From NCBI RefSeq assembly GCF_003369835.1, contig NZ_QPMJ01000001.1:62001-126000 (forward strand): a stretch of DNA of 64,000 nt, in the 5' to 3' direction. The stretch is from Halorussus rarus. Its GTDB lineage: Archaea > Halobacteriota > Halobacteria > Halobacteriales > Haladaptataceae. Shown piece after piece: positions 1-64,000 of the stretch (the stretch's first letter is position 1; every line of letters begins with the position of its first letter). The notes under the pieces are model-generated. The model saw nothing but the letters and a program-made list of their open reading frames with translations, had not been told where the DNA came from and ran no database searches. The translations under genes were made by a program, and so were the position numbers.

Positions 1-2006
1 GCCCCGTACTCGCCGGGGAGGTCGGTGTCGACGTCCTGGTCGAGTTCGCCCCGCTTGATCTGTTGGCTGGTCTGGCGTATCTCGCCGAACCCGGTCCGGA
101 GCCGCGCCATGCCGTCGTCGATGTCGGTCATGATGGCGCCGAACTCGCCGGGGAGGTCGGTGTCGACGTCCCGGTCCAGGTTCCCCTCGCCGAGGTTCTC
201 GCTGACGCTCCGGAGCTCGGCGACCTGCCGCCGGAGGTTCGCCTGCATCTCGGCGAACGCGTCGGCGAGCTCGTTTATCTCGTCGTTGGGCGAGGAGACG
301 TCGACCTCCTCGTCGAACCGGCCCTCGGCCAGCGCGGTCGCCCGGTCGCGGACCTGCTCGATGGGCCGTGAGAAGTACTGGGCCAGCTTGTACCCCAGCC
401 CCACGACGACCACCACGACGAGCCCGACCAGCCCGAGGACGAGGTTGCGCGCCGACGTCGTGCGCTCGCTCACCTCGCTCCCCAGCGCGGCCGCCGGCCC
501 GGTCACGTCCTGCTCGGGCACCGTGGCCAGCAGCGCGAACCGCTGGTCGCCGAACCGGAGCGGCGCGTACCCCACGTAGTAGCGGTGCTCGGCGCCGCCT
601 TCGGTCCGCGCGTACGTGTCGAGACCGGACTTGCCCGCGAGGATGCGATCCCGGGCGATGCCGGCCAGCGACCCCCACGTCGCCTCGTTCGCGATGTTGG
701 CCTCGGCGTCGACGAGCGACCGGTTCGGGTGGCTGAGTATCCGACCGTCCCCGTCCACGACCGACAGGTGGCCGCTGTCACCGACCGTGACGTCGTTGGT
801 CAGCCGCGAGAGGATGGAGAAGTTGAACCGGAGCGCGACTGTGCCCGCGTACGCCCCGTCGTGGTACACCGGGGTCGAGACGTACATCCGCAGCGCGCCG
901 TCGACCTCCCGGACGTCGCTGACGTGGACCCAGCCCCGCTCGAGCGTGTCTGTCGCCCGGTACCACTCGGTGTCGGCGTACGAGGTGCCCTCGACCGACT
1001 CGGTGACGACCTGCTCGCCGTCGGTCCGCGACGCGTGCAGGACGCCCTGCCCGCTGTCGTCGGTCAGGATGATCTCGTCGTAGGCCGGCCGGTCGACGCC
1101 GTCGACCGTGATGGCGCGGTTCTTCATGTAGCTCCGGAACGACTCGTTGATTCCCTCCCGGGCGTTCGCCACCGCGGCGGTCTGGAGCTCGTAGTAGTAG
1201 ACGCTGGGCGCCAGCACCCAGTCGAACCGCTCGTAGTAGGTGTACGCGATGAACTTCTGTTCGAGCGGGTTGCCCTCCTGGGTGGTGTCCTCCCACTCGT
1301 AGGTGGCGATGCCCCAGTCAGAGCCGTTCCTGATGGCCGCCTCGGACTCGACGTTCGACTCGATCTCGTCGAACACGGTCAGCGAGGCGTCCTCCTTCAG
1401 GTTGAACCCGTCAGCGAGGCTGTGGTGCGAGACGATGTTCGAGTCCCTGTCGGTGATGTACGCGTAGCCGGTGTCCCCGATGTACCCCGGCTGGAACATC
1501 TCCGAGACGGTGCCGTCGGACTCGGTCCCGTTGCCGGCCGTCCCGACGAGGATGCGCTCGACCCGGCGCTCGACCTGCTCGCGTTCGGTCGCCGAGAGCT
1601 CATTCCAGCTCCGGCCGTCGTAGCGCTCCTCGAGCACCGTCCGCGTGGTCGTCTCGATGGTGTCGTGCATCTGGAGCGCCGTGTGGCCGACCCGGCGCTC
1701 GCTCTGCTCGCGGAACAGCTCCATCTGGCCCGCGCTCGCCGCCTCGTAGTTCTGGACCGGCCTGGAGTCGGCGAGCGACCGCGCGTCGATGCGCCGCACG
1801 TTGAGCAGGTTCTGGAACTCCTCCTGCCTGGCCGCGACGCTGTTGTTGAGTTCGCCCGTGACCTGGCGCTCCATGTGCTCGGTGCTCTTGTCCTGGGCGT
1901 ACGACCCGACGGACTCCATGTTCTGCAGGCCCGCCATTCCGACCGCCGCGACGGGCACCAGCGAGATTATCAGGAACACCACGATGAGGTTCGTCCGTAT
2001 CTTCAT
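1..2006 (-). CDS. Methyl-accepting transducer-like receptor (Cache + HAMP), C-terminus beyond the window
   Basis: Membrane receptor of the haloarchaeal transducer or sensor type; 668 codons are visible. Translation from the ATG at 2006 gives a hydrophobic first segment (about residues 5-25). A long extracellular region of dCache type follows, containing repeated GDTGY/GDSG-like stretches. A second membrane segment rich in Val and Leu lies near residues 500-520, and then a HAMP domain. After HAMP, a motif VDTDLPGEFG is followed about 40 residues later by VDTDLPGEYG, which suggests a second HAMP-like repeat. The signalling domain that would separate a taxis transducer (MCP hairpin) from a histidine kinase is off the window, so the MCP assignment is inferred from resemblance to halobacterial Htr proteins. 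Its likely promoter is 140-165 bases upstream. Confidence 0.8.
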   Translation of the reverse strand, partial: MKIRTNLIVVFLIISLVPVAAVGMAGLQNMESVGSYAQDKSTEHMERQVTGELNNSVAARQEEFQNLLNVRRIDARSLADSRPVQNYEAASAGQMELFREQSERRVGHTALQMHDTIETTTRTVLEERYDGRSWNELSATEREQVERRVERILVGTAGNGTESDGTVSEMFQPGYIGDTGYAYITDRDSNIVSHHSLADGFNLKEDASLTVFDEIESNVESEAAIRNGSDWGIATYEWEDTTQEGNPLEQKFIAYTYYERFDWVLAPSVYYYELQTAAVANAREGINESFRSYMKNRAITVDGVDRPAYDEIILTDDSGQGVLHASRTDGEQVVTESVEGTSYADTEWYRATDTLERGWVHVSDVREVDGALRMYVSTPVYHDGAYAGTVALRFNFSILSRLTNDVTVGDSGHLSVVDGDGRILSHPNRSLVDAEANIANEATWGSLAGIARDRILAGKSGLDTYARTEGGAEHRYYVGYAPLRFGDQRFALLATVPEQDVTGPAAALGSEVSERTTSARNLVLGLVGLVVVVVVGLGYKLAQYFSRPIEQVRDRATALAEGRFDEEVDVSSPNDEINELADAFAEMQANLRRQVAELRSVSENLGEGNLDRDVDTDLPGEFGAIMTDIDDGMARLRTGFGEIRQTSQQIKRGELDQDVDTDLPGEYG

Positions 2007-2147
2007 CGGCCGCTCCCTCTGCCCGCCGTCGTTCGTTCGTTCTCGGCGACACGTGTCTTCCTACCGAAGGACGCTTCGACCGCAGACAAGGTGTCAGCAA
2101 CCGAGTAACAACTCCCTTTGTTATCCAATCTCATCTCTCTCATCACC

Positions 2148-2173
2148 CGTAATGAAAAATTACGTTATATAAA
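2148..2173 (-). promoter_or_regulatory. Likely promoter and operator of the transducer gene
   Basis: This is an AT-rich island in a 304-base gap. On the minus strand, TTTATATAAC (2164-2173) is a good TATA box. Directly downstream lies a perfect inverted repeat, CGTAAT-GAAAA-ATTACG (2148-2164), where transcription would start. The leader to the ATG at 2006 would be about 135 bases, unusually long for this group. No other gene is visible between 2007 and 2310. Confidence 0.5.
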
Positions 2174-2310
2174 TCTTGGTACGCGTTTGTTACCTGTGAT
2201 AATCCCGCGGTTAATTTCTCAAAACTTCTATCGGGGAACTACGAAAAACGGGCTCGTCGACCGAACACGTGCGGCCGGACCGGGCGACGAGAAAGGGAGC
2301 TACGCCGTCG

Positions 2311-4137
2311 TCACTGCGGGGTCGCGCCCGAGACCTCGGCCAGCGCGTCCTCGATGTCCTTCTCGTTGCGCTCGTTGTACAGCAGCACGTCGATGGGCAG
2401 GGTCGGCGCCCCGCCGACGAGGTTCTCCATGATGACCAGTCGCTCGCGGGCCCGGGACATCCCGACGTAGAACACCCGCCGCTCGTTGTCGGTCAGCACC
2501 GGGACCGGGTCGGTCGTCGACGTGAACTCCTCGCCGTCCACCATCCCGTCCATCGTGGCGGCCATCTGCTCGACCACCTTCTCGGTCAGGTCGGTGGCGA
2601 CGAACACGTGGTCGGCCTCGCGACCCTTCGCCGAGTGGATGGTGCCCAGGCGGACGCGGTCGGCCTCCATCCCCTGGTAGTCGCCCTGGAAGTACGCCCG
2701 CATCGAGTTCTTCTGGAAGCTGGTGACCTTCCGGACCATGTCGCCCGCCGACGCCGGGCCGGGCATGAACGGCGCGAAGTCGGTCACGAAGTCGGGCTCG
2801 ACCTCGATCTCGGCCAGGTCGTCGGTGTCGGCCGCCTCCTTGCGCTCGTCGATGGCGTCGAACAGCTCGTCGCGCTCGTTGGTGCCGAACGCCGAGTCCT
2901 GGAGCATGTCGGCGAGCCGGCGGGCCTGGAGCCCCGTGATGGGCTCGTCCTCGTCGACCTTCTCGACGGCCTCGACGTACTGCTGGAGCCGGTCGGTCCA
3001 CATCCGCTGGTCGGTCAGGCACTGGAACGGGATGCCCTCGTCGATGAACTCGTCGATGAACCGGAACATCTGGTAGCGCGCCCGGAACAGGATCATCAGC
3101 GTCCCCTCGTCGCTCTGGACGGTGTGGCGGACGTTGCGCACCAGGTCGAGCATCGACGGGGAGTCGACCTGCTCGACCGTGCCGCCCTCCTTGCGGGGCG
3201 AGAGGTTCTTCTCCTGGCGCTCCTCGATGTGGCGGACCTCCTGCTGGACCACCTGGAGGATCTCGGAGGGGAGGCGGTAGGAGGTGTCGAGGATGACGTC
3301 GTCGCCGCTCTCCTCGAGCAGGAGTTTGGGGTCGGCGCCCTGCCAGGCGTAGACGACCTGGTCGTCGTCGCCCGCGATGAGCACCTTCTCCATGTGGGGC
3401 TTCCACTCCTCGTAGACGTCGTACTGGAGGCTGGTGATGTCCTGGAACTCGTCGATGACGAGGTAGTCGACGTTGGGGAGCAGCGAGCGCTGCTTGACCC
3501 GCTCGAGCATGTCCGCGAAGCCCACGAGGTCGTTCTCGCCCTTGTAGTTGCGCCACCCGCGGATGGCCTCGGGGACGTCGATCCGGTCGTCGTCGCTGGG
3601 CCAGGTCGGGGTGTACTTGTTGCCCTCCTGGGCGTTGGGGTCGATGTCCGGCGGCAGCCGGACCTCCTCGTCGTTCCACTGGAACGGGACGTCGTACCAG
3701 TCGGCGACGTCGCGGCGGGTGCGCTGGAGCCACTGGCTGGTGGCGATGATCTTGTTGCCGATCGTGGTCGAGCGGGCGGTCCGGCGGCCCGCACCGCTGT
3801 ACTCGTCCTCGAACTCGATGCCGAAGTCCTCGCAGAACTCCTTCTTGTCGGACTCGCCGACCACGTCGTTGCGCGAGAGGTCGAGCAGCTCGTAGGCCTT
3901 CGCGTGCATGGTGCAGACGGTCCCCTGGAGCGAGCGGGGGTTGAGGTCGCGGCGCTCGGCCAGGCGCTCGCGGACCTCGTTTGCGGCCGCGCGGGTGTAC
4001 GAGACCAGCAGGATGTCGTTGACCCCGACGCCCTCCGTGTCGAGGATCTCCTCGACGCGGTCGAGCAGCTCCGTCGTCTTCCCGCTCCCGGGGCCACCGA
4101 AGAGACGGGTAACGCGTTCTTCCGAGTCTTGGCTCAT
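2311..4137 (-). CDS. UvrD/Rep-family superfamily 1 ATP-dependent DNA helicase
   Basis: Superfamily 1A helicase of 608 residues, expected to unwind DNA with 3'-5' polarity in repair or replication restart. The Walker A motif GGPGSGKTT is at residues 14-22. The Walker B motif is VIDEFQDIT, followed by GDDDQVVYAWQGA (motif III). C-terminal motifs are GTIHSAKGREADHV (motif V region) and YVGMSRARERLVI (motif VI). The protein is shorter than bacterial UvrD (about 720 residues), which is usual for archaeal versions. The ATG at 4137 is preceded by the TATA-like TTTTATGA at 4163-4170, about 30 bases upstream, so the mRNA is probably leaderless. The gene stands alone on its strand. Confidence 0.92.
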   Translation of the reverse strand: MSQDSEERVTRLFGGPGSGKTTELLDRVEEILDTEGVGVNDILLVSYTRAAANEVRERLAERRDLNPRSLQGTVCTMHAKAYELLDLSRNDVVGESDKKEFCEDFGIEFEDEYSGAGRRTARSTTIGNKIIATSQWLQRTRRDVADWYDVPFQWNDEEVRLPPDIDPNAQEGNKYTPTWPSDDDRIDVPEAIRGWRNYKGENDLVGFADMLERVKQRSLLPNVDYLVIDEFQDITSLQYDVYEEWKPHMEKVLIAGDDDQVVYAWQGADPKLLLEESGDDVILDTSYRLPSEILQVVQQEVRHIEERQEKNLSPRKEGGTVEQVDSPSMLDLVRNVRHTVQSDEGTLMILFRARYQMFRFIDEFIDEGIPFQCLTDQRMWTDRLQQYVEAVEKVDEDEPITGLQARRLADMLQDSAFGTNERDELFDAIDERKEAADTDDLAEIEVEPDFVTDFAPFMPGPASAGDMVRKVTSFQKNSMRAYFQGDYQGMEADRVRLGTIHSAKGREADHVFVATDLTEKVVEQMAATMDGMVDGEEFTSTTDPVPVLTDNERRVFYVGMSRARERLVIMENLVGGAPTLPIDVLLYNERNEKDIEDALAEVSGATPQ

Positions 4138-4258
4138 TACGCCAATCCCATGGCCCCATCACTCATAAAACGATGTGAATCGAATCGAGCGCCGCGATCC
4201 GGGACCGCTCGGTTTCCGGAACACGCGGTACAGGCGGAGAACGGGGCTGCTCGACCGA

Positions 4259-4420
4259 CTACGAGGTGTTTCGCGGCGACCGTGCCTCGCGGACTTCGCT
4301 TCCGTCTCGGATCTTGTCCTCGCATTCCGGGCACACTCGTGGGTTGTCCACCTCTCGCGGCGTGAACACTCGCGCGTAGGCGTCCGTCACGAACGACCCG
4401 CAGTTCTGGCACTCAGGCAT
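4259..4420 (-). CDS. Small zinc-ribbon protein (DUF7563-like)
   Basis: A 53-residue protein with two CxxC knuckles, CQNC at residues 4-7 and CPEC at residues 30-33. These can hold one zinc ion. Such micro-zinc-ribbons are widespread in haloarchaea and usually have no known function. The DUF7563 name is recalled from similar haloarchaeal proteins and was not searched. The tail (REARSPRNTS) is basic and polar. A TATA-like AATATATTG lies on the minus strand at 4449-4459, about 35 bases before the ATG. Confidence 0.75.
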   Translation of the reverse strand: MPECQNCGSFVTDAYARVFTPREVDNPRVCPECEDKIRDGSEVREARSPRNTS

Positions 4421-4841
4421 TTCTCTCGTGCTACTACGGAAATCTTACAATATATTTCTATCGACACTGACTCGAACCTCTCTAGGCGCGGACTAACGAC
4501 CGCACGCCGGAGACTAACGGTTCTACGTCGTTAGATTCGAAAGGTGAAAATTACCGGACGATGGTATTACGTGTCGAACCGCCCCGTAGGGCGGACAATC
4601 TGGTCGCGGTCTCAGGGACCATCACGGCGGACGCGATCCTGTCGCTGTTCGAGGCGATCCCCGGGGTCAGGTCGCGGTCGTCGACTCGCCGGCAGATACC
4701 GCGTCCCCCGTTCACGACGGCGTGCCCTCCTGCTTCGGACGCGGGACGGCTACGCGGGTGTCGTCGCGGGCGCCGTACTCACGCGGGCGCGGTGTTCAGT
4801 CGGTCGGCACGGAACTGACCACTGCGCCGCAGCCGCCCGGG
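4421..4841. other. Intergenic stretch with no convincing gene
   Basis: The first 120 bases are AT-rich and hold the promoter of the zinc-ribbon gene at 4259-4420. A perfect small hairpin CCGCCC-CGTA-GGGCGG sits near 4580. An 85-codon plus-strand reading frame (4561-4818) starts plausibly but degenerates into Arg/Ser-rich sequence after about 37 codons. A second frame continues for a while. This could be a decayed gene or chance, and no family is recognised. Confidence 0.4.
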
Positions 4842-4970
4842 TCACCCCAGCAGTCGCATCGCGATGCCGGCCGCGATGGTGAGCACGCCGAGGATGGTCG
4901 CTATCGGCGGAATCGGGACGAACAGTAACACGACCCCGGCGAGGATGACGAGCGTCGAGAATCGGACCAT
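4842..4970 (-). CDS. Small double-helix membrane protein
   Basis: A 42-residue hydrophobic protein. One membrane segment (about residues 5-20) is followed by the turn PIPPIA, then a second segment (about residues 24-41) ending in RLLG. The clean hydrophobic pattern, ATG start and haloarchaeal-style codon use support a real microprotein. Similar 40-50 residue proteins with a PIPP turn are common in haloarchaeal genomes. The function is unknown. Confidence 0.65.
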   Translation of the reverse strand: MVRFSTLVILAGVVLLFVPIPPIATILGVLTIAAGIAMRLLG

Positions 4971-5109
4971 GGGTCCGGTACTGCGTCGAGTCGGAAACGC
5001 CTTGCTACGGGCTGCATCGGGTCGCCCCGCGGAAAAATGAGCCGTCCGTTCGGGAATGAGTCGTCGGTTCGGGACCGTCGCCGGGCGGTCGCGAGACGGG
5101 CGGCCGCGC

Positions 5110-5286
5110 CTACGGTCGCCAGCCGCAGACCGAGCACTCGCTCGCGGACGTGTCGTGGAGTCCGCCGCACTCGGGACACTGCTTCTTGTTATAGTCCTGC
5201 TGCCAGCCGACCGTCTCGGTTTCGTGGCCGCGCTCGGACAGGAATTCGTCGAAAACGTCGTCGTCGCCGGTCGGTGCGGTCGCCAT
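5110..5286 (-). CDS. HVO_0416-family-like small zinc finger protein
   Basis: A 58-residue protein whose C-terminal half has a paired zinc knuckle, CPECGG near residue 36 and CSVCGW near residue 51, with the conserved stretch NKKQCPEC. The N-terminal half (DEFLSERGHETE) is acidic and helical. It resembles the HVO_0416 zinc-finger family of haloarchaeal microproteins; this is from memory and unsearched. An upstream in-frame start would add eight residues, but the ATG at 5286 opens a typical MATAP N-terminus and is preferred. Confidence 0.72.
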   Translation of the reverse strand: MATAPTGDDDVFDEFLSERGHETETVGWQQDYNKKQCPECGGLHDTSASECSVCGWRP

Positions 5287-5470
5287 ACATGGTATGCTAA
5301 CGCACACCATCCTTATAACCGTGTTGGTGTAACAGTCCGGCTATAGAGCTATCGAAACGGCCGATTTCTCGTGTGGCGTGACCTGTCGCGCCGCGTAGGA
5401 GGTGCTTAACGCCGGGGTGATCGAACGGGGTGCCGGCGGAGAAGAGCGTCGCCGGTTCGCCGAGCGAGCG

Positions 5471-6139
5471 CTACTCGAACTTCACGCCGACGTCGTGGAG
5501 CCCCTCGTTCTCGCGGGCGAGGTTGATGAGCAGCGGCGTCAGGCTCTCGACCTCGGCGGCGTTGGCGGCTCCGCCGGCCTTCAGCGCCCGCAGGCCCTCG
5601 ATCTGGTCGGCGAGCTGGACCACGGTCTCGACCGCATCCCCGTCGTCGCCGACCACGAGCGTGTCGAGGTCGAGCTCCACGTCGAGGTTGGCCAGCCGGT
5701 CGGCCGAGAGGTTGTGAAAGGCGCCGACTACCGGGATACCCTCGGGCGCAGTGTCCGCGACCAGTTCGGTGACGCTGCCGGCCTTCGGCGGCTTGTAGTG
5801 GAACCCCTCGTCGTCGCGGTCCATCCCGACCGCCGGGGTGACCAGCGCGTCGGCGTCGCCGATCCGGTCGGCGATGTCCTCGACCAGGTCCCGGACGTGG
5901 AACGCGGGCACCGCCAGCACCACCACGTCGGCCCGGTCGGCCGCCATCTCGTTGGCGAACCCCTTGACCTCGCGGTCGACGCCGACGCTGTCGAGTTCGG
6001 TCTCGTACTCGTCGGCCTTGTTGCGGGCCTTCTCCGGGTCGCGCGAGCCGACGAGGATCTCGTGGTCGGTGTCGCGTGCCCACCGGAGCGCGAGCGCCTG
6101 TCCGATGTCGCCGGTGCCGCCGAGGAGTGCGATTCGCAT
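5471..6139 (-). CDS. npdG: NADPH-dependent F420 reductase
   Basis: A 222-residue cytosolic enzyme that passes hydride between NADPH and coenzyme F420. Translation begins MRIALLGGTGDIGQALALRW, an N-terminal Rossmann loop of the NADP-binding kind, followed by the NADP-phosphate region VGSRDPEKA. Later stretches include VVVLAVPAFHVRD and AFHNLSADRL, as in the NpdG/Fno family, and the length fits. A TATA-like GTTTAATCC about 27 bases before the ATG points to a leaderless transcript. The neighbours give no pathway link. Confidence 0.9.
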   Translation of the reverse strand: MRIALLGGTGDIGQALALRWARDTDHEILVGSRDPEKARNKADEYETELDSVGVDREVKGFANEMAADRADVVVLAVPAFHVRDLVEDIADRIGDADALVTPAVGMDRDDEGFHYKPPKAGSVTELVADTAPEGIPVVGAFHNLSADRLANLDVELDLDTLVVGDDGDAVETVVQLADQIEGLRALKAGGAANAAEVESLTPLLINLARENEGLHDVGVKFE

Positions 6140-6192
6140 ACCCCACAGTCGGGTCGGAGCCGGATTAAACGTTCCTCACTTCCGCTCGCTGC

Positions 6193-7107
6193 TCAGTCGA
6201 GGAAGGCCGTCGAGTCGGCGCTCCGGGCCGACAGTACGACGCTCTCGGCGTCGGCCCCGATGGTCCTGCTCGTCGACCCGTAGACGAGCCGACGCAACCG
6301 TCCGGTCGTGGGCGCGCCCACGACGGTGAGCTCGTAGTACCGGGACTGCTCGACGATGGCCTCGGTCGGGTCGTCGGCCTCCAGTACCCACGTCGTCGTG
6401 GTCTCCGGACGCCCGATGCGCCGGTACGCGGCCTCCGCGCACTCCTCGGCCTCCCGCCGTCGGGCCTCCCCGGCGTCCTCCTCGACGACGTGGAGCACGT
6501 CGACCCACGCGTCGTTGGCGGCCGCGATCTGCCGCGCGACGTCCGCGGCCAGTCCCGAGTGCGGGCCGCCGGCGACCGGAAGCAGTATCGACGGTACCTC
6601 GTCGTAGCCCCGCCGTCCGTTCACGGTGACGACGTCGCAGTCGACGTCGGCCGCGAGGCGCTCGGTCTCGCTCCGCCGGAGGCGGCCCCCCGTCGACTCG
6701 CCCGGCAGGACGACCGCGTCGACGTCGCCGTCGCGGATGTGGTCGCGAACCCGGGAGACCGGCCGCCGACCGACCAGGAGCTCCCGCTCGACGTCCGTCG
6801 CGTACGCCTCCGCCTCGGCCACGCCCCAGTCGAGGCGTTCGCGGTCGTCCGCCCCGACGAACCGGTGACTGAGCCCGAGCGGCGCCTGCGGCGGGATCCG
6901 GGCGGGGGCGACCACCCGGAGGGCGGCGCCGGTCGTCCGGGCCAGCGTCCCCGCGATTCGTAGCTGGTCGGCGAGCGCGGCGCGCGACCGGTCGAACAGC
7001 GGGACGAGGACGCGGTCCCGTTCGGAACTCTCCGCGGTCCGAGACGCGGCGTTCGAGGAGTCGCTCGGCTCTGCGAGGCCCACGGCGTCGACGGGCGAGA
7101 AGCTCAT
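6193..7107 (-). CDS. Tandem universal stress protein (two UspA-like domains)
   Basis: A 304-residue cytosolic protein with two Usp-fold halves. The first starts near residue 31 (DRVLVPLFDRS) and the second near residue 167 (SILLPVAGGPHSG). The last half ends in VVGAPTTGRLRRLVYGSTS, a G-2x-G-9x-GS nucleotide-binding signature. The first half has the weaker VVLPGESTGGRLRRSETE, so only the C-terminal domain may bind ATP. Usp tandems are typical of haloarchaea. The minus-strand TATA-like TTTATTATAG lies around 7128-7139. It is distinct from the better conserved tandem Usp gene at 61901. Confidence 0.8.
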   Translation of the reverse strand: MSFSPVDAVGLAEPSDSSNAASRTAESSERDRVLVPLFDRSRAALADQLRIAGTLARTTGAALRVVAPARIPPQAPLGLSHRFVGADDRERLDWGVAEAEAYATDVERELLVGRRPVSRVRDHIRDGDVDAVVLPGESTGGRLRRSETERLAADVDCDVVTVNGRRGYDEVPSILLPVAGGPHSGLAADVARQIAAANDAWVDVLHVVEEDAGEARRREAEECAEAAYRRIGRPETTTTWVLEADDPTEAIVEQSRYYELTVVGAPTTGRLRRLVYGSTSRTIGADAESVVLSARSADSTAFLD

Positions 7108-7209
7108 GCGATTCCGTTACTGCTTATCTATAATAAACCTTTGATGGGTTGCGTGTATTATACGTCGCCGAAATCTCGGATGCGGAAACTCGATGGTGTG
7201 TCTCGAGGG

Positions 7210-7587
7210 TCACGCCTCGCCGGGTTCGCCGCGCAGACGCTCCAGGCCACCGCCGTACGCCAGCCACGCGGCGAGGGCGACCCCGACCGACAGGATGGCG
7301 AGTCGGAGCGGCGAGTAGAACGACGACGGTGCGACCGCTTCGGTCCGCACGACCACATTCCAGACGAACTGGGTCGCGAGGACGAGGACGACGAACAGGG
7401 CGTGTCGCTTCCATCCCCGGGCGTACAGACGGGGTTCGTACCGGTAGGTAGCCGGGAGGACGAGGAGAAGGAGGGCGGGAACGACGACGGTTTGCGTGAT
7501 CGGGTCCGGCGGAGAGAACAGCCCGCCGAGGAGGAACGAGATCAGCAGGGCATCGACGACGGCACCGCCGAACCGGGACCAGTCCAT
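7210..7587 (-). CDS. Hypothetical four-helix membrane protein
   Basis: A 125-residue protein with four predicted membrane segments, roughly residues 8-24, 31-47, 63-82 and 92-112. The short cytoplasmic tail ends ERLRGEPGEA. No family is recognised. It sits between the Usp gene at 6193 and the HAD gene at 7622. The 34-base gap to the HAD gene would allow co-transcription, but no functional tie is evident. Confidence 0.65.
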   Translation of the reverse strand: MDWSRFGGAVVDALLISFLLGGLFSPPDPITQTVVVPALLLLVLPATYRYEPRLYARGWKRHALFVVLVLATQFVWNVVVRTEAVAPSSFYSPLRLAILSVGVALAAWLAYGGGLERLRGEPGEA

Positions 7588-7621
7588 GTCCGGGGTCCGA
7601 AGCCGACCCGGAAAAGTCTAC

Positions 7622-8512
7622 CTACCCCAACAGCTCCGGCAGGTCGTTGACCGAGTCGACGACCGCGTCGGCGCCCGCCGCCTCGTACTTCCGGCGGCCC
7701 GCTTGCCCGGTCAGCCCGCCGGTCAGCACGCCGACGCCGAAGTAGTCGCGGTCGGGGTCCTCGTCGGCGGCGTTGCGGGCCGTTCGGACGTCGTCGAGCG
7801 TGTCGCCGACGAAAACGACCGACCCCGCTCCGAACCGCTCGGCGAGCGTCGTCAGGGCCCGCGGGTGGGGCTTGCCCTCGGCCCAGTCGTCCATCGTGAA
7901 CCGGCGGTCGTCGGGCACGTCGAGGCCCGCCCGGCGCTGGGCGATGTCCGCCTCGGCGGCGGGGCGTCCGGTGACCACGCCGAGGGGGTAGTCGGCGAGT
8001 CGGTCCAGCGTCTCGTCATCGAGCAGGACGGGTTCGTCGTGGATGAAGCCGGACGCGTCGAGGTCGGGCTCTCCGCCTTCGATGTCCGCGTACAGCTCCG
8101 CGCCGAGGTAGAGCTGCTGGAACACCTCGCGGAGGCGCGCGGGATTCCAGTCCGCCCTGGCGCGCTCGCGGGCCGCCGATGAGAGGGCCTCGTCGACGAC
8201 GGCCTCGGCGGCGTCGAGCCCGTCGGCGGCCCCGGGTTCGTCGCCCTCGGCTCGCCGGGCCGCGATCCGGTCGGTGAACGCCCCGACGTCCAGGTCGAGC
8301 CCCTCGCGGCGCGCGAGCACGAACAGCGCCGCGGCGTAGGTGAGCTCCCAGTCGTTGTTGAAGCCGCCCGCATCCTTGAAGGCCTGGATGGTCGACTCCT
8401 CGATGGTGTCGCCGTGGACGCGCTCTATCGACTCCACGATGGCGCGTCGGTAGGAGTCGGCCACGTCCACGACGACTCCGTCGATGTCCAGCACGACCGC
8501 GTCTGCTTGCAT
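7622..8512 (-). CDS. HAD-family phosphatase-like hydrolase (TIGR01548 type)
   Basis: A 296-residue haloacid-dehalogenase-fold enzyme, probably a phosphatase. Motif I is DIDGVVVD (residues 9-16), with the nucleophile Asp and acid/base Asp in DxD form. Motif II is GVVTGRP, and the motif III/IV region is KPHPRAL then [14 protein letters not shown]. The long cap insertion ([13 protein letters not shown]) is typical of the TIGR01548 subgroup of haloarchaea and cyanobacteria. The substrate is unknown. The 3' end is 34 bases upstream of the membrane-protein start. Confidence 0.85.
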
Positions 8513-8597
8513 GCGAGGGGGTAGTCAGCGGGAATTGAAGGGTCTTCCGTCGTCGAGCGCGCGCCACCGCGGAGCGTCGGCGCCGGACGGAACGGGA

Positions 8598-8771
8598 TCA
8601 CTCCGAACCGCCGAAGCCGCTGTCGAAGCGCTCGCCCTCGACGTCCCAGTGCTTCACTCCGGCGCAGTCGTGTTTCTCGGGGAGTCGGTGCTCGGGGCAG
8701 TAGGTGTTGCCGCAGTACGAACACCCTCGGTCCCCCGTCATCTTCTCGCCGCATCGCTTGCAGGTGCCCAT
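8598..8771 (-). CDS. AN1-type zinc finger protein
   Basis: A 57-residue protein consisting almost entirely of an AN1-like zinc finger. Ordered ligands are CKRC, CSYC, the pair C25/H28 in YCPEHRLPEKHDC, and the closing H/C. AN1 fingers are usual in ubiquitin-linked eukaryotic proteins; small archaeal forms are common but unassigned. The ATG at 8771 gives MGTCKRCGEK and fits the family. It is about 85 bases from the HAD gene start. Confidence 0.85.
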   Translation of the reverse strand: MGTCKRCGEKMTGDRGCSYCGNTYCPEHRLPEKHDCAGVKHWDVEGERFDSGFGGSE

Positions 8772-8908
8772 GCGACGACTACGCCGTTCACTGCCATAAC
8801 GCTGGTGTCGTGTTACCACACCACTCGCAGGTGGCTCCGTCGGCTCCCCGCTCGCGCTTCGGCCGCTCGACGGACTCGTCCGATTCGACCGTGGGGCTGC
8901 CGACGGAC

Positions 8909-9700
8909 TTACTCCCCCGACTCCCGCGCCCCCTTCACCTGCGCGACGTGCGTGAGCGTGACCAGTCCGAGGCCGCCCACGAAGTTGCCGGCCGTGACGA
9001 CGGCGGTCGTGACCGCCAGTTCGCCGAGGCCGATGTTCGCGCCCAGGAACAACCCGAAGACGACGTGGAGTATCGTGACGATGACGTGGTCGAAGACGCC
9101 GAGCGTCAGCAGGAACCCCACGACGTAGGCCAGCGCGATGCGGCTCCCGACGCTGTCGACCGCCTCCAGCATGAACGACAGCAGCGTGACCAGCATCCCG
9201 CCGACGACGCCCTTCACGAACTCGGGCGCGGTCCGCCGGTGGACGACCTCGTTGGCGAAGGCGACCAGGACCTCCGCCGCCCCGGACGGGAGCGCGCCGT
9301 CGACCGACAGGACGGCGACGAAGAGGGCGCCGCCGGCGAGGTTGAGCACGAAGGTGACCGCCCACAGCCGGACGAGCGGGCCGACCATCCACGACCCGTC
9401 CTTCTCGACCGCCTTCGCGACCGGGTCGAAGAAGTTCTCGTTGAACAGCTCAGTGCGACCCACCACCAGGAAGACGAGCGCGATGCCGAACGCGAGCGCG
9501 CCCGTGATCTTCGCGATACCGTGGCCGAACCGGGGCTCGACCGCGGCTTCCACGATGCCGAGCGCGACGATGCCGAACACCACGGTGAACCCCGCGATGA
9601 AGCTGGTCGAGGCGAGTTCGAGCCACGACTGATCGAGTCGCCGCTCGCCCTCCTCGACCGCCCGCTCGAAGATCTCTGCTGGATCGGGTGCGACTGCCAC
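8909..9700 (-). CDS. Formate/nitrite transporter (FNT) family channel
   Basis: A 263-residue membrane protein of the FNT family, which carries formate, nitrite or related small anions as a pentamer. The acidic cytosolic N-terminus (DPAEIFERAVEEGERRL) is family-typical. Six membrane segments follow. A conserved segment in the first half reads GRTELFNENFFDPV, and the last segment contains GNFVGGLGLVTLTH, a known FNT helix-6 pattern. The start is GTG at 9700 with a TATA-like CCTTAACA about 27 bases upstream. No formate or nitrite enzyme is adjacent, so the substrate is open. Confidence 0.88.
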   Translation of the reverse strand: MAVAPDPAEIFERAVEEGERRLDQSWLELASTSFIAGFTVVFGIVALGIVEAAVEPRFGHGIAKITGALAFGIALVFLVVGRTELFNENFFDPVAKAVEKDGSWMVGPLVRLWAVTFVLNLAGGALFVAVLSVDGALPSGAAEVLVAFANEVVHRRTAPEFVKGVVGGMLVTLLSFMLEAVDSVGSRIALAYVVGFLLTLGVFDHVIVTILHVVFGLFLGANIGLGELAVTTAVVTAGNFVGGLGLVTLTHVAQVKGARESGE

Positions 9701-9778
9701 ACCTCGTTCGTCGTCCGATGCGGTGTTAAGGCTCTTGGCGGGTACGGTCTCCCTACTGCCGGTTCAGCGGACCGAACG

Positions 9779-10168
9779 CTACCGGCGCGCCACGTACAGC
9801 GTCTCGCCGGGGAGCGTCTCGCGGGCGACCGACACCGCGGGCTGGTCGCCGCCCAGCGTCGTGAACAGGAAGGCGGCGCCGTGGTCGCGCGCGACCGACA
9901 GCGCGGGCCGGTGGAGCTCCGGCGGGAGGTTGAGGGCGTAGACGGCGTCGGCGTCCCGGTAGACCGCTGGGTCGGGGTCGCATATGTCGTCGCGCACGAA
10001 CTGGACCCCGGCCGGCACCTCGCGGGGGTGGACGTCGGTCGCGGTGACGCGCTTGCCGGCGTCGGCCAGCCCGCCGGCCACGTCGGGTCGGTTGCCCACC
10101 CCGACCTCCACCAGTCGCTCGAAGTCCGACAGGCGGCCGACGATGGCACGACGGGCTCGGGGTCGCAC
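9779..10168 (-). CDS. UPF0146 family protein
   Basis: A 129-residue archaeal protein of unknown function with a reduced methyltransferase-like Rossmann core. Visible are LVEVGVGNRPDVAGGL (SAM-motif-like), TATDVHPREVP and VYALNLPPELH. The proposed start is the GTG at 10168, which gives a length typical of UPF0146 (about 130). A TATA-like CACTATGC on the minus strand about 27 bases upstream supports it. It is divergent from archaemetzincin with only 39 bases between the start codons. Confidence 0.8.
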   Translation of the reverse strand: MRPRARRAIVGRLSDFERLVEVGVGNRPDVAGGLADAGKRVTATDVHPREVPAGVQFVRDDICDPDPAVYRDADAVYALNLPPELHRPALSVARDHGAAFLFTTLGGDQPAVSVARETLPGETLYVARR

Positions 10169-10176
10169 GGCGGGAA

Positions 10177-10200
10177 GTTTATGGGCCGCTCCCGCATAGT
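10177..10200. promoter_or_regulatory. Overlapping divergent promoters
   Basis: The 39-base gap between two start codons holds both promoters. The plus-strand TATA-like GTTTATGG (10177-10184) is about 28 bases before the archaemetzincin ATG at 10208. The minus-strand CACTATGC (about 10193-10200) is about 27 bases before the UPF0146 GTG at 10168. Each box lies inside the other gene's initiation region, so transcription of the two genes should compete. Confidence 0.5.
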
Positions 10201-10207
10201 GTTTCCC

Positions 10208-10729
10208 ATGCTCGTTGACGTCGTCCCGGTCGGGGATCTCTCTGCGACAGTCAAGCGACAGGCCTCGACCGCCCTGCGCTCGGTCTACGACTGCGAGGTC
10301 ACTATCCACGACGCCCAGCCGATTCCGACCGGGGCCCACGACGAGAAGCGCGACCAGTACCGCGCCGAGGAGTTCATCGAACTCGCGGGCCGCGTGGGGT
10401 CGGGGGAGAAGAACATCGCCATCACGCCCAAGGACCTCTTCTACCGCCGCCGCAACTACGTGTTCGGTCTCGCCTACCTCGACGGGAACGGGAGCGTCAT
10501 CTCGACGTACCGACTCCAGACCTCCAGCGACGGGGGGTTCTCGAACCGGAGCGCGAGCGAGATCTTCGACGACCGGGTCCGCAAGGAGGTCGTCCACGAG
10601 ATCGGCCACACGCTCGGACTCGAACACTGCGACAACAAGCGCTGCGTCATGAACTTCTCGCCGACCGTCCGCGAGGTCGACGTCAAGGAGGAGAACCTCT
10701 GTGGCTCCTGCCAGCGCGACGTGATGTAA
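10208..10729 (+). CDS. amzA: Archaemetzincin zinc metalloprotease
   Basis: A 173-residue cytosolic zinc peptidase. The catalytic motif HEIGHTLGLEHC (residues 130-141) supplies three zinc-binding histidines and Glu131. It is followed by Cys146 and the Met of the metzincin turn (CVMNF). A second structural zinc site is formed by Cys141, Cys146 and the CGSC pair at 165-168, the hallmark of archaemetzincins. The length fits the archaeal family (170-180 residues). The upstream leaderless TATA box supports the ATG at 10208. Confidence 0.93.
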   Translation: MLVDVVPVGDLSATVKRQASTALRSVYDCEVTIHDAQPIPTGAHDEKRDQYRAEEFIELAGRVGSGEKNIAITPKDLFYRRRNYVFGLAYLDGNGSVISTYRLQTSSDGGFSNRSASEIFDDRVRKEVVHEIGHTLGLEHCDNKRCVMNFSPTVREVDVKEENLCGSCQRDVM

Positions 10730-10787
10730 CCGCCGGCCGACGCCGTTAGCCTCCTTTTATCGCCGTCTTCCGCGTTCGAGTCGCCGA

Positions 10788-12107
10788 CTACCTCCGGAAC
10801 GGTAGCCCCCGCCACCTGACGCCCTCGATGACCGCGCCGAACAGTCCGACCAGTCCCACCGCGAGGGGCACCACCTGTCGCCCCAGGTCGGTCGGGAGGA
10901 CGTACTTCGTCATGGCGGCCGCGAAGCCGACGTACCGCTCGACGACCGACTCCTCGCCGCCGTCGGCGAGGTCGGCCTCGGTCGCGGTCGGGTGGTCGCT
11001 CGAGCCCTCGCCCGGCAGCCGGTCGGCCTCGTAGGGCAGCCCGCCGGTCTCGACCGCCCAGACGATCTCGCCGTCCTCGTCCACCTCGACGACCCGGTCG
11101 TTGTACGAGTCCGTGACGAGGGTGTGGCCGTTCGGCAGCCGGTCGGCGTCACGGGGCCAGTTCAGGGTCGCGCTGCCGCCGAACTCCCAGACGACCTCGC
11201 CCGACCGGTTCAGTTCCACCACCCGGTCGTGCTCGCTGTCGGCGACCAGCAGGTGGCCGTCGGCGAGCCGGTCGGGGTTGTGCTGCTCGTAGAGGACGTC
11301 GCCCTTGCCGGCGAACTGGTTCGGCCCGACTATCGGCCGGACCGTCACGTCGCGGTCGCCCGGTCCCGCGCCGGCACTGCTCCCCGTGGCGTTCTCGACG
11401 CGGAGTTCGACCACGGTGTCGAAGTTCCGGAGGCTGACCTGGAACACGCCCGGCCGGATCCGGTCGACGTCGTTCATGTGGGTCCAGTCGCCCTCCGGCC
11501 CCATCCCCTTCGGCCGGTCGTAGGTGTCGGTGGCGTTCCACTGCCAGACGATCTCCTGCTGGCGGTTGACCGCGAACACGCGATCGTTGCCCATGTCGAC
11601 CAGGACCCACCGGTCGCTGCCGTTCACGGCGTAGTGGTCGGCGTCGTGGAGCTCGTGCTCGTGGAGCTCCGCGTCGTACCACGCGTACTCCCACACCACC
11701 TCGTCGGTCGACTGCTCGACGATGCGGAGGGCGTTGCGCACGCAGTTCCGGAACCCGTCGTCGCGGAAGCGGGCCGGACACTCCCCGTCCGGGATCTCGG
11801 TGGCGGTCGACACCTGGACCCGGTCGGGGCCGAGCGCCTCGACGTCGAACACGTCGTCGGCGTCGGCGTACTCCCAGACGATCTCGCCGTCGGGGGAGAA
11901 CTCGACGGCTCGGCCCTCGTCCTTGTACCCCTGGAGGGCGACGAGGGTGTTGTTCTCGGGCGACTCCTCGGCGACGGTGAGGCGGGGCTGGTCGGGGGCG
12001 GCGAGCACGCCGACGCTCGCGACCGCGAGCGCCAGGACCGCGACGAACGCGAACAGTTTCGCGCGGCGCTCGTGGCCGGTCCCTAGCCACTCCGGAAGTC
12101 GTGTCAC
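10788..12107 (-). CDS. Arylsulfotransferase-like (ASST/PQQ-type) beta-propeller membrane protein
   Basis: A 439-residue protein with an N-terminal membrane anchor (about residues 16-36) and a C-terminal membrane segment (about residues 400-425). The outer domain is made of repeated blades of the form GEIVWEY/GEVVWEF followed by DADRLPNGHTLVTDS, as in the arylsulfotransferase-2/NHL propeller families. Catalytic residues for sulfate transfer cannot be confirmed by eye, so enzymatic activity is uncertain. The start is GTG at 12107. It may act at the outer surface as a binding propeller. Confidence 0.75.
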   Translation of the reverse strand: MTRLPEWLGTGHERRAKLFAFVAVLALAVASVGVLAAPDQPRLTVAEESPENNTLVALQGYKDEGRAVEFSPDGEIVWEYADADDVFDVEALGPDRVQVSTATEIPDGECPARFRDDGFRNCVRNALRIVEQSTDEVVWEYAWYDAELHEHELHDADHYAVNGSDRWVLVDMGNDRVFAVNRQQEIVWQWNATDTYDRPKGMGPEGDWTHMNDVDRIRPGVFQVSLRNFDTVVELRVENATGSSAGAGPGDRDVTVRPIVGPNQFAGKGDVLYEQHNPDRLADGHLLVADSEHDRVVELNRSGEVVWEFGGSATLNWPRDADRLPNGHTLVTDSYNDRVVEVDEDGEIVWAVETGGLPYEADRLPGEGSSDHPTATEADLADGGEESVVERYVGFAAAMTKYVLPTDLGRQVVPLAVGLVGLFGAVIEGVRWRGLPFRR

Positions 12108-12305
12108 TGCGTGGGGGTATGCGTTCGCTGACGAAAATCGTTCGGTTCCGCGCCGGCGGAGAACCGCCCCGTACGGGTCGGGTGCAGGACGTGCGAGTAC
12201 GGTTCTCGCAGTCGGTCGCCGCGAGGCGATTCGACTGAGAACGGGGTATCGAACCGGACTGCTAGAACGTCGACCGGGGCCGCCGGAGTGGCAACCCGGC
12301 CGTCG

Positions 12306-14120
12306 TCAGGGCGCGTAGTAGTACTCGCCCTGCTTCTTCTGTTCCCTGTCGAGCTGGCTCCCCGGCTTGTTGATGCGGGGCCGGCCCACGTTCTCGTCGC
12401 GCCGGAACGTGATGTCGAGGTTCGCGAGGAAGTCGTTCATCCCCTCGCGCATCCCCTTCGGCTTGCTGGCGCGGCCGTGAACCGCGGGCTCGCCGTCGAA
12501 CACCATCAGCCGGTCGGCGAGCAGGTCGATCATGTAGATGTCGTGGTCGATGACCATCACCGTGGCGTCCTGCTGCTCGGCGAACCGCCGGACGGCGTTG
12601 GTCGCCCGCACCCGCTGCTCGACGTCGAGGTACGCCGAGGGCTCGTCGAGCAGGTAGAGGTCGGCCGACTCCGACAGGCAGGCCGCGATGGCGACCCGCT
12701 GGCGCTCGCCGCCCGAGAGGTCCAGCAGGTTCTGCTCCATGATGCGGTCGAGCTGGAGCGGCTGGGCGATCTCGGTGTCCCAGTACGAGGTTCCCACCCG
12801 GTCGGTGATCGACCGCAGGAACGCCTCGACCTGCATCGGCTGGTCGATCTCGATGTACTGGGGCTTGTACGAGATGTCCAGGTCGAAGTCCACGTCGCCC
12901 TCGTCGGGCTCGAGTTGGCCGGCGAGCAGGTCGGCGAACGTCGACTTCCCGATGCCGTTCGGGCCGACGACGCCCAGCACCTCGTTCTCCCGGATGGCGC
13001 CGCCCTCGACGTCGAGGCCGAACTCGCCCTCGCCGTACGACTTCGAGATGTCGGGGTACTCGACCAGCGTGTCGGCCCGGGTCACCTGCCGCGGGGCGTG
13101 CTCCTCGAACTCGATGGCGTTCGGCCGGATGCGCATGTTCTCGTTGTCGAGGTACCCCTCGAGGTACTCGTTGATGCCGTTCCGGACCGACTTCGGCGAG
13201 GTGATGACGCCGTACGCGCCCGGCTCACCGTACGCGACGTGGAGGTTGTCGGCCACCAGGTCGAGGATTGCGAGGTCGTGCTCGACGACGAGCATCGACT
13301 TGCCTTCCTCCTCGGCCATCTCCTGGATGAGCCGGGCGGCCTTCACGCGCTGGCTGATGTCGAGGTACGGCGTGATCTCGTCGACGAAGTAGAAGTCGAC
13401 GTCCCGGGCCAGGCAGGCCACCAGCGCGACCCGCTGGAGCTCCCCGCCCGAGAGGCTGTCGATGTCCTGGTCGCGGACGTGCTCGATCTCGAGTCGCTCG
13501 AGCAGGTCGTCGAGCACGCCGCGCTCGTCGACGTTCTCGAGCAGTTGCTCGGTCGGGCCGTCGAACCGGTCGGGGATCTTGTCGACGTACTGGGGCTTGC
13601 GGGCGACGCTCACGTCGCCGTCCTTCACGGCCGCGAGGTAGTCCTGGAGCTCGGTGCCCCGGTAGGCCTCCAGCACCGCGTCCCAGCCCGGCGGGTCGGC
13701 GTGCTCGCCCAGGTTCGGGGCGAGCTCGCCCGCCAGGATCCGGACCGCGGTGGTCTTCCCGATGCCGTTCGGGCCGAGGATGCCGGTGACCTGCCCCTCC
13801 AGCGGGACCGGCAGCCCGTACAGCGAGAAGGCGTTCTCGCCGTACCGGTGGACCGGGTCGTCCTGGAGCTCCTGGGGCAGGTTGATGATCTCGATCGCGT
13901 CGAACGGGCACTTCTCGACGCAGATGCCGCAGGTCTCGCCCAGGCAGATCTCCTCGCTGATGTGTATCTGGTCGGGGTCGCCCTCCTCGGCGTCGTCGCC
14001 CCGGAGCGTGATGCACTCCTTGCCCGTCCGGTTGGGCGGGCAGTAGTTCTTGCACTCGTAGTTGCAGCGGTCGGGCTGGCACCGCTCGAGGTCCACGACC
14101 GCGATGCTGTCGTCCGCCAT
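12306..14120 (-). CDS. rli: Ribosome-recycling ATPase RLI (ABCE1)
   Basis: A 604-residue iron-sulfur ABC ATPase that splits ribosomes after termination. The N-terminal domain (residues 14-72) has the two cysteine sets for [4Fe-4S] clusters, including ICLGETCGICVEKCP. The first nucleotide-binding domain has the Walker A motif GPNGIGKTT (residues 116-124) and signature LSGGELQRVAL. The second has GPNGIGKST, LSGGERQRVAIA and Walker B LYLLDEPSAYLD. The length matches the family. It lies 3 bases downstream of the EMC6-like gene, so the two are co-transcribed. Confidence 0.97.
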   Translation of the reverse strand: MADDSIAVVDLERCQPDRCNYECKNYCPPNRTGKECITLRGDDAEEGDPDQIHISEEICLGETCGICVEKCPFDAIEIINLPQELQDDPVHRYGENAFSLYGLPVPLEGQVTGILGPNGIGKTTAVRILAGELAPNLGEHADPPGWDAVLEAYRGTELQDYLAAVKDGDVSVARKPQYVDKIPDRFDGPTEQLLENVDERGVLDDLLERLEIEHVRDQDIDSLSGGELQRVALVACLARDVDFYFVDEITPYLDISQRVKAARLIQEMAEEEGKSMLVVEHDLAILDLVADNLHVAYGEPGAYGVITSPKSVRNGINEYLEGYLDNENMRIRPNAIEFEEHAPRQVTRADTLVEYPDISKSYGEGEFGLDVEGGAIRENEVLGVVGPNGIGKSTFADLLAGQLEPDEGDVDFDLDISYKPQYIEIDQPMQVEAFLRSITDRVGTSYWDTEIAQPLQLDRIMEQNLLDLSGGERQRVAIAACLSESADLYLLDEPSAYLDVEQRVRATNAVRRFAEQQDATVMVIDHDIYMIDLLADRLMVFDGEPAVHGRASKPKGMREGMNDFLANLDITFRRDENVGRPRINKPGSQLDREQKKQGEYYYAP

Positions 14121-14123
14121 GAA

Positions 14124-14432
14124 TCAGAAGGTGACTCCGTTGGTCAGGAGGATGGTCCACGTGACGAACCACAGCGAGAAGGTCATGAACGCGACGTAGA
14201 GGTGGTCCTTCGTGGAGAAGTCACCGACGTCGATGCCGAGTCCCTGCATGATGGGCATTTCGAGCACGACGAACGCCACCACGATGGCCAGTCCCAGCTG
14301 GTCCTTGGCGGCGGTGCCGAGGACCATCGCCGAGACGAGCGCCGCGGCGATACCCCCCAGGGAGGCCACGGCCGTCACGGTGACGCCTCTGACGTGAGAC
14401 GCCCGTCGCTCGGAAGCCTGTTCGGTCGCCAT
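14124..14432 (-). CDS. EMC6-like membrane protein
   Basis: A 102-residue membrane protein with about three hydrophobic segments (residues 18-37, 45-62 and 80-98). It is adjacent to RLI, the arrangement I recall for haloarchaeal EMC6-like proteins; EMC6 is a subunit of the eukaryotic membrane-insertase complex. The ATG at 14432 gives MATEQASERR. An upstream in-frame start would add 12 residues that look like non-coding sequence. A role in membrane-protein insertion is inferred only from the family name. Confidence 0.7.
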   Translation of the reverse strand: MATEQASERRASHVRGVTVTAVASLGGIAAALVSAMVLGTAAKDQLGLAIVVAFVVLEMPIMQGLGIDVGDFSTKDHLYVAFMTFSLWFVTWTILLTNGVTF

Positions 14433-14579
14433 GCCTGTTGGTCGGGGACGCTCCCTCAAAAACCCCAACCTTTCGTCCCGCTCCGGATTCCGACACCGTC
14501 CGGTCCCGTCATGTCCGTTCGGCCAGCGCTCCCCACGGTTCGCGGCCGCGTGCCGGTCCGGCTCCGACCCGGGTCTGCG

Positions 14580-14656
14580 CGGTAGTCACGGGCCCTGTCT
14601 CGCTGGGTGCTGGCCGAGAACCGCGGTACAAGAGCGGAACTGGGCCGTGACTACCG
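14580..14656. repeat. Short element bounded by a 12-bp perfect inverted repeat
   Basis: CGGTAGTCACGG (14580-14591) is repeated in reverse complement as CCGTGACTACCG (14645-14656), giving a 77-base unit. It lies in the 325-base gap 14433-14757 between the EMC6-like gene and the regulator at 14758. It may be a decayed MITE or a long hairpin. The rest of the gap shows no gene except the promoter near 14726. Confidence 0.4.
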
Positions 14657-14757
14657 ACGCGGCTCCCCTTGCACCGCCGTACAATTTTTGGTCGAGCCGC
14701 TGCAAGGTCGTAGTGCAAAGGTCGTACTTTTATGCCGGTGGCGTGTTTCGATTCGTA

Positions 14758-15042
14758 ATGATGGCTACTCAGTCCGAGCTGGAGGACATCGACGACCTGC
14801 CACCCAGCGCGAAGTTGGTCTTCAAGGTGCTGGAGTACAAGGGCGCGCTCACGCAGAAACAGATCGTCGAGGAGTCGATGCTGTCGGCCCGCACCGTGCG
14901 GTACGCGCTCGAGCGACTGGAGGAACTCGACGTGGTGACCGAGGACGTGTACTTCGCTGACGCGCGTCAGAACCTCTACGAGATAGACGTCGCCTGCGAC
15001 ACCTCGGCCGACGGCGCCGACGCCCAGAAGTGCGCCGAGTGA
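14758..15042 (+). CDS. Small winged-helix (MarR-like) transcriptional regulator
   Basis: A 94-residue DNA-binding protein, a bare winged helix-turn-helix. Helices 2-3 are in LTQKQIVEESMLSARTVRYAL, followed by the wing sequence DVYFADARQNLYEI. The C-terminal tail is acidic and ends AQKCAE. The TATA-like ACTTTTAT (14726-14733) is about 27 bases before the ATG at 14758, so the mRNA should be leaderless. A second ATG follows immediately at 14761. Targets are unknown. Similar 90-95 residue regulators are common in haloarchaea. Confidence 0.85.
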   Translation: MMATQSELEDIDDLPPSAKLVFKVLEYKGALTQKQIVEESMLSARTVRYALERLEELDVVTEDVYFADARQNLYEIDVACDTSADGADAQKCAE

Positions 15043-15130
15043 GCGACCGACCGACGCCCGCCGTTCTCCGCTGATTGTCCGAACCGACCTGCACGCAGGC
15101 GTTTGCCCGCACGCGGGTCCGCCGCAGTTC

Positions 15131-15907
15131 TCAGTCCTCCGACTCCCCGCCCGCCTCGAACCCCGACTGCATCCCGGCGTGGACGTACTCGGCGAGGATG
15201 TCGCCGATGCGCGAGTCGGCGGTCCAGAGCGCGGTCTCGGCGAACGGTTCGGGGCCGTCTTCGGTCCGGACCGACAGCAGCACGGTCGCGTCGTCCACCA
15301 GCAGCGTCCGGCCGGTGAACTCGCCGGTCCGGTCGGGCGAGGCGACCGTGACCCGGACCGGCGCGTCGGCGAACCGGTCGGCCACCGTCTGGTCCTCGGT
15401 GACCAGCAGGACCGACACGCCGGCGTCGGCCCGCTCCCGTAACGCCGCCGCGACTTGCTCCGAGATCAGGTCGCCGCGGCCGGCCACCATGATCACCCGC
15501 TCGGTCGCCCCGTCGACCAGGTCCGCGACGCGCTCGTGGATCGCGTGGTGGCCGCGGAGGGTCGCCACGTCGCGGTCGTCGCCGCGGTCGGCGTGCTCGT
15601 CCCGGAGCGCGTCGAGGTTCCGGAAGGCCCGCTCGTGCTCGCGCTCGATGCGGGCCCGGAGCTGCTCGCGGGCGGCCGAGAGGCTCACCGGGCGGTACTC
15701 CTTGGGCGAGGACTCGACCACCTCGACCAGCCCCCGGTTCGCCAGGTCGTCGGCCGCGCCGTACACCTGCGACCGCGGCACGTCCGATTCCCGGCTGACC
15801 GACTGGGCGGTCCCGGTTCCGAGGCGCTGGAGCGCCACGAACACCCGCGCCTCGTAGTTCGACAGGCCGAGCTCCTTCAGCGCCTCGACTGCGTCGTGCG
15901 CGCTCAT
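15131..15907 (-). CDS. TrmB-family transcriptional regulator
   Basis: A 258-residue regulator. The N-terminal winged helix (residues 5-70) reads ALKELGLSNYEARVFVAL, followed by recognition segment SDVPRSQVYGAADDL, the TrmB signature. A helical linker (residues 75-110) precedes a ligand-sensing region of phospholipase-D-like fold. It is divergent from the RND exporter at 16031. A perfect inverted repeat next to the exporter TATA box is the obvious operator candidate. Its own TATA-like TACTTAACTA is about 34 bases upstream. Confidence 0.88.
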   Translation of the reverse strand: MSAHDAVEALKELGLSNYEARVFVALQRLGTGTAQSVSRESDVPRSQVYGAADDLANRGLVEVVESSPKEYRPVSLSAAREQLRARIEREHERAFRNLDALRDEHADRGDDRDVATLRGHHAIHERVADLVDGATERVIMVAGRGDLISEQVAAALRERADAGVSVLLVTEDQTVADRFADAPVRVTVASPDRTGEFTGRTLLVDDATVLLSVRTEDGPEPFAETALWTADSRIGDILAEYVHAGMQSGFEAGGESED

Positions 15908-15978
15908 GTGGGCTCTGCCGAACGCAGGTACCGCTCGTAGTTAAGTAGTTTCGAGTCGCCCCCGCCGTCTCGAAGTTA

Positions 15979-16005
15979 TTGTAGAATCCTACAACCATTT
16001 ATATG
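15979..16005 (+). promoter_or_regulatory. Operator TTGTAG-N4-CTACAA abutting the TATA box of the RND exporter
   Basis: A perfect 6-bp inverted repeat with 4-base spacer (15979-15994) sits directly before the TATA-like CATTTATATG (15996-16005). The TATA box is about 28 bases from the exporter ATG at 16031. The position over the TFB-recognition element is suited to steric repression of the exporter. The binder is inferred to be the divergent TrmB protein. Confidence 0.6.
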
Positions 16006-16030
16006 CCGGGGACGAAACGACGGTCGACCG

Positions 16031-18619
16031 ATGAGCCTCCCCGACCGCTACGCCGACGTGCTGACGTCGTACAGCAGAGTCGTTCTCGCGCTGCTGCTCG
16101 TCTCGACCGCCGTCGTCGGCTACGGCGCGGCGAACGTCGACTCCGGACTGACCATCGCGAGCTTCGGCAGCGACTCGACCGAGGCGCAGAAGCTCGACTA
16201 CATCGAGGCCAACTTCGCCACCGGCGACGAGAACACCTCGGTGATGCAGGTCGTCGTGCGCGGCGACGACGTGCTGACCAGGGAGTCGCTGCTCGAAACC
16301 CTGCGACTCCAGCAGCGGCTCCGCGACGACGAGACGGTGGGGCCGACGCTCCGCGAGGGGCAGCCGACCGTCGGGCTCTCGAACCTCGTCGCGACCGCCG
16401 CGATCCGCCGGGCGCGGGCCGGGAACGCGACCGCCGCGAACGACTCCCGCGGCGCGCCGGCCCCGCGCCGACCGACGCTGGACGCCCAGATCGCCCAGTT
16501 GGAGTCGATGTCGCAGTCCGAGATCGACCGCGTCCTCCTGGGCGTGCTCGACCCCGACCGAGCCGCGACCGGCCCGGTCGACCCCTACACGCTGCTGGCG
16601 ACCGACTACGAGCCGGGCACCACGACCGCCTCTGCCCGCGTCCTCTTCGTCTTCCAGCGCAACGACGCCGGCGGCGACTCGCTCTCCGAGGACGCGGCGG
16701 CGGCCCAGCTCGCGACCCGCGACGTCGCCGACCGGACCGTCGACTCGACCGGCGTGTTCGTGTTCGGCGCGGGCATCGTCGACGAACTGTCCGGGCAGGC
16801 GACCGGCGAGAGCTTCGCGGTCATCACCCCGTTCGCGCTCGTGCTCGTCCTCGGCGTCCTGTTCGTCGCCTACCGCGACCTGCTCGACGTGGCGCTCGGG
16901 CTCCTCGGGACGCTGCTCGTCCTGGTCTGGATGGGCGGGTTCATGGGGTGGGCCGGCGTCGGCGTCACCCAGATCATCATCGCGGTCCCGTTCCTGCTCA
17001 TCGGCCTCAGTATCGACTACGCGCTCCACGTCGTCATGCGCTACCGCGAGGCCAGGGCCGAGGAGCACGACCGCTCGCCCCGCGAGGCGATGCGGGTCGG
17101 CCTCGCCGGCGTGGCCGTCGCGCTCGCGGCGACGACCTTCACGACCGCGGTCGGGTTCACCTCGAACCTGGTGAGCCCCATCGAGTCCATCCGGCAGTTC
17201 GGACTGGTGAGCGCGTTCGGCATCGTCTCGGCGTTCGTGGTGTTCGCCGGCCTGCTGCCCGCGCTCAAGCTTGAGCTCGACGGGCTGCTCGAACGCCTCG
17301 GGGTCGACCGCCGCAAGCGGGCGTTCGGCACCGGCGGGACCGCCGTGAACCGGCTGCTGGGCCTGGGCGCGACCGCGGCCCGCAGGCTCCCGGTCGCGGT
17401 CGTCCTGGTCGCGCTGGCCGTGAGCGCGGCCGGGGGCTACGCCGCGACCGACGTCGACACCTCGATAAACCAGGTCGACTTCCTGCCGCGGGACTCCCCG
17501 GCGTGGATGGACTCGCTGCCCGGCCCGCTCCGGCCGAGCGACTACGAGATCCGGGAGAACGTCGTCTTCCTCAACGACAGGTTCGTCCAGTCGCGCGACC
17601 GGTCGCAGGTCCAAATACTGGTGGAGGGGCCGGTCACCGCCCCGGACACCCTCGACCGCCTCGCGGCCGCCCGCGAGGAGATAAACGATAGTTCGACCGC
17701 CATCACGCTGGCCTCCGGCCGGCCCGCGGTCGACGGCCCCCTCTCGGTCGTCCGGCGGGTCGCGGCCGAGAACGAGACGGTCGCCCGGGTCGTCGCCGAG
17801 CGCGACGCCGACGGCGACGGCGTGCCCGACGAGGACCTGGCGGCGGTCTACGACGCGGTGTACGCCGCCGCGCCCGAGGAGGCCGCCGGGGTCATCCACC
17901 GCGCCGACGGCGAGTACCGCGCGCTCCGGCTCTCGGTGTCGGTCCGCGGCGGGTCGGACACCGGCGCGGTCACGAGCGAGATGCGGGCCGTCGCCGCGTC
18001 CGTCGAGTCCGGGACCGACCTCACCGTCACCGCGACGGGCCAGCCGATCATCAACGAGATCGTCAACGCGGAACTGCTGCTCACGCTGGTCGAGACGTTC
18101 CTCATCACGCTCGGTGTCATCGTCGCGTTCCTGACCGCCGTCTTCTACCGGCGGTACGGCACCCTCTCGCTCGGCGCGGTCACCATGGTCCCCGTGGTGT
18201 TCGCGCTGAGCTGGATCCTGGGGGCGATGTACCTGCTGGACATCCCGTTCACCACCGAGACGGCCATCATCGCCAGCATCGCCATCGGCATCGGCGTCGA
18301 CTACTCTATCCACATCAGCGAGCGGTTCGTCGACGAGCTGTCGGCCGCCGGCGACCCGGTCGCGGCGCTGGAGACGACGCTCGCCGGTACCGGCGGCGCG
18401 CTGCTGGCGAGCGCGGTCACGACCGCCGGCGGGTTCGGGGTGCTGCTGCTCGCGCTGGTCCCCTCGCTCCAGCGCTTCGGCGCGGTCACGGGCACCGCCA
18501 TCGTCTTCGCGTTCGCGTCGAGCGTGGTCGTCCTGCCGAGTCTGCTCGTCCTCTGGTACCGGTACCTCGGCGCGGGGACGCCGGTCGGCGGGTCGGCGGC
18601 CGGGACGGCGGGCGACTGA
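16031..18619 (+). CDS. RND-superfamily exporter (HAE3/MmpL type)
   Basis: An 862-residue membrane transporter with twelve predicted helices in two similar halves. Helix 1 (residues 15-35) is followed by a large outer loop and a six-helix bundle including LIGLSIDYALHVVMRYREA. A second copy follows near residue 445, ending with SIAIGIGVDYSIHISERF. The two GxSxDY/GIGVDY motifs are the RND sterol-sensing-like signatures. Such proteins export hydrophobic compounds by proton antiport. The cargo is unknown. Control by the divergent TrmB regulator is inferred from the operator. Confidence 0.9.
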   Translation: MSLPDRYADVLTSYSRVVLALLLVSTAVVGYGAANVDSGLTIASFGSDSTEAQKLDYIEANFATGDENTSVMQVVVRGDDVLTRESLLETLRLQQRLRDDETVGPTLREGQPTVGLSNLVATAAIRRARAGNATAANDSRGAPAPRRPTLDAQIAQLESMSQSEIDRVLLGVLDPDRAATGPVDPYTLLATDYEPGTTTASARVLFVFQRNDAGGDSLSEDAAAAQLATRDVADRTVDSTGVFVFGAGIVDELSGQATGESFAVITPFALVLVLGVLFVAYRDLLDVALGLLGTLLVLVWMGGFMGWAGVGVTQIIIAVPFLLIGLSIDYALHVVMRYREARAEEHDRSPREAMRVGLAGVAVALAATTFTTAVGFTSNLVSPIESIRQFGLVSAFGIVSAFVVFAGLLPALKLELDGLLERLGVDRRKRAFGTGGTAVNRLLGLGATAARRLPVAVVLVALAVSAAGGYAATDVDTSINQVDFLPRDSPAWMDSLPGPLRPSDYEIRENVVFLNDRFVQSRDRSQVQILVEGPVTAPDTLDRLAAAREEINDSSTAITLASGRPAVDGPLSVVRRVAAENETVARVVAERDADGDGVPDEDLAAVYDAVYAAAPEEAAGVIHRADGEYRALRLSVSVRGGSDTGAVTSEMRAVAASVESGTDLTVTATGQPIINEIVNAELLLTLVETFLITLGVIVAFLTAVFYRRYGTLSLGAVTMVPVVFALSWILGAMYLLDIPFTTETAIIASIAIGIGVDYSIHISERFVDELSAAGDPVAALETTLAGTGGALLASAVTTAGGFGVLLLALVPSLQRFGAVTGTAIVFAFASSVVVLPSLLVLWYRYLGAGTPVGGSAAGTAGD

Positions 18620-18662
18620 CCGGGCCGAGCGCCTTCGATGCGTTCCGGGTTCCCCCGACGCC

Positions 18663-19151
18663 CTACTCGCCGGCGGCGCTCGAACTCCGCCCGGTCATCT
18701 CGTCGGCGTCGAGCCGGTAGAACTCGAACGCGGTCGGGTGCCTGTCGCCGGTCCACGGACACGCCGGGAACCACGCGTTCGCCGCGAAGGCGGCGTACGC
18801 CGCCTCGACGTTCTCGTCGGGGACGCGCTCGATTCCGCCCCGGACGACCGCGCTGGTCCACGACGGCGGTCGGATCTCGGGGACGAGGAAGGTGGCGGTC
18901 CGGGTCGCGTCGAGGTACGCCATCTTCCGCCCGTCGCGGTCGGCCTGGACGAAGAAGTAGAGCGTTCCGTCGCCGTCGTAGCCGAACGACATCGGTATCG
19001 CGTAGGCGTCGCCGTCGCTCGCGAGCGTCAGGCAGCCCCACCCTCGCCGGTCGAGGAACTCCTCGACCGCGTCGGCCGACATCCGGACGTCACCGGAGTT
19101 CTCGACGGACGGTTCAGGGTCGGCTCCCGCAGGAGATTCGTCGGTGTACAT
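18663..19151 (-). CDS. Pyridoxamine 5'-phosphate oxidase-like flavin-binding protein
   Basis: A 162-residue protein of the split-barrel flavin fold. Diagnostic stretches are WGCLTLASDGDAYAIPMSFGY, split here as WGCLTLAS then AYAIPMSFGYDGDGTLYFF. Next comes DGRKMAYLDATRTATFLV, and a C-terminal FEFYRLDADEMTGR. The family binds FMN or related cofactors and reduces small molecules; haloarchaeal members are unassigned. An in-frame GTG six bases upstream (19157) is an alternative start that better fits the TATA-like GATTAAAT near 19185. Confidence 0.85.
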   Translation of the reverse strand: MYTDESPAGADPEPSVENSGDVRMSADAVEEFLDRRGWGCLTLASDGDAYAIPMSFGYDGDGTLYFFVQADRDGRKMAYLDATRTATFLVPEIRPPSWTSAVVRGGIERVPDENVEAAYAAFAANAWFPACPWTGDRHPTAFEFYRLDADEMTGRSSSAAGE

Positions 19152-19255
19152 ATCCACGGTCGAGACGGTGGAGCCGAGCCGTCATTTAATCGGCCTGCGA
19201 ATCCCGCGAACTGGGAACCGCGAGCGAACGGAGAAAACGAGCCGCTCCCGGCCGA

Positions 19256-21118
19256 TTACGCCCCCACGACGGTGATCGCCTGCTCGCGGTCGATGGCCCG
19301 TTCGAGTTCCTCGGCGATGGCGCTGCCCCGCGAGACCTGGATGTCGCCGCCCCGGCCCACGGTCGCGGTGAAGAGGTACTCGCCGTCGGCCTGGACCTCG
19401 ACCGTCTCGCCGGCGTGGCCGTCGGTCGGCAGCACGATGTGCCGGGAGGTGATGTCGGGCGTCACCGTCTCGCCCTGCGCGGCCCCGCCGCCTGCACCGC
19501 CCGCAGCGCCGGGTGCGCCCGAGGCCGACTGGGGCTTCTCGTCGTGGGTGCGGACGTCGATGTCGATGCCCAAGCGGTTCTCGATGTCGTCGATGCGGCC
19601 GCCGCCCTTGCCGATGACGTAGGAGATGTCGTCGTCGCTGACGTAGACCGTGGCGCGGTTCTGCCCCTGGACGTCGACGTCGACCCGGTCGCGGGCGACC
19701 GACTGGATCTCGCGCTCGATCTCCTGTTTCGCCAGCTTCGAGACGCCGCTCTCCTCGCGCTCGCCCTCGTTGAGCGGGACGGTGACGACCTGGCGGTTGA
19801 AGGTGTAGATCTCGTACTCGGGCCGGCCGGTCTCGAAGTCCTGGATCATGATGACCGGGCGGGCCAGGTCCTCCTCCATCAGCCCCTCGGGCACCTTGAC
19901 CTGGGTCGAGACGTCGTACACCTTGTTCACCTCTCCGGCCTCGATGTAGACGACGGTGTCGACGATCTGGGGGATCATCCCGAGCTCGACCCGGCCGACC
20001 AGCCGCTGGAGCGCGTCGATGGCCCGGGTCGCGTGGACCACGCCGATCATCCCGACGCCCGCGAGCCGCATGTCGGCGAACACCTCGAAGTCGTCGGTCT
20101 TTCGCACCTCGTCGTAGATTGTGTAGTCGGGCCGGACCATCAGCAGCGAGTCGGCGGTCTTCTCCATCTCGCCGCCGAGCTCCGTGTACTGGGTGATCTC
20201 GGGGCCGACCTGGAGGTCGCGGGGCTTCTCCATCGTCTTGACCGCGAAGTCGTTGTCCGAGAGGAACTCCCCGACCGCCTGGGCGAACGTCGACTTCCCG
20301 GCGCCGGGCGACCCGGCGATGAGCACGCCGCGCTGGCGCTCGAGCAGCCGCTCTCTGAGCTCCTCGGCGTACTCGTAGTCGTCCATGTCGGTCTTGACGA
20401 TGGGCCGGACCGCGGTGATCTCCCAGCCGTCGGCGAACGGCGGCTCCGCGATGGCGATCCGGTAGTCGCGGAACTGGACGATGGTCATCCCGGGTTCGTC
20501 GAGCTCGATGAACCCCTCGTCGCTCTCCTTGGCGCTGTCGACGATCTCCTGTGCGAGCTCCCTGAGCCGCTCCTCGTCGAGCGGGTCGTCGCGGATGGTC
20601 TGGTAGTGCATGTCGCCGACGTCGCCGCGCTTGGCCATCGGCTCGACGCCGGCCTTGAGGTGGACGCTCATCGTCTGCTCGTCGAAGTAGTCCTCGACCG
20701 CCAGCCGGCCGACCTCGGTCTCGTCGACCCGCGGGGAGACGTACTCGACCTCGATGCCCTTCGCCTGGGCCACCTCGCTCTGGACTACGTCGCTGGTGAC
20801 GAACACCGCGTCGTGCTCGGCGGCGAGGTCCCGGATGCGGGCGTCGATCTCGCCCTCGCTGGCCCGGCCCTGCTCGTCGGCGTCGGGCCGCGCGCCGACG
20901 TACCGCAGTTCGATGGTCCCCTCGTCGGCCAGGTCGGCGAGCCGCTGGAGCTCCGCGAGGCCATCCCAGCCGCTGTCGGCGCCGCCGTTGGCCTGGGCCT
21001 CGAGTTCGGCCACGACGGCCTCGGGGACGAGCACCGTCGCGCCCTCGAAGTCGCCGTCCTCGACGCGCTCGGAGATCCGGCCGTCGATGACGACGCTCGT
21101 GTCCGGAAGTACGTTCAT
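19256..21118 (-). CDS. PIN-domain / ATPase / KH protein (PINc-VapC family ATPase)
   Basis: A 620-residue archaeal protein. The N-terminal PIN nuclease fold starts MNVLPDTSVVIDGR and carries further acidic residues (AVVAELEAQ, VFVTSDVVQ). A central PilT/VirB11-like ATPase has the Walker A motif GSPGAGKSTFAQ, then YTIYDEVRKTDDFEVF (Walker B region) and ATRAIDALQRLVGRVELG. A C-terminal KH-like RNA-binding segment carries YVIGKGGGRID. The combination suggests ATP-driven RNA handling, but no substrate is known. The upstream in-frame extension to 21211 reads as non-coding, so the ATG at 21118 is preferred. Confidence 0.88.
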   Translation of the reverse strand: MNVLPDTSVVIDGRISERVEDGDFEGATVLVPEAVVAELEAQANGGADSGWDGLAELQRLADLADEGTIELRYVGARPDADEQGRASEGEIDARIRDLAAEHDAVFVTSDVVQSEVAQAKGIEVEYVSPRVDETEVGRLAVEDYFDEQTMSVHLKAGVEPMAKRGDVGDMHYQTIRDDPLDEERLRELAQEIVDSAKESDEGFIELDEPGMTIVQFRDYRIAIAEPPFADGWEITAVRPIVKTDMDDYEYAEELRERLLERQRGVLIAGSPGAGKSTFAQAVGEFLSDNDFAVKTMEKPRDLQVGPEITQYTELGGEMEKTADSLLMVRPDYTIYDEVRKTDDFEVFADMRLAGVGMIGVVHATRAIDALQRLVGRVELGMIPQIVDTVVYIEAGEVNKVYDVSTQVKVPEGLMEEDLARPVIMIQDFETGRPEYEIYTFNRQVVTVPLNEGEREESGVSKLAKQEIEREIQSVARDRVDVDVQGQNRATVYVSDDDISYVIGKGGGRIDDIENRLGIDIDVRTHDEKPQSASGAPGAAGGAGGGAAQGETVTPDITSRHIVLPTDGHAGETVEVQADGEYLFTATVGRGGDIQVSRGSAIAEELERAIDREQAITVVGA

Positions 21119-21242
21119 ACCGGCCTTTCGGGCGGCGCGTTCAAACCCTTTACGAGCGAGCGGCCCCGTGCGGTGGGTTCGCGACGTTCCGGAACGCCGG
21201 CCGGGCAACAACCTTCAATCGCGTCGGTCACTAGGAACTGAT

Positions 21243-21832
21243 ATGGGCGTGTCCGATTCACTGTCCGCGGCCGACGTCGCGAGCTGGGTCCTGGTCGGCG
21301 TGCTCGCGCTGACGATACTCGAGAACCTGGTCGACGGCGACCTCGTCTGGACCGGGTTCCTCGCGGCCACGCTGGTCGTCCTCGTCGTGCCCGCGGCGGC
21401 GTTCCGCGACCTCACGGCGACGCTCCCGCCGGCGGTGACGGCGCTCGCGGTGCTGCCGGGCGTGTCGCGGGCGGTCGGTCCCGCGTGGGTCACCGAGTAC
21501 GCCGTCTACGTCGGGGTCGCCGCGGTGGCGCTCGCGGTCGTGGTCGAGGTGTCGCTGTTCACCGAGGCCGAGATGCGCCCCGGTTCGCCGACGCGCTGGT
21601 GGTCCTGACCACGATGGCCGCCATCGGCGCCTGGGCGGTGCTCCAGTTCTACTCCGACCGGTACCTCGGCACCGACCTCCTCGGCGGGCTGCACGCGGTC
21701 AACTGGGAGTTCGTCCGGGCGACCGTCGCCGGCGTCGCGGCCGCGGTCGTCTTCGAGCTGTACTTCGAGCACGGCCCGGAGGGCGGCCGCGAGGAGAGCG
21801 TGTCCGAGGTGGCGGAGGGCGAGGGCGGATGA
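21243..21832 (+). pseudogene. Membrane protein gene split by a one-base frameshift
   Basis: The first frame starts at the ATG at 21243 and encodes several hydrophobic helices (for example WVLVGVLALTILENLV). It runs to FTEAEMRP and then ends within eight codons at the TGA at 21608. The -1 frame immediately continues with RFADALVVLTTMAAIGAW and further helices to the TGA at 21832. One extra C in the CCCC run at 21578-21581 would join both into a protein of about 196 residues. The 3' end overlaps the next ATG (ATGA at 21829), so the original gene was translationally coupled to it. It may be a real lesion, a programmed shift or a sequencing slip. Confidence 0.7.
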
Positions 21833-22446
21833 GCCCACCCCTCGGCGACGACCGCGAGCGGGCGCTGGTCCGGCTGCTCCAGGTCGGCATGCTCGCCATC
21901 GCCGGCTACGGTGTCTACCGCGGGGAGTACAGCGTCGCGGTCAACGGCCTCGTGTCGCTGGCGGTCACGTTCGTCCCGGCGGTCCTGCGGCGCGACGCGG
22001 GCATCTCGCTCGACCCGGGTCACGTGCTCTGGCTCTCGGTCGCGGTGTTCGTCCACGCGGTCGGCATCGTCTGGCCATACCAGAACCTCCCGTGGTACGA
22101 CTCGGTGGCCCACGCCCTCTCGGCGTCGGTCGTCGCCGGCGCGGGCTACGCGACGGTCAAGGCGGTCGAGCGCAACTCCGACCGGACCACCCTGACGCCG
22201 GGGGTGGAGGCGCTGGTCGTGCTCGTGTTCGTGATGGCGTTCGGCGTGCTGTGGGAGATCCTCGAGTTCTCCGCCGGCGCGGCCGCCGAACTCGTCGGCG
22301 GGCGGGCGGTGCTGATACAGTTCGGCCTCGACGACGTCGTCAACGACCTCGTCTTCAACTTCGTCGGCGGTCTCGTGGTCGCCGTGTGGGACCGGGCCCG
22401 TCCGGACCGGGCCGCCGACGAGGCGACCGAGGCGATGGACGACTGA
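21829..22446 (+). CDS. Multi-helix membrane protein (DUF2238/YjdF-like)
   Basis: A 205-residue integral membrane protein with about six helices. The central region reads NLPWYDSVAHALSASVVAG and VMAFGVLWEILEFSAGAA, and is followed by FGLDDVVNDLVFNFVGGLVV. The D-x3-ND-x4-N pattern and GVLWEILEF are reminiscent of the DUF2238 family of predicted membrane proteins. The start codon overlaps the stop of the frameshifted gene before it, indicating an operon of two membrane proteins. The function is unknown. Confidence 0.75.
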   Translation: MSPPLGDDRERALVRLLQVGMLAIAGYGVYRGEYSVAVNGLVSLAVTFVPAVLRRDAGISLDPGHVLWLSVAVFVHAVGIVWPYQNLPWYDSVAHALSASVVAGAGYATVKAVERNSDRTTLTPGVEALVVLVFVMAFGVLWEILEFSAGAAAELVGGRAVLIQFGLDDVVNDLVFNFVGGLVVAVWDRARPDRAADEATEAMDD

Positions 22447-22556
22447 GCGACCGCCGGTCCGCGGGCACCGACCGGACGACCCGGTCGTCGGCCTCCCGAT
22501 TCGACCGTCGGAGTGGGCGACTCATTTATCCGGCGCTGTCCCGTACACCGCGGTCC

Positions 22557-22946
22557 ATGCGCCACGAACATCTCGTAGTCACGGTCGAGGCCGGCCTCAA
22601 GGACCGCATCGACGACGACCTCGACGGGGGCGAGTCGCTCGAGTCGTGGGTCGCCGACGCGGTCGAGCGGAAGCTTGCGGCGGAGGACGAGACGGCGGCG
22701 GGCGGCGGACGCGGCGGTGACGTCGAGCGCGGCGGGCGCGGCGACCGTGGCGGTCGCGCCGACCGCGGGAGCGACGGCCGCGACCGGGCCGGCGGTAACG
22801 CGGCCGACGGCGAGCGCGGGCGGAACTCCGGGAGCCGGTTCGCGACGGGCGGCGGGCGCGGCGAGAACGAGGCAGACGCGGGAGACGGCGACGAGCGCGA
22901 CGATTACGACGAGGGGTTCGAGTACGTCGACGACTGCGCCATCTGA
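22557..22946 (+). CDS. Ribbon-helix-helix-like protein with an RGG-rich linker
   Basis: A 129-residue protein in three parts. Residues 1-42 (HEHLVVTVEAGLKDRIDDD, then SLESWVADAVERKLA) look like a ribbon-helix-helix unit: a beta strand and two helices. Residues 50-100 are a low-complexity Gly/Arg/Asp linker with repeated RGG and GRG units. The tail is acidic and ends DEGFEYVDDCAI. The RGG-like linker could bind RNA or DNA. The gene abuts, tail to tail, the channel gene at 22947 with no gap. No exact family is recognised. Confidence 0.7.
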   Translation: MRHEHLVVTVEAGLKDRIDDDLDGGESLESWVADAVERKLAAEDETAAGGGRGGDVERGGRGDRGGRADRGSDGRDRAGGNAADGERGRNSGSRFATGGGRGENEADAGDGDERDDYDEGFEYVDDCAI

Positions 22947-24110
22947 CTACTCCGACCAGGTGACGTTCCGCGTGAGCACGAACACCAGCAGCGCCATCAG
23001 GAGCTGGCCCAGCAGGGCCTCGGTGCCCGCGATGGCCCGCGCGTAGTTGCCCACCGGCTCGATGTCGCCGTACCCCAGGGTGGCGAAGGTGACGGTGCTG
23101 AAGTAGAGGCTCCGGAAGAAGATCGCGAAGAGGAGGTACTGGAGCCGTCCGGCGTCGGGGTTGGTCACCGAGTAGGTCACCGTGGTCCCGTTGGTGGCCT
23201 CCTGGATGCCGCCGACGAACGGGTAGAGGACGCCGCAGAGGACGATGACCAGCAGCGACGTCACGATGACCCGCCACGGGTTCGCGCCGTACCCCGTGGT
23301 CCACCGCCACGCCTCCTGGGCGAGCGCCCGGGTGTACGGGCCGAACTCCCACGCCTCGCGCCGCCGGACGTTCTTGCGCTTCTTGTAGTACTCCCGCGAC
23401 GCCTCGGTCAGACCGTTGTCCTCGGCGAGCCGCTGGAGCTCGTTGTACGTCCAGTGGGCGGCCTCGTACCGCTCGACGCGGTTCTCGTCGTGGTCCCGCG
23501 GGCGGACCACGTCCAGCGACGCGATCCGCCGCTGGTCGTCGTGGTCGAGCAGCTCCTCCTCGTAGACCACGTTCTTCCCGAACGTCGTCTCCTCGGCGAT
23601 GCGGGCGTTGTCGAACACGGCGTAGTGGAGCCGGGCGCCGCAGAGGTCGGCCCCCCGGAGGTCGGTCCGGTCGAACTCGGCGTGCTCGAGGTTCGCGCCC
23701 CGGAGGTTCACCCCCTGGGCGTCGACGCCCTCGAAGTGGGAGTACCGGAGGTCGGCGCCGCCGAGATCGGTCTCCTCGAGGTTGCAGTTGACGAACCGGG
23801 CGTCGGTGACGGTCAGCCCGACGGTCCAGTCGGCCCCCGACAGTTCGACGTCGCGGAAGATGGCCCCGTCGAGGCGGTCGCCGACGCTCGGCGCCGACTC
23901 CTCGAGCTCCCGCGAGGGCTTCTGTGCCACGTCGGCGTGCCAGATGCACCGCTCGGTCTCGCCCCAGACCGGCCGCCAGCAGCAGACGCCCCCCAGTCCG
24001 GTGACGGCGCTGGCCTCGTGGGTGTGGCCGCACCGCCCCTCCACGGCAGTCTGGCGGTCCGCGGTGGCGGTTGCCGCGTCCCCCGACGCGGACTGTAGCT
24101 CTTCAGACAT
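22947..24110 (-). CDS. Pentapeptide-repeat protein fused to a two-helix potassium-type channel
   Basis: A 387-residue protein. The N-terminus has a Cys/His cluster (CGHTHEAS, VCCW, ERCIWHAD) that could bind zinc. Residues about 85-180 are pentapeptide repeats of the A(D/N)LxG type (LGGADLRYSHFEG, VNLRGANLEHAEF, LRGADLCGARLH). A charged linker follows. Two membrane helices near the C-terminus flank a pore loop with TLGYGD, a potassium selectivity filter. The ATG at 24110 opens MSEELQSASG. The ligand or voltage input is unknown. Pentapeptide-channel fusions occur in haloarchaea. Confidence 0.87.
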   Translation of the reverse strand: MSEELQSASGDAATATADRQTAVEGRCGHTHEASAVTGLGGVCCWRPVWGETERCIWHADVAQKPSRELEESAPSVGDRLDGAIFRDVELSGADWTVGLTVTDARFVNCNLEETDLGGADLRYSHFEGVDAQGVNLRGANLEHAEFDRTDLRGADLCGARLHYAVFDNARIAEETTFGKNVVYEEELLDHDDQRRIASLDVVRPRDHDENRVERYEAAHWTYNELQRLAEDNGLTEASREYYKKRKNVRRREAWEFGPYTRALAQEAWRWTTGYGANPWRVIVTSLLVIVLCGVLYPFVGGIQEATNGTTVTYSVTNPDAGRLQYLLFAIFFRSLYFSTVTFATLGYGDIEPVGNYARAIAGTEALLGQLLMALLVFVLTRNVTWSE

Positions 24111-24313
24111 GGGCGCTATAGTACATCGACCCTTTTTCAAGTTGTGCCCGACTGTTCAAGCTACTCAGCCGGCCGAGCGCGCTCTACTGGGTCGAGAGCG
24201 TGCCCCGGCCGGTCGAGCCCTCCGGCGGAGTCTACGTCGAGGCGGAGCCGACTTCGGCTGAACCGGCTTCGGACTCGTCGGCCACGGACGTTTCCCGTGG
24301 CTGGCGCGTACCC

Positions 24314-24574
24314 GTGACCGTGCTGGAACTCTACCAGGCGGAGGGCTGTCCCTACTCCAAGAAGGTCCGCGAGCACATGCAGGCGCTCGGGCTGTCGTAC
24401 GTCGCGCACAACCCGCGGACGCACGGCGGCGAGGTGCGCGACGAGGAGGCCCACGAGGAACTGCTCGACCGCGGCGGCAAGGACCAGATCCCGTTCCTCG
24501 TCGACCCCGAGAGCGACGAGTCGCGCTACGAGAGCGACCGCATCGTCGAGTACCTCGACGAGCACTACGCGTAG
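24314..24574 (+). CDS. Glutaredoxin / GST N-terminal-domain protein
   Basis: An 86-residue thioredoxin-fold protein. The active-site region LYQAEGCPYSKKVREHM has a single redox cysteine (CPYS, monothiol). A cis-Pro segment IPFLVDPE and the glutathione-fold C-terminal motif ESDRIVEYLDEHY follow. The GTG at 24314 gives VTVLELYQAE, the expected beginning. Longer upstream reading is not haloarchaeal in character. Haloarchaea use gamma-glutamylcysteine rather than glutathione, so the thiol partner is uncertain. Confidence 0.85.
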   Translation: MTVLELYQAEGCPYSKKVREHMQALGLSYVAHNPRTHGGEVRDEEAHEELLDRGGKDQIPFLVDPESDESRYESDRIVEYLDEHYA

Positions 24575-24612
24575 CCACCACGCCTTTTCTCGCGGAACTC
24601 GTCGACTCGGAC

Positions 24613-24876
24613 ATGGCCGACCTCCGAGCGATACACGAGGAGATACAGCGCATCCGGGACGACGCCGACGCCGACCGCGAGGTGCGCCTGACCATCGAGT
24701 CCATCGAGGAGTCGCTGTCGGGGATGCGGTCGGCGGAGAACGACCCGCGGCCCGACCGCCTCCGGGAGGTCCGGGCGGAGCTCGACCGGCTCGCCGACGA
24801 CGCCTCGCCCGCGGTCGCCGACGAACTCGCTGGGGTGCGCGAGCAGGTCCGGGAGTTCGAGCGCGAGGAGCTGTAG
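24613..24876 (+). CDS. Small coiled-coil protein (DUF7553-like)
   Basis: An 87-residue, highly charged helical protein. Heptad-like patterns run through IHEEIQRIRDDADADREVR and LREVRAELDRLADDASP, ending REQVREFEREEL. It resembles a haloarchaeal family I recall as DUF7553, unsearched. It lies 38 bases after the glutaredoxin-like gene on the same strand and may share its transcript. The function is unknown. Confidence 0.7.
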   Translation: MADLRAIHEEIQRIRDDADADREVRLTIESIEESLSGMRSAENDPRPDRLREVRAELDRLADDASPAVADELAGVREQVREFEREEL

Positions 24877-24925
24877 GCGGCGGTCGAGGCTCGGCGACCG
24901 GGGCCGGAATGCGGTTCGGCCCGCT

Positions 24926-25291
24926 TCACGCCCAGCCCGCCATGGCGACCGCGACGTAGAGCCCCTGGACGACCAGCGCGACCCCCGACACCGCGAGGAC
25001 CGCGAGCACGACCTTCTTCGGGGTGCCCGAGAGCCCCTGGGCGACCAGCGCGTTGTAGACGCCGTTGACGCCGTGGAACGTCGCGGCCAGCAGGAACAGC
25101 GCCATCGTGGCGAAGTAGCCGACGTTCCGCATCCGGGCTCGCGTCCCGGCCAGCGTCACCTCGGCGGGGTGGTTCACGAAGTGGAGCAGGAAGAAGTGGA
25201 ACGCCAGGACCGCGACGAGGAACGCCGCCGTCACTCGCTGGAGGAGCCACGACGCGCTCCCCCGTCGGAACGAGGAGTGGCGCTCGGCCAT
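24926..25291 (-). CDS. sdhD: Succinate dehydrogenase membrane anchor subunit D
   Basis: A 121-residue subunit with three helices (residues 18-38, 55-75 and 92-115). Family-typical residues include the first-helix WLLQRVTAAFL and the histidine-bearing LAFHFFLLHFVNH and ATFHGVNGVYN. With SdhC it anchors the catalytic SdhA/SdhB subunits and binds quinone. The gene follows sdhC with one base between stop and start. Unusually, sdhB and sdhA do not follow: the next gene downstream is convergent. Confidence 0.9.
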   Translation of the reverse strand: MAERHSSFRRGSASWLLQRVTAAFLVAVLAFHFFLLHFVNHPAEVTLAGTRARMRNVGYFATMALFLLAATFHGVNGVYNALVAQGLSGTPKKVVLAVLAVSGVALVVQGLYVAVAMAGWA

Positions 25292-25292
25292 C

Positions 25293-25685
25293 TCAGAACG
25301 CCCCCGCCAGGAACGTCGGCACGCTCGCCAGCACGATCAGGCCGGTGACGACCAGCGCGACGTAGAAGCTCCTGTCCTGCTGGTCGAGGCCGACACCCAG
25401 GTCGACGAACAGTAGCCGGACGCCGTTCAGGATGTGGAAGACCGCGACCGCGAGGAGGCCGACCTCCATCACCCGGACGACGAGCAGGCTCTCGAGCCCC
25501 TGCAGTCGCGCCGTGTACGCGTCGGCGCCGCGCAGCGCCGCGCTCAGCACCGGGATGTGGATGAACAGGTATCCGACGAGTATCCACCCGCTGAACTTGT
25601 GGAGCAGCCACGCCCACATGCCCGCGGAGAACTCGGTCCACCGCCCGAAGTCCTCGACCCGACCGCGGTCGTAGTTCCGGCTCAT
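25293..25685 (-). CDS. sdhC: Succinate dehydrogenase cytochrome b subunit C
   Basis: A 130-residue membrane subunit. The motif [20 protein letters not shown] in helix 1 and [15 protein letters not shown] in helix 3 carry the quinone-site and haem-ligand histidines. An upstream in-frame region to 25781 lacks family likeness, so the ATG at 25685 (MSRNYDRGR) is chosen. It heads the two-gene sdhC-sdhD unit and is divergent from the HTH-10 regulator at 25814, sharing a 128-base promoter region. Confidence 0.9.
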
Positions 25686-25813
25686 GGTTCGGTCCGACAG
25701 TTCGGCCGACCGGGACAAGCCGCTTGAGCCGGATATTTCGCCGGGGTTTATCACTGCCGCCCGCCCGGGAAACCGGAGCAACGCTTATCAGCCGGTTCCC
25801 TGAACCCGATGAC

Positions 25814-26470
25814 ATGAAGCGCGTGCGGATAACTATCGACCCGCCGGCCGCCTACCTCCCGCCGGTGTACGAACTCCTCACGACGCGCGCGGCGTACCTC
25901 TCGCAGGTCCACCTGGTCAACTGGAACGTCTCGACGCCGCCGGTGGGGTTCCTGCTCCGGCTCCGCGGGGACTACCGACGCTACGAGGCCGACCTCCGGG
26001 CGGCCGACAACGTCGCCGAGGCCGAGATCCTCCCGGTCACCGACCGGTCGTGCTACTGCTTCCTGGCGGCCGAGAGCGAGACCCTCGGCCGGGAACTGTT
26101 CGACAACTTCACCCGGGGGAGCCTGATGACGGTCCCGCCCGTCGAGTGCCACGGCGACGCGAGCAGCACCTTCACGCTGGTCGGCACCGAGGCCGACATC
26201 CAGGCCGCGGTCGAGGAGGTCCCGGAGGGCGTGGCCGTCGACGTGGAGGCGGTCGGCGGCGAGCGCGTCGCGGACGACGGCGTCCTCGGCCGACTGTCGC
26301 CCCGCCAGCGGGAGGCCGTCAGGGCCGCGCTGGAACTGGGCTATTACGACGTGCCCCGCGACGCGACCGGCGAGGACGTCGCCCGGGAACTGGACTGCGC
26401 CACCGCGACCGCGGCCGAACACCTCCGGAAGGCCGAGGCGACCCTCGTTTCGGCACTGCTCGACGAGTGA
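25814..26470 (+). CDS. HTH-10 (bacterio-opsin-activator-like) transcriptional regulator
   Basis: A 218-residue regulator. The N-terminal half is an ACT-like or GAF-like sensing domain (MKRVRITIDPPAAYLPPVYE, then TRAAYLSQVHLVNWN), as in haloarchaeal Bat-type small regulators. The C-terminal half holds the helix-turn-helix: LSPRQREAVRAALELGYYDV followed by ATGEDVARELDCATATAAEHL. CYCF at about residues 73-76 is a possible redox or metal site. It is divergent from sdhC, so a link to respiratory gene control is possible but unproven. Confidence 0.87.
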   Translation: MKRVRITIDPPAAYLPPVYELLTTRAAYLSQVHLVNWNVSTPPVGFLLRLRGDYRRYEADLRAADNVAEAEILPVTDRSCYCFLAAESETLGRELFDNFTRGSLMTVPPVECHGDASSTFTLVGTEADIQAAVEEVPEGVAVDVEAVGGERVADDGVLGRLSPRQREAVRAALELGYYDVPRDATGEDVARELDCATATAAEHLRKAEATLVSALLDE

Positions 26471-26528
26471 ATCCGACTGCGGTTCCGCGACCCCCGGGTT
26501 GAAGCGGCTCGCGCTCCACATCCCCGGT

Positions 26529-27623
26529 ATGAGCGACGTCGTCGACCTGACCCGCGACCTCGTCTCGATTCCGAGCCACGAGGACGAGACCGAGGCTGGC
26601 GACTTCATCGAACGCTGGCTCCGCGAGGAGACCGACGCCGCGGTGACCCGCGACGAGTCGGGCAACGTCATCGCCAGGCGCGGCGATGGAGACGCGGACT
26701 CGCTCGCGCTGGTCGGCCACCACGACGTGGTGCCCCCGGCCGACTCCCAAACCGAGGCGGACGGTTCGTACGTCGTCACGGAGCGGGACGGTCGGCTCCG
26801 CGGCCGGGGCACCGCCGACATGAAGGGCGCGGTCGCGGCCGCGATGCTGGCCTTCCGCGATGCTGTCCTCTCTGCGGACGCCGACCCGGCGCCCGAACTC
26901 GTCTTCGCCAGCTTCGTCGGCGAGGAGGACGGCGGCGTCGGCGCTCGTGCGGCCATCGACCGGGGGTTCGCGCCCGACTACGCCGTGGTGGGCGAGGGCT
27001 CGACCGGCTACTCCGCGCCGGGCGCGACCGACGTGGCTGTCGCACACAAGGGCCGGCGGGGCAGCACGGTCACCGCCCGCGGGTCGGCCGCCCACGCCAG
27101 CGAGCCCGAGGCCGGCGAGAACGCGGTCTACCGGGCCTGCGACGCGGTCGACGTCCTGCGGGACCTCGACTTCCCGTCGACCGAGGTGTTCGGCGAGCGC
27201 GTCGAGGGGAGCCTCGCCGCGACCGAGATCGACGGCGGGAGCGCCTGGAACGTGATCCCCGAGGAGTGCACCGTCACGGTCGACGAGCGGACGGTGCCGG
27301 GCGAGCGGGCCGACCTGGAGCGCGTCGAGGCGGTCGAGGGCGTCGAGTGGACCGTCGACCAGGACCTTCCGCCGATGCGGTGCGACGACGAGGCGTTCGC
27401 CGAGACGGTGCTGGCCGCCGCGCGAGCGGCCCAGTCGGAGTCGCCCGAACTCGTCACCAAGCCCCACGCGACCGACGCCGGGTGGCTCGCCGAGGCCGGG
27501 ACGACCTGCGTGGTCTGCGGCGCGGCCGAACCCGGCGAGGCCCACACCGAGACCGAGAGCGTGAGCGTCGACGTGCTGGAGCGGTGCTACGACATCTACC
27601 GCGGGACCGCCGAGAACTTCTGA
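26529..27623 (+). CDS. M20-family metallopeptidase / deacylase
   Basis: A 364-residue zinc amidohydrolase of the ArgE/DapE/M20 group. Zinc ligands are visible in LALVGHHDVVP (His), RGRGTADMKGAVAA (bridging Asp) and FVGEEDGGVGA (catalytic Glu plus ligand Glu). A lid-domain histidine lies in GSAAHASEPEAGENA, and the C-terminal ligand is probably in AAEPGEAHTETESV. The likely substrates are N-acylated amino acids or dipeptides. The ATG at 26529 is used because the ten upstream codons are non-family. No arginine or lysine genes lie nearby. Confidence 0.88.
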   Translation: MSDVVDLTRDLVSIPSHEDETEAGDFIERWLREETDAAVTRDESGNVIARRGDGDADSLALVGHHDVVPPADSQTEADGSYVVTERDGRLRGRGTADMKGAVAAAMLAFRDAVLSADADPAPELVFASFVGEEDGGVGARAAIDRGFAPDYAVVGEGSTGYSAPGATDVAVAHKGRRGSTVTARGSAAHASEPEAGENAVYRACDAVDVLRDLDFPSTEVFGERVEGSLAATEIDGGSAWNVIPEECTVTVDERTVPGERADLERVEAVEGVEWTVDQDLPPMRCDDEAFAETVLAAARAAQSESPELVTKPHATDAGWLAEAGTTCVVCGAAEPGEAHTETESVSVDVLERCYDIYRGTAENF

Positions 27624-27735
27624 GGTCGTCTCCCGTCAATCGACTCGGCTGCCGGCCCTGTACCGGTCGCCGTCCACCTCGTGTTTCGATTCGAAATCCG
27701 CGCTTTGATAATCGCCGCAGCCGAACCCCGCAGCC

Positions 27736-29268
27736 ATGGCAAGCGAAGCCGGCGCCGAGGAGGCGTCCGACACGTACTCGGAGTTCATCCAGAAGGTGCA
27801 GCGGCTCTCGAACATCGGGCAGGCCGGCGGCGTGCTCGCGTGGGACCAGGAGGTCATGATGCCCGAGGGCGGCACGCCCGCCCGGTCGAAGCAGCGCTCG
27901 GCGCTCTCGACGCTGAGTCACGAGATGCTCACCTCCGACGAGATGGCCGAGATGCTCGACGAGCTGGAGGGCCAGGACCTCGACGCCGAGCGCGAGGCGG
28001 TCGTCCGGGAGGTCCGACGCCGGCACGACCGGGCCGCGAAGGTGCCCCAGGACCTCGTCGAGGAGATCTCGGAGGTGTCCTCCGAGGCGATGCCGGTCTG
28101 GCAGGAGGCCAAGGAGGAGGACGACTTCGAGACGTTCGCGCCCACCCTCGAGAAGCTGGTCGAGCTCAAGCGCGAGTACGCCGAGCACATCGACCCCGAC
28201 CGCGACCCCTACGAGGTGCTGTTCGAGGACTACGAGCCGTACCTCGGCATCGAGACCGCCGAGAAGGTGCTCCAGCAGCTCCGCGACGAGCTGGTCCCGC
28301 TGGTCGAGGCGGTCCGGGACTCGGACGCCGACCTCGCAGTCGACACGTTCTCGGGCGAGTACGACACCGACACCCAGGAGGAGCTAGCCCGCGACGTGCT
28401 CGACACGCTGGGGTACGACTGGGACCACGGCCGGCTCGACACCGCGCCCCACCCGTTCTCGACCGGCAACCAGTTCGACGCCCGCGTCACCACGCGCTTC
28501 GACGAGGAAGAACCCCTGAGCGCGCTCATGTCGACGGTCCACGAGTTCGGCCACGCGACTTACACGCTCGGCCTACCCCGCGAGGACTACGGCACGCCGC
28601 TGGGCGAGTCCCGCGACATGACCGTCCACGAGTCCCAGTCGCGGCTGTGGGAGAACCACGTCGGCCGGTCGGAGGCGTTCTGGCAGCGGTTCCTGCCCGC
28701 GGTCGAGGACCGCTTCCCCGACAAGGTGGGCGACGCCTCGGTCGCGGACGTCTACGAGGCCGCAAACCAGGTGTACGAGGACAACCTCATCCGGGTCGAG
28801 GCCGACGAGCTCACCTACCACATGCACATCGTGGTCCGGTTCGAGATCGAGCGCGACCTGGTCCGGGGCGACATCGACGTCGAGGACGTGCCCGAGCTCT
28901 GGAACGACAAGTACGAGGAGTACCTGGGCGTCCGGCCCGACTCCGACGCCGAGGGCTGCCTCCAGGACATCCACTGGAGCCACGGCGACTTCGGCTACTT
29001 CCCGACCTACTCGCTGGGCAGCGTGCTCGCCGCCCAGCTGTTCGCCAGCGCCGAGGAGGACATCGAGGACCTCGACGGCAAGATCGCCGAGGGCGACTTC
29101 GAGCCGCTCCACGACTGGCTGACCGAGAACGTCCACCGCCACGGCAGCCGGTACACCACCGACGACCTCATCCGGGAGGCGACCGGCGAGGAGTACACCG
29201 CCGATTACTTCCTCGACTACGTGAAGTCGAAGTACGGCGAGCTGTACGACCTCGACGACTCCCAGTAG
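27736..29268 (+). CDS. M32-family carboxypeptidase
   Basis: A 510-residue zinc carboxypeptidase of the thermostable M32 family. Residues about 252-266 contain MSTVHEFGHATYTLG with the HExxH zinc site. About 30 residues later comes HESQSRLWENHVGR, the family's second signature with the third ligand. An N-terminal DxxQ-like stretch (LAWDQEVMMPEGG) is also conserved. The length is normal (about 500). A TATA-like TTTGATAAT about 25 bases before the ATG suggests a leaderless mRNA. Confidence 0.94.
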   Translation: MASEAGAEEASDTYSEFIQKVQRLSNIGQAGGVLAWDQEVMMPEGGTPARSKQRSALSTLSHEMLTSDEMAEMLDELEGQDLDAEREAVVREVRRRHDRAAKVPQDLVEEISEVSSEAMPVWQEAKEEDDFETFAPTLEKLVELKREYAEHIDPDRDPYEVLFEDYEPYLGIETAEKVLQQLRDELVPLVEAVRDSDADLAVDTFSGEYDTDTQEELARDVLDTLGYDWDHGRLDTAPHPFSTGNQFDARVTTRFDEEEPLSALMSTVHEFGHATYTLGLPREDYGTPLGESRDMTVHESQSRLWENHVGRSEAFWQRFLPAVEDRFPDKVGDASVADVYEAANQVYEDNLIRVEADELTYHMHIVVRFEIERDLVRGDIDVEDVPELWNDKYEEYLGVRPDSDAEGCLQDIHWSHGDFGYFPTYSLGSVLAAQLFASAEEDIEDLDGKIAEGDFEPLHDWLTENVHRHGSRYTTDDLIREATGEEYTADYFLDYVKSKYGELYDLDDSQ

Positions 29269-29310
29269 CGACTGTCACCCGCTCTGGACGACTCACGCAG
29301 TCTCGTCGAC

Positions 29311-29877
29311 TCACCCGCTCTCGATCGTCGTCCGGGTCGCGCCGCCAGTTTTCAGCGCCGCTCTCACCTTCTCGGCCGTCTGGCGCTCGGTCACGTGGAA
29401 CAGGAACTCCCCGTCCCAGTCGCCGGTCGCCATGGCGTCGGCGAGGTCGTGCCCGAGTCTGGCCTCGTAGAGCAGTTCGCCCTCGAAGTACGTCCGGATC
29501 CGGTGGGAGTCCGGGTCGTCGAGCGCGCCCACCCGTTCGAGCCCGTCGGCGAAGGCCGCGGTCCCATCGTCGGTGAGGGTCATCGCCAGCCGATAGCCGT
29601 CGGCGGTTCGGGCCCGCTCGACATCGCCGACCGTCGCCACGTCCGCGCCCGTGACGAGCTCGACCTCGCCGCCGTCGCCGTCGGTGACCGCGATGCGGAA
29701 CCCGGCGTCCCCGTCGCTCGCGGTGGTCGCGGCCGCGGCGCCGTCGCCGGTCGTCGTCTCATCGGTCGTCGTTCCATCCTCGTCGGCGGCGGCGACCGCG
29801 TCTCTGACCTGGGCACAGCCGGCGCCACCGGCCAGCGCGAGGCCGCCGGCCGCGAGGACGTGTCTTCTGGAGGGCAT
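29311..29877 (-). CDS. Tat-exported lipoprotein with a SecD-P1-like domain
   Basis: A 188-residue secreted protein. The N-terminus MPSRRHVLAAGGLALAGGAG is a twin-arginine signal, with Cys21 directly after it as the lipobox cysteine. A Thr/Asp-rich linker follows (DETTTGD). The folded part includes YRLAMTLTDDGTAAFADGL and YFEGELLYEARLGHDLADAM, similar to the P1 domain region of SecD-type export proteins. It may be a stand-alone periplasm-facing relative of that domain; this is inference. The ATG at 29877 is clear. Confidence 0.75.
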   Translation of the reverse strand: MPSRRHVLAAGGLALAGGAGCAQVRDAVAAADEDGTTTDETTTGDGAAAATTASDGDAGFRIAVTDGDGGEVELVTGADVATVGDVERARTADGYRLAMTLTDDGTAAFADGLERVGALDDPDSHRIRTYFEGELLYEARLGHDLADAMATGDWDGEFLFHVTERQTAEKVRAALKTGGATRTTIESG

Positions 29878-30092
29878 GCGTAACTGTTGGCGAACTGCTA
29901 TCTTAACTGTTTGGTGCTCGCGCTGTCCCGTCCGCGACCCACAGTTCCGGGTCGTCGCCGGCAGCGCGTCGGCCCCGATCCGGTCGCGCCTGCGAGGGTA
30001 CCGGACGCTACGCGTTCAGCGACCTGCGAAAATCGAATCCGTTCGGGTTCCGCACGCGGGACGCCGCCCGGCGCGAACCGCGCGCCGCCGGC

Positions 30093-30362
30093 TCAGGCGC
30101 CGGCCTCTTCGAGGGCGTCCTCGAGCTCGTCGCGCTGGGTGACGCCGACGAACCGCTCGACGACGCCGTCGTCGTTCTCGACGACGATGGTCGGGATCGA
30201 CCGGACCTGGTACTCGTTGGCGACGTCCTGATGCTCGTCGACGTCTATCTTCTCGAACTCGACGCTCTCGTCCCAGTCCTCCTCCATCTCCTCGAGGATG
30301 GGGTCCTGCGTCTTGCACGGGCCACACCAATCCGCGTAGAAGTCCTTCAGCGTGACAGTCAT
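30093..30362 (-). CDS. Thioredoxin
   Basis: An 89-residue compact thioredoxin. The active site WCGPCK lies at residues 12-17 (Cys13, Cys16), with the cis-Pro segment [14 protein letters not shown] near residue 58 and the C-terminal helix [12 protein letters not shown]. The protein is shorter than bacterial thioredoxin (about 105 residues), which is common in archaea. It is divergent from Sec61-beta. The 215-base gap 29878-30092 before it shows no gene. Confidence 0.92.
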
Positions 30363-30551
30363 TGCTGTTCCCGCGGAAGTATCTTCGCCGCGCGCATAAG
30401 GGTTTTCCCACCGGCGCGTCCTTGCCGCGTTCTCGCCGCCGAGCGGCGCGGTCGAGTCCCGGCAGTCTCGTCTCGGCCGCCCTTTCGTTCCCGCCGCACG
30501 GCCGGCGTCCGCTCCGAAAGGTTTACGCAGGGGGCGACCGGACCATCGGCT

Positions 30552-30716
30552 ATGAGCAGTGGCCAGAACTCCGGCGGGCTGATGTCCAGCGCCGGGCTCG
30601 TCCGATACTTCGACGCCGAGGACCGCAACGCTATCCGCATCGACCCCAAGACCATCGTCGCCTTCGGCGTCCTCTTCGGCGTCTTCATCGAAGTCCTGAA
30701 CATCCTCGGATTGTAA
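30552..30716 (+). CDS. Preprotein translocase subunit Sec61-beta (SecG)
   Basis: A 54-residue tail-anchored subunit of the SecYE channel. The N-terminal part [20 protein letters not shown] is the usual Ser/Gly-rich cytosolic region. It is followed by [20 protein letters not shown] and a single C-terminal membrane helix ([14 protein letters not shown]). The RIDP motif before the helix is family-typical. No other sec genes are adjacent, in line with its isolated position in haloarchaea. Confidence 0.9.
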
Positions 30717-30796
30717 CCGGCCTCGGACTCCCGAGTCCGATTCCCGGCTTCCCCGCCGGCCGCCAGCGCTATCCGCGTCGGTACCGGCGTCTCCCC

Positions 30797-31390
30797 ATGG
30801 ACCTCCCGTTCGTCAGCACCGCCGACCGGCGGCCCCGCCGCGGCGCCGGTACCGAATCGGAATCGACCGCCCGACCGCCCGCCGGCCTCGCCGGCCGCCT
30901 CGCAACGGGGTCGAAGGCCGGCCTCGTCGCGACGCTCGTGATGACCGCCTACCGGCTCCCGGTCTCCCGCTCGCTGCCGCCGACCGCGGAGTTCTGGGCG
31001 AAGTACGTCTCGGGCGGCGACCCCGACGACCACCCGGTCGCCGCCGTCGCGCTCCACCTGCTGTACGGCGCCGTCGGCGGCGCCGTCTTCGGCGCGCTCA
31101 CCCCCGCCGACTCGTCGCGCGCGTCGGCGGACGTCAGTCCCGTGGAGCCGGCGGTGGCCCGCCAGTCCCGGAAGGACGCCTCTCGCGCGACCGCCTCCCG
31201 GGAGGCGCTCGGCCTGGCGTGGGGGAGCCTCTACGCGCTCGGCCTCTCGATCTTCGGCGAGCGCGTGATGCTGGGACGACTCCTCGACGAGGAACTCGAC
31301 GCCGACGAGCGCCTCGTCTTCCACGCGGGCCACCTCGTCTACGGGCTCAGCCTCGGGACGCTGTACAGCTCCCGGACGAGCGAGAAGTGA
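30797..31390 (+). CDS. Hypothetical haloarchaeal membrane protein
   Basis: A 197-residue protein. The disordered N-terminus (residues 1-30) is followed by about four hydrophobic or amphipathic segments: KAGLVATLVMTAYR, ALHLLYGAVGGAVFGAL, GLAWGSLYALGLSIFG, and the C-terminal HLVYGLSLGTLYSSRT. It resembles small haloarchaeal DUF6789-like proteins, but this is not certain. It lies 80 bases after Sec61-beta on the same strand. Confidence 0.65.
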   Translation: MDLPFVSTADRRPRRGAGTESESTARPPAGLAGRLATGSKAGLVATLVMTAYRLPVSRSLPPTAEFWAKYVSGGDPDDHPVAAVALHLLYGAVGGAVFGALTPADSSRASADVSPVEPAVARQSRKDASRATASREALGLAWGSLYALGLSIFGERVMLGRLLDEELDADERLVFHAGHLVYGLSLGTLYSSRTSEK

Positions 31391-31427
31391 TAGAAAGTAT
31401 ATCAGGACCGTCCCCGTAGCGCCGAAC

Positions 31428-32531
31428 GTGTCAGGGAACGACTACATCTCGGTCCCCGGCGCTCCCCACGGCGTCGACGACCTCCGGGCGGCCGTCCGCG
31501 CCGCCCTGCCGGACGCCGAACTCCGCGACGCCGTTCCGGTCGAGGAGGGGAAGAACGCGGTCTACCGGCTCGTCGTCGCCGCGGACGGCGAGCGCCGGAA
31601 CCTCGTCCTGAAGGTCGGCGACCACCACTTCGCCGCGGGGTGCCGGGCCGAACCGCGCCTGCTCGACGCCGTCGCCGAGCGCACCGACGTCCCGGTCCCG
31701 CCCGTCGTCGGCACCGGGGAGTTCGGTGAGGACCCGTACTTCCTGATGGAGCGCGTAGCGGGCGCGAATCTCGCCTGCGACCCGGACGGGCTCTCGGCCG
31801 ACGCTTTCGAGCGGGTGTGCGTCGAGGCGGGCCGCAATCTCGCGGTGCTCCACGAGGCGTTCCCGGTCGGCAGCGATGCGGCTCGTGCCGATGTCGACGC
31901 GATTCCGACCGGCGACGACCCCTTCGCGGTCGACGGCTGGGGCGTGCTGGGCCTCGACGCCGGCGCGGACGACCTCCACCTGGCCCGGGGGTTCCCCGAC
32001 TGGCCGACCTACTTCGAGGCGTGGCTGGGGCACAACGCCGACCGACTCGCGGACACCCGCTTTTCGGACCTCCGGCCGGCGGTGTCGGCCCGCGCCGAGG
32101 CGATGGCCGACGACCTCCGCGAACTGGCGCCGTTCGACCCGGTCGTCACGCACGGCGACTACCGGCTCGCCAACCTGCTCGTCGACCCCGAGACCGGCGC
32201 GACGCGAGCGGTGCTCGACTGGGCGACCCCGACCGCCGCGCCCGCCGCCTGGGACCTCGCGGTCACCGAGGCGCTGCTGGTCGACTGGCCTTCCGTCGGC
32301 GAGCACCGCCAGGAGCAGCTCCGCGAGCGCCTCCACGACGGCTATCGTGAGCGCAGCCCCTCGGTCCTCGACCGCGAGGGCTTCGAGACCCATCGGCGGT
32401 GCTGCCTGTTCGGCGCGCGGCTCCGGCTGATGGTCAATCTCGGCGAGGAGATGGCCGGCCGTCCGGCGTCGGCGGTCGACGCCCGGGCGCGGGAGCACCG
32501 CGACGCGCTGCGGGAGTTCGGCGTCGAGTGA
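31428..32531 (+). CDS. Aminoglycoside-phosphotransferase-like kinase
   Basis: A 367-residue protein-kinase-fold small-molecule kinase. The ATP-binding start has KNAVYRLVVAADGERRNLVL with the likely Lys in LVLKVG. The catalytic loop is VTHGDYRLANLLVD (HGD-x4-N), and the metal-binding motif is AVLDWATP (DW in place of the DFG-like D). The natural substrate is unknown; in such proteins it is often a sugar or amino alcohol. The start is GTG at 31428. A short gap to pdxT allows co-transcription. Confidence 0.82.
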   Translation: MSGNDYISVPGAPHGVDDLRAAVRAALPDAELRDAVPVEEGKNAVYRLVVAADGERRNLVLKVGDHHFAAGCRAEPRLLDAVAERTDVPVPPVVGTGEFGEDPYFLMERVAGANLACDPDGLSADAFERVCVEAGRNLAVLHEAFPVGSDAARADVDAIPTGDDPFAVDGWGVLGLDAGADDLHLARGFPDWPTYFEAWLGHNADRLADTRFSDLRPAVSARAEAMADDLRELAPFDPVVTHGDYRLANLLVDPETGATRAVLDWATPTAAPAAWDLAVTEALLVDWPSVGEHRQEQLRERLHDGYRERSPSVLDREGFETHRRCCLFGARLRLMVNLGEEMAGRPASAVDARAREHRDALREFGVE

Positions 32532-32607
32532 CTGGATGGACGTTCGATCGTCCCCGCGCCGACGGCGAGACGCGCCACTTTTTGCGGTCCGCTCCCTACC
32601 CGCGGCC

Positions 32608-33246
32608 ATGACTCTCACAGCGGGCGTCGTCGCGGTGCAGGGCGACGTGAGCGAGCACGCCGACGCCGTCCGGCGGGCCGGCGAGGCCTACGGCCGGGAG
32701 ACCGAGGTCGTCGAGGTCCGGACGGCCGGGACGGTCCCCGACTGCGACGCGCTGCTCGTGCCCGGCGGGGAATCGACCACCATCTCGCGGCTGCTCCACG
32801 ACGAGGGCATCGACGAGGAGATCGTCACCCACGTCGAGGCGGGCAAGCCGGTGCTGGCGACCTGCGCGGGCCTCATCGTGGCGGCGACCGACGCGGGCGA
32901 CGACCGGGTCCGGAACCTCGGAGCGGCCGACGTGACCGTCGAGCGAAACGCCTTCGGCCGCCAGAAGGACAGCTTCGAGGCGCCCCTCGACGTGTCCGGG
33001 CTCGACGACCCCTTCCCGGCGGTGTTCATCCGCGCGCCGGTCATCGCCGACGTCGGCGAGGGCGTCGAGGTGCTGGCCGAGTGGGACGACCGACCGGTCG
33101 CGGTCCGGGACGGGCCGGTCGTCGGCACCTCGTTCCACCCGGAACTGACGCCCGACGCCCGGCTCCACGACCTCGCGCTCTTCGAGGCGGCGGACGGAGC
33201 GGACCCGGCGGGCGAGTCCGGGGACGCGACCGCCCCCGACCAGTAG
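32608..33246 (+). CDS. pdxT: Pyridoxal 5'-phosphate synthase glutaminase subunit
   Basis: A 212-residue class-I glutaminase that feeds ammonia to the PdxS synthase in the making of pyridoxal phosphate. Family landmarks are GVVAVQGDVSEHADA, the oxyanion region LLVPGGESTTISRLL and the nucleophile Cys in LATCAGLIV. The catalytic His-x-Glu is SFHPELT. The N-terminal and C-terminal lengths fit. pdxS is not in the window. A 36-base gap joins it to the DUF151 gene downstream. Confidence 0.95.
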   Translation: MTLTAGVVAVQGDVSEHADAVRRAGEAYGRETEVVEVRTAGTVPDCDALLVPGGESTTISRLLHDEGIDEEIVTHVEAGKPVLATCAGLIVAATDAGDDRVRNLGAADVTVERNAFGRQKDSFEAPLDVSGLDDPFPAVFIRAPVIADVGEGVEVLAEWDDRPVAVRDGPVVGTSFHPELTPDARLHDLALFEAADGADPAGESGDATAPDQ

Positions 33247-33282
33247 GGCAGACTTTTCTTTCTGGCCCCCGTCTGGTTGCAC

Positions 33283-33735
33283 ATGGACGCCGACATCGAC
33301 GCGGTGCGGGTCGCGATGACCGACGACGGGCCGGTCCCGGTCGTCGTGCTCGCGCCCCGCGACGAGGAGGGCGTACTCCCCATCTTCATCGGCTTCAAGG
33401 AGGCCGTCAGCATCGCCCGCGGGATGGAAGCCGAGGACATCGGCCGCCCGCTGACCCACGACTTGACGCTCGACCTCGTCGAGGAGCTCGGCGGCCGGGT
33501 CACTCGCGTCGTGGTCACGTCGCTGGAGGACAACACCTACATCGCGGACCTCCACGTCGACACCCCGCGGGGCGACACCGTGGTCGACGCCCGGCCGAGC
33601 GACTCGCTGGCGCTGGCGGCCCGGACCAACGCCCCGGTCGAGGTCGAGACCGACGTGTTCGAGTCGGGCCGGCGCGACCCCGACGAGTTCGAGGACCTCC
33701 AGGACATCAAGGAGGTCACGGACCTCAGCCCATGA
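33283..33735 (+). CDS. Bifunctional nuclease (DUF151) family protein
   Basis: A 150-residue protein of the DUF151 family, members of which have DNase and RNase activity. Conserved blocks are VVVLAPRDEEGVLPIFIGF, EAVSIARGMEAEDIGRPLTH, SLEDNTYIADLHV and VDARPSDSLALAARTNAPV, the best family signatures. The ATG at 33283 is preferred over a TTG two codons earlier. The stop overlaps the hisE start (ATGA), showing translational coupling. Confidence 0.9.
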   Translation: MDADIDAVRVAMTDDGPVPVVVLAPRDEEGVLPIFIGFKEAVSIARGMEAEDIGRPLTHDLTLDLVEELGGRVTRVVVTSLEDNTYIADLHVDTPRGDTVVDARPSDSLALAARTNAPVEVETDVFESGRRDPDEFEDLQDIKEVTDLSP

Positions 33736-34085
33736 CCGGGCGGTCGACCGACTCGGAGGAGACGCGAGCGGACGCCGACGAGGCGACCGCCGCGGCCCCG
33801 ACCGACGCCGTGCTCGACGAACTGTTCGCGGTCGTCGAGGACCGCAAGGAGACCCTGCCGGACGAGTCGTACACCGCGTCGCTGTTCACCCACGAGAAGG
33901 GCGAGAACGCGGTGCTGGAGAAGCTCGGCGAGGAGACCACCGAGCTCGTGCTCGCGGCGAAGGACGACGACCGCGAGGAGATCGCCCACGAGAGCGCCGA
34001 CATCGTCTACCACCTGCTCGTGCTGCTGTCGATGAAGGACATGGACGTCGCGGACCTCCGGGCGGAACTGCGCGAGCGTCGGTGA
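33732..34085 (+). CDS. hisE: Phosphoribosyl-ATP pyrophosphatase
   Basis: A 117-residue enzyme of the second step of histidine biosynthesis, hydrolysing phosphoribosyl-ATP. The all-alpha MazG-like core shows SYTASLFTHEKGENAVLEKL, EETTELVLAAKDDD (Mg-binding ExxE) and HESADIVYHLLVLL. The N-terminal 28 residues are an acidic extension. It overlaps the upstream nuclease gene by four bases. The other his genes are elsewhere. A hairpin cluster begins about 50 bases past its stop. Confidence 0.93.
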   Translation: MTGRSTDSEETRADADEATAAAPTDAVLDELFAVVEDRKETLPDESYTASLFTHEKGENAVLEKLGEETTELVLAAKDDDREEIAHESADIVYHLLVLLSMKDMDVADLRAELRERR

Positions 34086-34136
34086 ATTGCCCCTTTCTCG
34101 GAAACTGATCCTCACTTGCGGTCGGCGCGCGCTGGC

Positions 34137-34206
34137 GCCTGCGGGAGCGAAAGCGACCGCAGGCTCGTGGGAGCTTCGCTCCCACGGCGCGACCTCGTGT
34201 CGCGCC
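34137..34206 (+). repeat. Array of three perfect hairpins, possible structured RNA
   Basis: Three stems follow without a break. GCCTGCGG/CCGCAGGC (34137-34164) encloses GAGCGAAAGCGA, i.e. a GAAA tetraloop on a 2-bp stem flanked by tandem G-A mismatches. CGTGGGAGC/GCTCCCACG (34166-34186) has a TTC loop. GGCGCGAC/GTCGCGCC (34186-34206) has a 5-base loop. Outer CGCGCTGGCGC (34129-34139) can also pair with GCGCCAGCCGCG (34202-34213), giving an alternative multibranch fold. The whole gap 34086-34407 shows no protein gene. Confidence 0.5.
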
Positions 34207-34407
34207 AGCCGCGTGAGGGATGAGGACCGCAGTCGGTTGGGGAGGTGTGTGGCCGGCGGTCGCGGTTGCTGTGCGGAAACTCATTGGTGACGGCAGTAGC
34301 TAGCTTCCCGCCGACCGTCTCCGTCATAGCCTTCAGCCGACCGTCTTCGTCATCCGTGCCACTACCAGTATCACTCAACACCGGAAAACCCGACAGAACG
34401 AGACCCG

Positions 34408-34731
34408 TTACGATCCTCGGGCCGCCTTCTCGAATCGGTGGAGCACCACGTCGCTGTCGTCGTCCCACTCGAAGTCGTCGTGAGCCCGGTTCAGTATCTC
34501 GCGGTACTGCTCCAGGTCCCGCATCCCCTCCTTCCGGGCGTCCTCGTCGGTCAGGTCGCCGAGGGTGCGCTCGCGGACCTCGACGACCTCGAACGACTGG
34601 CCGTCGACCTCGAAGCGGTCGCCCTCGTCGGCGTACTGCCGGCCGCGGTGGATCTGTGTGATGTCGCCGTCTCGCGCGCCTTCGCGCATCCGCTCGTTCG
34701 GGAGCAGGGTGTCGGCGTCGATTGTCGCCAT
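34408..34731 (-). CDS. ASCH-domain protein
   Basis: A 107-residue protein with the beta-barrel ASCH (PUA-like) fold, expected to bind RNA or nucleotides. Visible motifs are GARDGDITQIHRGRQYADEG, the strand region FEVVEVRERTLGDLTDEDAR and EYR-like EQYREILNRAHD. The length is typical for stand-alone archaeal ASCH proteins. The ATG at 34731 follows the usual pattern. It is convergent with the hairpin region after hisE. Confidence 0.85.
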   Translation of the reverse strand: MATIDADTLLPNERMREGARDGDITQIHRGRQYADEGDRFEVDGQSFEVVEVRERTLGDLTDEDARKEGMRDLEQYREILNRAHDDFEWDDDSDVVLHRFEKAARGS

Positions 34732-34813
34732 GCGGGTGGATTCGGACCGAACCCGGAAAATGGTTCGGTCGGTGGGGTCCGGCGTTCGGAAACGGAGGAG
34801 TCTCGTCTAGTCT

Positions 34814-35176
34814 TCACTCCGCGAGCAGCGCACCCACCGCCCCGGCGAGCGCGCTCTCGACGCCCATCACCAGCGCGAGGACGACGAGGGCGACGAAGAG
34901 GCCGCCCCCGAGCAGCGGACCGAGCGGGCCGAGCCCCATCGCGCCGACCGCGCTGACCACCAGTCCGAATATCAGCGCCGTGAGGATGCCGCCCAGCGAC
35001 CCCGCGAGCAGGCCGTGCCACGCGCCGCTCCCGACGCCGCCCGCGGCCATGTAGCCCGCGACGAACCCGCCGACGAGCCCCGCGGTCAGCTGGCCGAAGC
35101 CCGGAACCGCCAGGCCGACGAGCCCGGCCACGGTCATGACGACGAACCCCACGGCGACTGCGTACCAGTTGGTCAT
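34814..35176 (-). CDS. DUF5518-type membrane protein
   Basis: A 120-residue Gly-rich membrane protein with four helices (residues 5-25, 30-48, 58-80 and 90-115). Stretches such as GQLTAGLVGGFVAGYMAAGG and GAWHGLLAGSLGGILTALIFG match the DUF5518 pattern of haloarchaeal proteins. The ATG at 35176 (MTNWYAVAVG) is clear, and the upstream frame is Arg/Ser-rich noise. The function is unknown. Confidence 0.8.
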   Translation of the reverse strand: MTNWYAVAVGFVVMTVAGLVGLAVPGFGQLTAGLVGGFVAGYMAAGGVGSGAWHGLLAGSLGGILTALIFGLVVSAVGAMGLGPLGPLLGGGLFVALVVLALVMGVESALAGAVGALLAE

Positions 35177-35249
35177 TTCATCCTTCGGTACGCTCTGCGT
35201 GCGGTTAAGCGTGGCTGCGGTCGAGCGAGCAGTAGCGTCAGGAGGTCGC

Positions 35250-35657
35250 CTACTCTGGGTCGGTCGGCGGGTCCTCGCCGAACCCCGACAGGTCGAAGTG
35301 GCGACCGCCGCGGACCCAGTCGAGGCCGATGTACGCCAGCGCCAGCCCACCTACCCCGCTGGCGACCGTGACCGCGAGCGTCTCCGTCTCCCCGGACCCG
35401 CCCGCGAACCAGACCCCGAGTCGGACCGTCTGCTGGAGGCCCAGACAGACGTTGCCCACGCCGACGAGCTGGTCCCATTTCAGGTCGGCGACGGCGACCT
35501 CCAGGCCGCCCAGCACGTACAGCGCCGAGGCGGCGAACCAGAGCGCGAACGTCACGAGGGCCGCCGGGTCGGTCGCCGGCGCGCCGAACGCCGCGAGAAA
35601 GGCGACACCGGCGATTCCGAAGATGACGCCAAGGACGGCGAACCAGAAGCGTCGCAT
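35250..35657 (-). CDS. Hypothetical membrane protein
   Basis: A 135-residue protein with four predicted helices: residues 5-25, 33-52, 65-82 and 92-112. The C-terminal tail is acidic (DLSGFGEDPPTDPE). No family is recognised. The gene stands between the DUF5518 gene and the AIR-synthase-like gene, all three on the minus strand with gaps of 73 and 94 bases. Confidence 0.65.
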   Translation of the reverse strand: MRRFWFAVLGVIFGIAGVAFLAAFGAPATDPAALVTFALWFAASALYVLGGLEVAVADLKWDQLVGVGNVCLGLQQTVRLGVWFAGGSGETETLAVTVASGVGGLALAYIGLDWVRGGRHFDLSGFGEDPPTDPE

Positions 35658-35751
35658 AGTCGTCTCTACGCGACTCCGGTTGATAAAACGACACCTTGTG
35701 GACCTCTCCGCCGTCGCCCACCGCTCCTGGCCTCCCGTCCGAACCGCCCCG

Positions 35752-36774
35752 CTACTCGCCCAGCCCCGTCTTCTCGGCGTACTCCTCGAACACCGCCCAC
35801 GTGGGGTCGACCTCCGGGTGGGTCGTCCGCTCGCCGTCGACGTAGACGCCCTCGCCTTCCCGGACCTCGCCGACGTCGGCGGCCGGGATGCCCTCGTCCT
35901 CGAGCGCGGCCAGCACTGCTTCCGCGCCGCCCGCCTCGACCGTCAGCACCAGCGTCCCCTCGCTGGTCGCGGCCCACGGGTCGATGCCGAAGTGGTCGCA
36001 CGCCTCGGCGACCCCGGGGAGGACCGGCACCGCCTCGGAGTCGACGTCGAGGCGGACGCCGCCGGCACGCGCGAGTTCGACCAGCGCGCCCCGGAGGCCG
36101 CCCTCGGTCGCGTCGTGCATCGCGGTCACCGGCCCCGCGGCCGCGGCGGTCAGCGCGTCCCGGACCGGGCTCATGTCCCAGAACCGCTCCTTGGCCGCGG
36201 CGATCGTCTCCTCGGGTAGGTCGACCGCGTCCTCGAACACCGTCACGAGGAAGCCAGCGACCTCGATTGCGGGCCCCTTGGTCACCAGCAGGCGGTCGCC
36301 CGGTTCGGCGCCGTCCGGTCTCACCAGGTCGTCGGGGTCGCCGACCGCGAGGGTGGTCGCGCCGCCGACCCACGGGTACTGGCAGCCGCCGTACCGGGCG
36401 GTGTGGCCCGTGACGATGCTGACGCCCAGGTCGCGGGCCTCGCGGTCGAACGTCTCCCAGACGGTGCCGAACTCCTCGTCGGTCATCGCCGGCGGGAGGG
36501 TGAAGGTGACCGCGAGGTGCGACGGCGGGATACCGGACACCGCGGCGTCCGAGAGCGCGACGTGGACCGCGAACCACGCCGCCTTCTCGAAGCCGAGCGC
36601 CGGGGTCAGCGACAGCGGGTCGCTCGCGAGCACGACCGCCCTGCCCCCGATCTCCACGACGCCGAAGTCGACGCCGTGCTGGGGGCCGAGGCTGACGTCG
36701 CCGCGGTCCGCGCCGAGGTGCGGGTAGATGCGCTCGTCGAAGAACTCGCGGTCCACCTTGCCGAGGTCGGTCAT
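35752..36774 (-). CDS. AIR-synthase-related (PurM/HypE/ThiL-fold) protein
   Basis: A 340-residue ATP-binding enzyme of the PurM superfamily. Seen are the dimer region VVLASDPLSLTPALGFEKA and AVHVALSDAAVSGIPPSHLA. Next come VTGHTARYGG and the ATP/phosphate segment MHDATEGGLRGALVELARAGG, ending in the AT(S/D)EGTLVLTV region. These are the HypE/SelD-like signatures, but no hydrogenase genes occur nearby, so it is the uncharacterised 'AIR synthase family' group. The ATG at 36774 is used rather than an upstream TTG. Confidence 0.88.
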   Translation of the reverse strand: MTDLGKVDREFFDERIYPHLGADRGDVSLGPQHGVDFGVVEIGGRAVVLASDPLSLTPALGFEKAAWFAVHVALSDAAVSGIPPSHLAVTFTLPPAMTDEEFGTVWETFDREARDLGVSIVTGHTARYGGCQYPWVGGATTLAVGDPDDLVRPDGAEPGDRLLVTKGPAIEVAGFLVTVFEDAVDLPEETIAAAKERFWDMSPVRDALTAAAAGPVTAMHDATEGGLRGALVELARAGGVRLDVDSEAVPVLPGVAEACDHFGIDPWAATSEGTLVLTVEAGGAEAVLAALEDEGIPAADVGEVREGEGVYVDGERTTHPEVDPTWAVFEEYAEKTGLGE

Positions 36775-36908
36775 CGGCGACAGTTGGGGCGTCGCGGACA
36801 AATCGGTGGTGATTCTCCCGGGCGCGCGACCGACGCGCGCTCACGTCGAGACGAGACGCGCTCGCGGGACGCGGACGTCGACCGACCGGCGCGGCGTCTC
36901 CGCAGTGA

Positions 36909-36950
36909 GTTACTTCCGGTAACTAGATGGGTCGAGGTAACTTTTTACGC
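36909..36950 (+). promoter_or_regulatory. Promoter of the HxlR regulator with three GTAAC half-sites
   Basis: GTTAC-TTCCG-GTAAC (36909-36923) is a perfect inverted repeat. The half-site GGTAACT recurs as a direct repeat 18 bases on (36918-36924 and 36936-36942). The last copy overlaps the TATA-like CTTTTTAC (about 36941-36948), about 28 bases before the ATG at 36972. This layout suits autoregulation by the HxlR-type product. Confidence 0.5.
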
Positions 36951-36971
36951 GCCGCGGCAGTAGCCCCGTCC

Positions 36972-37346
36972 ATGACCGACGAGACCGACCGACTCCCGGT
37001 GTGGTGCGCCGGCAAGGACTGGTGTCCCATCACCGCGACCGCGGCGCTCATCGGCAAGAAGTGGCACCCCGTCATCGTCCACCGGCTGCTCCAGGGCGGC
37101 CCGATGGGGTTCAACGAGCTCAAGTCCGACGTCGGAGGCATCTCCAGCAAGGTGCTCTCGGACAGCCTCGAGGACCTCGAGGAGAAGCGACTGGTCGACC
37201 GCGAGGTCGTCAGCGACAAGCCGGTCCGGGTCAACTACTCGCTGACCGAGAAGGGCGAGTCGCTCGAACGGCTCATCTTCGAGATGCGCGACTGGGGCCG
37301 CGAGCACCTCGACGCCGCCGAGGAGCAGGACGAGGCCCTCGCCTGA
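36972..37346 (+). CDS. HxlR-family winged-helix transcriptional regulator
   Basis: A 124-residue regulator. The N-terminal CAGKDWCPITATAALIGKKW carries two cysteines with the spacing typical of HxlR/HypR redox- or aldehyde-sensing proteins. The winged helix follows: VIVHRLLQGGPMGFNELKSD, then VGGISSKVLSDSLEDLEEK and the wing VRVNYSLTEKGESLERLI. The ATG at 36972 is placed by the upstream TATA box; the 15 earlier codons overlap the promoter. It probably controls itself. Other targets are unknown. Confidence 0.9.
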   Translation: MTDETDRLPVWCAGKDWCPITATAALIGKKWHPVIVHRLLQGGPMGFNELKSDVGGISSKVLSDSLEDLEEKRLVDREVVSDKPVRVNYSLTEKGESLERLIFEMRDWGREHLDAAEEQDEALA

Positions 37347-37430
37347 GGTAGGGGTCGGCGGGCTGCCGGCGCGAGGTCGCCGTCCCGGACGCGCGAACGT
37401 TTAAATCCGAAACCGGGACGAGACCCGCCG

Positions 37431-38048
37431 ATGGGACACCGCGCGCTCCTCGCCTATCGGCGGGACGAGACCGACGGAACCGACGAGACCGGCGAAGCTA
37501 TCGAGACCGACGGAACTGACGAGAACGACGGTTGCGACGAATCGACCGTCGCCGACGAAACAACTGCTCCCGCCGCCGACGCGACGTACGACCTCCACCG
37601 CTCGCACTGGGGCGCGGCCGATTTCGCGCTCGCCGACCACATCTCGGCCGCGTCGCCGTTCGCCGCCGACACCGCGTTCGCCGTCGACCCCGACCCGGTG
37701 ATGACCGGCGTCACGCTGGCCGACGCCGCCGCCAACTACGTCGACTTCCTCCATCACGAGGCGTTCTACGTGGTCGACGCCGACTACGAGACGACGCCGT
37801 ACCACGTCCTCTGGTTCGGCCTCGACGCCGACAGCGAGGCGGTCGACCGCAGCGAGACCGTCGGCCACGGCGCGCTGGTCGAGGTCTGGAACGACGCCGA
37901 CTTCCTCCGGGGGTGGTTCCGCGGCACCAAGGGCGTCGCGGGCGAGATGGTCGACCGGGGCGCGCTCTCGCCCGAGGAGGCGGCCGACTACCTCGCCGCC
38001 CGCGTCCGCGCGTGGGCCGGCGAGCGGGAGGTGTTCGTGGCCGAGTGA
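37431..38048 (+). CDS. DUF6735-like haloarchaeal protein
   Basis: A 205-residue soluble protein. It begins MGHRALLAYRRDE, and after an acidic low-complexity insert (residues 15-50, rich in TDGTDE) resumes with YDLHRSHWGAADFALADH. Later blocks are DFLHHEAFYVVDADYETTPY, VLWFGLDADSE and LVEVWNDADFLRGWFRG. The opening and HWGAAD block resemble the haloarchaeal DUF6735 family (from memory). The acidic insert looks like a repeat expansion. A TATA-like TTTAAATCC at about 37400 suits the ATG at 37431. Confidence 0.7.
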   Translation: MGHRALLAYRRDETDGTDETGEAIETDGTDENDGCDESTVADETTAPAADATYDLHRSHWGAADFALADHISAASPFAADTAFAVDPDPVMTGVTLADAAANYVDFLHHEAFYVVDADYETTPYHVLWFGLDADSEAVDRSETVGHGALVEVWNDADFLRGWFRGTKGVAGEMVDRGALSPEEAADYLAARVRAWAGEREVFVAE

Positions 38049-38160
38049 GTCGGGCGCTGCCGGGATAACCCGGTCGCGGCACGAGGCCGACTCCCGGTTT
38101 CCGACACCTCGACCGACGGACACGGGCCGCTTTAGTGCGTCCGTCGCCTACCCGCAGGCA

Positions 38161-38901
38161 GTGACGATAGCAGACGGCGACTCCGCGAGCGCCACCCTCA
38201 GCCGGCCGGACCCCGCCGCCGCGCGCGACCGCGTGGCCGCGGCGGTCGACCGCGGGGGGATGGTGACCGTCTTCGGCCGGTGCACGGTCGACTACGAGGG
38301 CCGGGCCGCCAGCACGCTCGGCCCCGGCGACCGGCTGGTCGTGCTCAAGCCCGACGGCACCGCGCTGGTCCACACCGACGAGGGCCAGAAACCGGTCAAC
38401 TGGCAGCCGCCGGGCTCGACCCACGAGGCGAGGCTCGCCGACGGTGACCTCCGTATCGTGAGCCGCCGCACTTCGCCCGATGAGGAGCTGGTCGTCACGT
38501 TCGAGCGGGTCGAGCAGCTCTCGACGTTCGACGTGACCGACCGCCAGGACCTGACGCTCCAGGGCACCGAGGAGGACCTCCGCCGGCGCATCCTCGACGC
38601 GCCCGACCTCGTCGAGCCGGGGTTCCGGCCGCTCGCCATCGAGCGCGAGACGCCCGCCGGCGCGGTCGACATCTACGGCGAGGACGACGACGGCGCGACC
38701 GTCGTGGTCGAACTCAAGCGCAAGCGCGTCGGCCCGGACGCGGTGGGCCAGCTCTCGCGGTACGTCGAGGCGCTGGACCGCGACCTCCACGCCGACGCCG
38801 AGATCCGTGGGTTCCTGGTCGCGCCCTCGGTGACCGAGCGCGCCAGGGGACTGCTGGCCGAGAAGGGCCTGGAGTTCGTCTCGCTCGGGCCGCCGGAGTG
38901 A
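38161..38901 (+). CDS. nucS: Endonuclease NucS (EndoMS)
   Basis: A 246-residue mismatch-directed nuclease that cuts both strands at G-T, T-T and G-G mispairs. The N-terminal DNA-binding half has GGMVTVFGRCTVDYEGRA and HTDEGQKPVNWQPPGS. The C-terminal RecB-like nuclease has TPAGAVDIYGEDDDGATVVV and ELKRKRVGPDAVGQLSRYVE, with the catalytic D...ExK. It ends ARGLLAEKGLEFVSLGPPE. The start is GTG at 38161, with a TATA-like CTTTAGTG about 28 bases upstream. Confidence 0.95.
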   Translation: MTIADGDSASATLSRPDPAAARDRVAAAVDRGGMVTVFGRCTVDYEGRAASTLGPGDRLVVLKPDGTALVHTDEGQKPVNWQPPGSTHEARLADGDLRIVSRRTSPDEELVVTFERVEQLSTFDVTDRQDLTLQGTEEDLRRRILDAPDLVEPGFRPLAIERETPAGAVDIYGEDDDGATVVVELKRKRVGPDAVGQLSRYVEALDRDLHADAEIRGFLVAPSVTERARGLLAEKGLEFVSLGPPE

Positions 38902-38930
38902 CGGGACGACCCTGTCCGGCAAGCCCAGGC

Positions 38931-39725
38931 TCAGTCCGAGAGATCGTCCGTATCGAGCGGCGTCGCGGTCCGCCAGTAGTGGTCGAACGTGTCCTGCGCC
39001 CACGAGCGCACGGCCCGGTCGTCGGTGTCCACCGACGCCTGCAGGACGCCGTTCTCGTCGCGCAGCAGCAGGTGGACCGCGTCGTCGGCGACCGTCACCG
39101 CCAGCGGAATCCCCTCCTCGCGGACGCGTAGCTCCGCGCCGTCGGCGTCGAGCAGCGACGTCAGCTGCCCGCGCAGCCCCGAGTCGTCGGCGAGCGCGCC
39201 AATGGCGCTCTTCGAGAAGACGCCCCGGAACCGCCCCTCGCCGGCGGTCACTCGCTCGCGGACCCGCGCGAGGCTCTGCCCGTTGAACGCGTGGGAGAAG
39301 ATGCGGATCTCGTCGGCGTCGCCCAGCAGGTCGAGCACCCGCTGAACGGGCGCGTTCGGCCGCGTCTGGTTCGGGACCGTGATGGTCGCGTCCGCGAGCC
39401 GTCGGAGGTCGAAGTCCATGGCGTGGGTCGGCAGGTACCGCACGATGCCGCGGAGCTCGCCCTCCGTTTCGAGGATGTCGAGCAGGTCGGTGAACCCCTC
39501 TGCGACGAGCCGGCCGGTCGCGGTCGCCGCGTACTCGCCGCCCTCGCGGCGTATCCACGACCGGTCCTCGAAGTCGCCGAGGATGCGACCGAGGGTCGCC
39601 TGCGACGCGCCGGTGGCCGCCGCGAGCTCGCTGCGCGTCCGGCGGTCGTCGGCCAGCAGTCGCAGGACCTCGACGCGGTTGGCCGAGAGCGCGAGGAACT
39701 CGATCTCCTCCAGCGCGGACTCCAT
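38931..39725 (-). CDS. Winged-helix regulator with a FilR1-type domain
   Basis: A 264-residue regulator. The N-terminal helix-turn-helix includes LSANRVEVLRLLADDRRTRS and GASQATLGRILGDFEDRSW. The middle and C-terminal region (ATITVPNQTRPNAPVQRVLD, EIRIFSHAFNGQSLARV, FSKSAIGAL) resembles the FilR1 ligand-sensing domain of methanogen and haloarchaeal regulators. The ATG at 39725 is chosen; upstream codons overlap direct repeats AAACCGTT at 39751 and 39770. It is divergent from the EamA exporter. Confidence 0.82.
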   Translation of the reverse strand: MESALEEIEFLALSANRVEVLRLLADDRRTRSELAAATGASQATLGRILGDFEDRSWIRREGGEYAATATGRLVAEGFTDLLDILETEGELRGIVRYLPTHAMDFDLRRLADATITVPNQTRPNAPVQRVLDLLGDADEIRIFSHAFNGQSLARVRERVTAGEGRFRGVFSKSAIGALADDSGLRGQLTSLLDADGAELRVREEGIPLAVTVADDAVHLLLRDENGVLQASVDTDDRAVRSWAQDTFDHYWRTATPLDTDDLSD

Positions 39726-39750
39726 GCCTCGTACTCGTGCTCCCGCCGGT

Positions 39751-39849
39751 AAACCGTTTTCGTACCGTGAAACCGTTGCACGTCGCGAAAGCGCTCGCCG
39801 GTCCGCAGCCATTTCTTGCCGTGAAATAATTTCTGAACGAAACTATAAC
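39751..39849. promoter_or_regulatory. Divergent intergenic control region (FilR1-type regulator / EamA)
   Basis: It contains direct repeats AAACCGTT (39751-39758 and 39770-39777). Two pseudo-palindromes follow, TTTC-N7-GAAA and TTTC-N5-GAAA, in TTTCTTGCCGTGAAA and TTTCTGAACGAAA around 39812-39840. The TATA-like ACTATAAC (39842-39849) is about 26 bases before an upstream ATG at 39872. The repeats are candidate binding sites for the divergent regulator. Confidence 0.4.
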
Positions 39850-39871
39850 CCCGGCGCCCTTACGGACGAGT

Positions 39872-39940
39872 ATGATTCGTTCTCTCGACGCGTCGGCGCT
39901 CTCTCCCCCGGCGCACACGGCTCGCACGGAGGTGGCGTAG
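39872..39940 (+). CDS. Leaderless 22-codon upstream ORF
   Basis: A short ORF starts at the ATG expected to be the first transcribed codon (TATA box 26 bases upstream). It encodes MIRSLDASALSPPAHTARTE followed by VA and a TAG at 39938-39940. The Shine-Dalgarno-like GGAGGTG (39928-39934), for the EamA GTG at 39944, lies inside its last codons. This suggests translational coupling or attenuation. Conservation is unknown, so it may be a regulatory leader peptide or chance. Confidence 0.4.
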   Translation: MIRSLDASALSPPAHTARTEVA

Positions 39941-39943
39941 CAA

Positions 39944-40924
39944 GTGATCGAGAAGCGCACCCTCGCGTTCTTCGCGGCCGCCAGCGTCCTGTTCGGCGGG
40001 ACGTTCGTGGCCGCGAAGGCCGGCCTCGCCTACTTCCCGCCCCTGCTGTTCGTCGCGCTGCGATTCGACGTCGCCGCGGCGGCGCTGCTGGGGTACGTGG
40101 CGCTCACGACGCCGCGGGACGACCTGCTCCCGCGGACGCGGAGCGACGTCGCCGGCATCCTCGCGACCGGGATTCTGGTCATCGGGCTGGCCAACGCCCT
40201 GCTGTTCGTCGGCCAGCAGTACGCCACCAGCGCCGTCGCCTCCATCGTCTTCAGCCTCAACCCGATCCTGACGCCGGTGTTCGCGGCCGGACTGCTCTCG
40301 GACGAGCGCCTCTCGGCCCGCGGCGGGGTCGGCATGCTGCTCGGGCTCGTCGGCGTCGGACTGGTCGCCAGCCCCGACCCCGCGAACCTGCTCGGGGGCG
40401 GCGCGGTCGGCAAGGCGATCCTGCTCGCGGGCGCGACGAGCGGCGCTCTCGGGAGCGTCCTCATCCGGCGGGCCGACGCCGACCTGTCGAGCACGGTCAG
40501 GACCGCGTGGGCGCTGCCGTTCGCCGCGCTGCTCTGTCACCTGCTGAGCCTGTCGGCCGGCGAGTCGGTCGCGGCCGTCTCGTGGACGCCCGAGGCGCTG
40601 GCCGCGCTCGGTTACGTCGGCCTGTTCGCCGGCGCGCTGGCGTACATCGCCTACTTCGGCCTCCTCGACGAGGTCGGCGCGATCCGGGCCAACCTCGCCT
40701 TCTACGTCGTGCCGGTCGTCGCGACCCTCGGCGGGTGGGCGCTGCTCGGCGAGGCAGTCTCGACGCTCGCCGTCCTCGGCTTCCTCACCATCTTCGCCGG
40801 CTTCGCGGTGCTCGGCAGCGAGTCGATGGACGTCGGGGGTCTCCTCCGGTCGCCGGTCGCCGACCGCGCGCTGACCGACGGTGGGCGACCGACCGACGAG
40901 CAGTACGGCTGCGAATCGGACTGA
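39944..40924 (+). CDS. EamA/DMT-family transporter
   Basis: A 326-residue drug/metabolite exporter with ten helices in two EamA repeats. Diagnostic parts are ASVLFGGTFVAAKAGLAYFP in helix 1, GQQYATSAVASIVFSLNPIL, and in the second half AALGYVGLFAGALAYIAYFG followed by the VVPVVATLGGWALLGEAVS helices. The GTG at 39944 has a good Shine-Dalgarno site GGAGGTG 9 bases upstream, rare among its leaderless neighbours. The substrate is unknown, perhaps an amino acid or metabolite. Confidence 0.87.
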   Translation: MIEKRTLAFFAAASVLFGGTFVAAKAGLAYFPPLLFVALRFDVAAAALLGYVALTTPRDDLLPRTRSDVAGILATGILVIGLANALLFVGQQYATSAVASIVFSLNPILTPVFAAGLLSDERLSARGGVGMLLGLVGVGLVASPDPANLLGGGAVGKAILLAGATSGALGSVLIRRADADLSSTVRTAWALPFAALLCHLLSLSAGESVAAVSWTPEALAALGYVGLFAGALAYIAYFGLLDEVGAIRANLAFYVVPVVATLGGWALLGEAVSTLAVLGFLTIFAGFAVLGSESMDVGGLLRSPVADRALTDGGRPTDEQYGCESD

Positions 40925-40933
40925 ACGTCCGGA

Positions 40934-43663
40934 TTATTCCACTTCGCGCTTCAGTTCTGCCAGTTCGTTCATCGCCTCCAGCGGCGTCATCGTCGCCACG
41001 TCGACCTCGCGGAGCCTCGCAGCGAGTTCGTCCTCGGGGCCGTCCGCGATGGCTCTCGGCGGTTCGGCCGCCGCATCGACTTCGGTCCTATCGGATTCGC
41101 TCGCGCCGGCTTCGGTCGCGCTTTCGCCGGTTTCGCCCCCGGCAGCCTCACCGCCCTTCGCAGCCGCCACGTCCGCCGTTTCATCGTCGGCCAGCAGTTC
41201 CCGCGCCCGGTCGACCACGTCGTCGGGAACGCCGGCCTCGCGGGCGACCTGGACGCCGTAGGAGGCGGTGGCCGCCCCGCGCCGGACGTCGTGGTCGAAG
41301 ACGACCTCCTCGTCGGTCTGGTCCGCCGAGAAGTGGAGGTTGAACGCGCCCGGGAGTTCGTCGGCCGTCTCGGTGAGCTCGTGGTGGTGGGTGGCGAACA
41401 GCGTGCGCGCGCCGACCTCGTCGTGGACGTGTTCGGTCACGGCACGGGCGATGGCGAGGCCGTCGGTCGTGCTGGTGCCCCGGCCCACCTCGTCCAAGAG
41501 GACCAGCGAGTCCTCGGTCGCGCTCTCCAGTATGGCGGCGAGCTCGGTCATCTCGACCATGAAGGTCGAGCGCCCGCCGGCGATGTCGTCGCTCGCGCCG
41601 ACCCGGGTGAACACCCGGTCGACCGGGTCGATCCGGGCGTCGGCGGCCGGGACGAAGCTCCCGGTCTGGGCGAGCACGGTTATCAGCGCGACCTGGCGCA
41701 TGTACGTCGACTTGCCCGACATGTTCGGGCCGGTGATGACCGCGAACGAATCGTCCGAATCGAGGTGGGCGTCGTTCGGGACGAACGACTGCTGGGTGCG
41801 CTCGACGACGGGGTGACGGCCGCGCTCGACGTGGATGCCGTCGCCGCCGATTTCGGGTCGGGCGTAGTCGCGGGTGGCCGCCGCCTCCGCCAGCGCGGCC
41901 AGCACGTCGAGCCGGGCCAGCGCGTCGGCGACCGCCTGGACGCGCTCGGACTCGGCCGCCACGGTCGACCGCACCTCCCGGAACAGCTCGTGTTCGAGGT
42001 CGTCGGCCCGGCTCTCGGCCCGCAGTATCTCGTCCTCGCGCTGCTTGAGCTCGGGCGTGTAGAACCGCTCGGAGTTCTTCAGCGTCTGGCGCCGGTTGTA
42101 GTCGTCGGGCACCTTCTCGAGGTTCGGGTTGGTGACCTCGATGTAGTAGCCGTGGACCGAGTTGTGCCCGACCTTGAGCGAGTCGATACCGGTCCGCTCG
42201 CGCTCCCGCTGTTCGAGGTCGTCGATCCACGCCTTGCCCTCGCGCTCGGTCGCACGGAGCTCGTCGAGTTCGTCGTCGTAGCCCCGCTTGATGACGTCAC
42301 CCTCGGTGATTTCGCGGGCGGGGTCCTCTCTGACGGCGCGCTCGATCAGGTCACGGACGTCGTCGAGTTCGTCGAGGCGCTCGCGCAGCTCGACCAGCAG
42401 GTCGGCGTCGAAGTCGGCCAGTTCGGCCTTGAGCTCGGGCACCACGTCGAGGGTGGCCTTGAGCGACCGCAGGTCGCGGGCGTTGGCCCGGCCCCGCGAG
42501 ATGCGGGCGATGAGCCGTTCGATGTCGTACACGTCCCGCAGCAGTTCGCGGGCCGCCTCCCGGGACTGGACGTCGCGTGTCCACGCTTCGACCGCGTCGA
42601 GCCGGGCCTCGATGCGGTCCTCGTCGAGCAGGGGCCGCCGGAGCCAGTCCTTCAGCTTCCGGCTGCCGAGCGCGCACGACGTCTCGTCGAGCACGCCCAG
42701 CAGGGTCACGTCGGCGTCGCCGTGAACCGCCCGGCGCTCGAACAGCTCGAGGCTCGACAGCGCCACCCGGTCGAGCAGCATGTACTCGCGGGGCTCGTAG
42801 CGCGTCAGGTGATTGAGGTAGTCGAGGCTGGGGGTTCCGGTAGCGTCTCCCTCGGACTCCGCACCGTCCCCGTCGGTCTCGCTCCCCTCGGCGCCTTCGA
42901 CCCCGCCGCGGGTGTACTCGGCGTAGGCCAGCAGGGCGCCGCAGGCCCGGACCTCCGCGTCGTGGGCCAGCAGGGTCTCCGGCGACCCGAAGTACTCCTC
43001 GACTCGCTCGGCGGCGGCCTCGGCGTCGAACGCCTCGGGGTCGTAGGGCGTGACCATGCAGTCCGCGTCGAAGACGCCCGCGGAATCCTCCGCGTCGGGT
43101 TCCAGGACGGCCTCGGCGGGGGCGAACCGGCTCACCTCGTCGGCGACCGCGTCAGCCCGTCGGGCGCTGGTCGCGTAGAAGTCGCCGGTCGAGACGTCGA
43201 GCAGCGCGAGGCCGTAGCGGTCGGGGTCCTCGGTGAGGCACGCCACGAAGTTGTTGTCGTCGGTGTCGAGGAGTTCGTCCTCGGTCAGCGTGCCGGGGGT
43301 GACGATGCGGGTGACCGCCCGGTCGACCACCCCGGTCGTCTCCTCGGGGTCCTGGACCTGGTCGGCGACCGCGACCCGGTAGCCCGCGTCCAGCAGCGTC
43401 TCGATGTACGACTCGGCGCTGTCGATGGGGATGCCCGCCATCGGGTAGGTGCCGGTCGAGTCCTCGCGCTGGGTCAGCGCGATCTCCAGCAGGCGGGCGG
43501 TGCGCTCGGCGGCCTCGCAGAAGGTCTCGTAGAAGTCCCCCACCTGGAACAGCACCAGCGAGTCGTCGTACTCGCCGCAGAGCTCGAAGTACTGACTCAT
43601 CATCGGCGTCAGGTCCGCTTCGTTCTCGGCCATCTTCTCGGGTGGCCCCAGCGCCGCGTCCAT
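40934..43663 (-). CDS. mutS: DNA mismatch repair ATPase MutS
   Basis: A 909-residue MutS1-type protein. The mismatch-reading motif FYE is in [19 protein letters not shown] near residue 45. The ATPase has Walker [34 protein letters not shown]-like and [16 protein letters not shown], and the final ATHHHELTE. An acidic insert ([14 protein letters not shown]) near residue 265 and an Ala/Glu-rich insert near the C-terminus are halophile-style expansions. A TATA-like CCTATTTCG lies about 30 bases before the ATG. mutL is not next to it. Confidence 0.96.
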
Positions 43664-43845
43664 GGGTGAGAGTAGTGGGGCCGGAGCCCGAAATAGGAAT
43701 CGATGGCCGACGGTCGCCCGCCCGCTGTCGGCCCCTCGTCGGCCCGCGATTACTGCGTTCGTCCCCGTCGAATTTCCGCCCGGCTTTTCCGGTAGTCCCG
43801 GACGCCGACCGAAGGGCTAACCGTCGCGGTCACCTACCCCCGGTC

Positions 43846-44199
43846 GTGACCGACACCGACGCCATCACCCCCGAGAAGCCGGTCCGCCTCGACGGCGGCG
43901 ACGACTTCGACGCCTTCGTGGCCGAGAACGACCTGGCGCTGGTCGACCTCTACACCGAGGGCTGCTCGCTCTGCCAGGCCATCGAGCCCGTGGTGGGCAA
44001 CGTCGCCCGGGCGACCGACGCGGCCGTGGCGATGCTCAACCCCCGCGAGGACCTCTCGCTCGTCGACGAGTACGACGTCCGGAGCGTCCCGACCCTGCTG
44101 CTGTTCGAGGACGGGGAGCTGGTCGGGAGAATGGCCGAGGGGTTCCAGGGGACCGAGGCGGTCGTCGCGTTCGTCGAGTCCCGCGGCGGGCGCGAATAG
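43846..44199 (+). CDS. Thioredoxin-fold protein with a CSLC active site
   Basis: A 117-residue thioredoxin-like protein. The redox site is TEGCSLCQAI (Cys40, Cys43) in place of WCGPC, and the tryptophan is replaced. The cis-Pro is in DVRSVPTLLLFEDG, and the C-terminal helix ends ESRGGRE. The start is GTG at 43846. With a Ser-Leu dipeptide between the cysteines, the redox potential should differ from that of the thioredoxin at 30093. The partner is unknown. It is followed 105 bases later by a DsbA-like gene. Confidence 0.82.
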   Translation: MTDTDAITPEKPVRLDGGDDFDAFVAENDLALVDLYTEGCSLCQAIEPVVGNVARATDAAVAMLNPREDLSLVDEYDVRSVPTLLLFEDGELVGRMAEGFQGTEAVVAFVESRGGRE

Positions 44200-44304
44200 C
44201 ACTCTCGGCCGCCGTCGGCGCGCTCACTCTCCGCCGGCGCCACCGGTAGCGGAAAACCCGGCCGTCGGGACGCCGTTTTTGAGTCCGGAGACCTAACTGC
44301 GTCC

Positions 44305-44940
44305 ATGAGCGAAGCATCCGCTGACGACGCGCTGACCGTCTACTCCGACTACGTCTGCCCGTTCTGCTACCTCGGCAAGGCCGCGATGGAGCGGTACCGC
44401 GAGGAGACCGACGACCCGCCCGCGGTCGACTGGCGGTTCTACGACCTCCGGGGGTACAAGCGCGGCCCCGACGGCGAGATCCGGGAGGACGTCGACGACG
44501 GCAAGGACGACGACTACTTCGCGCAGGTCCGGGAGAACGTCGAGCGCCTCAAGGCGCGCTACGACGTCGAGATGGACCTCGACTTCTCGACCGACGTCGA
44601 CTCGTGGAACGCCCAGCAGGCCGCCCTGTACGTCCGCCAGACCGAGGGCGAGGAGACGTTCCTCGACTTCCACGAGGCGCTCTTCGAGGCGCTCTGGCAG
44701 GACGGTCGCGACATCGGCGACCCGGACGTGCTGGCCGACGTCGCCGAGAGCGCGGGGCTCGACGGCGAGGAGATTCGGGACGCGACCGGAGACGAGACGC
44801 TCGAAGCCGAACTCCGCGAGAAGTTCGAGCGGGCCCAGCAGGCCGGCGTCTCTGGCATCCCGACGTTCGTCTACGAGGGCCACGCCGCCCGCGGGGCGAT
44901 CCCGCCCGAGCAGTTCGAGCGGCTGGTCGACGGCGCGTAG
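44305..44940 (+). CDS. DsbA-family (FrnE-like) oxidoreductase
   Basis: A 211-residue cytosolic protein of the DsbA/FrnE group. The active site is YSDYVCPFCYLGK (Cys18, Cys21). The helical insertion has LDFHEALFEALWQDGRDIGD, and the C-terminal VSGIPTFVYEGHAARGAIP provides the cis-Pro region. There is no signal peptide, so it acts in the cytosol. FrnE-like proteins are disulfide isomerases or polyketide-related enzymes; the substrate is unknown here. It may share a transcript with the CSLC protein before it. Confidence 0.87.
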   Translation: MSEASADDALTVYSDYVCPFCYLGKAAMERYREETDDPPAVDWRFYDLRGYKRGPDGEIREDVDDGKDDDYFAQVRENVERLKARYDVEMDLDFSTDVDSWNAQQAALYVRQTEGEETFLDFHEALFEALWQDGRDIGDPDVLADVAESAGLDGEEIRDATGDETLEAELREKFERAQQAGVSGIPTFVYEGHAARGAIPPEQFERLVDGA

Positions 44941-44983
44941 ACCCCCGTCGAACCGCCGACGGGGGTTCGCCCGACCACCGCGC

Positions 44984-45841
44984 TCACCGCCCGAAGGCGT
45001 CTGCGTAGTCCTCGACGAACGTCCCGAGGCTCCGCGACTCCCGGCCGAGCACTCGCTCGACGTCGGCGCTGACCCGCCCGGAGAGGCCGAGACGCGTGAC
45101 CGAGTAGAGCGCGACCATCACGGCGATCATCGGATACGGCACGTCTCGCGAGCGCATCCGGCGGACGAACGCCGGAATCGTCGGCTCGGGATACGTGATT
45201 CGCCGGCCGAGCACTTCGGAGAACACCGCGGCCACCTCGTGGTAGTCGAGCGCCTCGGGGCCGGTCACGTCGTACGCCCGGTTCTCGTGGCCGGATTCGA
45301 TGAGGGCCGCGACGCCGACGGCGGCGACGTCGCGGGCGTCCACGAACCCGGTCTCGCCGTCGCCCGCGGGGACGTAGATCTCGCCCCGTTCCGCGACGTC
45401 CGGGCGGTGGATCTCGCTCAGGTTCTGCATGAAGTAGGCGGCCCGGAGGAAGGTGTGCGCCGCGTCGGCGGCTTCCAGGTGGCGCTCCATCCGGTAGTGC
45501 GGGAGCAAGGGGTTCTTCTCCGCGCCGAGCACCGAGAGGTAGACGACGTGCCCGACGTCCACCCGAACCGCGGCGTCCGCGAACTCCCGGAGCCGGTCGA
45601 CCCCGACGTTCGGCGGGCGGACGAGGAACAGCCGGTCGACGTCCGCGAGGGTCGCGCCCCACGTCTCGGGGCGCTCGAAGTCGAACTCGACGGCAGAGGC
45701 CTCGTCGCCGCCCGCTGTCGCCTGCGAGGGGTCGCGGACGCCGACCCGGAGGTGGACCTCGGCGTCGGCTTCGGCGAGCTGGTCCGCGACCGCCGAACCG
45801 ACGGTGCCGGTCGCGCCGGTCACCAGCACGGTGTCGGTCAC
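44984..45841 (-). CDS. NmrA-like NAD(P)-binding protein
   Basis: A 285-residue atypical short-chain dehydrogenase of the NmrA type. The N-terminus VTDTVLVTGATGTVGSAVAD has the TGATGxxG loop. Conserved blocks follow: RLFLVRPPN, HVVYLSVLGAEKNPLLPHY, FLRAAYFMQNL and GFVDARDVAAVGVAALI. The chosen GTG start at 45841 overlaps the stop of the DUF6069 gene (GTGA), so the two are translationally coupled. Such proteins sense or use NADP(H). No partner reaction is known. Confidence 0.85.
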   Translation of the reverse strand: MTDTVLVTGATGTVGSAVADQLAEADAEVHLRVGVRDPSQATAGGDEASAVEFDFERPETWGATLADVDRLFLVRPPNVGVDRLREFADAAVRVDVGHVVYLSVLGAEKNPLLPHYRMERHLEAADAAHTFLRAAYFMQNLSEIHRPDVAERGEIYVPAGDGETGFVDARDVAAVGVAALIESGHENRAYDVTGPEALDYHEVAAVFSEVLGRRITYPEPTIPAFVRRMRSRDVPYPMIAVMVALYSVTRLGLSGRVSADVERVLGRESRSLGTFVEDYADAFGR

Positions 45842-46254
45842 GCCGACCCGCCCCCGCGAGCGAGCGCGCCGACGCAGGCCGCGGCGACCGCGACGTGCAT
45901 GACCATCAGCACCGCGACGCCGAACGCGGTCGCGCTCTCGTCCGCGGAGAGCAGCAGCAAGTCGGGGACGAACGAGAGCACGAGGACGACGGCGGCGACG
46001 ACGGTGAACGTTCGGTCCGGGCTGTCGGACCGGCGGGCGAGCAGCCAGTAGACGCCGACCGCGCCGCCGGCGCCGACCACAGTAAGGAACATCACCGGGG
46101 GCCACGTGAGCGCCCGGAAGCCCGGCGCGACGCCGGCGGCCCGGGCGGCCGCGAGGATGATCGCGTTCAGCAGTATCGAGGGGGCGACGGCGAGCAGGCC
46201 GCGCCGGGCGAGCGAGCGGCCGGGCCGCGTCTGGGAGTCGATGGAGGTTGCCAT
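45838..46254 (-). CDS. DUF6069-like membrane protein
   Basis: A 138-residue protein with four membrane helices (about residues 18-40, 50-68, 78-98 and 108-130). It is coupled to the NmrA-like gene by a four-base overlap. DUF6069 membrane proteins next to NAD(P)-binding proteins are recalled from other genomes. The ATG at 46254 is preferred to an upstream TTG. The function is unknown. Confidence 0.75.
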   Translation of the reverse strand: MATSIDSQTRPGRSLARRGLLAVAPSILLNAIILAAARAAGVAPGFRALTWPPVMFLTVVGAGGAVGVYWLLARRSDSPDRTFTVVAAVVLVLSFVPDLLLLSADESATAFGVAVLMVMHVAVAAACVGALARGGGSA

Positions 46255-46331
46255 GGTCTCGGTCAGTACTACAGATCCCGTAGCCAAATAAGGACCACCG
46301 AGCGACCGGTCGCGCGTCCCGACGGACCGAC

Positions 46332-47147
46332 TTACTCGTCGTCGGCCGCCACGCTGGGGTGGTTCTCCGGGCCGTCAGGGTGCGGGTCGGCGAAGTACTC
46401 GCGCATCGCGTCGAGCGACTCGTCCTCGCGGCGCCGGCGCTCCTCGTCGCCGATCTCCTCGCAGCCCGGCGGGACCTCCCGGCCCCGGCCGGTGAAGTAC
46501 CCCTCGGGAGCGACCCAATCGTGGTAGAACGGTCGGTCGTCGTCCTCCAGCAGCGTCACCGCGACCTCGGCGCCGTGGCCCGCCGCGACGACCGCCTGGT
46601 GGGGCTTGCCGGCGAGCCGGCCCGCGGCGTACAGTCCCTCGACGCCGGTCCGCCCCCGCTCGTCGGTCTCGACGAACGCCTTCCCGCGGTCGACCAGTTC
46701 GACGGGGTCGAGCGGGTCGAGGTAGTCGGTCGCGTTCTTCGTCGCGGCGACCACGTAGTCCGTCCGGTAGCGGTCGCCGTCCGTCGTCTCGACGTCGAAC
46801 CGACCGTCGACGGACTCGTCGCTGTCCGCGGCGTCGGCCACTGGGCCGCCGGCGTCCGCGTCGAACGATTCGGCGTCCGCCGCCCGCCGGACCGCCGCCA
46901 CCTCCGCCTCGCGGAACTCCCCGCCCGCCTGCTCGACCTGGTCGCGCATCGAGTCCAGCAGCAGGCGGGCGTCGACGCCCGCCGGGAAGCCTGGGTAGTT
47001 CTCCAGCCGGGCGTTCCGCCGGAGGATGGACCCGCCGGCGTCGAGGACCCCGGTGACGAGGCCGTGCCGCGCGGTGTAGATAGCGGCCGAGCGCCCGGCG
47101 ACGCCGCCGCCCACGATTATCACGTCGTAGTGCTGGTCTTCGGACAT
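46332..47147 (-). CDS. Reduced FAD-dependent oxidoreductase (thioredoxin-reductase-like)
   Basis: A 271-residue flavoprotein. The FAD loop VIIVGGGVAGRSAAIYTARH is at residues 8-27, and GILDAGG-like and LENYPGFPAGVDARLLL match thioredoxin reductases. The last part, TGVEGLYAAGRLAGKPHQAV, is the second FAD signature. Between them the NADPH-binding and CxxC domain is missing and replaced by a short acidic insert (residues 105-140). The protein therefore cannot reduce thioredoxin in the usual way. Reduction by ferredoxin or F420 is possible but speculative. Confidence 0.8.
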   Translation of the reverse strand: MSEDQHYDVIIVGGGVAGRSAAIYTARHGLVTGVLDAGGSILRRNARLENYPGFPAGVDARLLLDSMRDQVEQAGGEFREAEVAAVRRAADAESFDADAGGPVADAADSDESVDGRFDVETTDGDRYRTDYVVAATKNATDYLDPLDPVELVDRGKAFVETDERGRTGVEGLYAAGRLAGKPHQAVVAAGHGAEVAVTLLEDDDRPFYHDWVAPEGYFTGRGREVPPGCEEIGDEERRRREDESLDAMREYFADPHPDGPENHPSVAADDE

Positions 47148-47291
47148 GGTTCTCGCCTCGCCCTCGGGCGGGAGCGCCAATAGGCGATTCGCTCCGCGGC
47201 GGGCCACCGCGGAGTCGGCGCTGCGAGGCTATCGAGCGTGATGCGGCGAGAACGCCGAAAAATAGGTCGCTGGTGGCCGGCTATCCGGCGG

Positions 47292-47579
47292 TTACTCTCC
47301 CGTCGCGGCGGGGCCGACCCCGTCGGTCGGCCGCTCGGTCCGACTCGGGCGGGGTCTGACGGGGCGGCGCGTCAGCCTGCGGACCAGCGGGCGCGCGAGC
47401 AGGCCGACGCCGACGCCGGTCGCGGTCGCCGCCGCGACGGCGGGATGCGCGAGCACGAGCAGCGTCAGCGGGAACAGCGCGGCGAAGCCGGCGAGCACGG
47501 CGAGGCCGTCCGTCGGGTGCGGTGCGGGTCCTGTGCGGGCTGGGCGGGTCGATGCGTGCGGACTGGAGCTATCGTACAT
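47292..47579 (-). CDS. Hypothetical protein with one or two membrane helices
   Basis: A 95-residue protein. A polar N-terminus rich in Ser, Pro and Thr (MYDSSSPHASTRPARTGPAP) is followed by hydrophobic LAVLAGFAALFPLTLLVLA and AVAAATATGVGVGLLA, and an Arg/Pro-rich tail. Evidence for translation is weak: no clear Shine-Dalgarno site lies before the ATG at 47579, and a TATA-like TTATAATG lies about 150 bases upstream. It may be real or a chance frame. Confidence 0.45.
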   Translation of the reverse strand: MYDSSSPHASTRPARTGPAPHPTDGLAVLAGFAALFPLTLLVLAHPAVAAATATGVGVGLLARPLVRRLTRRPVRPRPSRTERPTDGVGPAATGE

Positions 47580-47943
47580 TGGCGGGGGTGTGCGTCGTCG
47601 GTCTGCGGGCCGGACGTCTGTGTCGGGAGCCCCGCCACGGGCGTACACGGCGTGTACTCCGGTGACCGGGCCGTCTGTCAGGGGCGTTCGTTCAGCACCA
47701 TGGACTCGTACTGTACTGACGTGTCGACATTATAACTTTTCAACACCTGGTAGCAAGTGGCAAGCTAGTCCGTAGCACGCGACGTCGGCAGAGACGGCTC
47801 TTTGCGAACGCACGCCAGCGCTCTGAGTGACGTCGCCCTCAGCGTTTGATATAGCAAATATAAATTTATCCGCGGATTTAGACGGAAGAGCAGTAACTAC
47901 AGCACGGCCGTTCAGACGCTCGCGACGCGAGAAAAAACGGCGG
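47580..47943. other. Intergenic region with two AT-rich promoter-like islands
   Basis: Minus-strand TATA-like sequences occur near 47729-47737 (GTTATAATG) and near 47857-47870 (AATTTATATTTG). Between them no protein gene is evident. The palindrome GTACAC-GGC-GTGTAC is at 47643-47657. About 30 bases below the first TATA box is a seven-codon ORF (MVLNERP). A run of six A's at 47932-47937 is T6 just after the DoxX stop on the minus strand. Confidence 0.4.
47932..47937 (-). terminator. Oligo-T terminator after the DoxX gene
   Basis: On the minus strand a T6 run lies seven bases beyond the DoxX stop codon. This is the usual form of an archaeal terminator. No hairpin is required. Confidence 0.4.
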
Positions 47944-48513
47944 TCAGCCGAGGACGTAGCGCAGCCGGGGGTACTTCTCGACCAGGGCCCGGCCGCCGAG
48001 GTCGTACTGCTCGATGATGGCGTCCAGCCCGAGGATGCGGCCCGCGCCGAACGCCGCGACCGCGAGGAACACCAGCATGTACGCGAAGTCCCCGTTGATG
48101 AGGCCGTGGGCGACGTCCCAGTTGCTGAAGTAGAACATCAGCATCATGAACGCGCCGAAGAACGCCGCCAGGCGGGTGAACGCGCCCACCAGCAGCGCGA
48201 GCCCGATGAGGAGCTCGCCCCACGGGACGGCGACGCTGAGGAAGTCGGCGAACCACGCCGTGCTGCCCATCCAGTGGAACAGGTCCACCAGCGGGCTGGC
48301 CGCCGGGACCGCGTTCATGAGATAGCCGGTCGCGCTGAACGGCTCGGCCGCCGTGATCTTGTCCCAGCCCGAGTAGAGGAACGCGTAGCCCATCATGAGC
48401 CGCAGGGCCAGCACGAACCACGCGCTCAGGCTGTGGGCCTTGCCGTGGACCGTGACGCCGCCGATCGTGCTCTCGAACTCGTTCGCTCCGGTGTTGATTT
48501 CGTTAGTAGCCAT
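47944..48513 (-). CDS. DoxX-family membrane protein
   Basis: A 189-residue membrane protein related to DoxX/DoxD, the small subunit of thiosulfate:quinone oxidoreductase in Sulfolobales. Haloarchaeal members are widespread and unassigned. Four helices are seen, with LRLMMGYAFLYSGWDKITAA at the first, VPWGELLIGLALLVGAFTRL centrally, and FYFSNWDVAHGLINGDFAYM. A promoter TTTATATCC (about 48552-48562) and the Shine-Dalgarno-like AAGGTGA near 48521-48528 precede the ATG, so this mRNA is leadered. Confidence 0.85.
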   Translation of the reverse strand: MATNEINTGANEFESTIGGVTVHGKAHSLSAWFVLALRLMMGYAFLYSGWDKITAAEPFSATGYLMNAVPAASPLVDLFHWMGSTAWFADFLSVAVPWGELLIGLALLVGAFTRLAAFFGAFMMLMFYFSNWDVAHGLINGDFAYMLVFLAVAAFGAGRILGLDAIIEQYDLGGRALVEKYPRLRYVLG

Positions 48514-48615
48514 CGTCGTTCACCTTACAGTTGAACAGACGCTCCGGTAGGGGATATAAACGGAGAGTGATTCCCAGATTCGGAGAAACGTAAGCCCGAC
48601 GGCGAATACGTTCGG

Positions 48616-49431
48616 TCAGTCGGCGTTCACCGGGCAGGACTCCTCGGCGTACTCGACCTGCGCGACCGAGTCGATGGGGTCGTCGCCGCAGACCGGGCAG
48701 TCCGGATTCTGCCGGAACTCGACCTCCTCGAAGCTCATGTCCATCGCGTCGTAGAACACCATCCGGCCGTCGAGCACCTCGCCCGCGCCGAGCAGGTGCT
48801 TGACCGTCTCGGTGGCCTGGATGCAGCCGACCGTGCCGGGAAGCACCCCGAGGACGCCCGTGCTCGCGCAGTCGGCGACCATCCCCTCGGGCGGCGCCTC
48901 GGGGAACAGACACCGGTAGCACGGCCCCTCCGTGGTGAACGTCGTGACCTGCCCTTCGAACTTGTAGATGGCGCCGTGGGAGAACGGCGTCCCCGAGAGC
49001 GTGCAGGCGTCGTTGACGAGGTAGCGCGTCCGGAAGTTGTCGGTCGCGTCGACCACGAAGTCGTAGTCGGCGATCAGGTCCTCGACGTTGTCGGGATCGA
49101 CCCGGACCTGGTGGGTTCGGACCGTCACGTCGGGGTTGAGGTCGGCCACAAAGTCGGCCGCCGACTCGACCTTCGGCCGCCCCACGTCGTCGTTGCCGTG
49201 GATTATCTGGCGCTGGAGGTTGCTCAGCTCTACCTCGTCGTCGTCGGCGACGCCCAGCGTCCCCACGCCGGCCGCCGCGAGGTACTGGATGACCGGCGCG
49301 CCCAGGCCGCCCGCGCCCACGACCAGCACCGCGGCGTCGAGCAGCGACTGCTGGCCCTCCGGGCCCACCTCGTCCATGATGATGTGCCGCGAGTAGCGGT
49401 CGAGCTGGGTCGGGTCGAGCGAGAGACTCAT
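48616..49431 (-). CDS. ubaA: SAMP-activating E1-like enzyme UbaA
   Basis: A 271-residue adenylating enzyme of the MoeB/ThiF/E1 family. It activates ubiquitin-like SAMP proteins for protein tagging, tRNA thiolation and molybdopterin synthesis. The nucleotide loop is VVGAGGLGAPVIQYLAAAGV (residues 38-57), with the IHGNDDVGRPK segment. The predicted catalytic Cys188 is in VADCASTGVLG. Zinc ligands are CYRC (171-174) and CPVCGDD near the end. The TATA-like ATTTATACA about 27 bases before the ATG marks a leaderless transcript. Confidence 0.94.
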   Translation of the reverse strand: MSLSLDPTQLDRYSRHIIMDEVGPEGQQSLLDAAVLVVGAGGLGAPVIQYLAAAGVGTLGVADDDEVELSNLQRQIIHGNDDVGRPKVESAADFVADLNPDVTVRTHQVRVDPDNVEDLIADYDFVVDATDNFRTRYLVNDACTLSGTPFSHGAIYKFEGQVTTFTTEGPCYRCLFPEAPPEGMVADCASTGVLGVLPGTVGCIQATETVKHLLGAGEVLDGRMVFYDAMDMSFEEVEFRQNPDCPVCGDDPIDSVAQVEYAEESCPVNAD

Positions 49432-49615
49432 GGCCGGGAGTAGGGCGCTTGCGTGTATAAATCCGTGGTCGCTCCGCGGGACGCGACTCGGTCACTCGGC
49501 CGGTTTCGTCGGTGCTTCGACCCGGACATTTCACGTCGCGCTGGTCGGCCTGTCGGCTATCGCGGTGACGCTCGGATAGAAAGACGAGTTCGATTCGGGT
49601 GAGAAGTGCAGCCGA

Positions 49616-50206
49616 CTACTTGCCGCGGCCCTTGCCGCTGTTGTTGCTCGGGCGGGTGTGCTCGGTGCCCTTGCCGCGCTGCTGGAGGCCCCGGTTGCTC
49701 TGGCCGGCGCTGGTCAGCCCGCGGAACGCCCGTCCCTTGTGCGAATCGTCGCAGATCCAGTTCAGGTCGTCGTCGTTCTGGATGGCCGGGTGCTCGGGGT
49801 CGAGCAGGATCGTCTCGAACCACTTCTGGCTGCCGTCCTCGCCGACCCAGTAGGAGTTGAGCACGCGCAGGTTACGGAACTTCCGCGAGGAGCGCTCCTC
49901 GGCGATCCGCTGGAGGTTCTTGCGTCGGTAGACGCGGTTGACCCCCTGGCGCTTCGAGCGTCGCCCGGCCGTGAACCGCTCCTTGCGGGCCGAGCCCTTG
50001 CGGACGCTGACGCGCGCCACGACGACGCCCTGCTTGGCCTTGTAGCCCAGCTCGCGGGCCTTGTCGAGGCGGGTCGGGCGCTCGACGCGCTCGATGGCGC
50101 CCTGCTCGCGCCAATCCTGCTTGCGCTGCCACTGGAGTTCGGCGAGGTCGCCGTCGTCCGGGTCCTTCCACGCGTCCTTGATGTGGGAGTAGAAGCTCCT
50201 TGCCAT
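49616..50206 (-). CDS. rpl15e: Large ribosomal subunit protein eL15
   Basis: A 196-residue ribosomal protein of the archaeal/eukaryal L15e family, with basic and conserved segments despite an acidic proteome. Seen are MARSFYSHIKDAWKDPDDGD, RPTRLDKARELGYKAKQGVV, the basic stretch RRSKRQGVNRVYRRKNLQRI, NLRVLNSYWVGEDGSQKWFE and the C-terminal FRGLTSAGQSNRGLQ. The upstream frame is not family, so the ATG at 50206 is used. A GGTGAT element about 10 bases upstream may act as a ribosome binding site. Confidence 0.97.
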   Translation of the reverse strand: MARSFYSHIKDAWKDPDDGDLAELQWQRKQDWREQGAIERVERPTRLDKARELGYKAKQGVVVARVSVRKGSARKERFTAGRRSKRQGVNRVYRRKNLQRIAEERSSRKFRNLRVLNSYWVGEDGSQKWFETILLDPEHPAIQNDDDLNWICDDSHKGRAFRGLTSAGQSNRGLQQRGKGTEHTRPSNNSGKGRGK

Positions 50207-50388
50207 GGTTATCACCACGGGCGTTGGGTGGTTCAGTCCGCAGGAGCGGACCACATCCCGTCCCGCGGCCGACCGCGAGCGAACCGCCCGCGCCCGGCCC
50301 ACAGGTGCCCGCTGGTGCCCGTCTGCCAGCGAGTTACCGGGATTTCTCGTCGTCGGGGTTTAAGAACTTCGGATTGGGTCGGGCCGCG

Positions 50389-51870
50389 TCACGAGGAGAC
50401 GGTCGCGTTGGCCGCCGCCTCGGGCGGCGAGTCGACGCCCGAGAGCTGGTCGACCGTCGGCGCGTTCACTATCGTCACCGCGTCCCCGCGCCGCTCGACC
50501 CGGAAGGCGTCGGCGAACTCGCGGTCCTCGGGGATCACCCACGTGCTCTCGCGGTCCTCGACGGCGTTCGCGTCGTGGATCCGGAGCAACTGCCGGTACG
50601 CCTCGGCGAACTGCCGGGCGTCGCGCCGGGAGTCCCAGACGGTCTTCCAGACGTAGCCCGTCTCGTTCGCCGGCGCCTCGTCGTTCGTGTAGACCACGAG
50701 CCTGTCGCCGTCCCACCCCGCCGTCGCGGGGTCGCTGTAGTTGTACGGGTCGAAGTCGGGTCCCCCGGCGCCCGCTTCGGGCGTGAGGAACGACCGGGGC
50801 GGAATCACCGTCCGGTTGCCGCCCTCGGCGATGCCGGGGTACACCAGCATCGAGAACAGCCCGGCTTCGCCGAACTCGCCGTAGTCGACCCGGTTCGGAA
50901 CGTCGAGGCGCTCCCACGACTCGTCGCTCCGGTCGGGAACCCGGACCGGTCGGGGCTGGTCCTCACCGTACAGTTCGGGGTGGATGACCTGCTCGGTGCT
51001 CGCGGGCGGGTCCTCGTAGAGACCGTTGACCCGCTCCCAGCCGCCCTCGTCCCTGACGGACCGGAGGAACGCCGGCCCGTCGCTGTAGGGCTGGAACTTG
51101 ATGAGGTACGGGCCGATGTTGGCGAGCGACCCGGCGGAGTCCTGGGGTCGCTCGGTGATGCCGAGACACGTGCCCGCCCACTCGTCGTTGCAGCGGCGCT
51201 CGTAGATGTGCTGGACGTAGTTGGCGTCGCCCTCGACGAGCCCGTCGACGGCGTTGTGCTGTTCCCGCGTCGGGCGCTCGAACCGGCCGAGGTCGAACTG
51301 CTGGTCCTGGAGCGCGTGGACGAGTTCGTGGCCCAGCGTCAGCTCGTCGAGCCGGGGCGTCGTGACGTTCTCGGAGACGACCACGATGCGGTCGTCCGTC
51401 GGGCTGTAGAACCCGCCGACGGCCGCTCCGGAGTTGCGTCGCTGGACCGCCAGCGAGTCGGTCGACTCGTTCACCATGAACAGCGCCTCGTACTTCGCGT
51501 TCTCGAACGCGCGCAGCGCCGACGGCGGCGACCGACCGCGCTGCCGGCTGAACGCGTCCCGCGGGACGACCCGGACCGGAACCCGGGAGTCGAACTCGAG
51601 TCGCCGGATGCGTTCGACGCGCGCCATCGACCGGGCGACGACCTTCTCGAGCTCCGAGTCGTTGAGTCCGTCGGACGCGTCGACCGACAACGACTCGTTG
51701 TACCAGTAGCCGTTCTCCCATCCCAGCACGTCGGACTCGGGGTCCGGCGGTGCGCCGTCCTGCGTCCGCGGCGCATCGGTCCGCGGGACCGCGTCGGCGG
51801 CCGGAACTGCCGCGAACGTCGTCACTCCCGACAACAGCACGAGGAACGCGAATGTCAGCTCCGTTCGCAT
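50389..51870 (-). CDS. Hvo_1808-family surface protein
   Basis: A 493-residue secreted protein. The N-terminal signal peptide (residues 1-27, LTFAFLVLLSGVTTFAAVPA) is followed by a Pro/Asp-rich linker. The main part has ENGYWYNESLSVDASDGLND and, centrally, LTLGHELVHALQDQQFDLG, a zincin-like HExxH motif; about 28 residues on is VDGLVEGDANYVQH, a possible third ligand. Nine or more N-x-S/T sequons fit a glycosylated surface protein. Peptidase activity is possible from the motif but not shown. Confidence 0.85.
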   Translation of the reverse strand: MRTELTFAFLVLLSGVTTFAAVPAADAVPRTDAPRTQDGAPPDPESDVLGWENGYWYNESLSVDASDGLNDSELEKVVARSMARVERIRRLEFDSRVPVRVVPRDAFSRQRGRSPPSALRAFENAKYEALFMVNESTDSLAVQRRNSGAAVGGFYSPTDDRIVVVSENVTTPRLDELTLGHELVHALQDQQFDLGRFERPTREQHNAVDGLVEGDANYVQHIYERRCNDEWAGTCLGITERPQDSAGSLANIGPYLIKFQPYSDGPAFLRSVRDEGGWERVNGLYEDPPASTEQVIHPELYGEDQPRPVRVPDRSDESWERLDVPNRVDYGEFGEAGLFSMLVYPGIAEGGNRTVIPPRSFLTPEAGAGGPDFDPYNYSDPATAGWDGDRLVVYTNDEAPANETGYVWKTVWDSRRDARQFAEAYRQLLRIHDANAVEDRESTWVIPEDREFADAFRVERRGDAVTIVNAPTVDQLSGVDSPPEAAANATVSS

Positions 51871-52113
51871 GAGACGGCTAGTGGTATCCGTCGTCAGGCG
51901 GAAGTGGCTTCGGGCCGCCGAACGGGTGGAAATCGCGCGTTGCGTTCCACCGTTGCAGACCGTTCCGCGCGGCTCCCGGCGGCCTCCCTCCGTCCGAAGA
52001 ATTTAGCCACCTGATAACTAACCTCGCGGAGGTTCGACGTTCGTCCATGCTCCGAGCAAGTCGAGATCCGAGCGTGGACGACCGACCGACCAGCGCCACT
52101 GGGGGCCGATAGC

Positions 52114-52266
52114 ATGGCGATTCTCGAACTCGCCATCGGCTTCTTCGTGCTCGCCATCATCGCCGCGGCGCTCGGCGCCGGCGGCATCGCCGGGCTGTCG
52201 ATGGATATCGCGAAGTGGCTGGTGATCGCGTTCCTCGTGCTGGCCGCGATATCGCTGGTGCTCTGA
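52114..52266 (+). CDS. DUF1328-family small membrane protein
   Basis: A 50-residue protein with two membrane helices: [20 protein letters not shown] and [19 protein letters not shown], joined by [11 protein letters not shown]. This is the classic DUF1328 pattern, found in bacteria and haloarchaea. It ends directly at the left end of the MITE-like element, so the insertion did not alter its reading frame. Confidence 0.88.
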
Positions 52267-52374
52267 TAGGGTCGGTTGTAACTCTTTTCAGCTCCGGTCC
52301 GCCACCGGCAGTGTCTCGAGCGTGACACTGTCTGACGACTGATCCGGACTAAGACAGAATTACAACCGACCCTA
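52267..52374. mobile_element. MITE-like element with 15-bp terminal inverted repeats
   Basis: TAGGGTCGGTTGTAA (52267-52281) is repeated in reverse as TTACAACCGACCCTA (52360-52374). If the outer TA is the target duplication (TA|GGGTCGG...CCGACCC|TA), it fits IS630/Tc1-type transposition. The inside holds a 6-bp inverted repeat AGTGTC...GACACT. No coding capacity is present. It lies between the stop codons of DUF1328 and RIO2. Confidence 0.6.
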
Positions 52375-52383
52375 CGACCGGGG

Positions 52384-53301
52384 TTACTCCCCGGTACCGT
52401 GCTCCCGGACCGTCTCGAACTCGCCGGAAGCGAGCGTCGACGCGACCGCGCCGGCGTCGATCTCGTCGGGGACGAGCCGGGGGTACTTCCGGCGGAAGTA
52501 GCCGACCACGTTGTCCACGTCGCGTTCGAGCAGCTCGGCGGCGTTCTCGTGGTCGGTCGGGGTGGCCTGGGGCCAGTCGAAGATGGTGATGCCCTCGGCG
52601 TTGACGAAGACGTTGTACTCGCTCATGTCGGCGTGGACGTAGCCCTCGGCGTAGGCGTCGCCCATCTCGCCGAGGATCAGGTCGAGTATCGGCACCACCT
52701 GGTCGTCCTCGAGCTTGGTCCGGGACAGTTCGACGCCGTCTATCTTCTCCATCACGATGGCGTGGCGGTTGTGGTCGACCGGCTGGGGCACCGTCACGTC
52801 GGGGTAGAGCGACTCAAGCGCCTCGTACTCGCGCTCGGCCGCCTTCCGGGCGGTGTAGAGCCACGAGACGTGCTCGCGGTCGGACGTGTAGTCGCGTTCC
52901 TTCATGACCTCCCGGAAGTTGGTGTACCCCTCGCGATGGTACTTGAGCGCGAGCGGCTTGTACGACTGGACCTCGTAGACGTCGCTCTCCTTGCCGACGC
53001 CCAGTGGCGCGCCGAACCCCTCCAGGGTATCGCGCTCCGCGAAGGTGTGCAGCGCCAGCGCGTCGTACCCCTCGAACTTGAGCTGGTAGCCCTCGTACTG
53101 GATCGTCCTGCGCTCGATGAGTTCGCGGTCGAGACACCGGTCGAGCCGGTAGTCGACCTCCTCGGCGGTGAGCCGCGAGAACTCCGGGAGCTTCCCGCGG
53201 GCGACCCACTCCGAGAAGCGCATGCCCTGCTCGATGCCCGACAGCAGGTGGAAGTCCTCGGCTTCCAACTCGGTCAGCATGCCCGCGACGTTCTGGACCA
53301 T
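52384..53301 (-). CDS. rio2: RIO2 atypical serine/threonine kinase
   Basis: A 305-residue kinase/ATPase of small ribosomal subunit maturation. The N-terminal winged helix (MVQNVAGMLTELEAEDFHLL to about residue 90) is followed by the kinase fold: P-loop LGVGKESDVYEV, LALKYHREGYTNF with the ATP lysine, and hinge VMEKIDGVEL. The catalytic loop is GYVHADMSEYNVFV, and the metal-binding segment is TIFDWPQA. The ATG at 53301 gives the family-typical MVQNVAG; the TATA-like CTTTTACC at about 53326-53333 supports leaderless initiation here. Confidence 0.95.
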   Translation of the reverse strand: MVQNVAGMLTELEAEDFHLLSGIEQGMRFSEWVARGKLPEFSRLTAEEVDYRLDRCLDRELIERRTIQYEGYQLKFEGYDALALHTFAERDTLEGFGAPLGVGKESDVYEVQSYKPLALKYHREGYTNFREVMKERDYTSDREHVSWLYTARKAAEREYEALESLYPDVTVPQPVDHNRHAIVMEKIDGVELSRTKLEDDQVVPILDLILGEMGDAYAEGYVHADMSEYNVFVNAEGITIFDWPQATPTDHENAAELLERDVDNVVGYFRRKYPRLVPDEIDAGAVASTLASGEFETVREHGTGE

Positions 53302-53645
53302 CACCGCCACGTAGTCGTCCGTCGGGTAAAAGCCCCGCGGGACGTCGACTGCCGGAACGGACGCCGACCCCGTCCTGCGAGGGGGTTCTCGAATGGCCCG
53401 GGTACCGGTCAGTTCTGCCTCGGGGTCGGCCGGTCGCTTCTCCTACTTCAAAGCGTCGGCCAAATACCGACCGGCCACCAGGCATAAACTACAGACGACG
53501 ATATAAAATGTAATCTTTGAGGCCGATTGGGGTTTCCACGCCCGACGGCTCGAAATACTGGAGGGCGACCGGGTTTTACCAACTGCTTCGTCTTCCCTCA
53601 CCGACACTGGCTTAAATGGGCGTTCAGACGGTAACTGGCCTTGCA
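53302..53645 (+). promoter_or_regulatory. Intergenic region with the promoter of the solute-binding protein
   Basis: The TATA-like CTTAAATG at 53611-53618 lies 28 bases before the ATG at 53646. The in-frame ATG at 53616 is inside this box and is therefore unlikely as a start. A second AT-rich stretch with GATATAAAATGTAATC (about 53500-53515) could be another promoter or an upstream control site. No other gene is seen. Confidence 0.5.
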
Positions 53646-55505
53646 ATGGGGGACCAAGACACCAGCCGCCGATCCTTCCTGGCGGCTACCGGGAGTGCGG
53701 CCTCTGCCGTCGCGCTCGGAAGTGGCTTCGCGGAGGAGAGTGCGGCACAAGAAACGACGACCCAGCAGGGTGGTCAGGGCGGAGGCGGGACGCTCAACCT
53801 CATCAACCAGACGATGAGTACGCTCGACCCCGTCAGGGCGACCGACACCGCCTCGGGCGAGGTCATCCAGCAGGTGTTCGACGCCCTGATGAACTACCCC
53901 AACGGGCAGACGAACGTCCAGACGCTGCTGGCGACGGAGTACGAACTGTCCGACGACCTGCGGACGTACACGTTCAACCTCAAGCAGGGGGTGCAGTTCC
54001 ACAACGGCGACGAGCTCACCGCTCAGGACTTCGTCTACTCGTGGGAGCGACTCGCGGCGTCCGAGCAGTCCCGACGGGCGTACTTCATCCTCGACTCCAT
54101 CGGCGTGAAGCACTCCACCGACGGGGAGGGCAACTACGTCCCCGGGTCGATGGCCGTGCGGGCCCCGGACGACTACACGCTGGAGCTCGAGCTCGCCGAA
54201 CCGTTCCACGCGACGCTCCCGATGCTGGCGTACACGTCGTTCGCGGCGGTCCCGGAGGGACTCGTCGGCGATATCGAGGGGTACGACGGTCAGCTGTCGT
54301 ACCAGGAGTTCTCGAAGAGCCAGCCGGTCGGATGCGGCCCGTTCGCGTTCGAGAACTGGGAGTCTGCCACGGAGACGTCGGTGTCGCGGTTCGAGAACTA
54401 CCACGGGAACGTCGCGGACGTCGAGCGCGTCCACTGGCAGATCATGTCGGACGCGAACGCCATCTACACGTACGCGATGAACAAGAACGCCGACGCGTTC
54501 AACATCCCGACGTCGTTCTACAACCCGAACCAGGTCAACGTCGAGCGGACCGACGACCGGGGTCGGCAGGTCGGGACGTACGGGCCGGTCCGGAACGGCG
54601 AGACGCTGGAGTACCTCGGCGTCTCGACCATCGACACCTACTACATCGGGTTCAACACGAACCGGGTCGAGAAGCCCGCCCGGCAGGCCGCGGCATACGC
54701 CATGAACCAGCAGCAGCTCGTCGATCAGGTGTTCAAGGGCCGGGGCGATCCGGCCTACCACCTCACGCCGCCGGCCATCTACCCCGGCGGCCCGGACGCC
54801 GCCACCCAGCACGCCAGCCAGAACTACCCGTACGGGTACAACGAGACGCGCCTCGACCAGGCCCGGCAGGTGATGGAGGAGGCCGGCTACGGCCCGAACA
54901 ACCGGTACCAGTTCACCCTCACCGTCTACCAGGCCTCGAACACCTGGCCGCAGGTCGCTCAGCTCCTGCGCGACAAGCTGGCCAGCGCCCACATCGACAT
55001 GAACATCCAGAGCGCGCCGTTCTCGACGCTGCTCCAGCGCGGCCGGCAGGGCAACCTGCAGGCGTACTCGCTGGGGTGGGTGATGGACTGGCCCGCGCCG
55101 GACAACTTCCTGCAGCTGCTGAACCCGCCACAGACCGACACCTCGCAGGACGCGCCGATCTCGTACGTCAACTGGTCGGACACGCAGGCGTCCCAGCGGG
55201 CGAGGAACGCGTGGAACACGATCCAGCAGAACCCCGCGCCGACCGACCAGGCCGAGCAGCAGCGCAACCAGGCGTACGTCCAGATGGAGGAGGCCAACTG
55301 GGAGGACGTGACGATGCTGAACGTCTATCACCAGCTCGAACAGCGGTTCTGGTACGACAACGTCCAGTTCCCGAAGTTCGGCGCGGCCGGCACGAGCCGC
55401 CAGATGTTCAACAACGTCCGGAAGAACGAGTCGGGCGGCGGTGGCGGTAACGCCGGCGGCGGTGGCGGCAACCAGACCGGCGGTAACAGTACCGGCGGTA
55501 ACTGA
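53646..55505 (+). CDS. Peptide/dipeptide-type ABC transporter substrate-binding protein
   Basis: A 619-residue secreted SBP family 5 protein. The N-terminus MGDQDTSRRSFLAATGSAAS is a Tat signal, but no lipobox cysteine is visible. A domain typical of peptide-binding proteins follows, including LDPVRATDTASGEVIQQVFD, TYTFNLKQGVQFHNGDELTA, DFVYSWERLA and AYAMNQQQLVDQVFKGRG. The C-terminus is an unusual Gly/Asn tail containing NQT and NST glycosylation sequons. No permease or ATPase genes are adjacent. The ligand is unknown. Confidence 0.9.
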   Translation: MGDQDTSRRSFLAATGSAASAVALGSGFAEESAAQETTTQQGGQGGGGTLNLINQTMSTLDPVRATDTASGEVIQQVFDALMNYPNGQTNVQTLLATEYELSDDLRTYTFNLKQGVQFHNGDELTAQDFVYSWERLAASEQSRRAYFILDSIGVKHSTDGEGNYVPGSMAVRAPDDYTLELELAEPFHATLPMLAYTSFAAVPEGLVGDIEGYDGQLSYQEFSKSQPVGCGPFAFENWESATETSVSRFENYHGNVADVERVHWQIMSDANAIYTYAMNKNADAFNIPTSFYNPNQVNVERTDDRGRQVGTYGPVRNGETLEYLGVSTIDTYYIGFNTNRVEKPARQAAAYAMNQQQLVDQVFKGRGDPAYHLTPPAIYPGGPDAATQHASQNYPYGYNETRLDQARQVMEEAGYGPNNRYQFTLTVYQASNTWPQVAQLLRDKLASAHIDMNIQSAPFSTLLQRGRQGNLQAYSLGWVMDWPAPDNFLQLLNPPQTDTSQDAPISYVNWSDTQASQRARNAWNTIQQNPAPTDQAEQQRNQAYVQMEEANWEDVTMLNVYHQLEQRFWYDNVQFPKFGAAGTSRQMFNNVRKNESGGGGGNAGGGGGNQTGGNSTGGN

Positions 55506-55795
55506 GGCCACCACGCCACCGACGAGATTCAACCCTGTCGACCCGTCTCGCTCGCCGAGCGGGCGATACCACGATCTTCTTTCGCGTGTCGGAGCGAATC
55601 GGTGCGTGGACGTTTCTCTATTGCGGACGAGAAATCACGCGTTGTTCTATCGCGACCGTGGGATTGCTATGCATACCTGTACGGCGGACCGACGACGGGC
55701 GCGGTGCATTCGGTCGCGGTCGTCCGAGGATGAAAGTCCCGCTTTCTCGCGGCCGCCGTCCGGCCCCGGCTCGCGACTGCCCGCGCGTCCTTCGG

Positions 55796-56272
55796 CTACT
55801 CCCGCGAGAACGTCCCGGTGAACCGGTCGACGGCGCGGGTCTTCGCGTCGAGTTCGTCCTGGACCGCCGTCCGGACCGCGCCGGCGTCGGCGCCGAGTTC
55901 CTCGTCGAGCACGTGGAGCGTGAACCGGTACTCGTGGGGGTCGTCGCCCTCCGGCGGGCAGGGGCCGCGGTAGCCCACGTCGCCGAAGTCGTTCTCGCCC
56001 TGTCGGGCGCAGCCGAGGTCGGGGACCTCGGCGAGTGCGGGCACGTCCTCGGGGATCTCGACGGTGTCGGCCGGCAGATTCCAGCACAACCAGTGAGTGA
56101 AGGTCCCGGCGGGCGCGTCTGGGTCGTCGACCACGACCGCGAGCGCCGCGGCGTCCTCGGGGACGTCCGCGAGCGTCAGTTCGGGCGAGACGTCCTCGCC
56201 CTCGCAGGTGTACTTCTCGGGGATCGATTCGCCGTGAGTGAACGCCGAGGTGCGGATCGAGGCGTCGGACAT
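55796..56272 (-). CDS. YbhB/YbcL-family (PEBP-like) protein
   Basis: A 158-residue cytosolic protein of the phosphatidylethanolamine-binding fold. Diagnostic blocks are IPEKYTCEGEDVSPELTLAD, ALAVVVDDPDAPAGTFTHWL, CWNLPADTVEIPEDV and GYRGPCPPEGDDPHEYRFTL with HVLDEEL. Function in archaea is unknown; kinase-inhibitor annotation rests on distant eukaryotic homologues. The gap 55506-55795 to the preceding gene has no further gene visible. Confidence 0.92.
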   Translation of the reverse strand: MSDASIRTSAFTHGESIPEKYTCEGEDVSPELTLADVPEDAAALAVVVDDPDAPAGTFTHWLCWNLPADTVEIPEDVPALAEVPDLGCARQGENDFGDVGYRGPCPPEGDDPHEYRFTLHVLDEELGADAGAVRTAVQDELDAKTRAVDRFTGTFSRE

Positions 56273-56318
56273 GGCTTCCCGCGTATCGCCTCGCCGTCCA
56301 CGTCGAAAGCCGTGACGG

Positions 56319-56432
56319 CTACCCCGACTCGTCGCGCTCCTCGGCCGCCGAGTCCCCGAAGAGACCGGCGCAGACCGCGGCCCACGTTCGACTCCGCTTC
56401 GGCCGCTTGCCGGTCAGTCGGTCGAGTCTCAT
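56319..56432 (-). CDS. 37-residue basic protein behind an iron-box-like operator
   Basis: Starting at the ATG at 56432, the protein begins MRLDRLTGKRPKRSRTWAAV and continues CAGLFGDSAAEERDESG. The N-terminal part has seven Arg/Lys in the first 15 residues and may bind nucleic acid or membrane; the tail is acidic. Just upstream is a perfect TTTAGG-N4-CCTAAA palindrome overlapping its promoter region. The reading frame is short, so it may be a chance ORF. The operator and good ATG context favour a real microprotein. Confidence 0.5.
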   Translation of the reverse strand: MRLDRLTGKRPKRSRTWAAVCAGLFGDSAAEERDESG

Positions 56433-56438
56433 ACCTAG

Positions 56439-56454
56439 TTTAGGGTTGCCTAAA
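56439..56454. promoter_or_regulatory. DtxR/Idr-like iron-box palindrome
   Basis: TTTAGG-GTTG-CCTAAA is a perfect 6-bp inverted repeat between the divergent starts at 56432 and 56511. TTAGG-N4-CCTAA resembles sites for DtxR-family metal regulators (for example Idr proteins of haloarchaea). It lies 7 bases upstream of the small gene's ATG and 57 bases upstream of the lipoate-ligase ATG, so it could control either gene. Confidence 0.5.
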
Positions 56455-56510
56455 TCACTTAACTGTTCGCCTTCGCAATCCACTTGGTCGCCTCGCCCGA
56501 ACCGCACGGT

Positions 56511-57344
56511 ATGACGCTGGCAGACCGGGAGTGGCGGCTGGTCCGAGAGGAGTCCCGCCGCGGCCCCCTCAACATGGCGCTCGACGAGGTCGCCGCCGAA
56601 ACCGCCGCCGCGGGCGGTCCCCGGACCGTGCGGGTCTACCGGTGGGACCCGAGCACGCTCTCGCTGGGTTACCGCCAGGACCCCGACACCGTGGCGTGGG
56701 ACGACTGCGAGCGCGAGCGCGTCACCGTCACCCGGCGCCCTACGGGCGGCGGCGGCATCTACCACGACCGGCACGGCGACATCTCCTACTCCATCGTCGC
56801 GCCCGCCGACGAACTCCCCGGCGACCTGATGGACACCTACGAACTGCTGTGCGAGCCCGTCTTCGACGCCTTCGAGCGACTCGGCGTCGACGCTCGGTTC
56901 GCCGACGAGAAGCAGCCCGCGATCCACCAGCCGGCGTGCTACCTCCGGGAGCTCCACCCGGCCCACGACGTGGTCGCGGGGGACGCCTCCGGCGCGGACG
57001 AAGGTGCGCGGAAGATCTCGGGCAACGCCCAGTACCGCCGGAAGGACGCGGTCATCCAGCACGGCTCGCTCAAGTTCGACCTCGACGCCGAGCGCCACCT
57101 CGGGACGTTCGCCGACCCCGACACGACGCCCGCGGAGTTCCGCGAACGCGTCACGACGATGCGCGAGCAGGCCGACGTCAACCGCGAGGAGGCGGTCGAA
57201 GCGGTCGAGGAAGCCCTACGCGCGTGGGCCGACGCCGACGAGGGCGGCTGGACCGACGACGAACTGGTGCGGGCCGAGGAGCGGGCCGCGGCCAAGTACG
57301 AGAGCGACGCGTGGGTCCGGGACCGCGAGGACCCGACCGAGTAG
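56511..57344 (+). CDS. Lipoate-protein ligase A family protein
   Basis: A 277-residue biotin/lipoyl ligase fold enzyme that attaches lipoate or octanoate to 2-oxoacid dehydrogenase or glycine-cleavage proteins. Seen are GPLNMALDEVAAETA, TLSLGYRQD, the signature TRRPTGGGGIYHDRHGDISY, and the catalytic-lysine motif ARKISGNAQYRRKDAVIQHG. The last part is a short C-terminal helical region rather than a full CTD. The ATG at 56511 is used. No lipoylated-complex genes lie close. Confidence 0.9.
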   Translation: MTLADREWRLVREESRRGPLNMALDEVAAETAAAGGPRTVRVYRWDPSTLSLGYRQDPDTVAWDDCERERVTVTRRPTGGGGIYHDRHGDISYSIVAPADELPGDLMDTYELLCEPVFDAFERLGVDARFADEKQPAIHQPACYLRELHPAHDVVAGDASGADEGARKISGNAQYRRKDAVIQHGSLKFDLDAERHLGTFADPDTTPAEFRERVTTMREQADVNREEAVEAVEEALRAWADADEGGWTDDELVRAEERAAAKYESDAWVRDREDPTE

Positions 57345-57358
57345 TCTCGGGGGCTCAG

Positions 57359-57465
57359 AGGGATTATCGTAGAACTTCGGAGATTCATCGACCAGAACGT
57401 GGGTGCTGTCGCTCGATTACGCCGGGACCTGTCGCGAGAACCTATGACTCGCTACGATAATCCCT
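57359..57465. mobile_element. MITE-like element, GGGATTATCGTAG family, copy 1
   Basis: A perfect 14-bp terminal inverted repeat AGGGATTATCGTAG (57359-57372) and CTACGATAATCCCT (57452-57465) bounds 107 bases with no gene. Its left half aligns over about 50 bases with the element at 60524, including GGGTGCTGTCGCTCGAT (57401-57417). It lies between the convergent stops of the lipoate ligase and the peroxiredoxin. Confidence 0.65.
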
Positions 57466-57466
57466 A

Positions 57467-58000
57467 CTAGAAGCCGAACGTCTCGGGGTCGTCGCCCCCG
57501 AACTCCTCGACGATGGCCTCGTGTATCTCCGATATCGGAGGCTGGTCGCGGCTCGGGTCGAGCGGGTGCTCGCCCACCCACCTGTACCGGACGACGCCGT
57601 CCTCGTCGAGCAGGAAGCACGACCGGCGCGCCCGCGGGACCAGTTTGAACGCCCGGTAGCGCACGCCGAACGCCGCCGCGAGGTCGAGGTCGGTGTCGGC
57701 GTACAGCGGGAACTGGAGGTCGAGGTGGTCGATGAACTTCCGGTGGGTGAACGGTCGCGACTTGCTCGCCCCGACGACCCGCACCGCGTCGTTACTGGCG
57801 AACCAGTCGTAGTCGCGGAACGAACACCACTCCTCGATGCAGTCGGGACTGAAGTCGTTGGTGTAGAAGGTGAGCAGCACCGGCCCGTCGTCCAGCAGGT
57901 CGGACAGCGCGACCTCGGACGCGGTCCCGTCCGGCCGGACCAGCGTCCCGCCGCCGCCCTCGACCGTCTCGCCGACCTCGATCCCCGTGAAATCGCCCAT
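57467..58000 (-). CDS. Peroxiredoxin-like thioredoxin-fold protein
   Basis: A 177-residue AhpC/TSA-type protein. The peroxidatic site is FYTNDFSPDCIEEWCSFRD, with Cys in SPDC (a variant of PxxT/SxxC), and LLTFYTND is the usual preceding strand. Later segments DLDLAAAFGVRYRAFKLVPR and RRSCFLLDEDGVVRYRWVGE match the family. Cytosolic peroxide reduction is inferred. The ATG at 58000 gives MGDFTGIEVGE; upstream codons lack homology. It ends one base beyond the MITE-like element. Confidence 0.87.
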   Translation of the reverse strand: MGDFTGIEVGETVEGGGGTLVRPDGTASEVALSDLLDDGPVLLTFYTNDFSPDCIEEWCSFRDYDWFASNDAVRVVGASKSRPFTHRKFIDHLDLQFPLYADTDLDLAAAFGVRYRAFKLVPRARRSCFLLDEDGVVRYRWVGEHPLDPSRDQPPISEIHEAIVEEFGGDDPETFGF

Positions 58001-58098
58001 GGCCGAGGCTGACGCGCGGACCACTTTAACTCCACCTCATATCGCTCCCCGCGGCTCCGGCCGAACTCGTCCGGGCCCGTCTTCGAAGTCGCGGCGGG

Positions 58099-58410
58099 CT
58101 ACTCCGCCCGACTGTGGTAGTAGCTCTGCTCGCCGACTCCGGTGTCGACGATTCTGCGTTCGAGTGCGCCGTTGTCCACGAGCCTGTCGACGATCGAACT
58201 CACGGTCGCGACGTCGACGATACAACCGATGAGGTCGTCGTCGACCGGATAGTCTACGTTTGCCTCCGACCAGCCGGTGTCCATCACCGCCTCGGTGATC
58301 TCCCGGACGTTGTACGCCTGATCGTCGTGGTCGTGCAGGAACTGGATGATCCGCTCCTCGATCGAGTAGCGCTCGCCGCCCCGCTCGAAGGTGTCGAGGT
58401 CGATGGGCAC
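58099..58410 (-). CDS. Small winged-helix protein
   Basis: A 103-residue protein from the GTG at 58410. It begins [20 protein letters not shown], with helices [22 protein letters not shown] and [21 protein letters not shown] ending in YYHSRAE, consistent with an HTH or winged-helix fold. It resembles haloarchaeal small DNA-binding proteins of no known role. It is convergent with the gene after the MITE-like element and divergent from endonuclease IV. Confidence 0.75.
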
Positions 58411-58605
58411 GCCGGTCCTACGGGCCGCAGTCGAAAAAGCGTGCGCCCCGAGCGGACACCGTACGCGGCGGTATCGTCGCCCGCCGGTCGCGGCGCCGTC
58501 GGTATCGCGGTCGCCGGTCGTTTGCGACCGATTCCGGTGAGGGCGGCCGCGGCGACCGACCCCGGTTCCGAAGCGCCTTTGACCCCTCCATCCCTGCCCG
58601 AACAC

Positions 58606-59436
58606 ATGAGAGTCGGCGCACACGAGTCCATCGCCGGCGGCGTCTACAACGCCGTCGACGAGCAGATCGAGGACGGCGGCAACTGCGGCCAGATATTCAC
58701 CCACTCCCCGCAGGTGTGGCAGGACCCGAACATCGAAGACGACGAGGCCGAGCGGTTCCGGACCACGTCAGTCGAGAACGACGTCGGTCCGTGGGTCATC
58801 CACTCGTCGTACCTCGTGAACCTCTGCACGCCCAAGGACGACCTCCGCGAGAAGTCCATCGACAGCATGCAGAAGGAGGTCGACGCCGCCGACAAGCTCG
58901 ACATCCCGTACGTCAACGTCCACCTCGGCGCCCACACCGGTGCGGGCGTCGACGGCGGCCTCGACAACGCCGCCAGCGCCCTGGACGAACTCGACGTCCC
59001 CGACGGCGTGACCGTGCTGGTCGAGAGCGACGCCGGATCGGGCACCAAGCTCGGCGGCGACTTCGAGCACCTCCACGAGGTGCTGACCCGCTCCGACCAG
59101 GACCTCGACGTCTGCCTCGACACCGCCCACATGTTCGCCGCGGGCTACGACCTCTCCAGCGAGGAGGCGGTCGAGGAGACCGTCGCGGAGTTCGACGACG
59201 TGGTCGGCCTGGAGCACCTGGAGTGCGTCCACCTCAACGACTCGAAGCACGAGTGCGGCACGAACAAGGACGAGCACGCCCACATCGGCGAGGGCCTCAT
59301 CGGCGAGGAGGGGATGCGGGCGTTCATCAATCACCCTGACCTCGCGGACGTCCCGCTGGTCCTGGAGACGCCCCACGAGGACGGCAAGGGCTTCGCGTGG
59401 AACATCGAGCGCGTGAAGGAACTGCGGGAGAACTGA
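58606..59436 (+). CDS. nfo: Endonuclease IV (AP endonuclease)
   Basis: A 276-residue TIM-barrel AP endonuclease acting at abasic sites in base-excision repair. Family landmarks are [20 protein letters not shown] and [10 protein letters not shown]. Next come [49 protein letters not shown] and [19 protein letters not shown] lies near the end. Together these supply the metal-binding His, Glu and Asp residues. The length is normal. It has its own promoter region, about 195 bases from the divergent regulator. Confidence 0.96.
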
Positions 59437-59469
59437 CGAAACCGCGTTTCGGACCGCAGAATTCGTTCT

Positions 59470-59814
59470 CTACCCCAGCGCGAACGTGACCAGCCACAGC
59501 GCGCCCATCCCGGCGACCAGCGTCGCGAGAATGTCCTCGGTCCGCCACGCGACCGCGGCCGCGACCGCGCCGGCCAGCAGTTTCGGGTTCGCCGGCGAGA
59601 GCGCCAGCCCGCCGTCGGCGAAGACGAGTTCCGGTACCAGCAGCGCCGAGAGCACCGCCGCCGGGACGAACCTGAGCGCGCGCTCGACCCGGGGCGGGAC
59701 GTCGTCGAGCCGGCCGAACAGCGCCACGAACGACGCCCGGAGCGCGAACGTCCCGACGCCGCCAGCGAGGATGACCAGCCAGAGCACGATTGTGTCGAAG
59801 TCGCTCGCGGCCAT
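59470..59814 (-). CDS. azlD: AzlD-family subunit of a branched-chain amino acid exporter
   Basis: A 114-residue membrane protein with four helices: LWLVILAGGVGTFALR, SFVALFGRLDDVPPRVERAL (connecting), FVPAAVLSALLVPEL and AVAAAVAWRTEDILATLVAG. The RxxFVPAAVLSAL pattern is typical of AzlD. Together with AzlC it exports branched-chain amino acids or analogues. The start codon immediately follows the AzlC stop with no gap. Confidence 0.9.
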   Translation of the reverse strand: MAASDFDTIVLWLVILAGGVGTFALRASFVALFGRLDDVPPRVERALRFVPAAVLSALLVPELVFADGGLALSPANPKLLAGAVAAAVAWRTEDILATLVAGMGALWLVTFALG

Positions 59815-60522
59815 CTACGACACCTCCCGCTCCTCGCCGGTCCCCAGCGCCGACTCCGCGACCATCCCGGCCGCGATACCGACGACCGCGGCGGTCACCA
59901 GCCCGATGTTGTACGGCAGGCCGTTGGCGGCGATGGCCGTGGCGCCGCCGACGAGGGCCGCGGCGCCGGTCGCGCGGTCGGTGACCGCCGGCACCAGCAC
60001 CGCGAGGAAGACCAGCGGCACCGCGAACTCCAGGTGCCAGCCCTCGGGGACCCGCGCGCCGACGAGGACGCCGACGACGGTGGCGGCCTGCCACGTCAGC
60101 CACAGCGGGAACGCGACCCCGAGGTAGTACCAGCGCCGACTCGTCTCCGGCTCCCGTTCGAACCGCATCAGCGAGATCGCGTACGCCTGGTCGGTGAGCA
60201 GGTACGAGAGCCCGGCCTTCCACCGGGCTGACAGCCGGGCGAAGTGGGGCGCGATGGAGGCGCTGTACATCACGTGCCGGAGGTTGACCACGAGGACGGT
60301 CGCGACGACGACGAGCGCGGGCGCGCCCCGGCCCACGAGCTCGATGGCCGCGAGCTGGGAGGCCCCGGCGAAGATGACGACCGACATGGCGACCGCCTGG
60401 GCCGCGGGGATGCCGACGCCGACGGCCGCCGCGCCCGCGACCATCCCGAACGGGATTACCCCGAGGAGGATGGGCGCGACCACGCGGACTCCGGCCCGGA
60501 AGTCGCTGCGCGGTGAACTCAT
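59815..60522 (-). CDS. azlC: AzlC-family transporter subunit
   Basis: A 235-residue membrane protein. Family blocks are GVRVVAPILLGVIPFGMVAG, FAGASQLAAIELVGRGAP, VNLRHVMYSASIAPHF and YLLTDQAYAISLMRFE. The operon is azlC-azlD. The ATG at 60522 lies one base from the end of a MITE-like element (60524-60626), so any promoter must lie within or beyond that element. Confidence 0.9.
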   Translation of the reverse strand: MSSPRSDFRAGVRVVAPILLGVIPFGMVAGAAAVGVGIPAAQAVAMSVVIFAGASQLAAIELVGRGAPALVVVATVLVVNLRHVMYSASIAPHFARLSARWKAGLSYLLTDQAYAISLMRFEREPETSRRWYYLGVAFPLWLTWQAATVVGVLVGARVPEGWHLEFAVPLVFLAVLVPAVTDRATGAAALVGGATAIAANGLPYNIGLVTAAVVGIAAGMVAESALGTGEEREVS

Positions 60523-60523
60523 A

Positions 60524-60626
60524 GGAATTATCGTAGACCTTCAGCGGTTCCCACTCGCCCCGTGGGTCCTGTCGCTCGATCTGCCCGGATACGCTGCGAA
60601 AAGCGACGGCTTGCTACGATAATTCC
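60524..60626. mobile_element. MITE-like element, GGAATTATCGTAG family, copy 2
   Basis: GGAATTATCGTAG (60524-60536) and CTACGATAATTCC (60614-60626) form a perfect 13-bp terminal inverted repeat around 103 bases. The segment CGTAGACCTTC near the left end and GGGTCCTGTCGCTCGAT (60564-60580) match the element at 57359 with the same spacing within one base. It directly abuts the start of azlC. Confidence 0.65.
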
Positions 60627-60795
60627 CATCACTGTCTCCCGGTGGACGGTCCAGCAGTATCACGCTTGGTGTTCCGGCGAGCCGTCCGCGAGCGCACTGC
60701 TGGGGTCCGTCACGCGGAGGCTGCTCCGCCGAGCGCGCCGCGACGGACCGCCCCGCTTTTGCCTCTCGCGTCCCAACGCCGATTCAGATTCAGCC

Positions 60796-61596
60796 GTGCG
60801 ACAGTTCTCCGCCGACTACCTCCGGGACACGCGCCGCGGGATGTGGGACGACCGCGAGGCGCTGGCCGACCTCGACCTCGACTCCCGAGAGCGGATTCTG
60901 GACGTCGGCTGCGGCACCGGCGAACTCTCGCGGGTACTCGCCGAGGAGACGACGGGCGAGGTCGTCGGGGTCGACGCCGACCCCGGCCTGCTCGCCGTGG
61001 CCCGCGAGCAGGGCGGAGTCGAGACCGTCGCGGGCGACGCGCTCCGCCTGCCGTTCCCGGACGACCGCTTCGACCTCGTGGTCTGCCAGGCCCTGCTCAT
61101 CAACCTCCCGGACCCCGCCGCCGCTGTCCGGGAGTTCCGGCGAGTCTCGACCGACCTCGTCGCCGCGGTCGAACCCGACAACGCCGCGGTGGCGGTCGAG
61201 TCCACGGTTGGCGCCGAGAGCGACCTGGCGGCCCGGGCGCGCCGGGCCTACCTCGACGGGGTCGAGACCGACGTGACCCTCGGCGGTGAGGGTACCCGCG
61301 AGGCGTTCGAGGAGGTCGGCCTCTCGGACGTGTCCACGCGTCGGCACGTCCACGCACGGACGGTCGAACCGCCCTACGCCGACCGCGACCTGCGCTCGGC
61401 CCGCCGGAAGGCCAGCGGCGAGGGACTGGCCGACGACCGGGCGACGCTGCTGGCCGGCGGCCTCTCGGCCGCGGAGTACGACGACCTCCGGAGCGACTGG
61501 CGCGAGATGGGTCGGGACGTCGTCGAGCAGATGGGCGACGGCGAGTACCGCCGGGCCGAGGTCGTCCCCTTCTACGTGACGGTCGGGTCGGTGTGA
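60796..61596 (+). CDS. Class I SAM-dependent methyltransferase
   Basis: A 266-residue methyltransferase. SAM-binding motif I is RILDVGCGTGELSRVLAEE, motif II GEVVGVDADPGLLAVAREQ, then VAGDALRLPFPDDRFDLVVC (motif III/IV) and NLPDPAAAVREFRRV. The start is GTG at 60796, giving the haloarchaeal-style opening VRQFSADYLRDTRRGMWDDR. The substrate is unknown. It is the first gene after the azlC-side MITE-like element. The 304-base gap 61597-61900 after it holds the hairpin at 61684 but no gene. Confidence 0.88.
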   Translation: MRQFSADYLRDTRRGMWDDREALADLDLDSRERILDVGCGTGELSRVLAEETTGEVVGVDADPGLLAVAREQGGVETVAGDALRLPFPDDRFDLVVCQALLINLPDPAAAVREFRRVSTDLVAAVEPDNAAVAVESTVGAESDLAARARRAYLDGVETDVTLGGEGTREAFEEVGLSDVSTRRHVHARTVEPPYADRDLRSARRKASGEGLADDRATLLAGGLSAAEYDDLRSDWREMGRDVVEQMGDGEYRRAEVVPFYVTVGSV

Positions 61597-61683
61597 GATC
61601 GTAGTGGGTTCTTTTGTCGTTACTGGGTTCGGACTACGCTTGCTGTGACGACATCCCCGAAAGCCCCCGCCCGGTCGCGGTCG

Positions 61684-61739
61684 CTGCGGGACATATTCGG
61701 CGCTCTCCGCACGGCCCGCGCCGAATAGTGGTCCCGCAG
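61684..61739. repeat. Long intergenic hairpin
   Basis: CTGCGGGAC (61684-61692) pairs with GTCCCGCAG (61731-61739), and TATTCGGCG (61694-61702) pairs with CGCCGAATA (61719-61727). The result is an 18-bp stem with one internal mismatch region and a 16-base loop. It lies between the methyltransferase and Usp genes. A very similar stem is recalled from other haloarchaeal intergenic regions, which needs a search. Confidence 0.55.
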
Positions 61740-61900
61740 ACGACTGAACTGCACGCGACCGGCGGCCCCTTTCAGTCCACCCAAACGAAGATTTGGTCGG
61801 GTAGCCGGAACCGGTGGAAGGGCCACCCTGCCATCACACGCTGAAGAGCGACGATTCTCCCGGGCTAACCTCTTTACCGCGTGCGCTCCTTCACAACGAC

Positions 61901-62770
61901 ATGTTCGAGAACATCCTGGTCCCGGTGGACGGCAGCGAGGGGGCCGACGCCGCCATCGGACACGCCGGCGACATCGCCGACCGGTTCGACGCCGCGGTTC
62001 GGGTCCTGTTCGTCGCCAACACGAAGCGCGACAGCGTCACGACCATCGGCACCGAGGTCGTCGACGCGCTCGAACGGAAGGGCGAGCAGATCGTCGACCC
62101 GGTCGCCGCCGACCTCCGCGAGCGGGGCGTCGACTGCGAGACCGAGGTTGTCCAGGGCGACCCGGCGAGCACCATCGCCGACTACGCCGAGTCGCAGGGA
62201 ATGGACCTCGTGGTGATGCCGACCCACGGCCGCGACGGCCTCTCGCGGCTCCTGCTCGGCAGCGTCACCGAGAAGACGGTGCGGCTGTCGGACGTGCCCG
62301 TGCTGACCATCCGCTCCCACGACGACGCCCGCACGTCGTTCCCCTACGAGGACGTCCTGGTCCCGACCGACGGGAGCAACGCGGCGGAGGCGGCGGTCGA
62401 CGAAGCGGTCGACCTCGCGGCCGCCCTCGACGCGACGGTCCACGCCGTCTCGGTGGTCGACGACACGTCGCTTGGCTTCGACGTCCGGTCGGCCTCGGCC
62501 AGCGAGGGATTCGAGGACGTCGCGGAGGAGGCGGTGGCCGACGTGGCCGCCCGGGCCGAGGATGCCGGGGTCGACGCCGTCGCGGAGGAGATTCTCCGCG
62601 GGCGAGTCCACCGACAGCTCCTGCGGTACGTCGACGACAACGACGTCGACCTGGTCGCGATGGGGACGACCGGTCGCGGCGGCACCGACCGGGTGCTGCT
62701 CGGTAGCGTCACCGAGCGCCTCGTCCGCTCCTCGCCGGTGCCCGTACTGACGGTGCGCCGGCAGACCTAA
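61901..62770 (+). CDS. Universal stress protein with two Usp domains
   Basis: A 289-residue cytosolic protein with two Usp domains. Domain 1 (MFENILVPVDGSEGADAAIG) ends VVMPTHGRDGLSRLLLGSVT; domain 2 (YEDVLVPTDGSNAAEAAV) ends AMGTTGRGGTDRVLLGSVTE. Both carry the G-2x-G-9x-GS ATP-binding signature, unlike the degenerate Usp at 6193. The ATG at 61901 follows the TATA-like CTCTTTACC by about 27 bases, so the mRNA is leaderless. Confidence 0.9.
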   Translation: MFENILVPVDGSEGADAAIGHAGDIADRFDAAVRVLFVANTKRDSVTTIGTEVVDALERKGEQIVDPVAADLRERGVDCETEVVQGDPASTIADYAESQGMDLVVMPTHGRDGLSRLLLGSVTEKTVRLSDVPVLTIRSHDDARTSFPYEDVLVPTDGSNAAEAAVDEAVDLAAALDATVHAVSVVDDTSLGFDVRSASASEGFEDVAEEAVADVAARAEDAGVDAVAEEILRGRVHRQLLRYVDDNDVDLVAMGTTGRGGTDRVLLGSVTERLVRSSPVPVLTVRRQT

Positions 62771-62795
62771 CGGCCCGGTCGTCGTTCCGGGACGT

Positions 62796-62924
62796 ATGGA
62801 CCCGCGAGTCCGTACCCACGCCGAGATTCTCGTCGACATGAGCGACGAGTCGTACATCGAAGTCGACGGCGAGGTGGTCCAGCGCAACGGGACGTTCACG
62901 TTCGAGGACGGCTTCGAGAGCTGA
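62796..62924 (+). pseudogene. Micro-ORF resembling joined ends of an M29 aminopeptidase
   Basis: A 42-residue frame starting MDPRVRTHAEILVDMSDE, followed by SYIEVDGEVVQRNGTFTFED and GFES. The first 11-12 residues resemble the start of haloarchaeal M29 leucyl aminopeptidases, and the rest resembles their final 30 residues. An in-frame internal deletion through short repeats encoding (I/L)VD would give this. Homology is recalled, not searched. It could instead be a small functional protein. No catalytic residues remain. Confidence 0.5.
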
Positions 62925-63124
62925 TTAGTCGTCGTTTCGCGCCGTTTTGAGCGGCTCCTCGACTGACTCGCACTCTCGGGGGAGAGATTAAAACGGAAGA
63001 CGCGATGAATCCCGGCCGTGACCTGAGACCCGCCGCGCAGGCGGCCAAGGAGAGAGTGCCGCGAGCCCCTGCGCGGATTCGAACGCGGCCTGTTCGCCAC
63101 TTCGTTCCGCTCGGAGCGACGCAG
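62925..63124. other. Intergenic region with GAGCGAAG-type palindromic elements
   Basis: A tRNA T-loop-like motif (GATTCGAAC within 63077-63085) occurs but is not followed by a foldable tRNA on either strand. Around 63090-63122, CACTTCGTTCCGCTCGGAGCG is an inverted-repeat-rich stretch resembling the elements at 34137 and 63307. No gene is visible. Confidence 0.35.
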
Positions 63125-63820
63125 TTAAACCACGTCGCCGCGGACGGTAGCGCCCTCCTGGCGCTTCCGGTAGGACTCGACAGCCGCGGCGGCCTCGTCG
63201 GTCTTGGACTCGTCCATGCCGAGCATCTCCAGCGCGTCGGGCAGCGTCGGGAAGGCGAGTTCGCTCTCTCGGAGTTTGCGCAGGGCCTCGTCGCTGCGCT
63301 GGCCACCGGCGGACGAGTCCGCCGAACCTCGCCTCGCTTCGCTCGGCTCACCCCCGACCCAGAGGCAGACGCCGCGGGGGTCCAGAATCTGCTCGTAGGC
63401 CTCGCGCTGCATCGCGCCCTTGAGTCGCTGAGTCACGTTGTCCTCGAAGCTGGAGTTGCAGACCTCGAGGTGGACCGGCTCGTCCTCGGGCAGCAGGTGG
63501 GCGGCCAGGCACTTCTCTGGCGCGGCGTGGCCGCTGTCGTTCGCCCGGAGGTACTCGGGGTGTTGCTCAGCCCACTCCGCCCGGACGGTCTTGCCGACCC
63601 CCTCGACGCCGTGGGACTTCCGGAAGCGCTCGGCGGCGTCGCCGTCGTCGCCCCGCAGGAGGATGTCCTTGGTGACGTACACGTCGAGTCGCTCGACCGG
63701 GTCGAGGCCGAGTGCGACGTCGCCGTAGACCCAGAGCTCCCGGACCGGGACCGGCATGGTCTCGTCCTCGACGGCGGCGAGGATGTCCTCGACGCGTTCG
63801 ATCGCCTCGTCTCGGTTCAT
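63125..63820 (-). CDS. DUF7095-like haloarchaeal protein with a palindromic insertion
   Basis: A 231-residue soluble protein. It starts MNRDEAIERVEDILAAVEDE and continues with VPVRELWVYGDVALGLDPVE and DVYVTKDILLRGDDGDAAER, typical of an uncharacterised haloarchaeal family that I recall as DUF7095. Around residues 165-180 the protein has an Arg/Ser/Gly-rich loop (GEPSEARRGSADSSAGGQRS), encoded by a perfect DNA palindrome at 63307-63324 plus GAGCGAAGCGAG-type repeat sequence. That segment looks inserted. The rest has normal composition. Confidence 0.75.
   Translation of the reverse strand: MNRDEAIERVEDILAAVEDETMPVPVRELWVYGDVALGLDPVERLDVYVTKDILLRGDDGDAAERFRKSHGVEGVGKTVRAEWAEQHPEYLRANDSGHAAPEKCLAAHLLPEDEPVHLEVCNSSFEDNVTQRLKGAMQREAYEQILDPRGVCLWVGGEPSEARRGSADSSAGGQRSDEALRKLRESELAFPTLPDALEMLGMDESKTDEAAAAVESYRKRQEGATVRGDVV
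63307..63324. repeat. Perfect palindrome inside a coding gene
   Basis: CGGCGGAC-GA-GTCCGCCG is a perfect 18-base palindrome, followed at 63331-63348 by CTCGCTTCGCTCGG-type repeat sequence. The unit encodes the extra Arg/Ser/Gly-rich loop of the DUF7095-like protein without breaking the frame. It belongs to the same sequence style as the hairpins at 34137-34206. Confidence 0.55.
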
Positions 63821-63951
63821 GGATTCCCGGTTCGGGTTCGGAGCGGTTAACGGTGCCGTGTTCTCGACTCGAGACGGTCGTCGGTTCGCGAGTGCTCGCG
63901 AGTTCGACGGGAGGCAGTCCAACTAGGCCGCAGAAATTCGGCCGACCGGCC

Positions 63952-64000
63952 TCAGTGCTCGGCCGCGACCGGCTGCTGCTCGTACTTGTCGCGGAACTCC
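63952..64000 (-). CDS. C-terminal end of a gene cut by the window edge
   Basis: Sixteen codons are visible in the minus strand, reading EFRDKYEQQPVAAEH and a TGA stop at 63952-63954. The family cannot be recognised from this tail. Codon use is normal for the genome. Confidence 0.5.
   Translation of the reverse strand, partial: EFRDKYEQQPVAAEH

Follow-up and report, generated by a model that had tools for sequence, protein, structure and literature searches.

The hairpin cluster behind hisE of Halorussus rarus is best read as a transposase-less, REP-like mobile DNA repeat, nested in another repeat and perhaps moving as a folded single strand, and we assign this reading a probability of about 0.6. 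The site lies in a 64,000-nucleotide stretch of contig NZ_QPMJ01000001.1 (positions 62,001 to 126,000, forward strand), hereafter the window. Its inner part is a 52-bp double-hairpin module, for which genome sequences directly display a covarying structure, wide spread, a site preference, arrays, an in-frame insertion beside empty orthologues, and nesting within the 182-bp outer repeat. If the reading is right, most haloarchaeal genomes hold a minimal mobile unit that builds arrays, remodels intergenic sequence and extends proteins by peptides of 16–17 residues.

Hairpins in the gap between hisE and the ASCH gene

hisE (PRA-PH by Pfam) occupies 33732–34085, with its stop at 34085, and the downstream neighbour is an ASCH gene at 34408–34731 on the minus strand. 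The gap of 322 bases contains only mechanical open reading frames, in agreement with a preliminary description of this DNA that gave about 320 bases and no protein gene. The three successive stems of that description are present, as are the GAAA loop and paired GA/GA mismatches of the first (34139–34162). The outer stem that it proposed as a competitor of the third is also real, since TGGCG (34133–34137) is able to pair with CGCCA (34203–34207) and to displace the module's GGCG (34186–34189). The hairpins are correctly placed at 34129–34213 of the plus strand, but the true feature is larger, 34123–34304. The features of the site, and of a second module copy in the window, are as follows.

34123–34304, plus strand: one copy of the outer dispersed element, from its start CGGCGCGCGC to its fixed 3′ end GTAGCTAGC
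About 34125–34134 with about 34206–34214 (34125–34214), plus strand: helix P1, from the DNA fold and the copies; looser than P2
34133–34137 and 34190–34193 with 34199–34207 (34133–34207), plus strand: stem P2, loop CTCGT, split by the module and undivided in paralogue L038
34133–34137, plus strand: target-like left flank TGGCG of the module, fitting the (C/T)G(G/A)NG preference of 75 sites
34138–34189, plus strand: double-hairpin module, 52 bp (R2 match, 66.2 bits, E 1.6e-12)
34139–34162, plus strand: hairpin 1, from sequence and covariation
34139–34144 with 34157–34162, plus strand: stem 1, the outer stem of hairpin 1
34145–34146 opposite 34155–34156, plus strand: GA/GA tandem mismatch of stem 1, followed by inner GC/GC
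34149–34152, plus strand: GAAA loop of stem 1
34163–34167, plus strand: foot GCTCG, pairing with the 3′ end CGGCG by the pairs of alignment A3; putative guide
34163–34188, plus strand: hairpin 2 with TTC loop, from sequence and A3 covariation
34166–34174 with 34178–34186, plus strand: stem 2, closing the TTC loop
34186–34193 with 34199–34206, plus strand: stem 3
34237–34245, plus strand: conserved block TTGGGGAGG of the outer element (alignment A1)
34287–34304, plus strand: fixed 3′ end GTGACGGCAGTAGCTAGC of the outer element, from host copies
63304–63348, minus strand: second, degenerate module copy (R2, 32.1 bits), in frame inside a DUF7095 gene

Folded as RNA, the 160-nt region reaches −92.3 kcal/mol, compared with −73.0 (sd 4.4) in 200 shuffles (z −4.4; 0 of 200 fold as well), and the opposite strand also gives z −4.4. 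The 52-nt unit folded as DNA has a z of −5.2, and its complement −4.7. The conserved features fit a folded DNA strand as well as RNA. An Rfam scan of the hairpin region returned no family above the gathering threshold, and ARAGORN returned no tRNA over the 64-kb window. The sole Rfam match in the window is an eL15-Euryarchaeota ribosomal protein leader at 50225–50277 on the minus strand.

The outer element is a dispersed repeat

A genome search with the hairpin region retrieved dozens of partial copies in the host (G000, 4.37 Mb), and the box first drawn around the hairpins corresponds to the 5′ part of a longer element. We infer the boundaries of this element from its copies only: 28 host copies were aligned, a covariance model (R1) was built on 18 short copies and matches 34176–34304 in the window, and the 5′ start was set by comparison with other copies. 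The 3′ end GACGGC(A/T)G(A/T)AGCTAGC has 60 host matches at two or fewer mismatches, 38 of them exact, against 22 for a reversed control. R1 has 69 matches in the host genome and is found in 17 of 18 Halorussus genomes (G017 lacks it) and in 8 of 9 genomes of a second genus, but not in the single genome of a third; across the order, 114 of 286 genomes match (E up to 1e-4). Scanning named genomes with the 3′ end gave five stretches, two in Halorussus and three in unrelated bacteria that look like chance matches.

Host copies taken with 1.5-kb flanks were all scored intergenic (30/30). The upstream gene lies on the strand of the element in 17 and on the opposite strand in 13, thus in no fixed orientation, by gene calls that are crude and assign hisE itself to the wrong strand. 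At the hisE site of the 16 Halorussus genomes with an intact locus (2 of 18 were left out), eight carry the outer element, one carries its 3′ part with tandem repeats, and seven carry none that is recognisable. We reject a hisE-linked riboregulator, because the element stands at many loci and comes and goes at this site. A reading of the cluster as part of hisE or as one RNA domain is not supported; it consists of two independent dispersed repeats, one inside the other.

The single 3′-part copy (L149, in G156) has long tandem GGGGCGGTGCGGTGCTGTGC repeats followed by the retained 3′ end, without the 5′ domain, and is a 3′-only copy of the outer element with repeat expansion. One of the seven genomes scored as lacking the element, G114, has a GC-rich stretch there that might be a remnant.

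The sister species G176 and G118, whose blocks are mostly 91–95% identical, differ by the presence or absence of the outer element at three places in about 400 kb. Six further sites were compared as shared, one of which is doubtful, with flanks that hardly align. A base-exact empty site of the outer element was not found between these two genomes, the flanks being too different to align. The outer element probably represents a separate family, broadly similar in kind to the module, with a fixed 3′ end of its own.

Helix P2 is maintained almost perfectly despite extensive change of its letters. Over 84 copies (87 distinct 5′ domains were examined, three of which have no clear stem), 780 of 791 pairs are Watson–Crick; the exceptions are four G-T, three A-C and four others, and G-T pairs, which RNA would tolerate, are therefore not enriched. 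There are 36 different versions of the first eight positions of the arm, and arms swapped between copies pair at 52% as opposed to 98.6%, a drop that is partly one of register. P2 of the hisE copy is wholly different between the sister species, in a neighbourhood about 92% identical. P1, counted over 87 copies with no gaps allowed, has 410 Watson–Crick, 56 G-T, 14 A-C and 42 other pairs.

In G074, L127, L132 and L133 have a different 5′ half, a long perfect stem followed by CGCGGGGAGGCACGGGG and GCGGT repeats, and a 3′ end of the same kind, GTGACGG(C/G)AGTAGCTA(C/G)C; they are a sister element family. L128 of the same genome has tandem repeats of about 104 bp with the 3′ end of the outer element pointing one way and a variant pointing the other. 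A motif of approximately GGTGGATGAAAGGGGCC, on one strand, recurs near several copies, upstream of L006, L014 and L031 and downstream of L024; it has no match in the window at three mismatches.

The module is a covarying double hairpin

The module interrupts the P2 stem of the outer element exactly, and paralogue L038, which reads CTGGCG-CGACCTCGTGTCGCGCCA and contains no module, is the paralogous empty site. In other copies modules occupy the P2 5′ arm, the P1 3′ arm, the third hairpin, a place near the 3′ end, or positions outside the outer element. The consensus, of about 48–58 bp, runs from 5′ TCY through hairpin 1, the foot GCTCG and hairpin 2 to 3′ CGGYG. Hairpin 1 has the layout stem-GA-SC-GNA-GS-GA-stem, and the foot pairs with the 3′ end through A3 columns 84–149, 85–148, 87–147 and 88–146, with G-U in 61 of 88 at the foot pair.

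Compensatory changes had been set beforehand as the test of this structure, and copies elsewhere in haloarchaea carry them. Among 30 units selected with a pairing condition on hairpin 1 (A2), double changes occur at 9 of 17 pairs. When units were picked by the letters GA-NC-GNA-GN-GA-N6-GCTCG, with no pairing condition, 33 distinct sequences emerged, of which 31 form five or six of the six outer pairs. As decoys, AG..AG with the same linker gave no sequence, and the linker CGTCG gave two, neither fully paired. In A3, an alignment of 89 model matches that is itself fitted to the module model R2, 98.3% of cells pair and double changes occur at 16 of 17 stem pairs; the 290 double-change cells exceed the 81 (sd 9) of shuffled controls, and pairing falls to 33–44% when partners are slid.

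The GA/GA mismatch and the GNA loop stay fixed as the stem letters change. The mismatch of the 33 distinct hairpins is GA/GA 30 times and AA/GA three times; as inner pair, 24 have GC/GC and six have AC/GT. The loop is mostly GAA, GGA or GTA, the GAAA of the window being a minority form. The DNA mini-hairpins d(GCGAAGC) and d(GCGAAAGC) are unusually stable, and both match the loops of the module.

Of the 286 genomes of the order, 242 contain at least one match to R2, and 74 of the 85 genera are represented among them (at most 20 candidates were scored per genome). In a phylum-wide draw of 294 genomes, all 47 that match belong to this order, and 227 genomes of the draw have no match. The module has 15 matches in G017, a genome without the outer element, indicating that the two families are independent. 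In the open-access literature we found no paper describing the double-hairpin module.

Insertion sites, arrays and in-frame copies

Site preference was analysed for 75 of the 89 R2 matches, 14 being left out. In the left flank, position −1 is G at 68 sites, position −4 is G at 60, and position −5 is C or T at 67; these letters resemble the CGGYG that ends the module itself. They could also pair with the foot GC(T)CG, at 2.85 of 4 positions, compared with a mean of 1.66 and a maximum of 2.05 in shifted windows. As 26 of the 75 sites fall at two recurrent places, the preference may partly reflect shared ancestry of sites; the other 49 show it too, with 3.02 of 4 (shifted mean 1.64, maximum 2.06). 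The base at target −2 and the penultimate base of the module are associated (Fisher p 5e-7 for 75 sites and 0.001 for 49, the sites not being fully independent). Left flank and module 3′ end agree in both last letters at only 29 of 75 sites, and hence there is no target duplication: the module is placed just after a short sequence like that at its own 3′ terminus.

Insertion is seen most clearly, by comparison of orthologous genes, for the second copy in the window. The DUF7095 gene (Pfam; 63125–63922, minus strand) holds 16 additional residues contributed by this copy, and its orthologues in G176 and G118, 84–85% identical over 245 residues, are without them; the empty site reads GCCGACG-GCCAGCG. 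Two other genes, one FrhB-like (L279) and one of DUF7097, likewise contain in-frame modules, and those within genes occur on either strand.

In addition, modules form head-to-tail arrays with exact joints. G118 has five units of 51–53 bp where G176 has one and a part. A HAD-family gene (Pfam) encodes four 16-residue repeats in G118 and one in G176, with the unit antisense to the gene. The module explains, at the DNA level, this repeated peptide in a haloarchaeal HAD-family protein.

Proposed mechanism and the search for a mover

In our proposal, the likeliest route of spread for the module is as a folded single DNA strand, to which we give somewhat less than even odds. Recognition of the hairpins would fall to an enzyme provided in trans, of the HUH type or similar, and an enzyme of some sort is presumably involved. 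The foot GC(T)CG would serve as an internal guide with two pairing partners, the CGGYG that ends the module and the (C/T)G(G/A)NG of the target. This guide role, which we put forward tentatively, is suggested by IS200/IS605 elements, in which cleavage and target sites are chosen by letters next to the hairpin; a comparable role was tested for one REP system (PMC8266576). The module would be joined behind the target with no target duplication, and each inserted module would offer a fresh target at its 3′ end, giving rise to head-to-tail arrays, although arrays could arise by slippage alone. The module set provides natural covarying hairpins with built-in target letters, which makes the guide idea directly testable.

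Y1/RAYT and TnpB proteins find no support as present movers. PF01797 (Y1 transposase) has 0 matches in the host genome; it occurs in 15 of 28 genomes of the family but is absent from several high-copy relatives such as G041, G114, G156 and G058, and copy number does not follow its presence. The one TnpB-type gene (PF07282) in the host lacks ends of this kind, and the outer element lies near 1 of 21 transposase loci examined. The question posed is which enzyme moves the module where Y1 transposases are missing. It is conceivable, though we think it rather doubtful, that haloarchaea share an old and still active mobile DNA only some 50 bases long: a double hairpin that guides itself, its foot choosing the 3′ cut and the target, moved by a non-Y1 enzyme and recruited repeatedly for in-frame peptide repeats.

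Alternative explanations

The strong covariation of the module stems, the RNA-like GNRA/GNA loops and sheared-type GA pairs, and the tolerance of G-T in P1 and the foot pair might also be expected if the repeats formed a family of structured RNAs, non-coding or within mRNAs, whose plus-strand structure is kept by selection for binding, stability or processing. We consider this unlikely. The repeats have no promoter-like constancy and no fixed orientation to genes, modules occupy many different positions in the outer element and run antisense to a gene that contains them, G-T pairs in P2 are not in excess over A-C, and Rfam has no match. A repeat that is not mobile at all, produced when replication slips and switches template at GC-rich palindromes, with arm copying that mimics compensatory change, would account for the changing unit number of arrays, for near-perfect P2 stems with symmetric exceptions, and for the replaced P2 of the hisE copy. 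However, modules with the same ends, foot, GA/GA and loop occur at unrelated loci in 74 of 85 genera, one is inserted in a gene whose orthologues hold no related sequence, and template switching leaves the fixed unpaired letters unexplained. We consider this explanation unlikely as well.

Descent from a known transposon, the repeats being decayed, non-autonomous termini of a haloarchaeal IS200/IS605 element (PATE) or of a TnpB guide RNA, seems to us very improbable. PATEs lack terminal inverted repeats and target duplication, have palindromes close to their termini and a conserved terminal oligonucleotide, are hit by small repeats (PMC3119063), and resemble the outer element in outline. Against such descent stand the TnpB-type gene without such ends, the scarcity of the outer element near transposase loci, and copy numbers independent of Y1.

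Comparison with known repeats

REP, REPIN and BIME repeats, with TnpA-REP (RAYT) and the GTAG and CGTC superfamilies, are likewise short, high-copy palindromic DNA with variable stems; like the module, REPs insert in other palindromes and sometimes in open reading frames, and carry guide-like letters beside the hairpin (PMC3733652, PMC8266576). The module is a short dispersed palindrome with a covarying stem, as REPs are, but differs in its two hairpins in fixed direct order, its GA/GA and GNA motif, and its archaeal host without a Y1 enzyme (RAYT). No GTAG or CGTC tag was found among the fixed letters of 30 units (TCY, GCTCG, CGGYG) or in 75 flanks. Insertion behind a 3′-end-like site with no target duplication is shared with IS200/IS605-type elements, and the terminal inverted repeats and target duplication of MITEs are lacking.

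Among haloarchaeal repeats, SMR-A and PATEs of Haloquadratum walsbyi are, like the module, transposase-less and free of target duplication, and SMR-A inserts within palindromes of other repeats; SMR-A is set apart by a length of about 110 bp and prominent terminal inverted repeats, which the 48–58-bp module does not have (PMC3119063). Rickettsia palindromic elements (RPE) are also in-frame palindromic insertions in unrelated protein genes (PMC10969869), as the module is in the DUF7095, HAD, FrhB-like and DUF7097 genes. RPEs are bacterial and about 150 bp long, whereas the module is archaeal and about 50 bp. We know of no RPE with a double hairpin carrying fixed GA/GA and GNA. Mitochondrial double-hairpin and repetitive hairpin elements resemble the module in their double hairpins, tandem insertion and presence within genes; they are organellar, and the accessible text mentions neither a GA/GA-GNA motif nor a guide-like foot (PMC2800124). 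The module is thus akin to REP, SMR-A, PATEs and RPE in behaviour and different from them in tag, length, termini or host.

Two further settings of module-like sequences were observed. L208 and L229 contain module-like 48-bp units (E about 1e-4) within coding sequence. By eye we take this coding sequence to resemble a histidine-kinase N-box region. In several genera (L265, L276, L284, L288, L291 and L016) the module stands between T-rich and A-rich stretches, for example TTTTTGGTC and TTTTTCGAGG, which are possibly a terminator-like host repeat.
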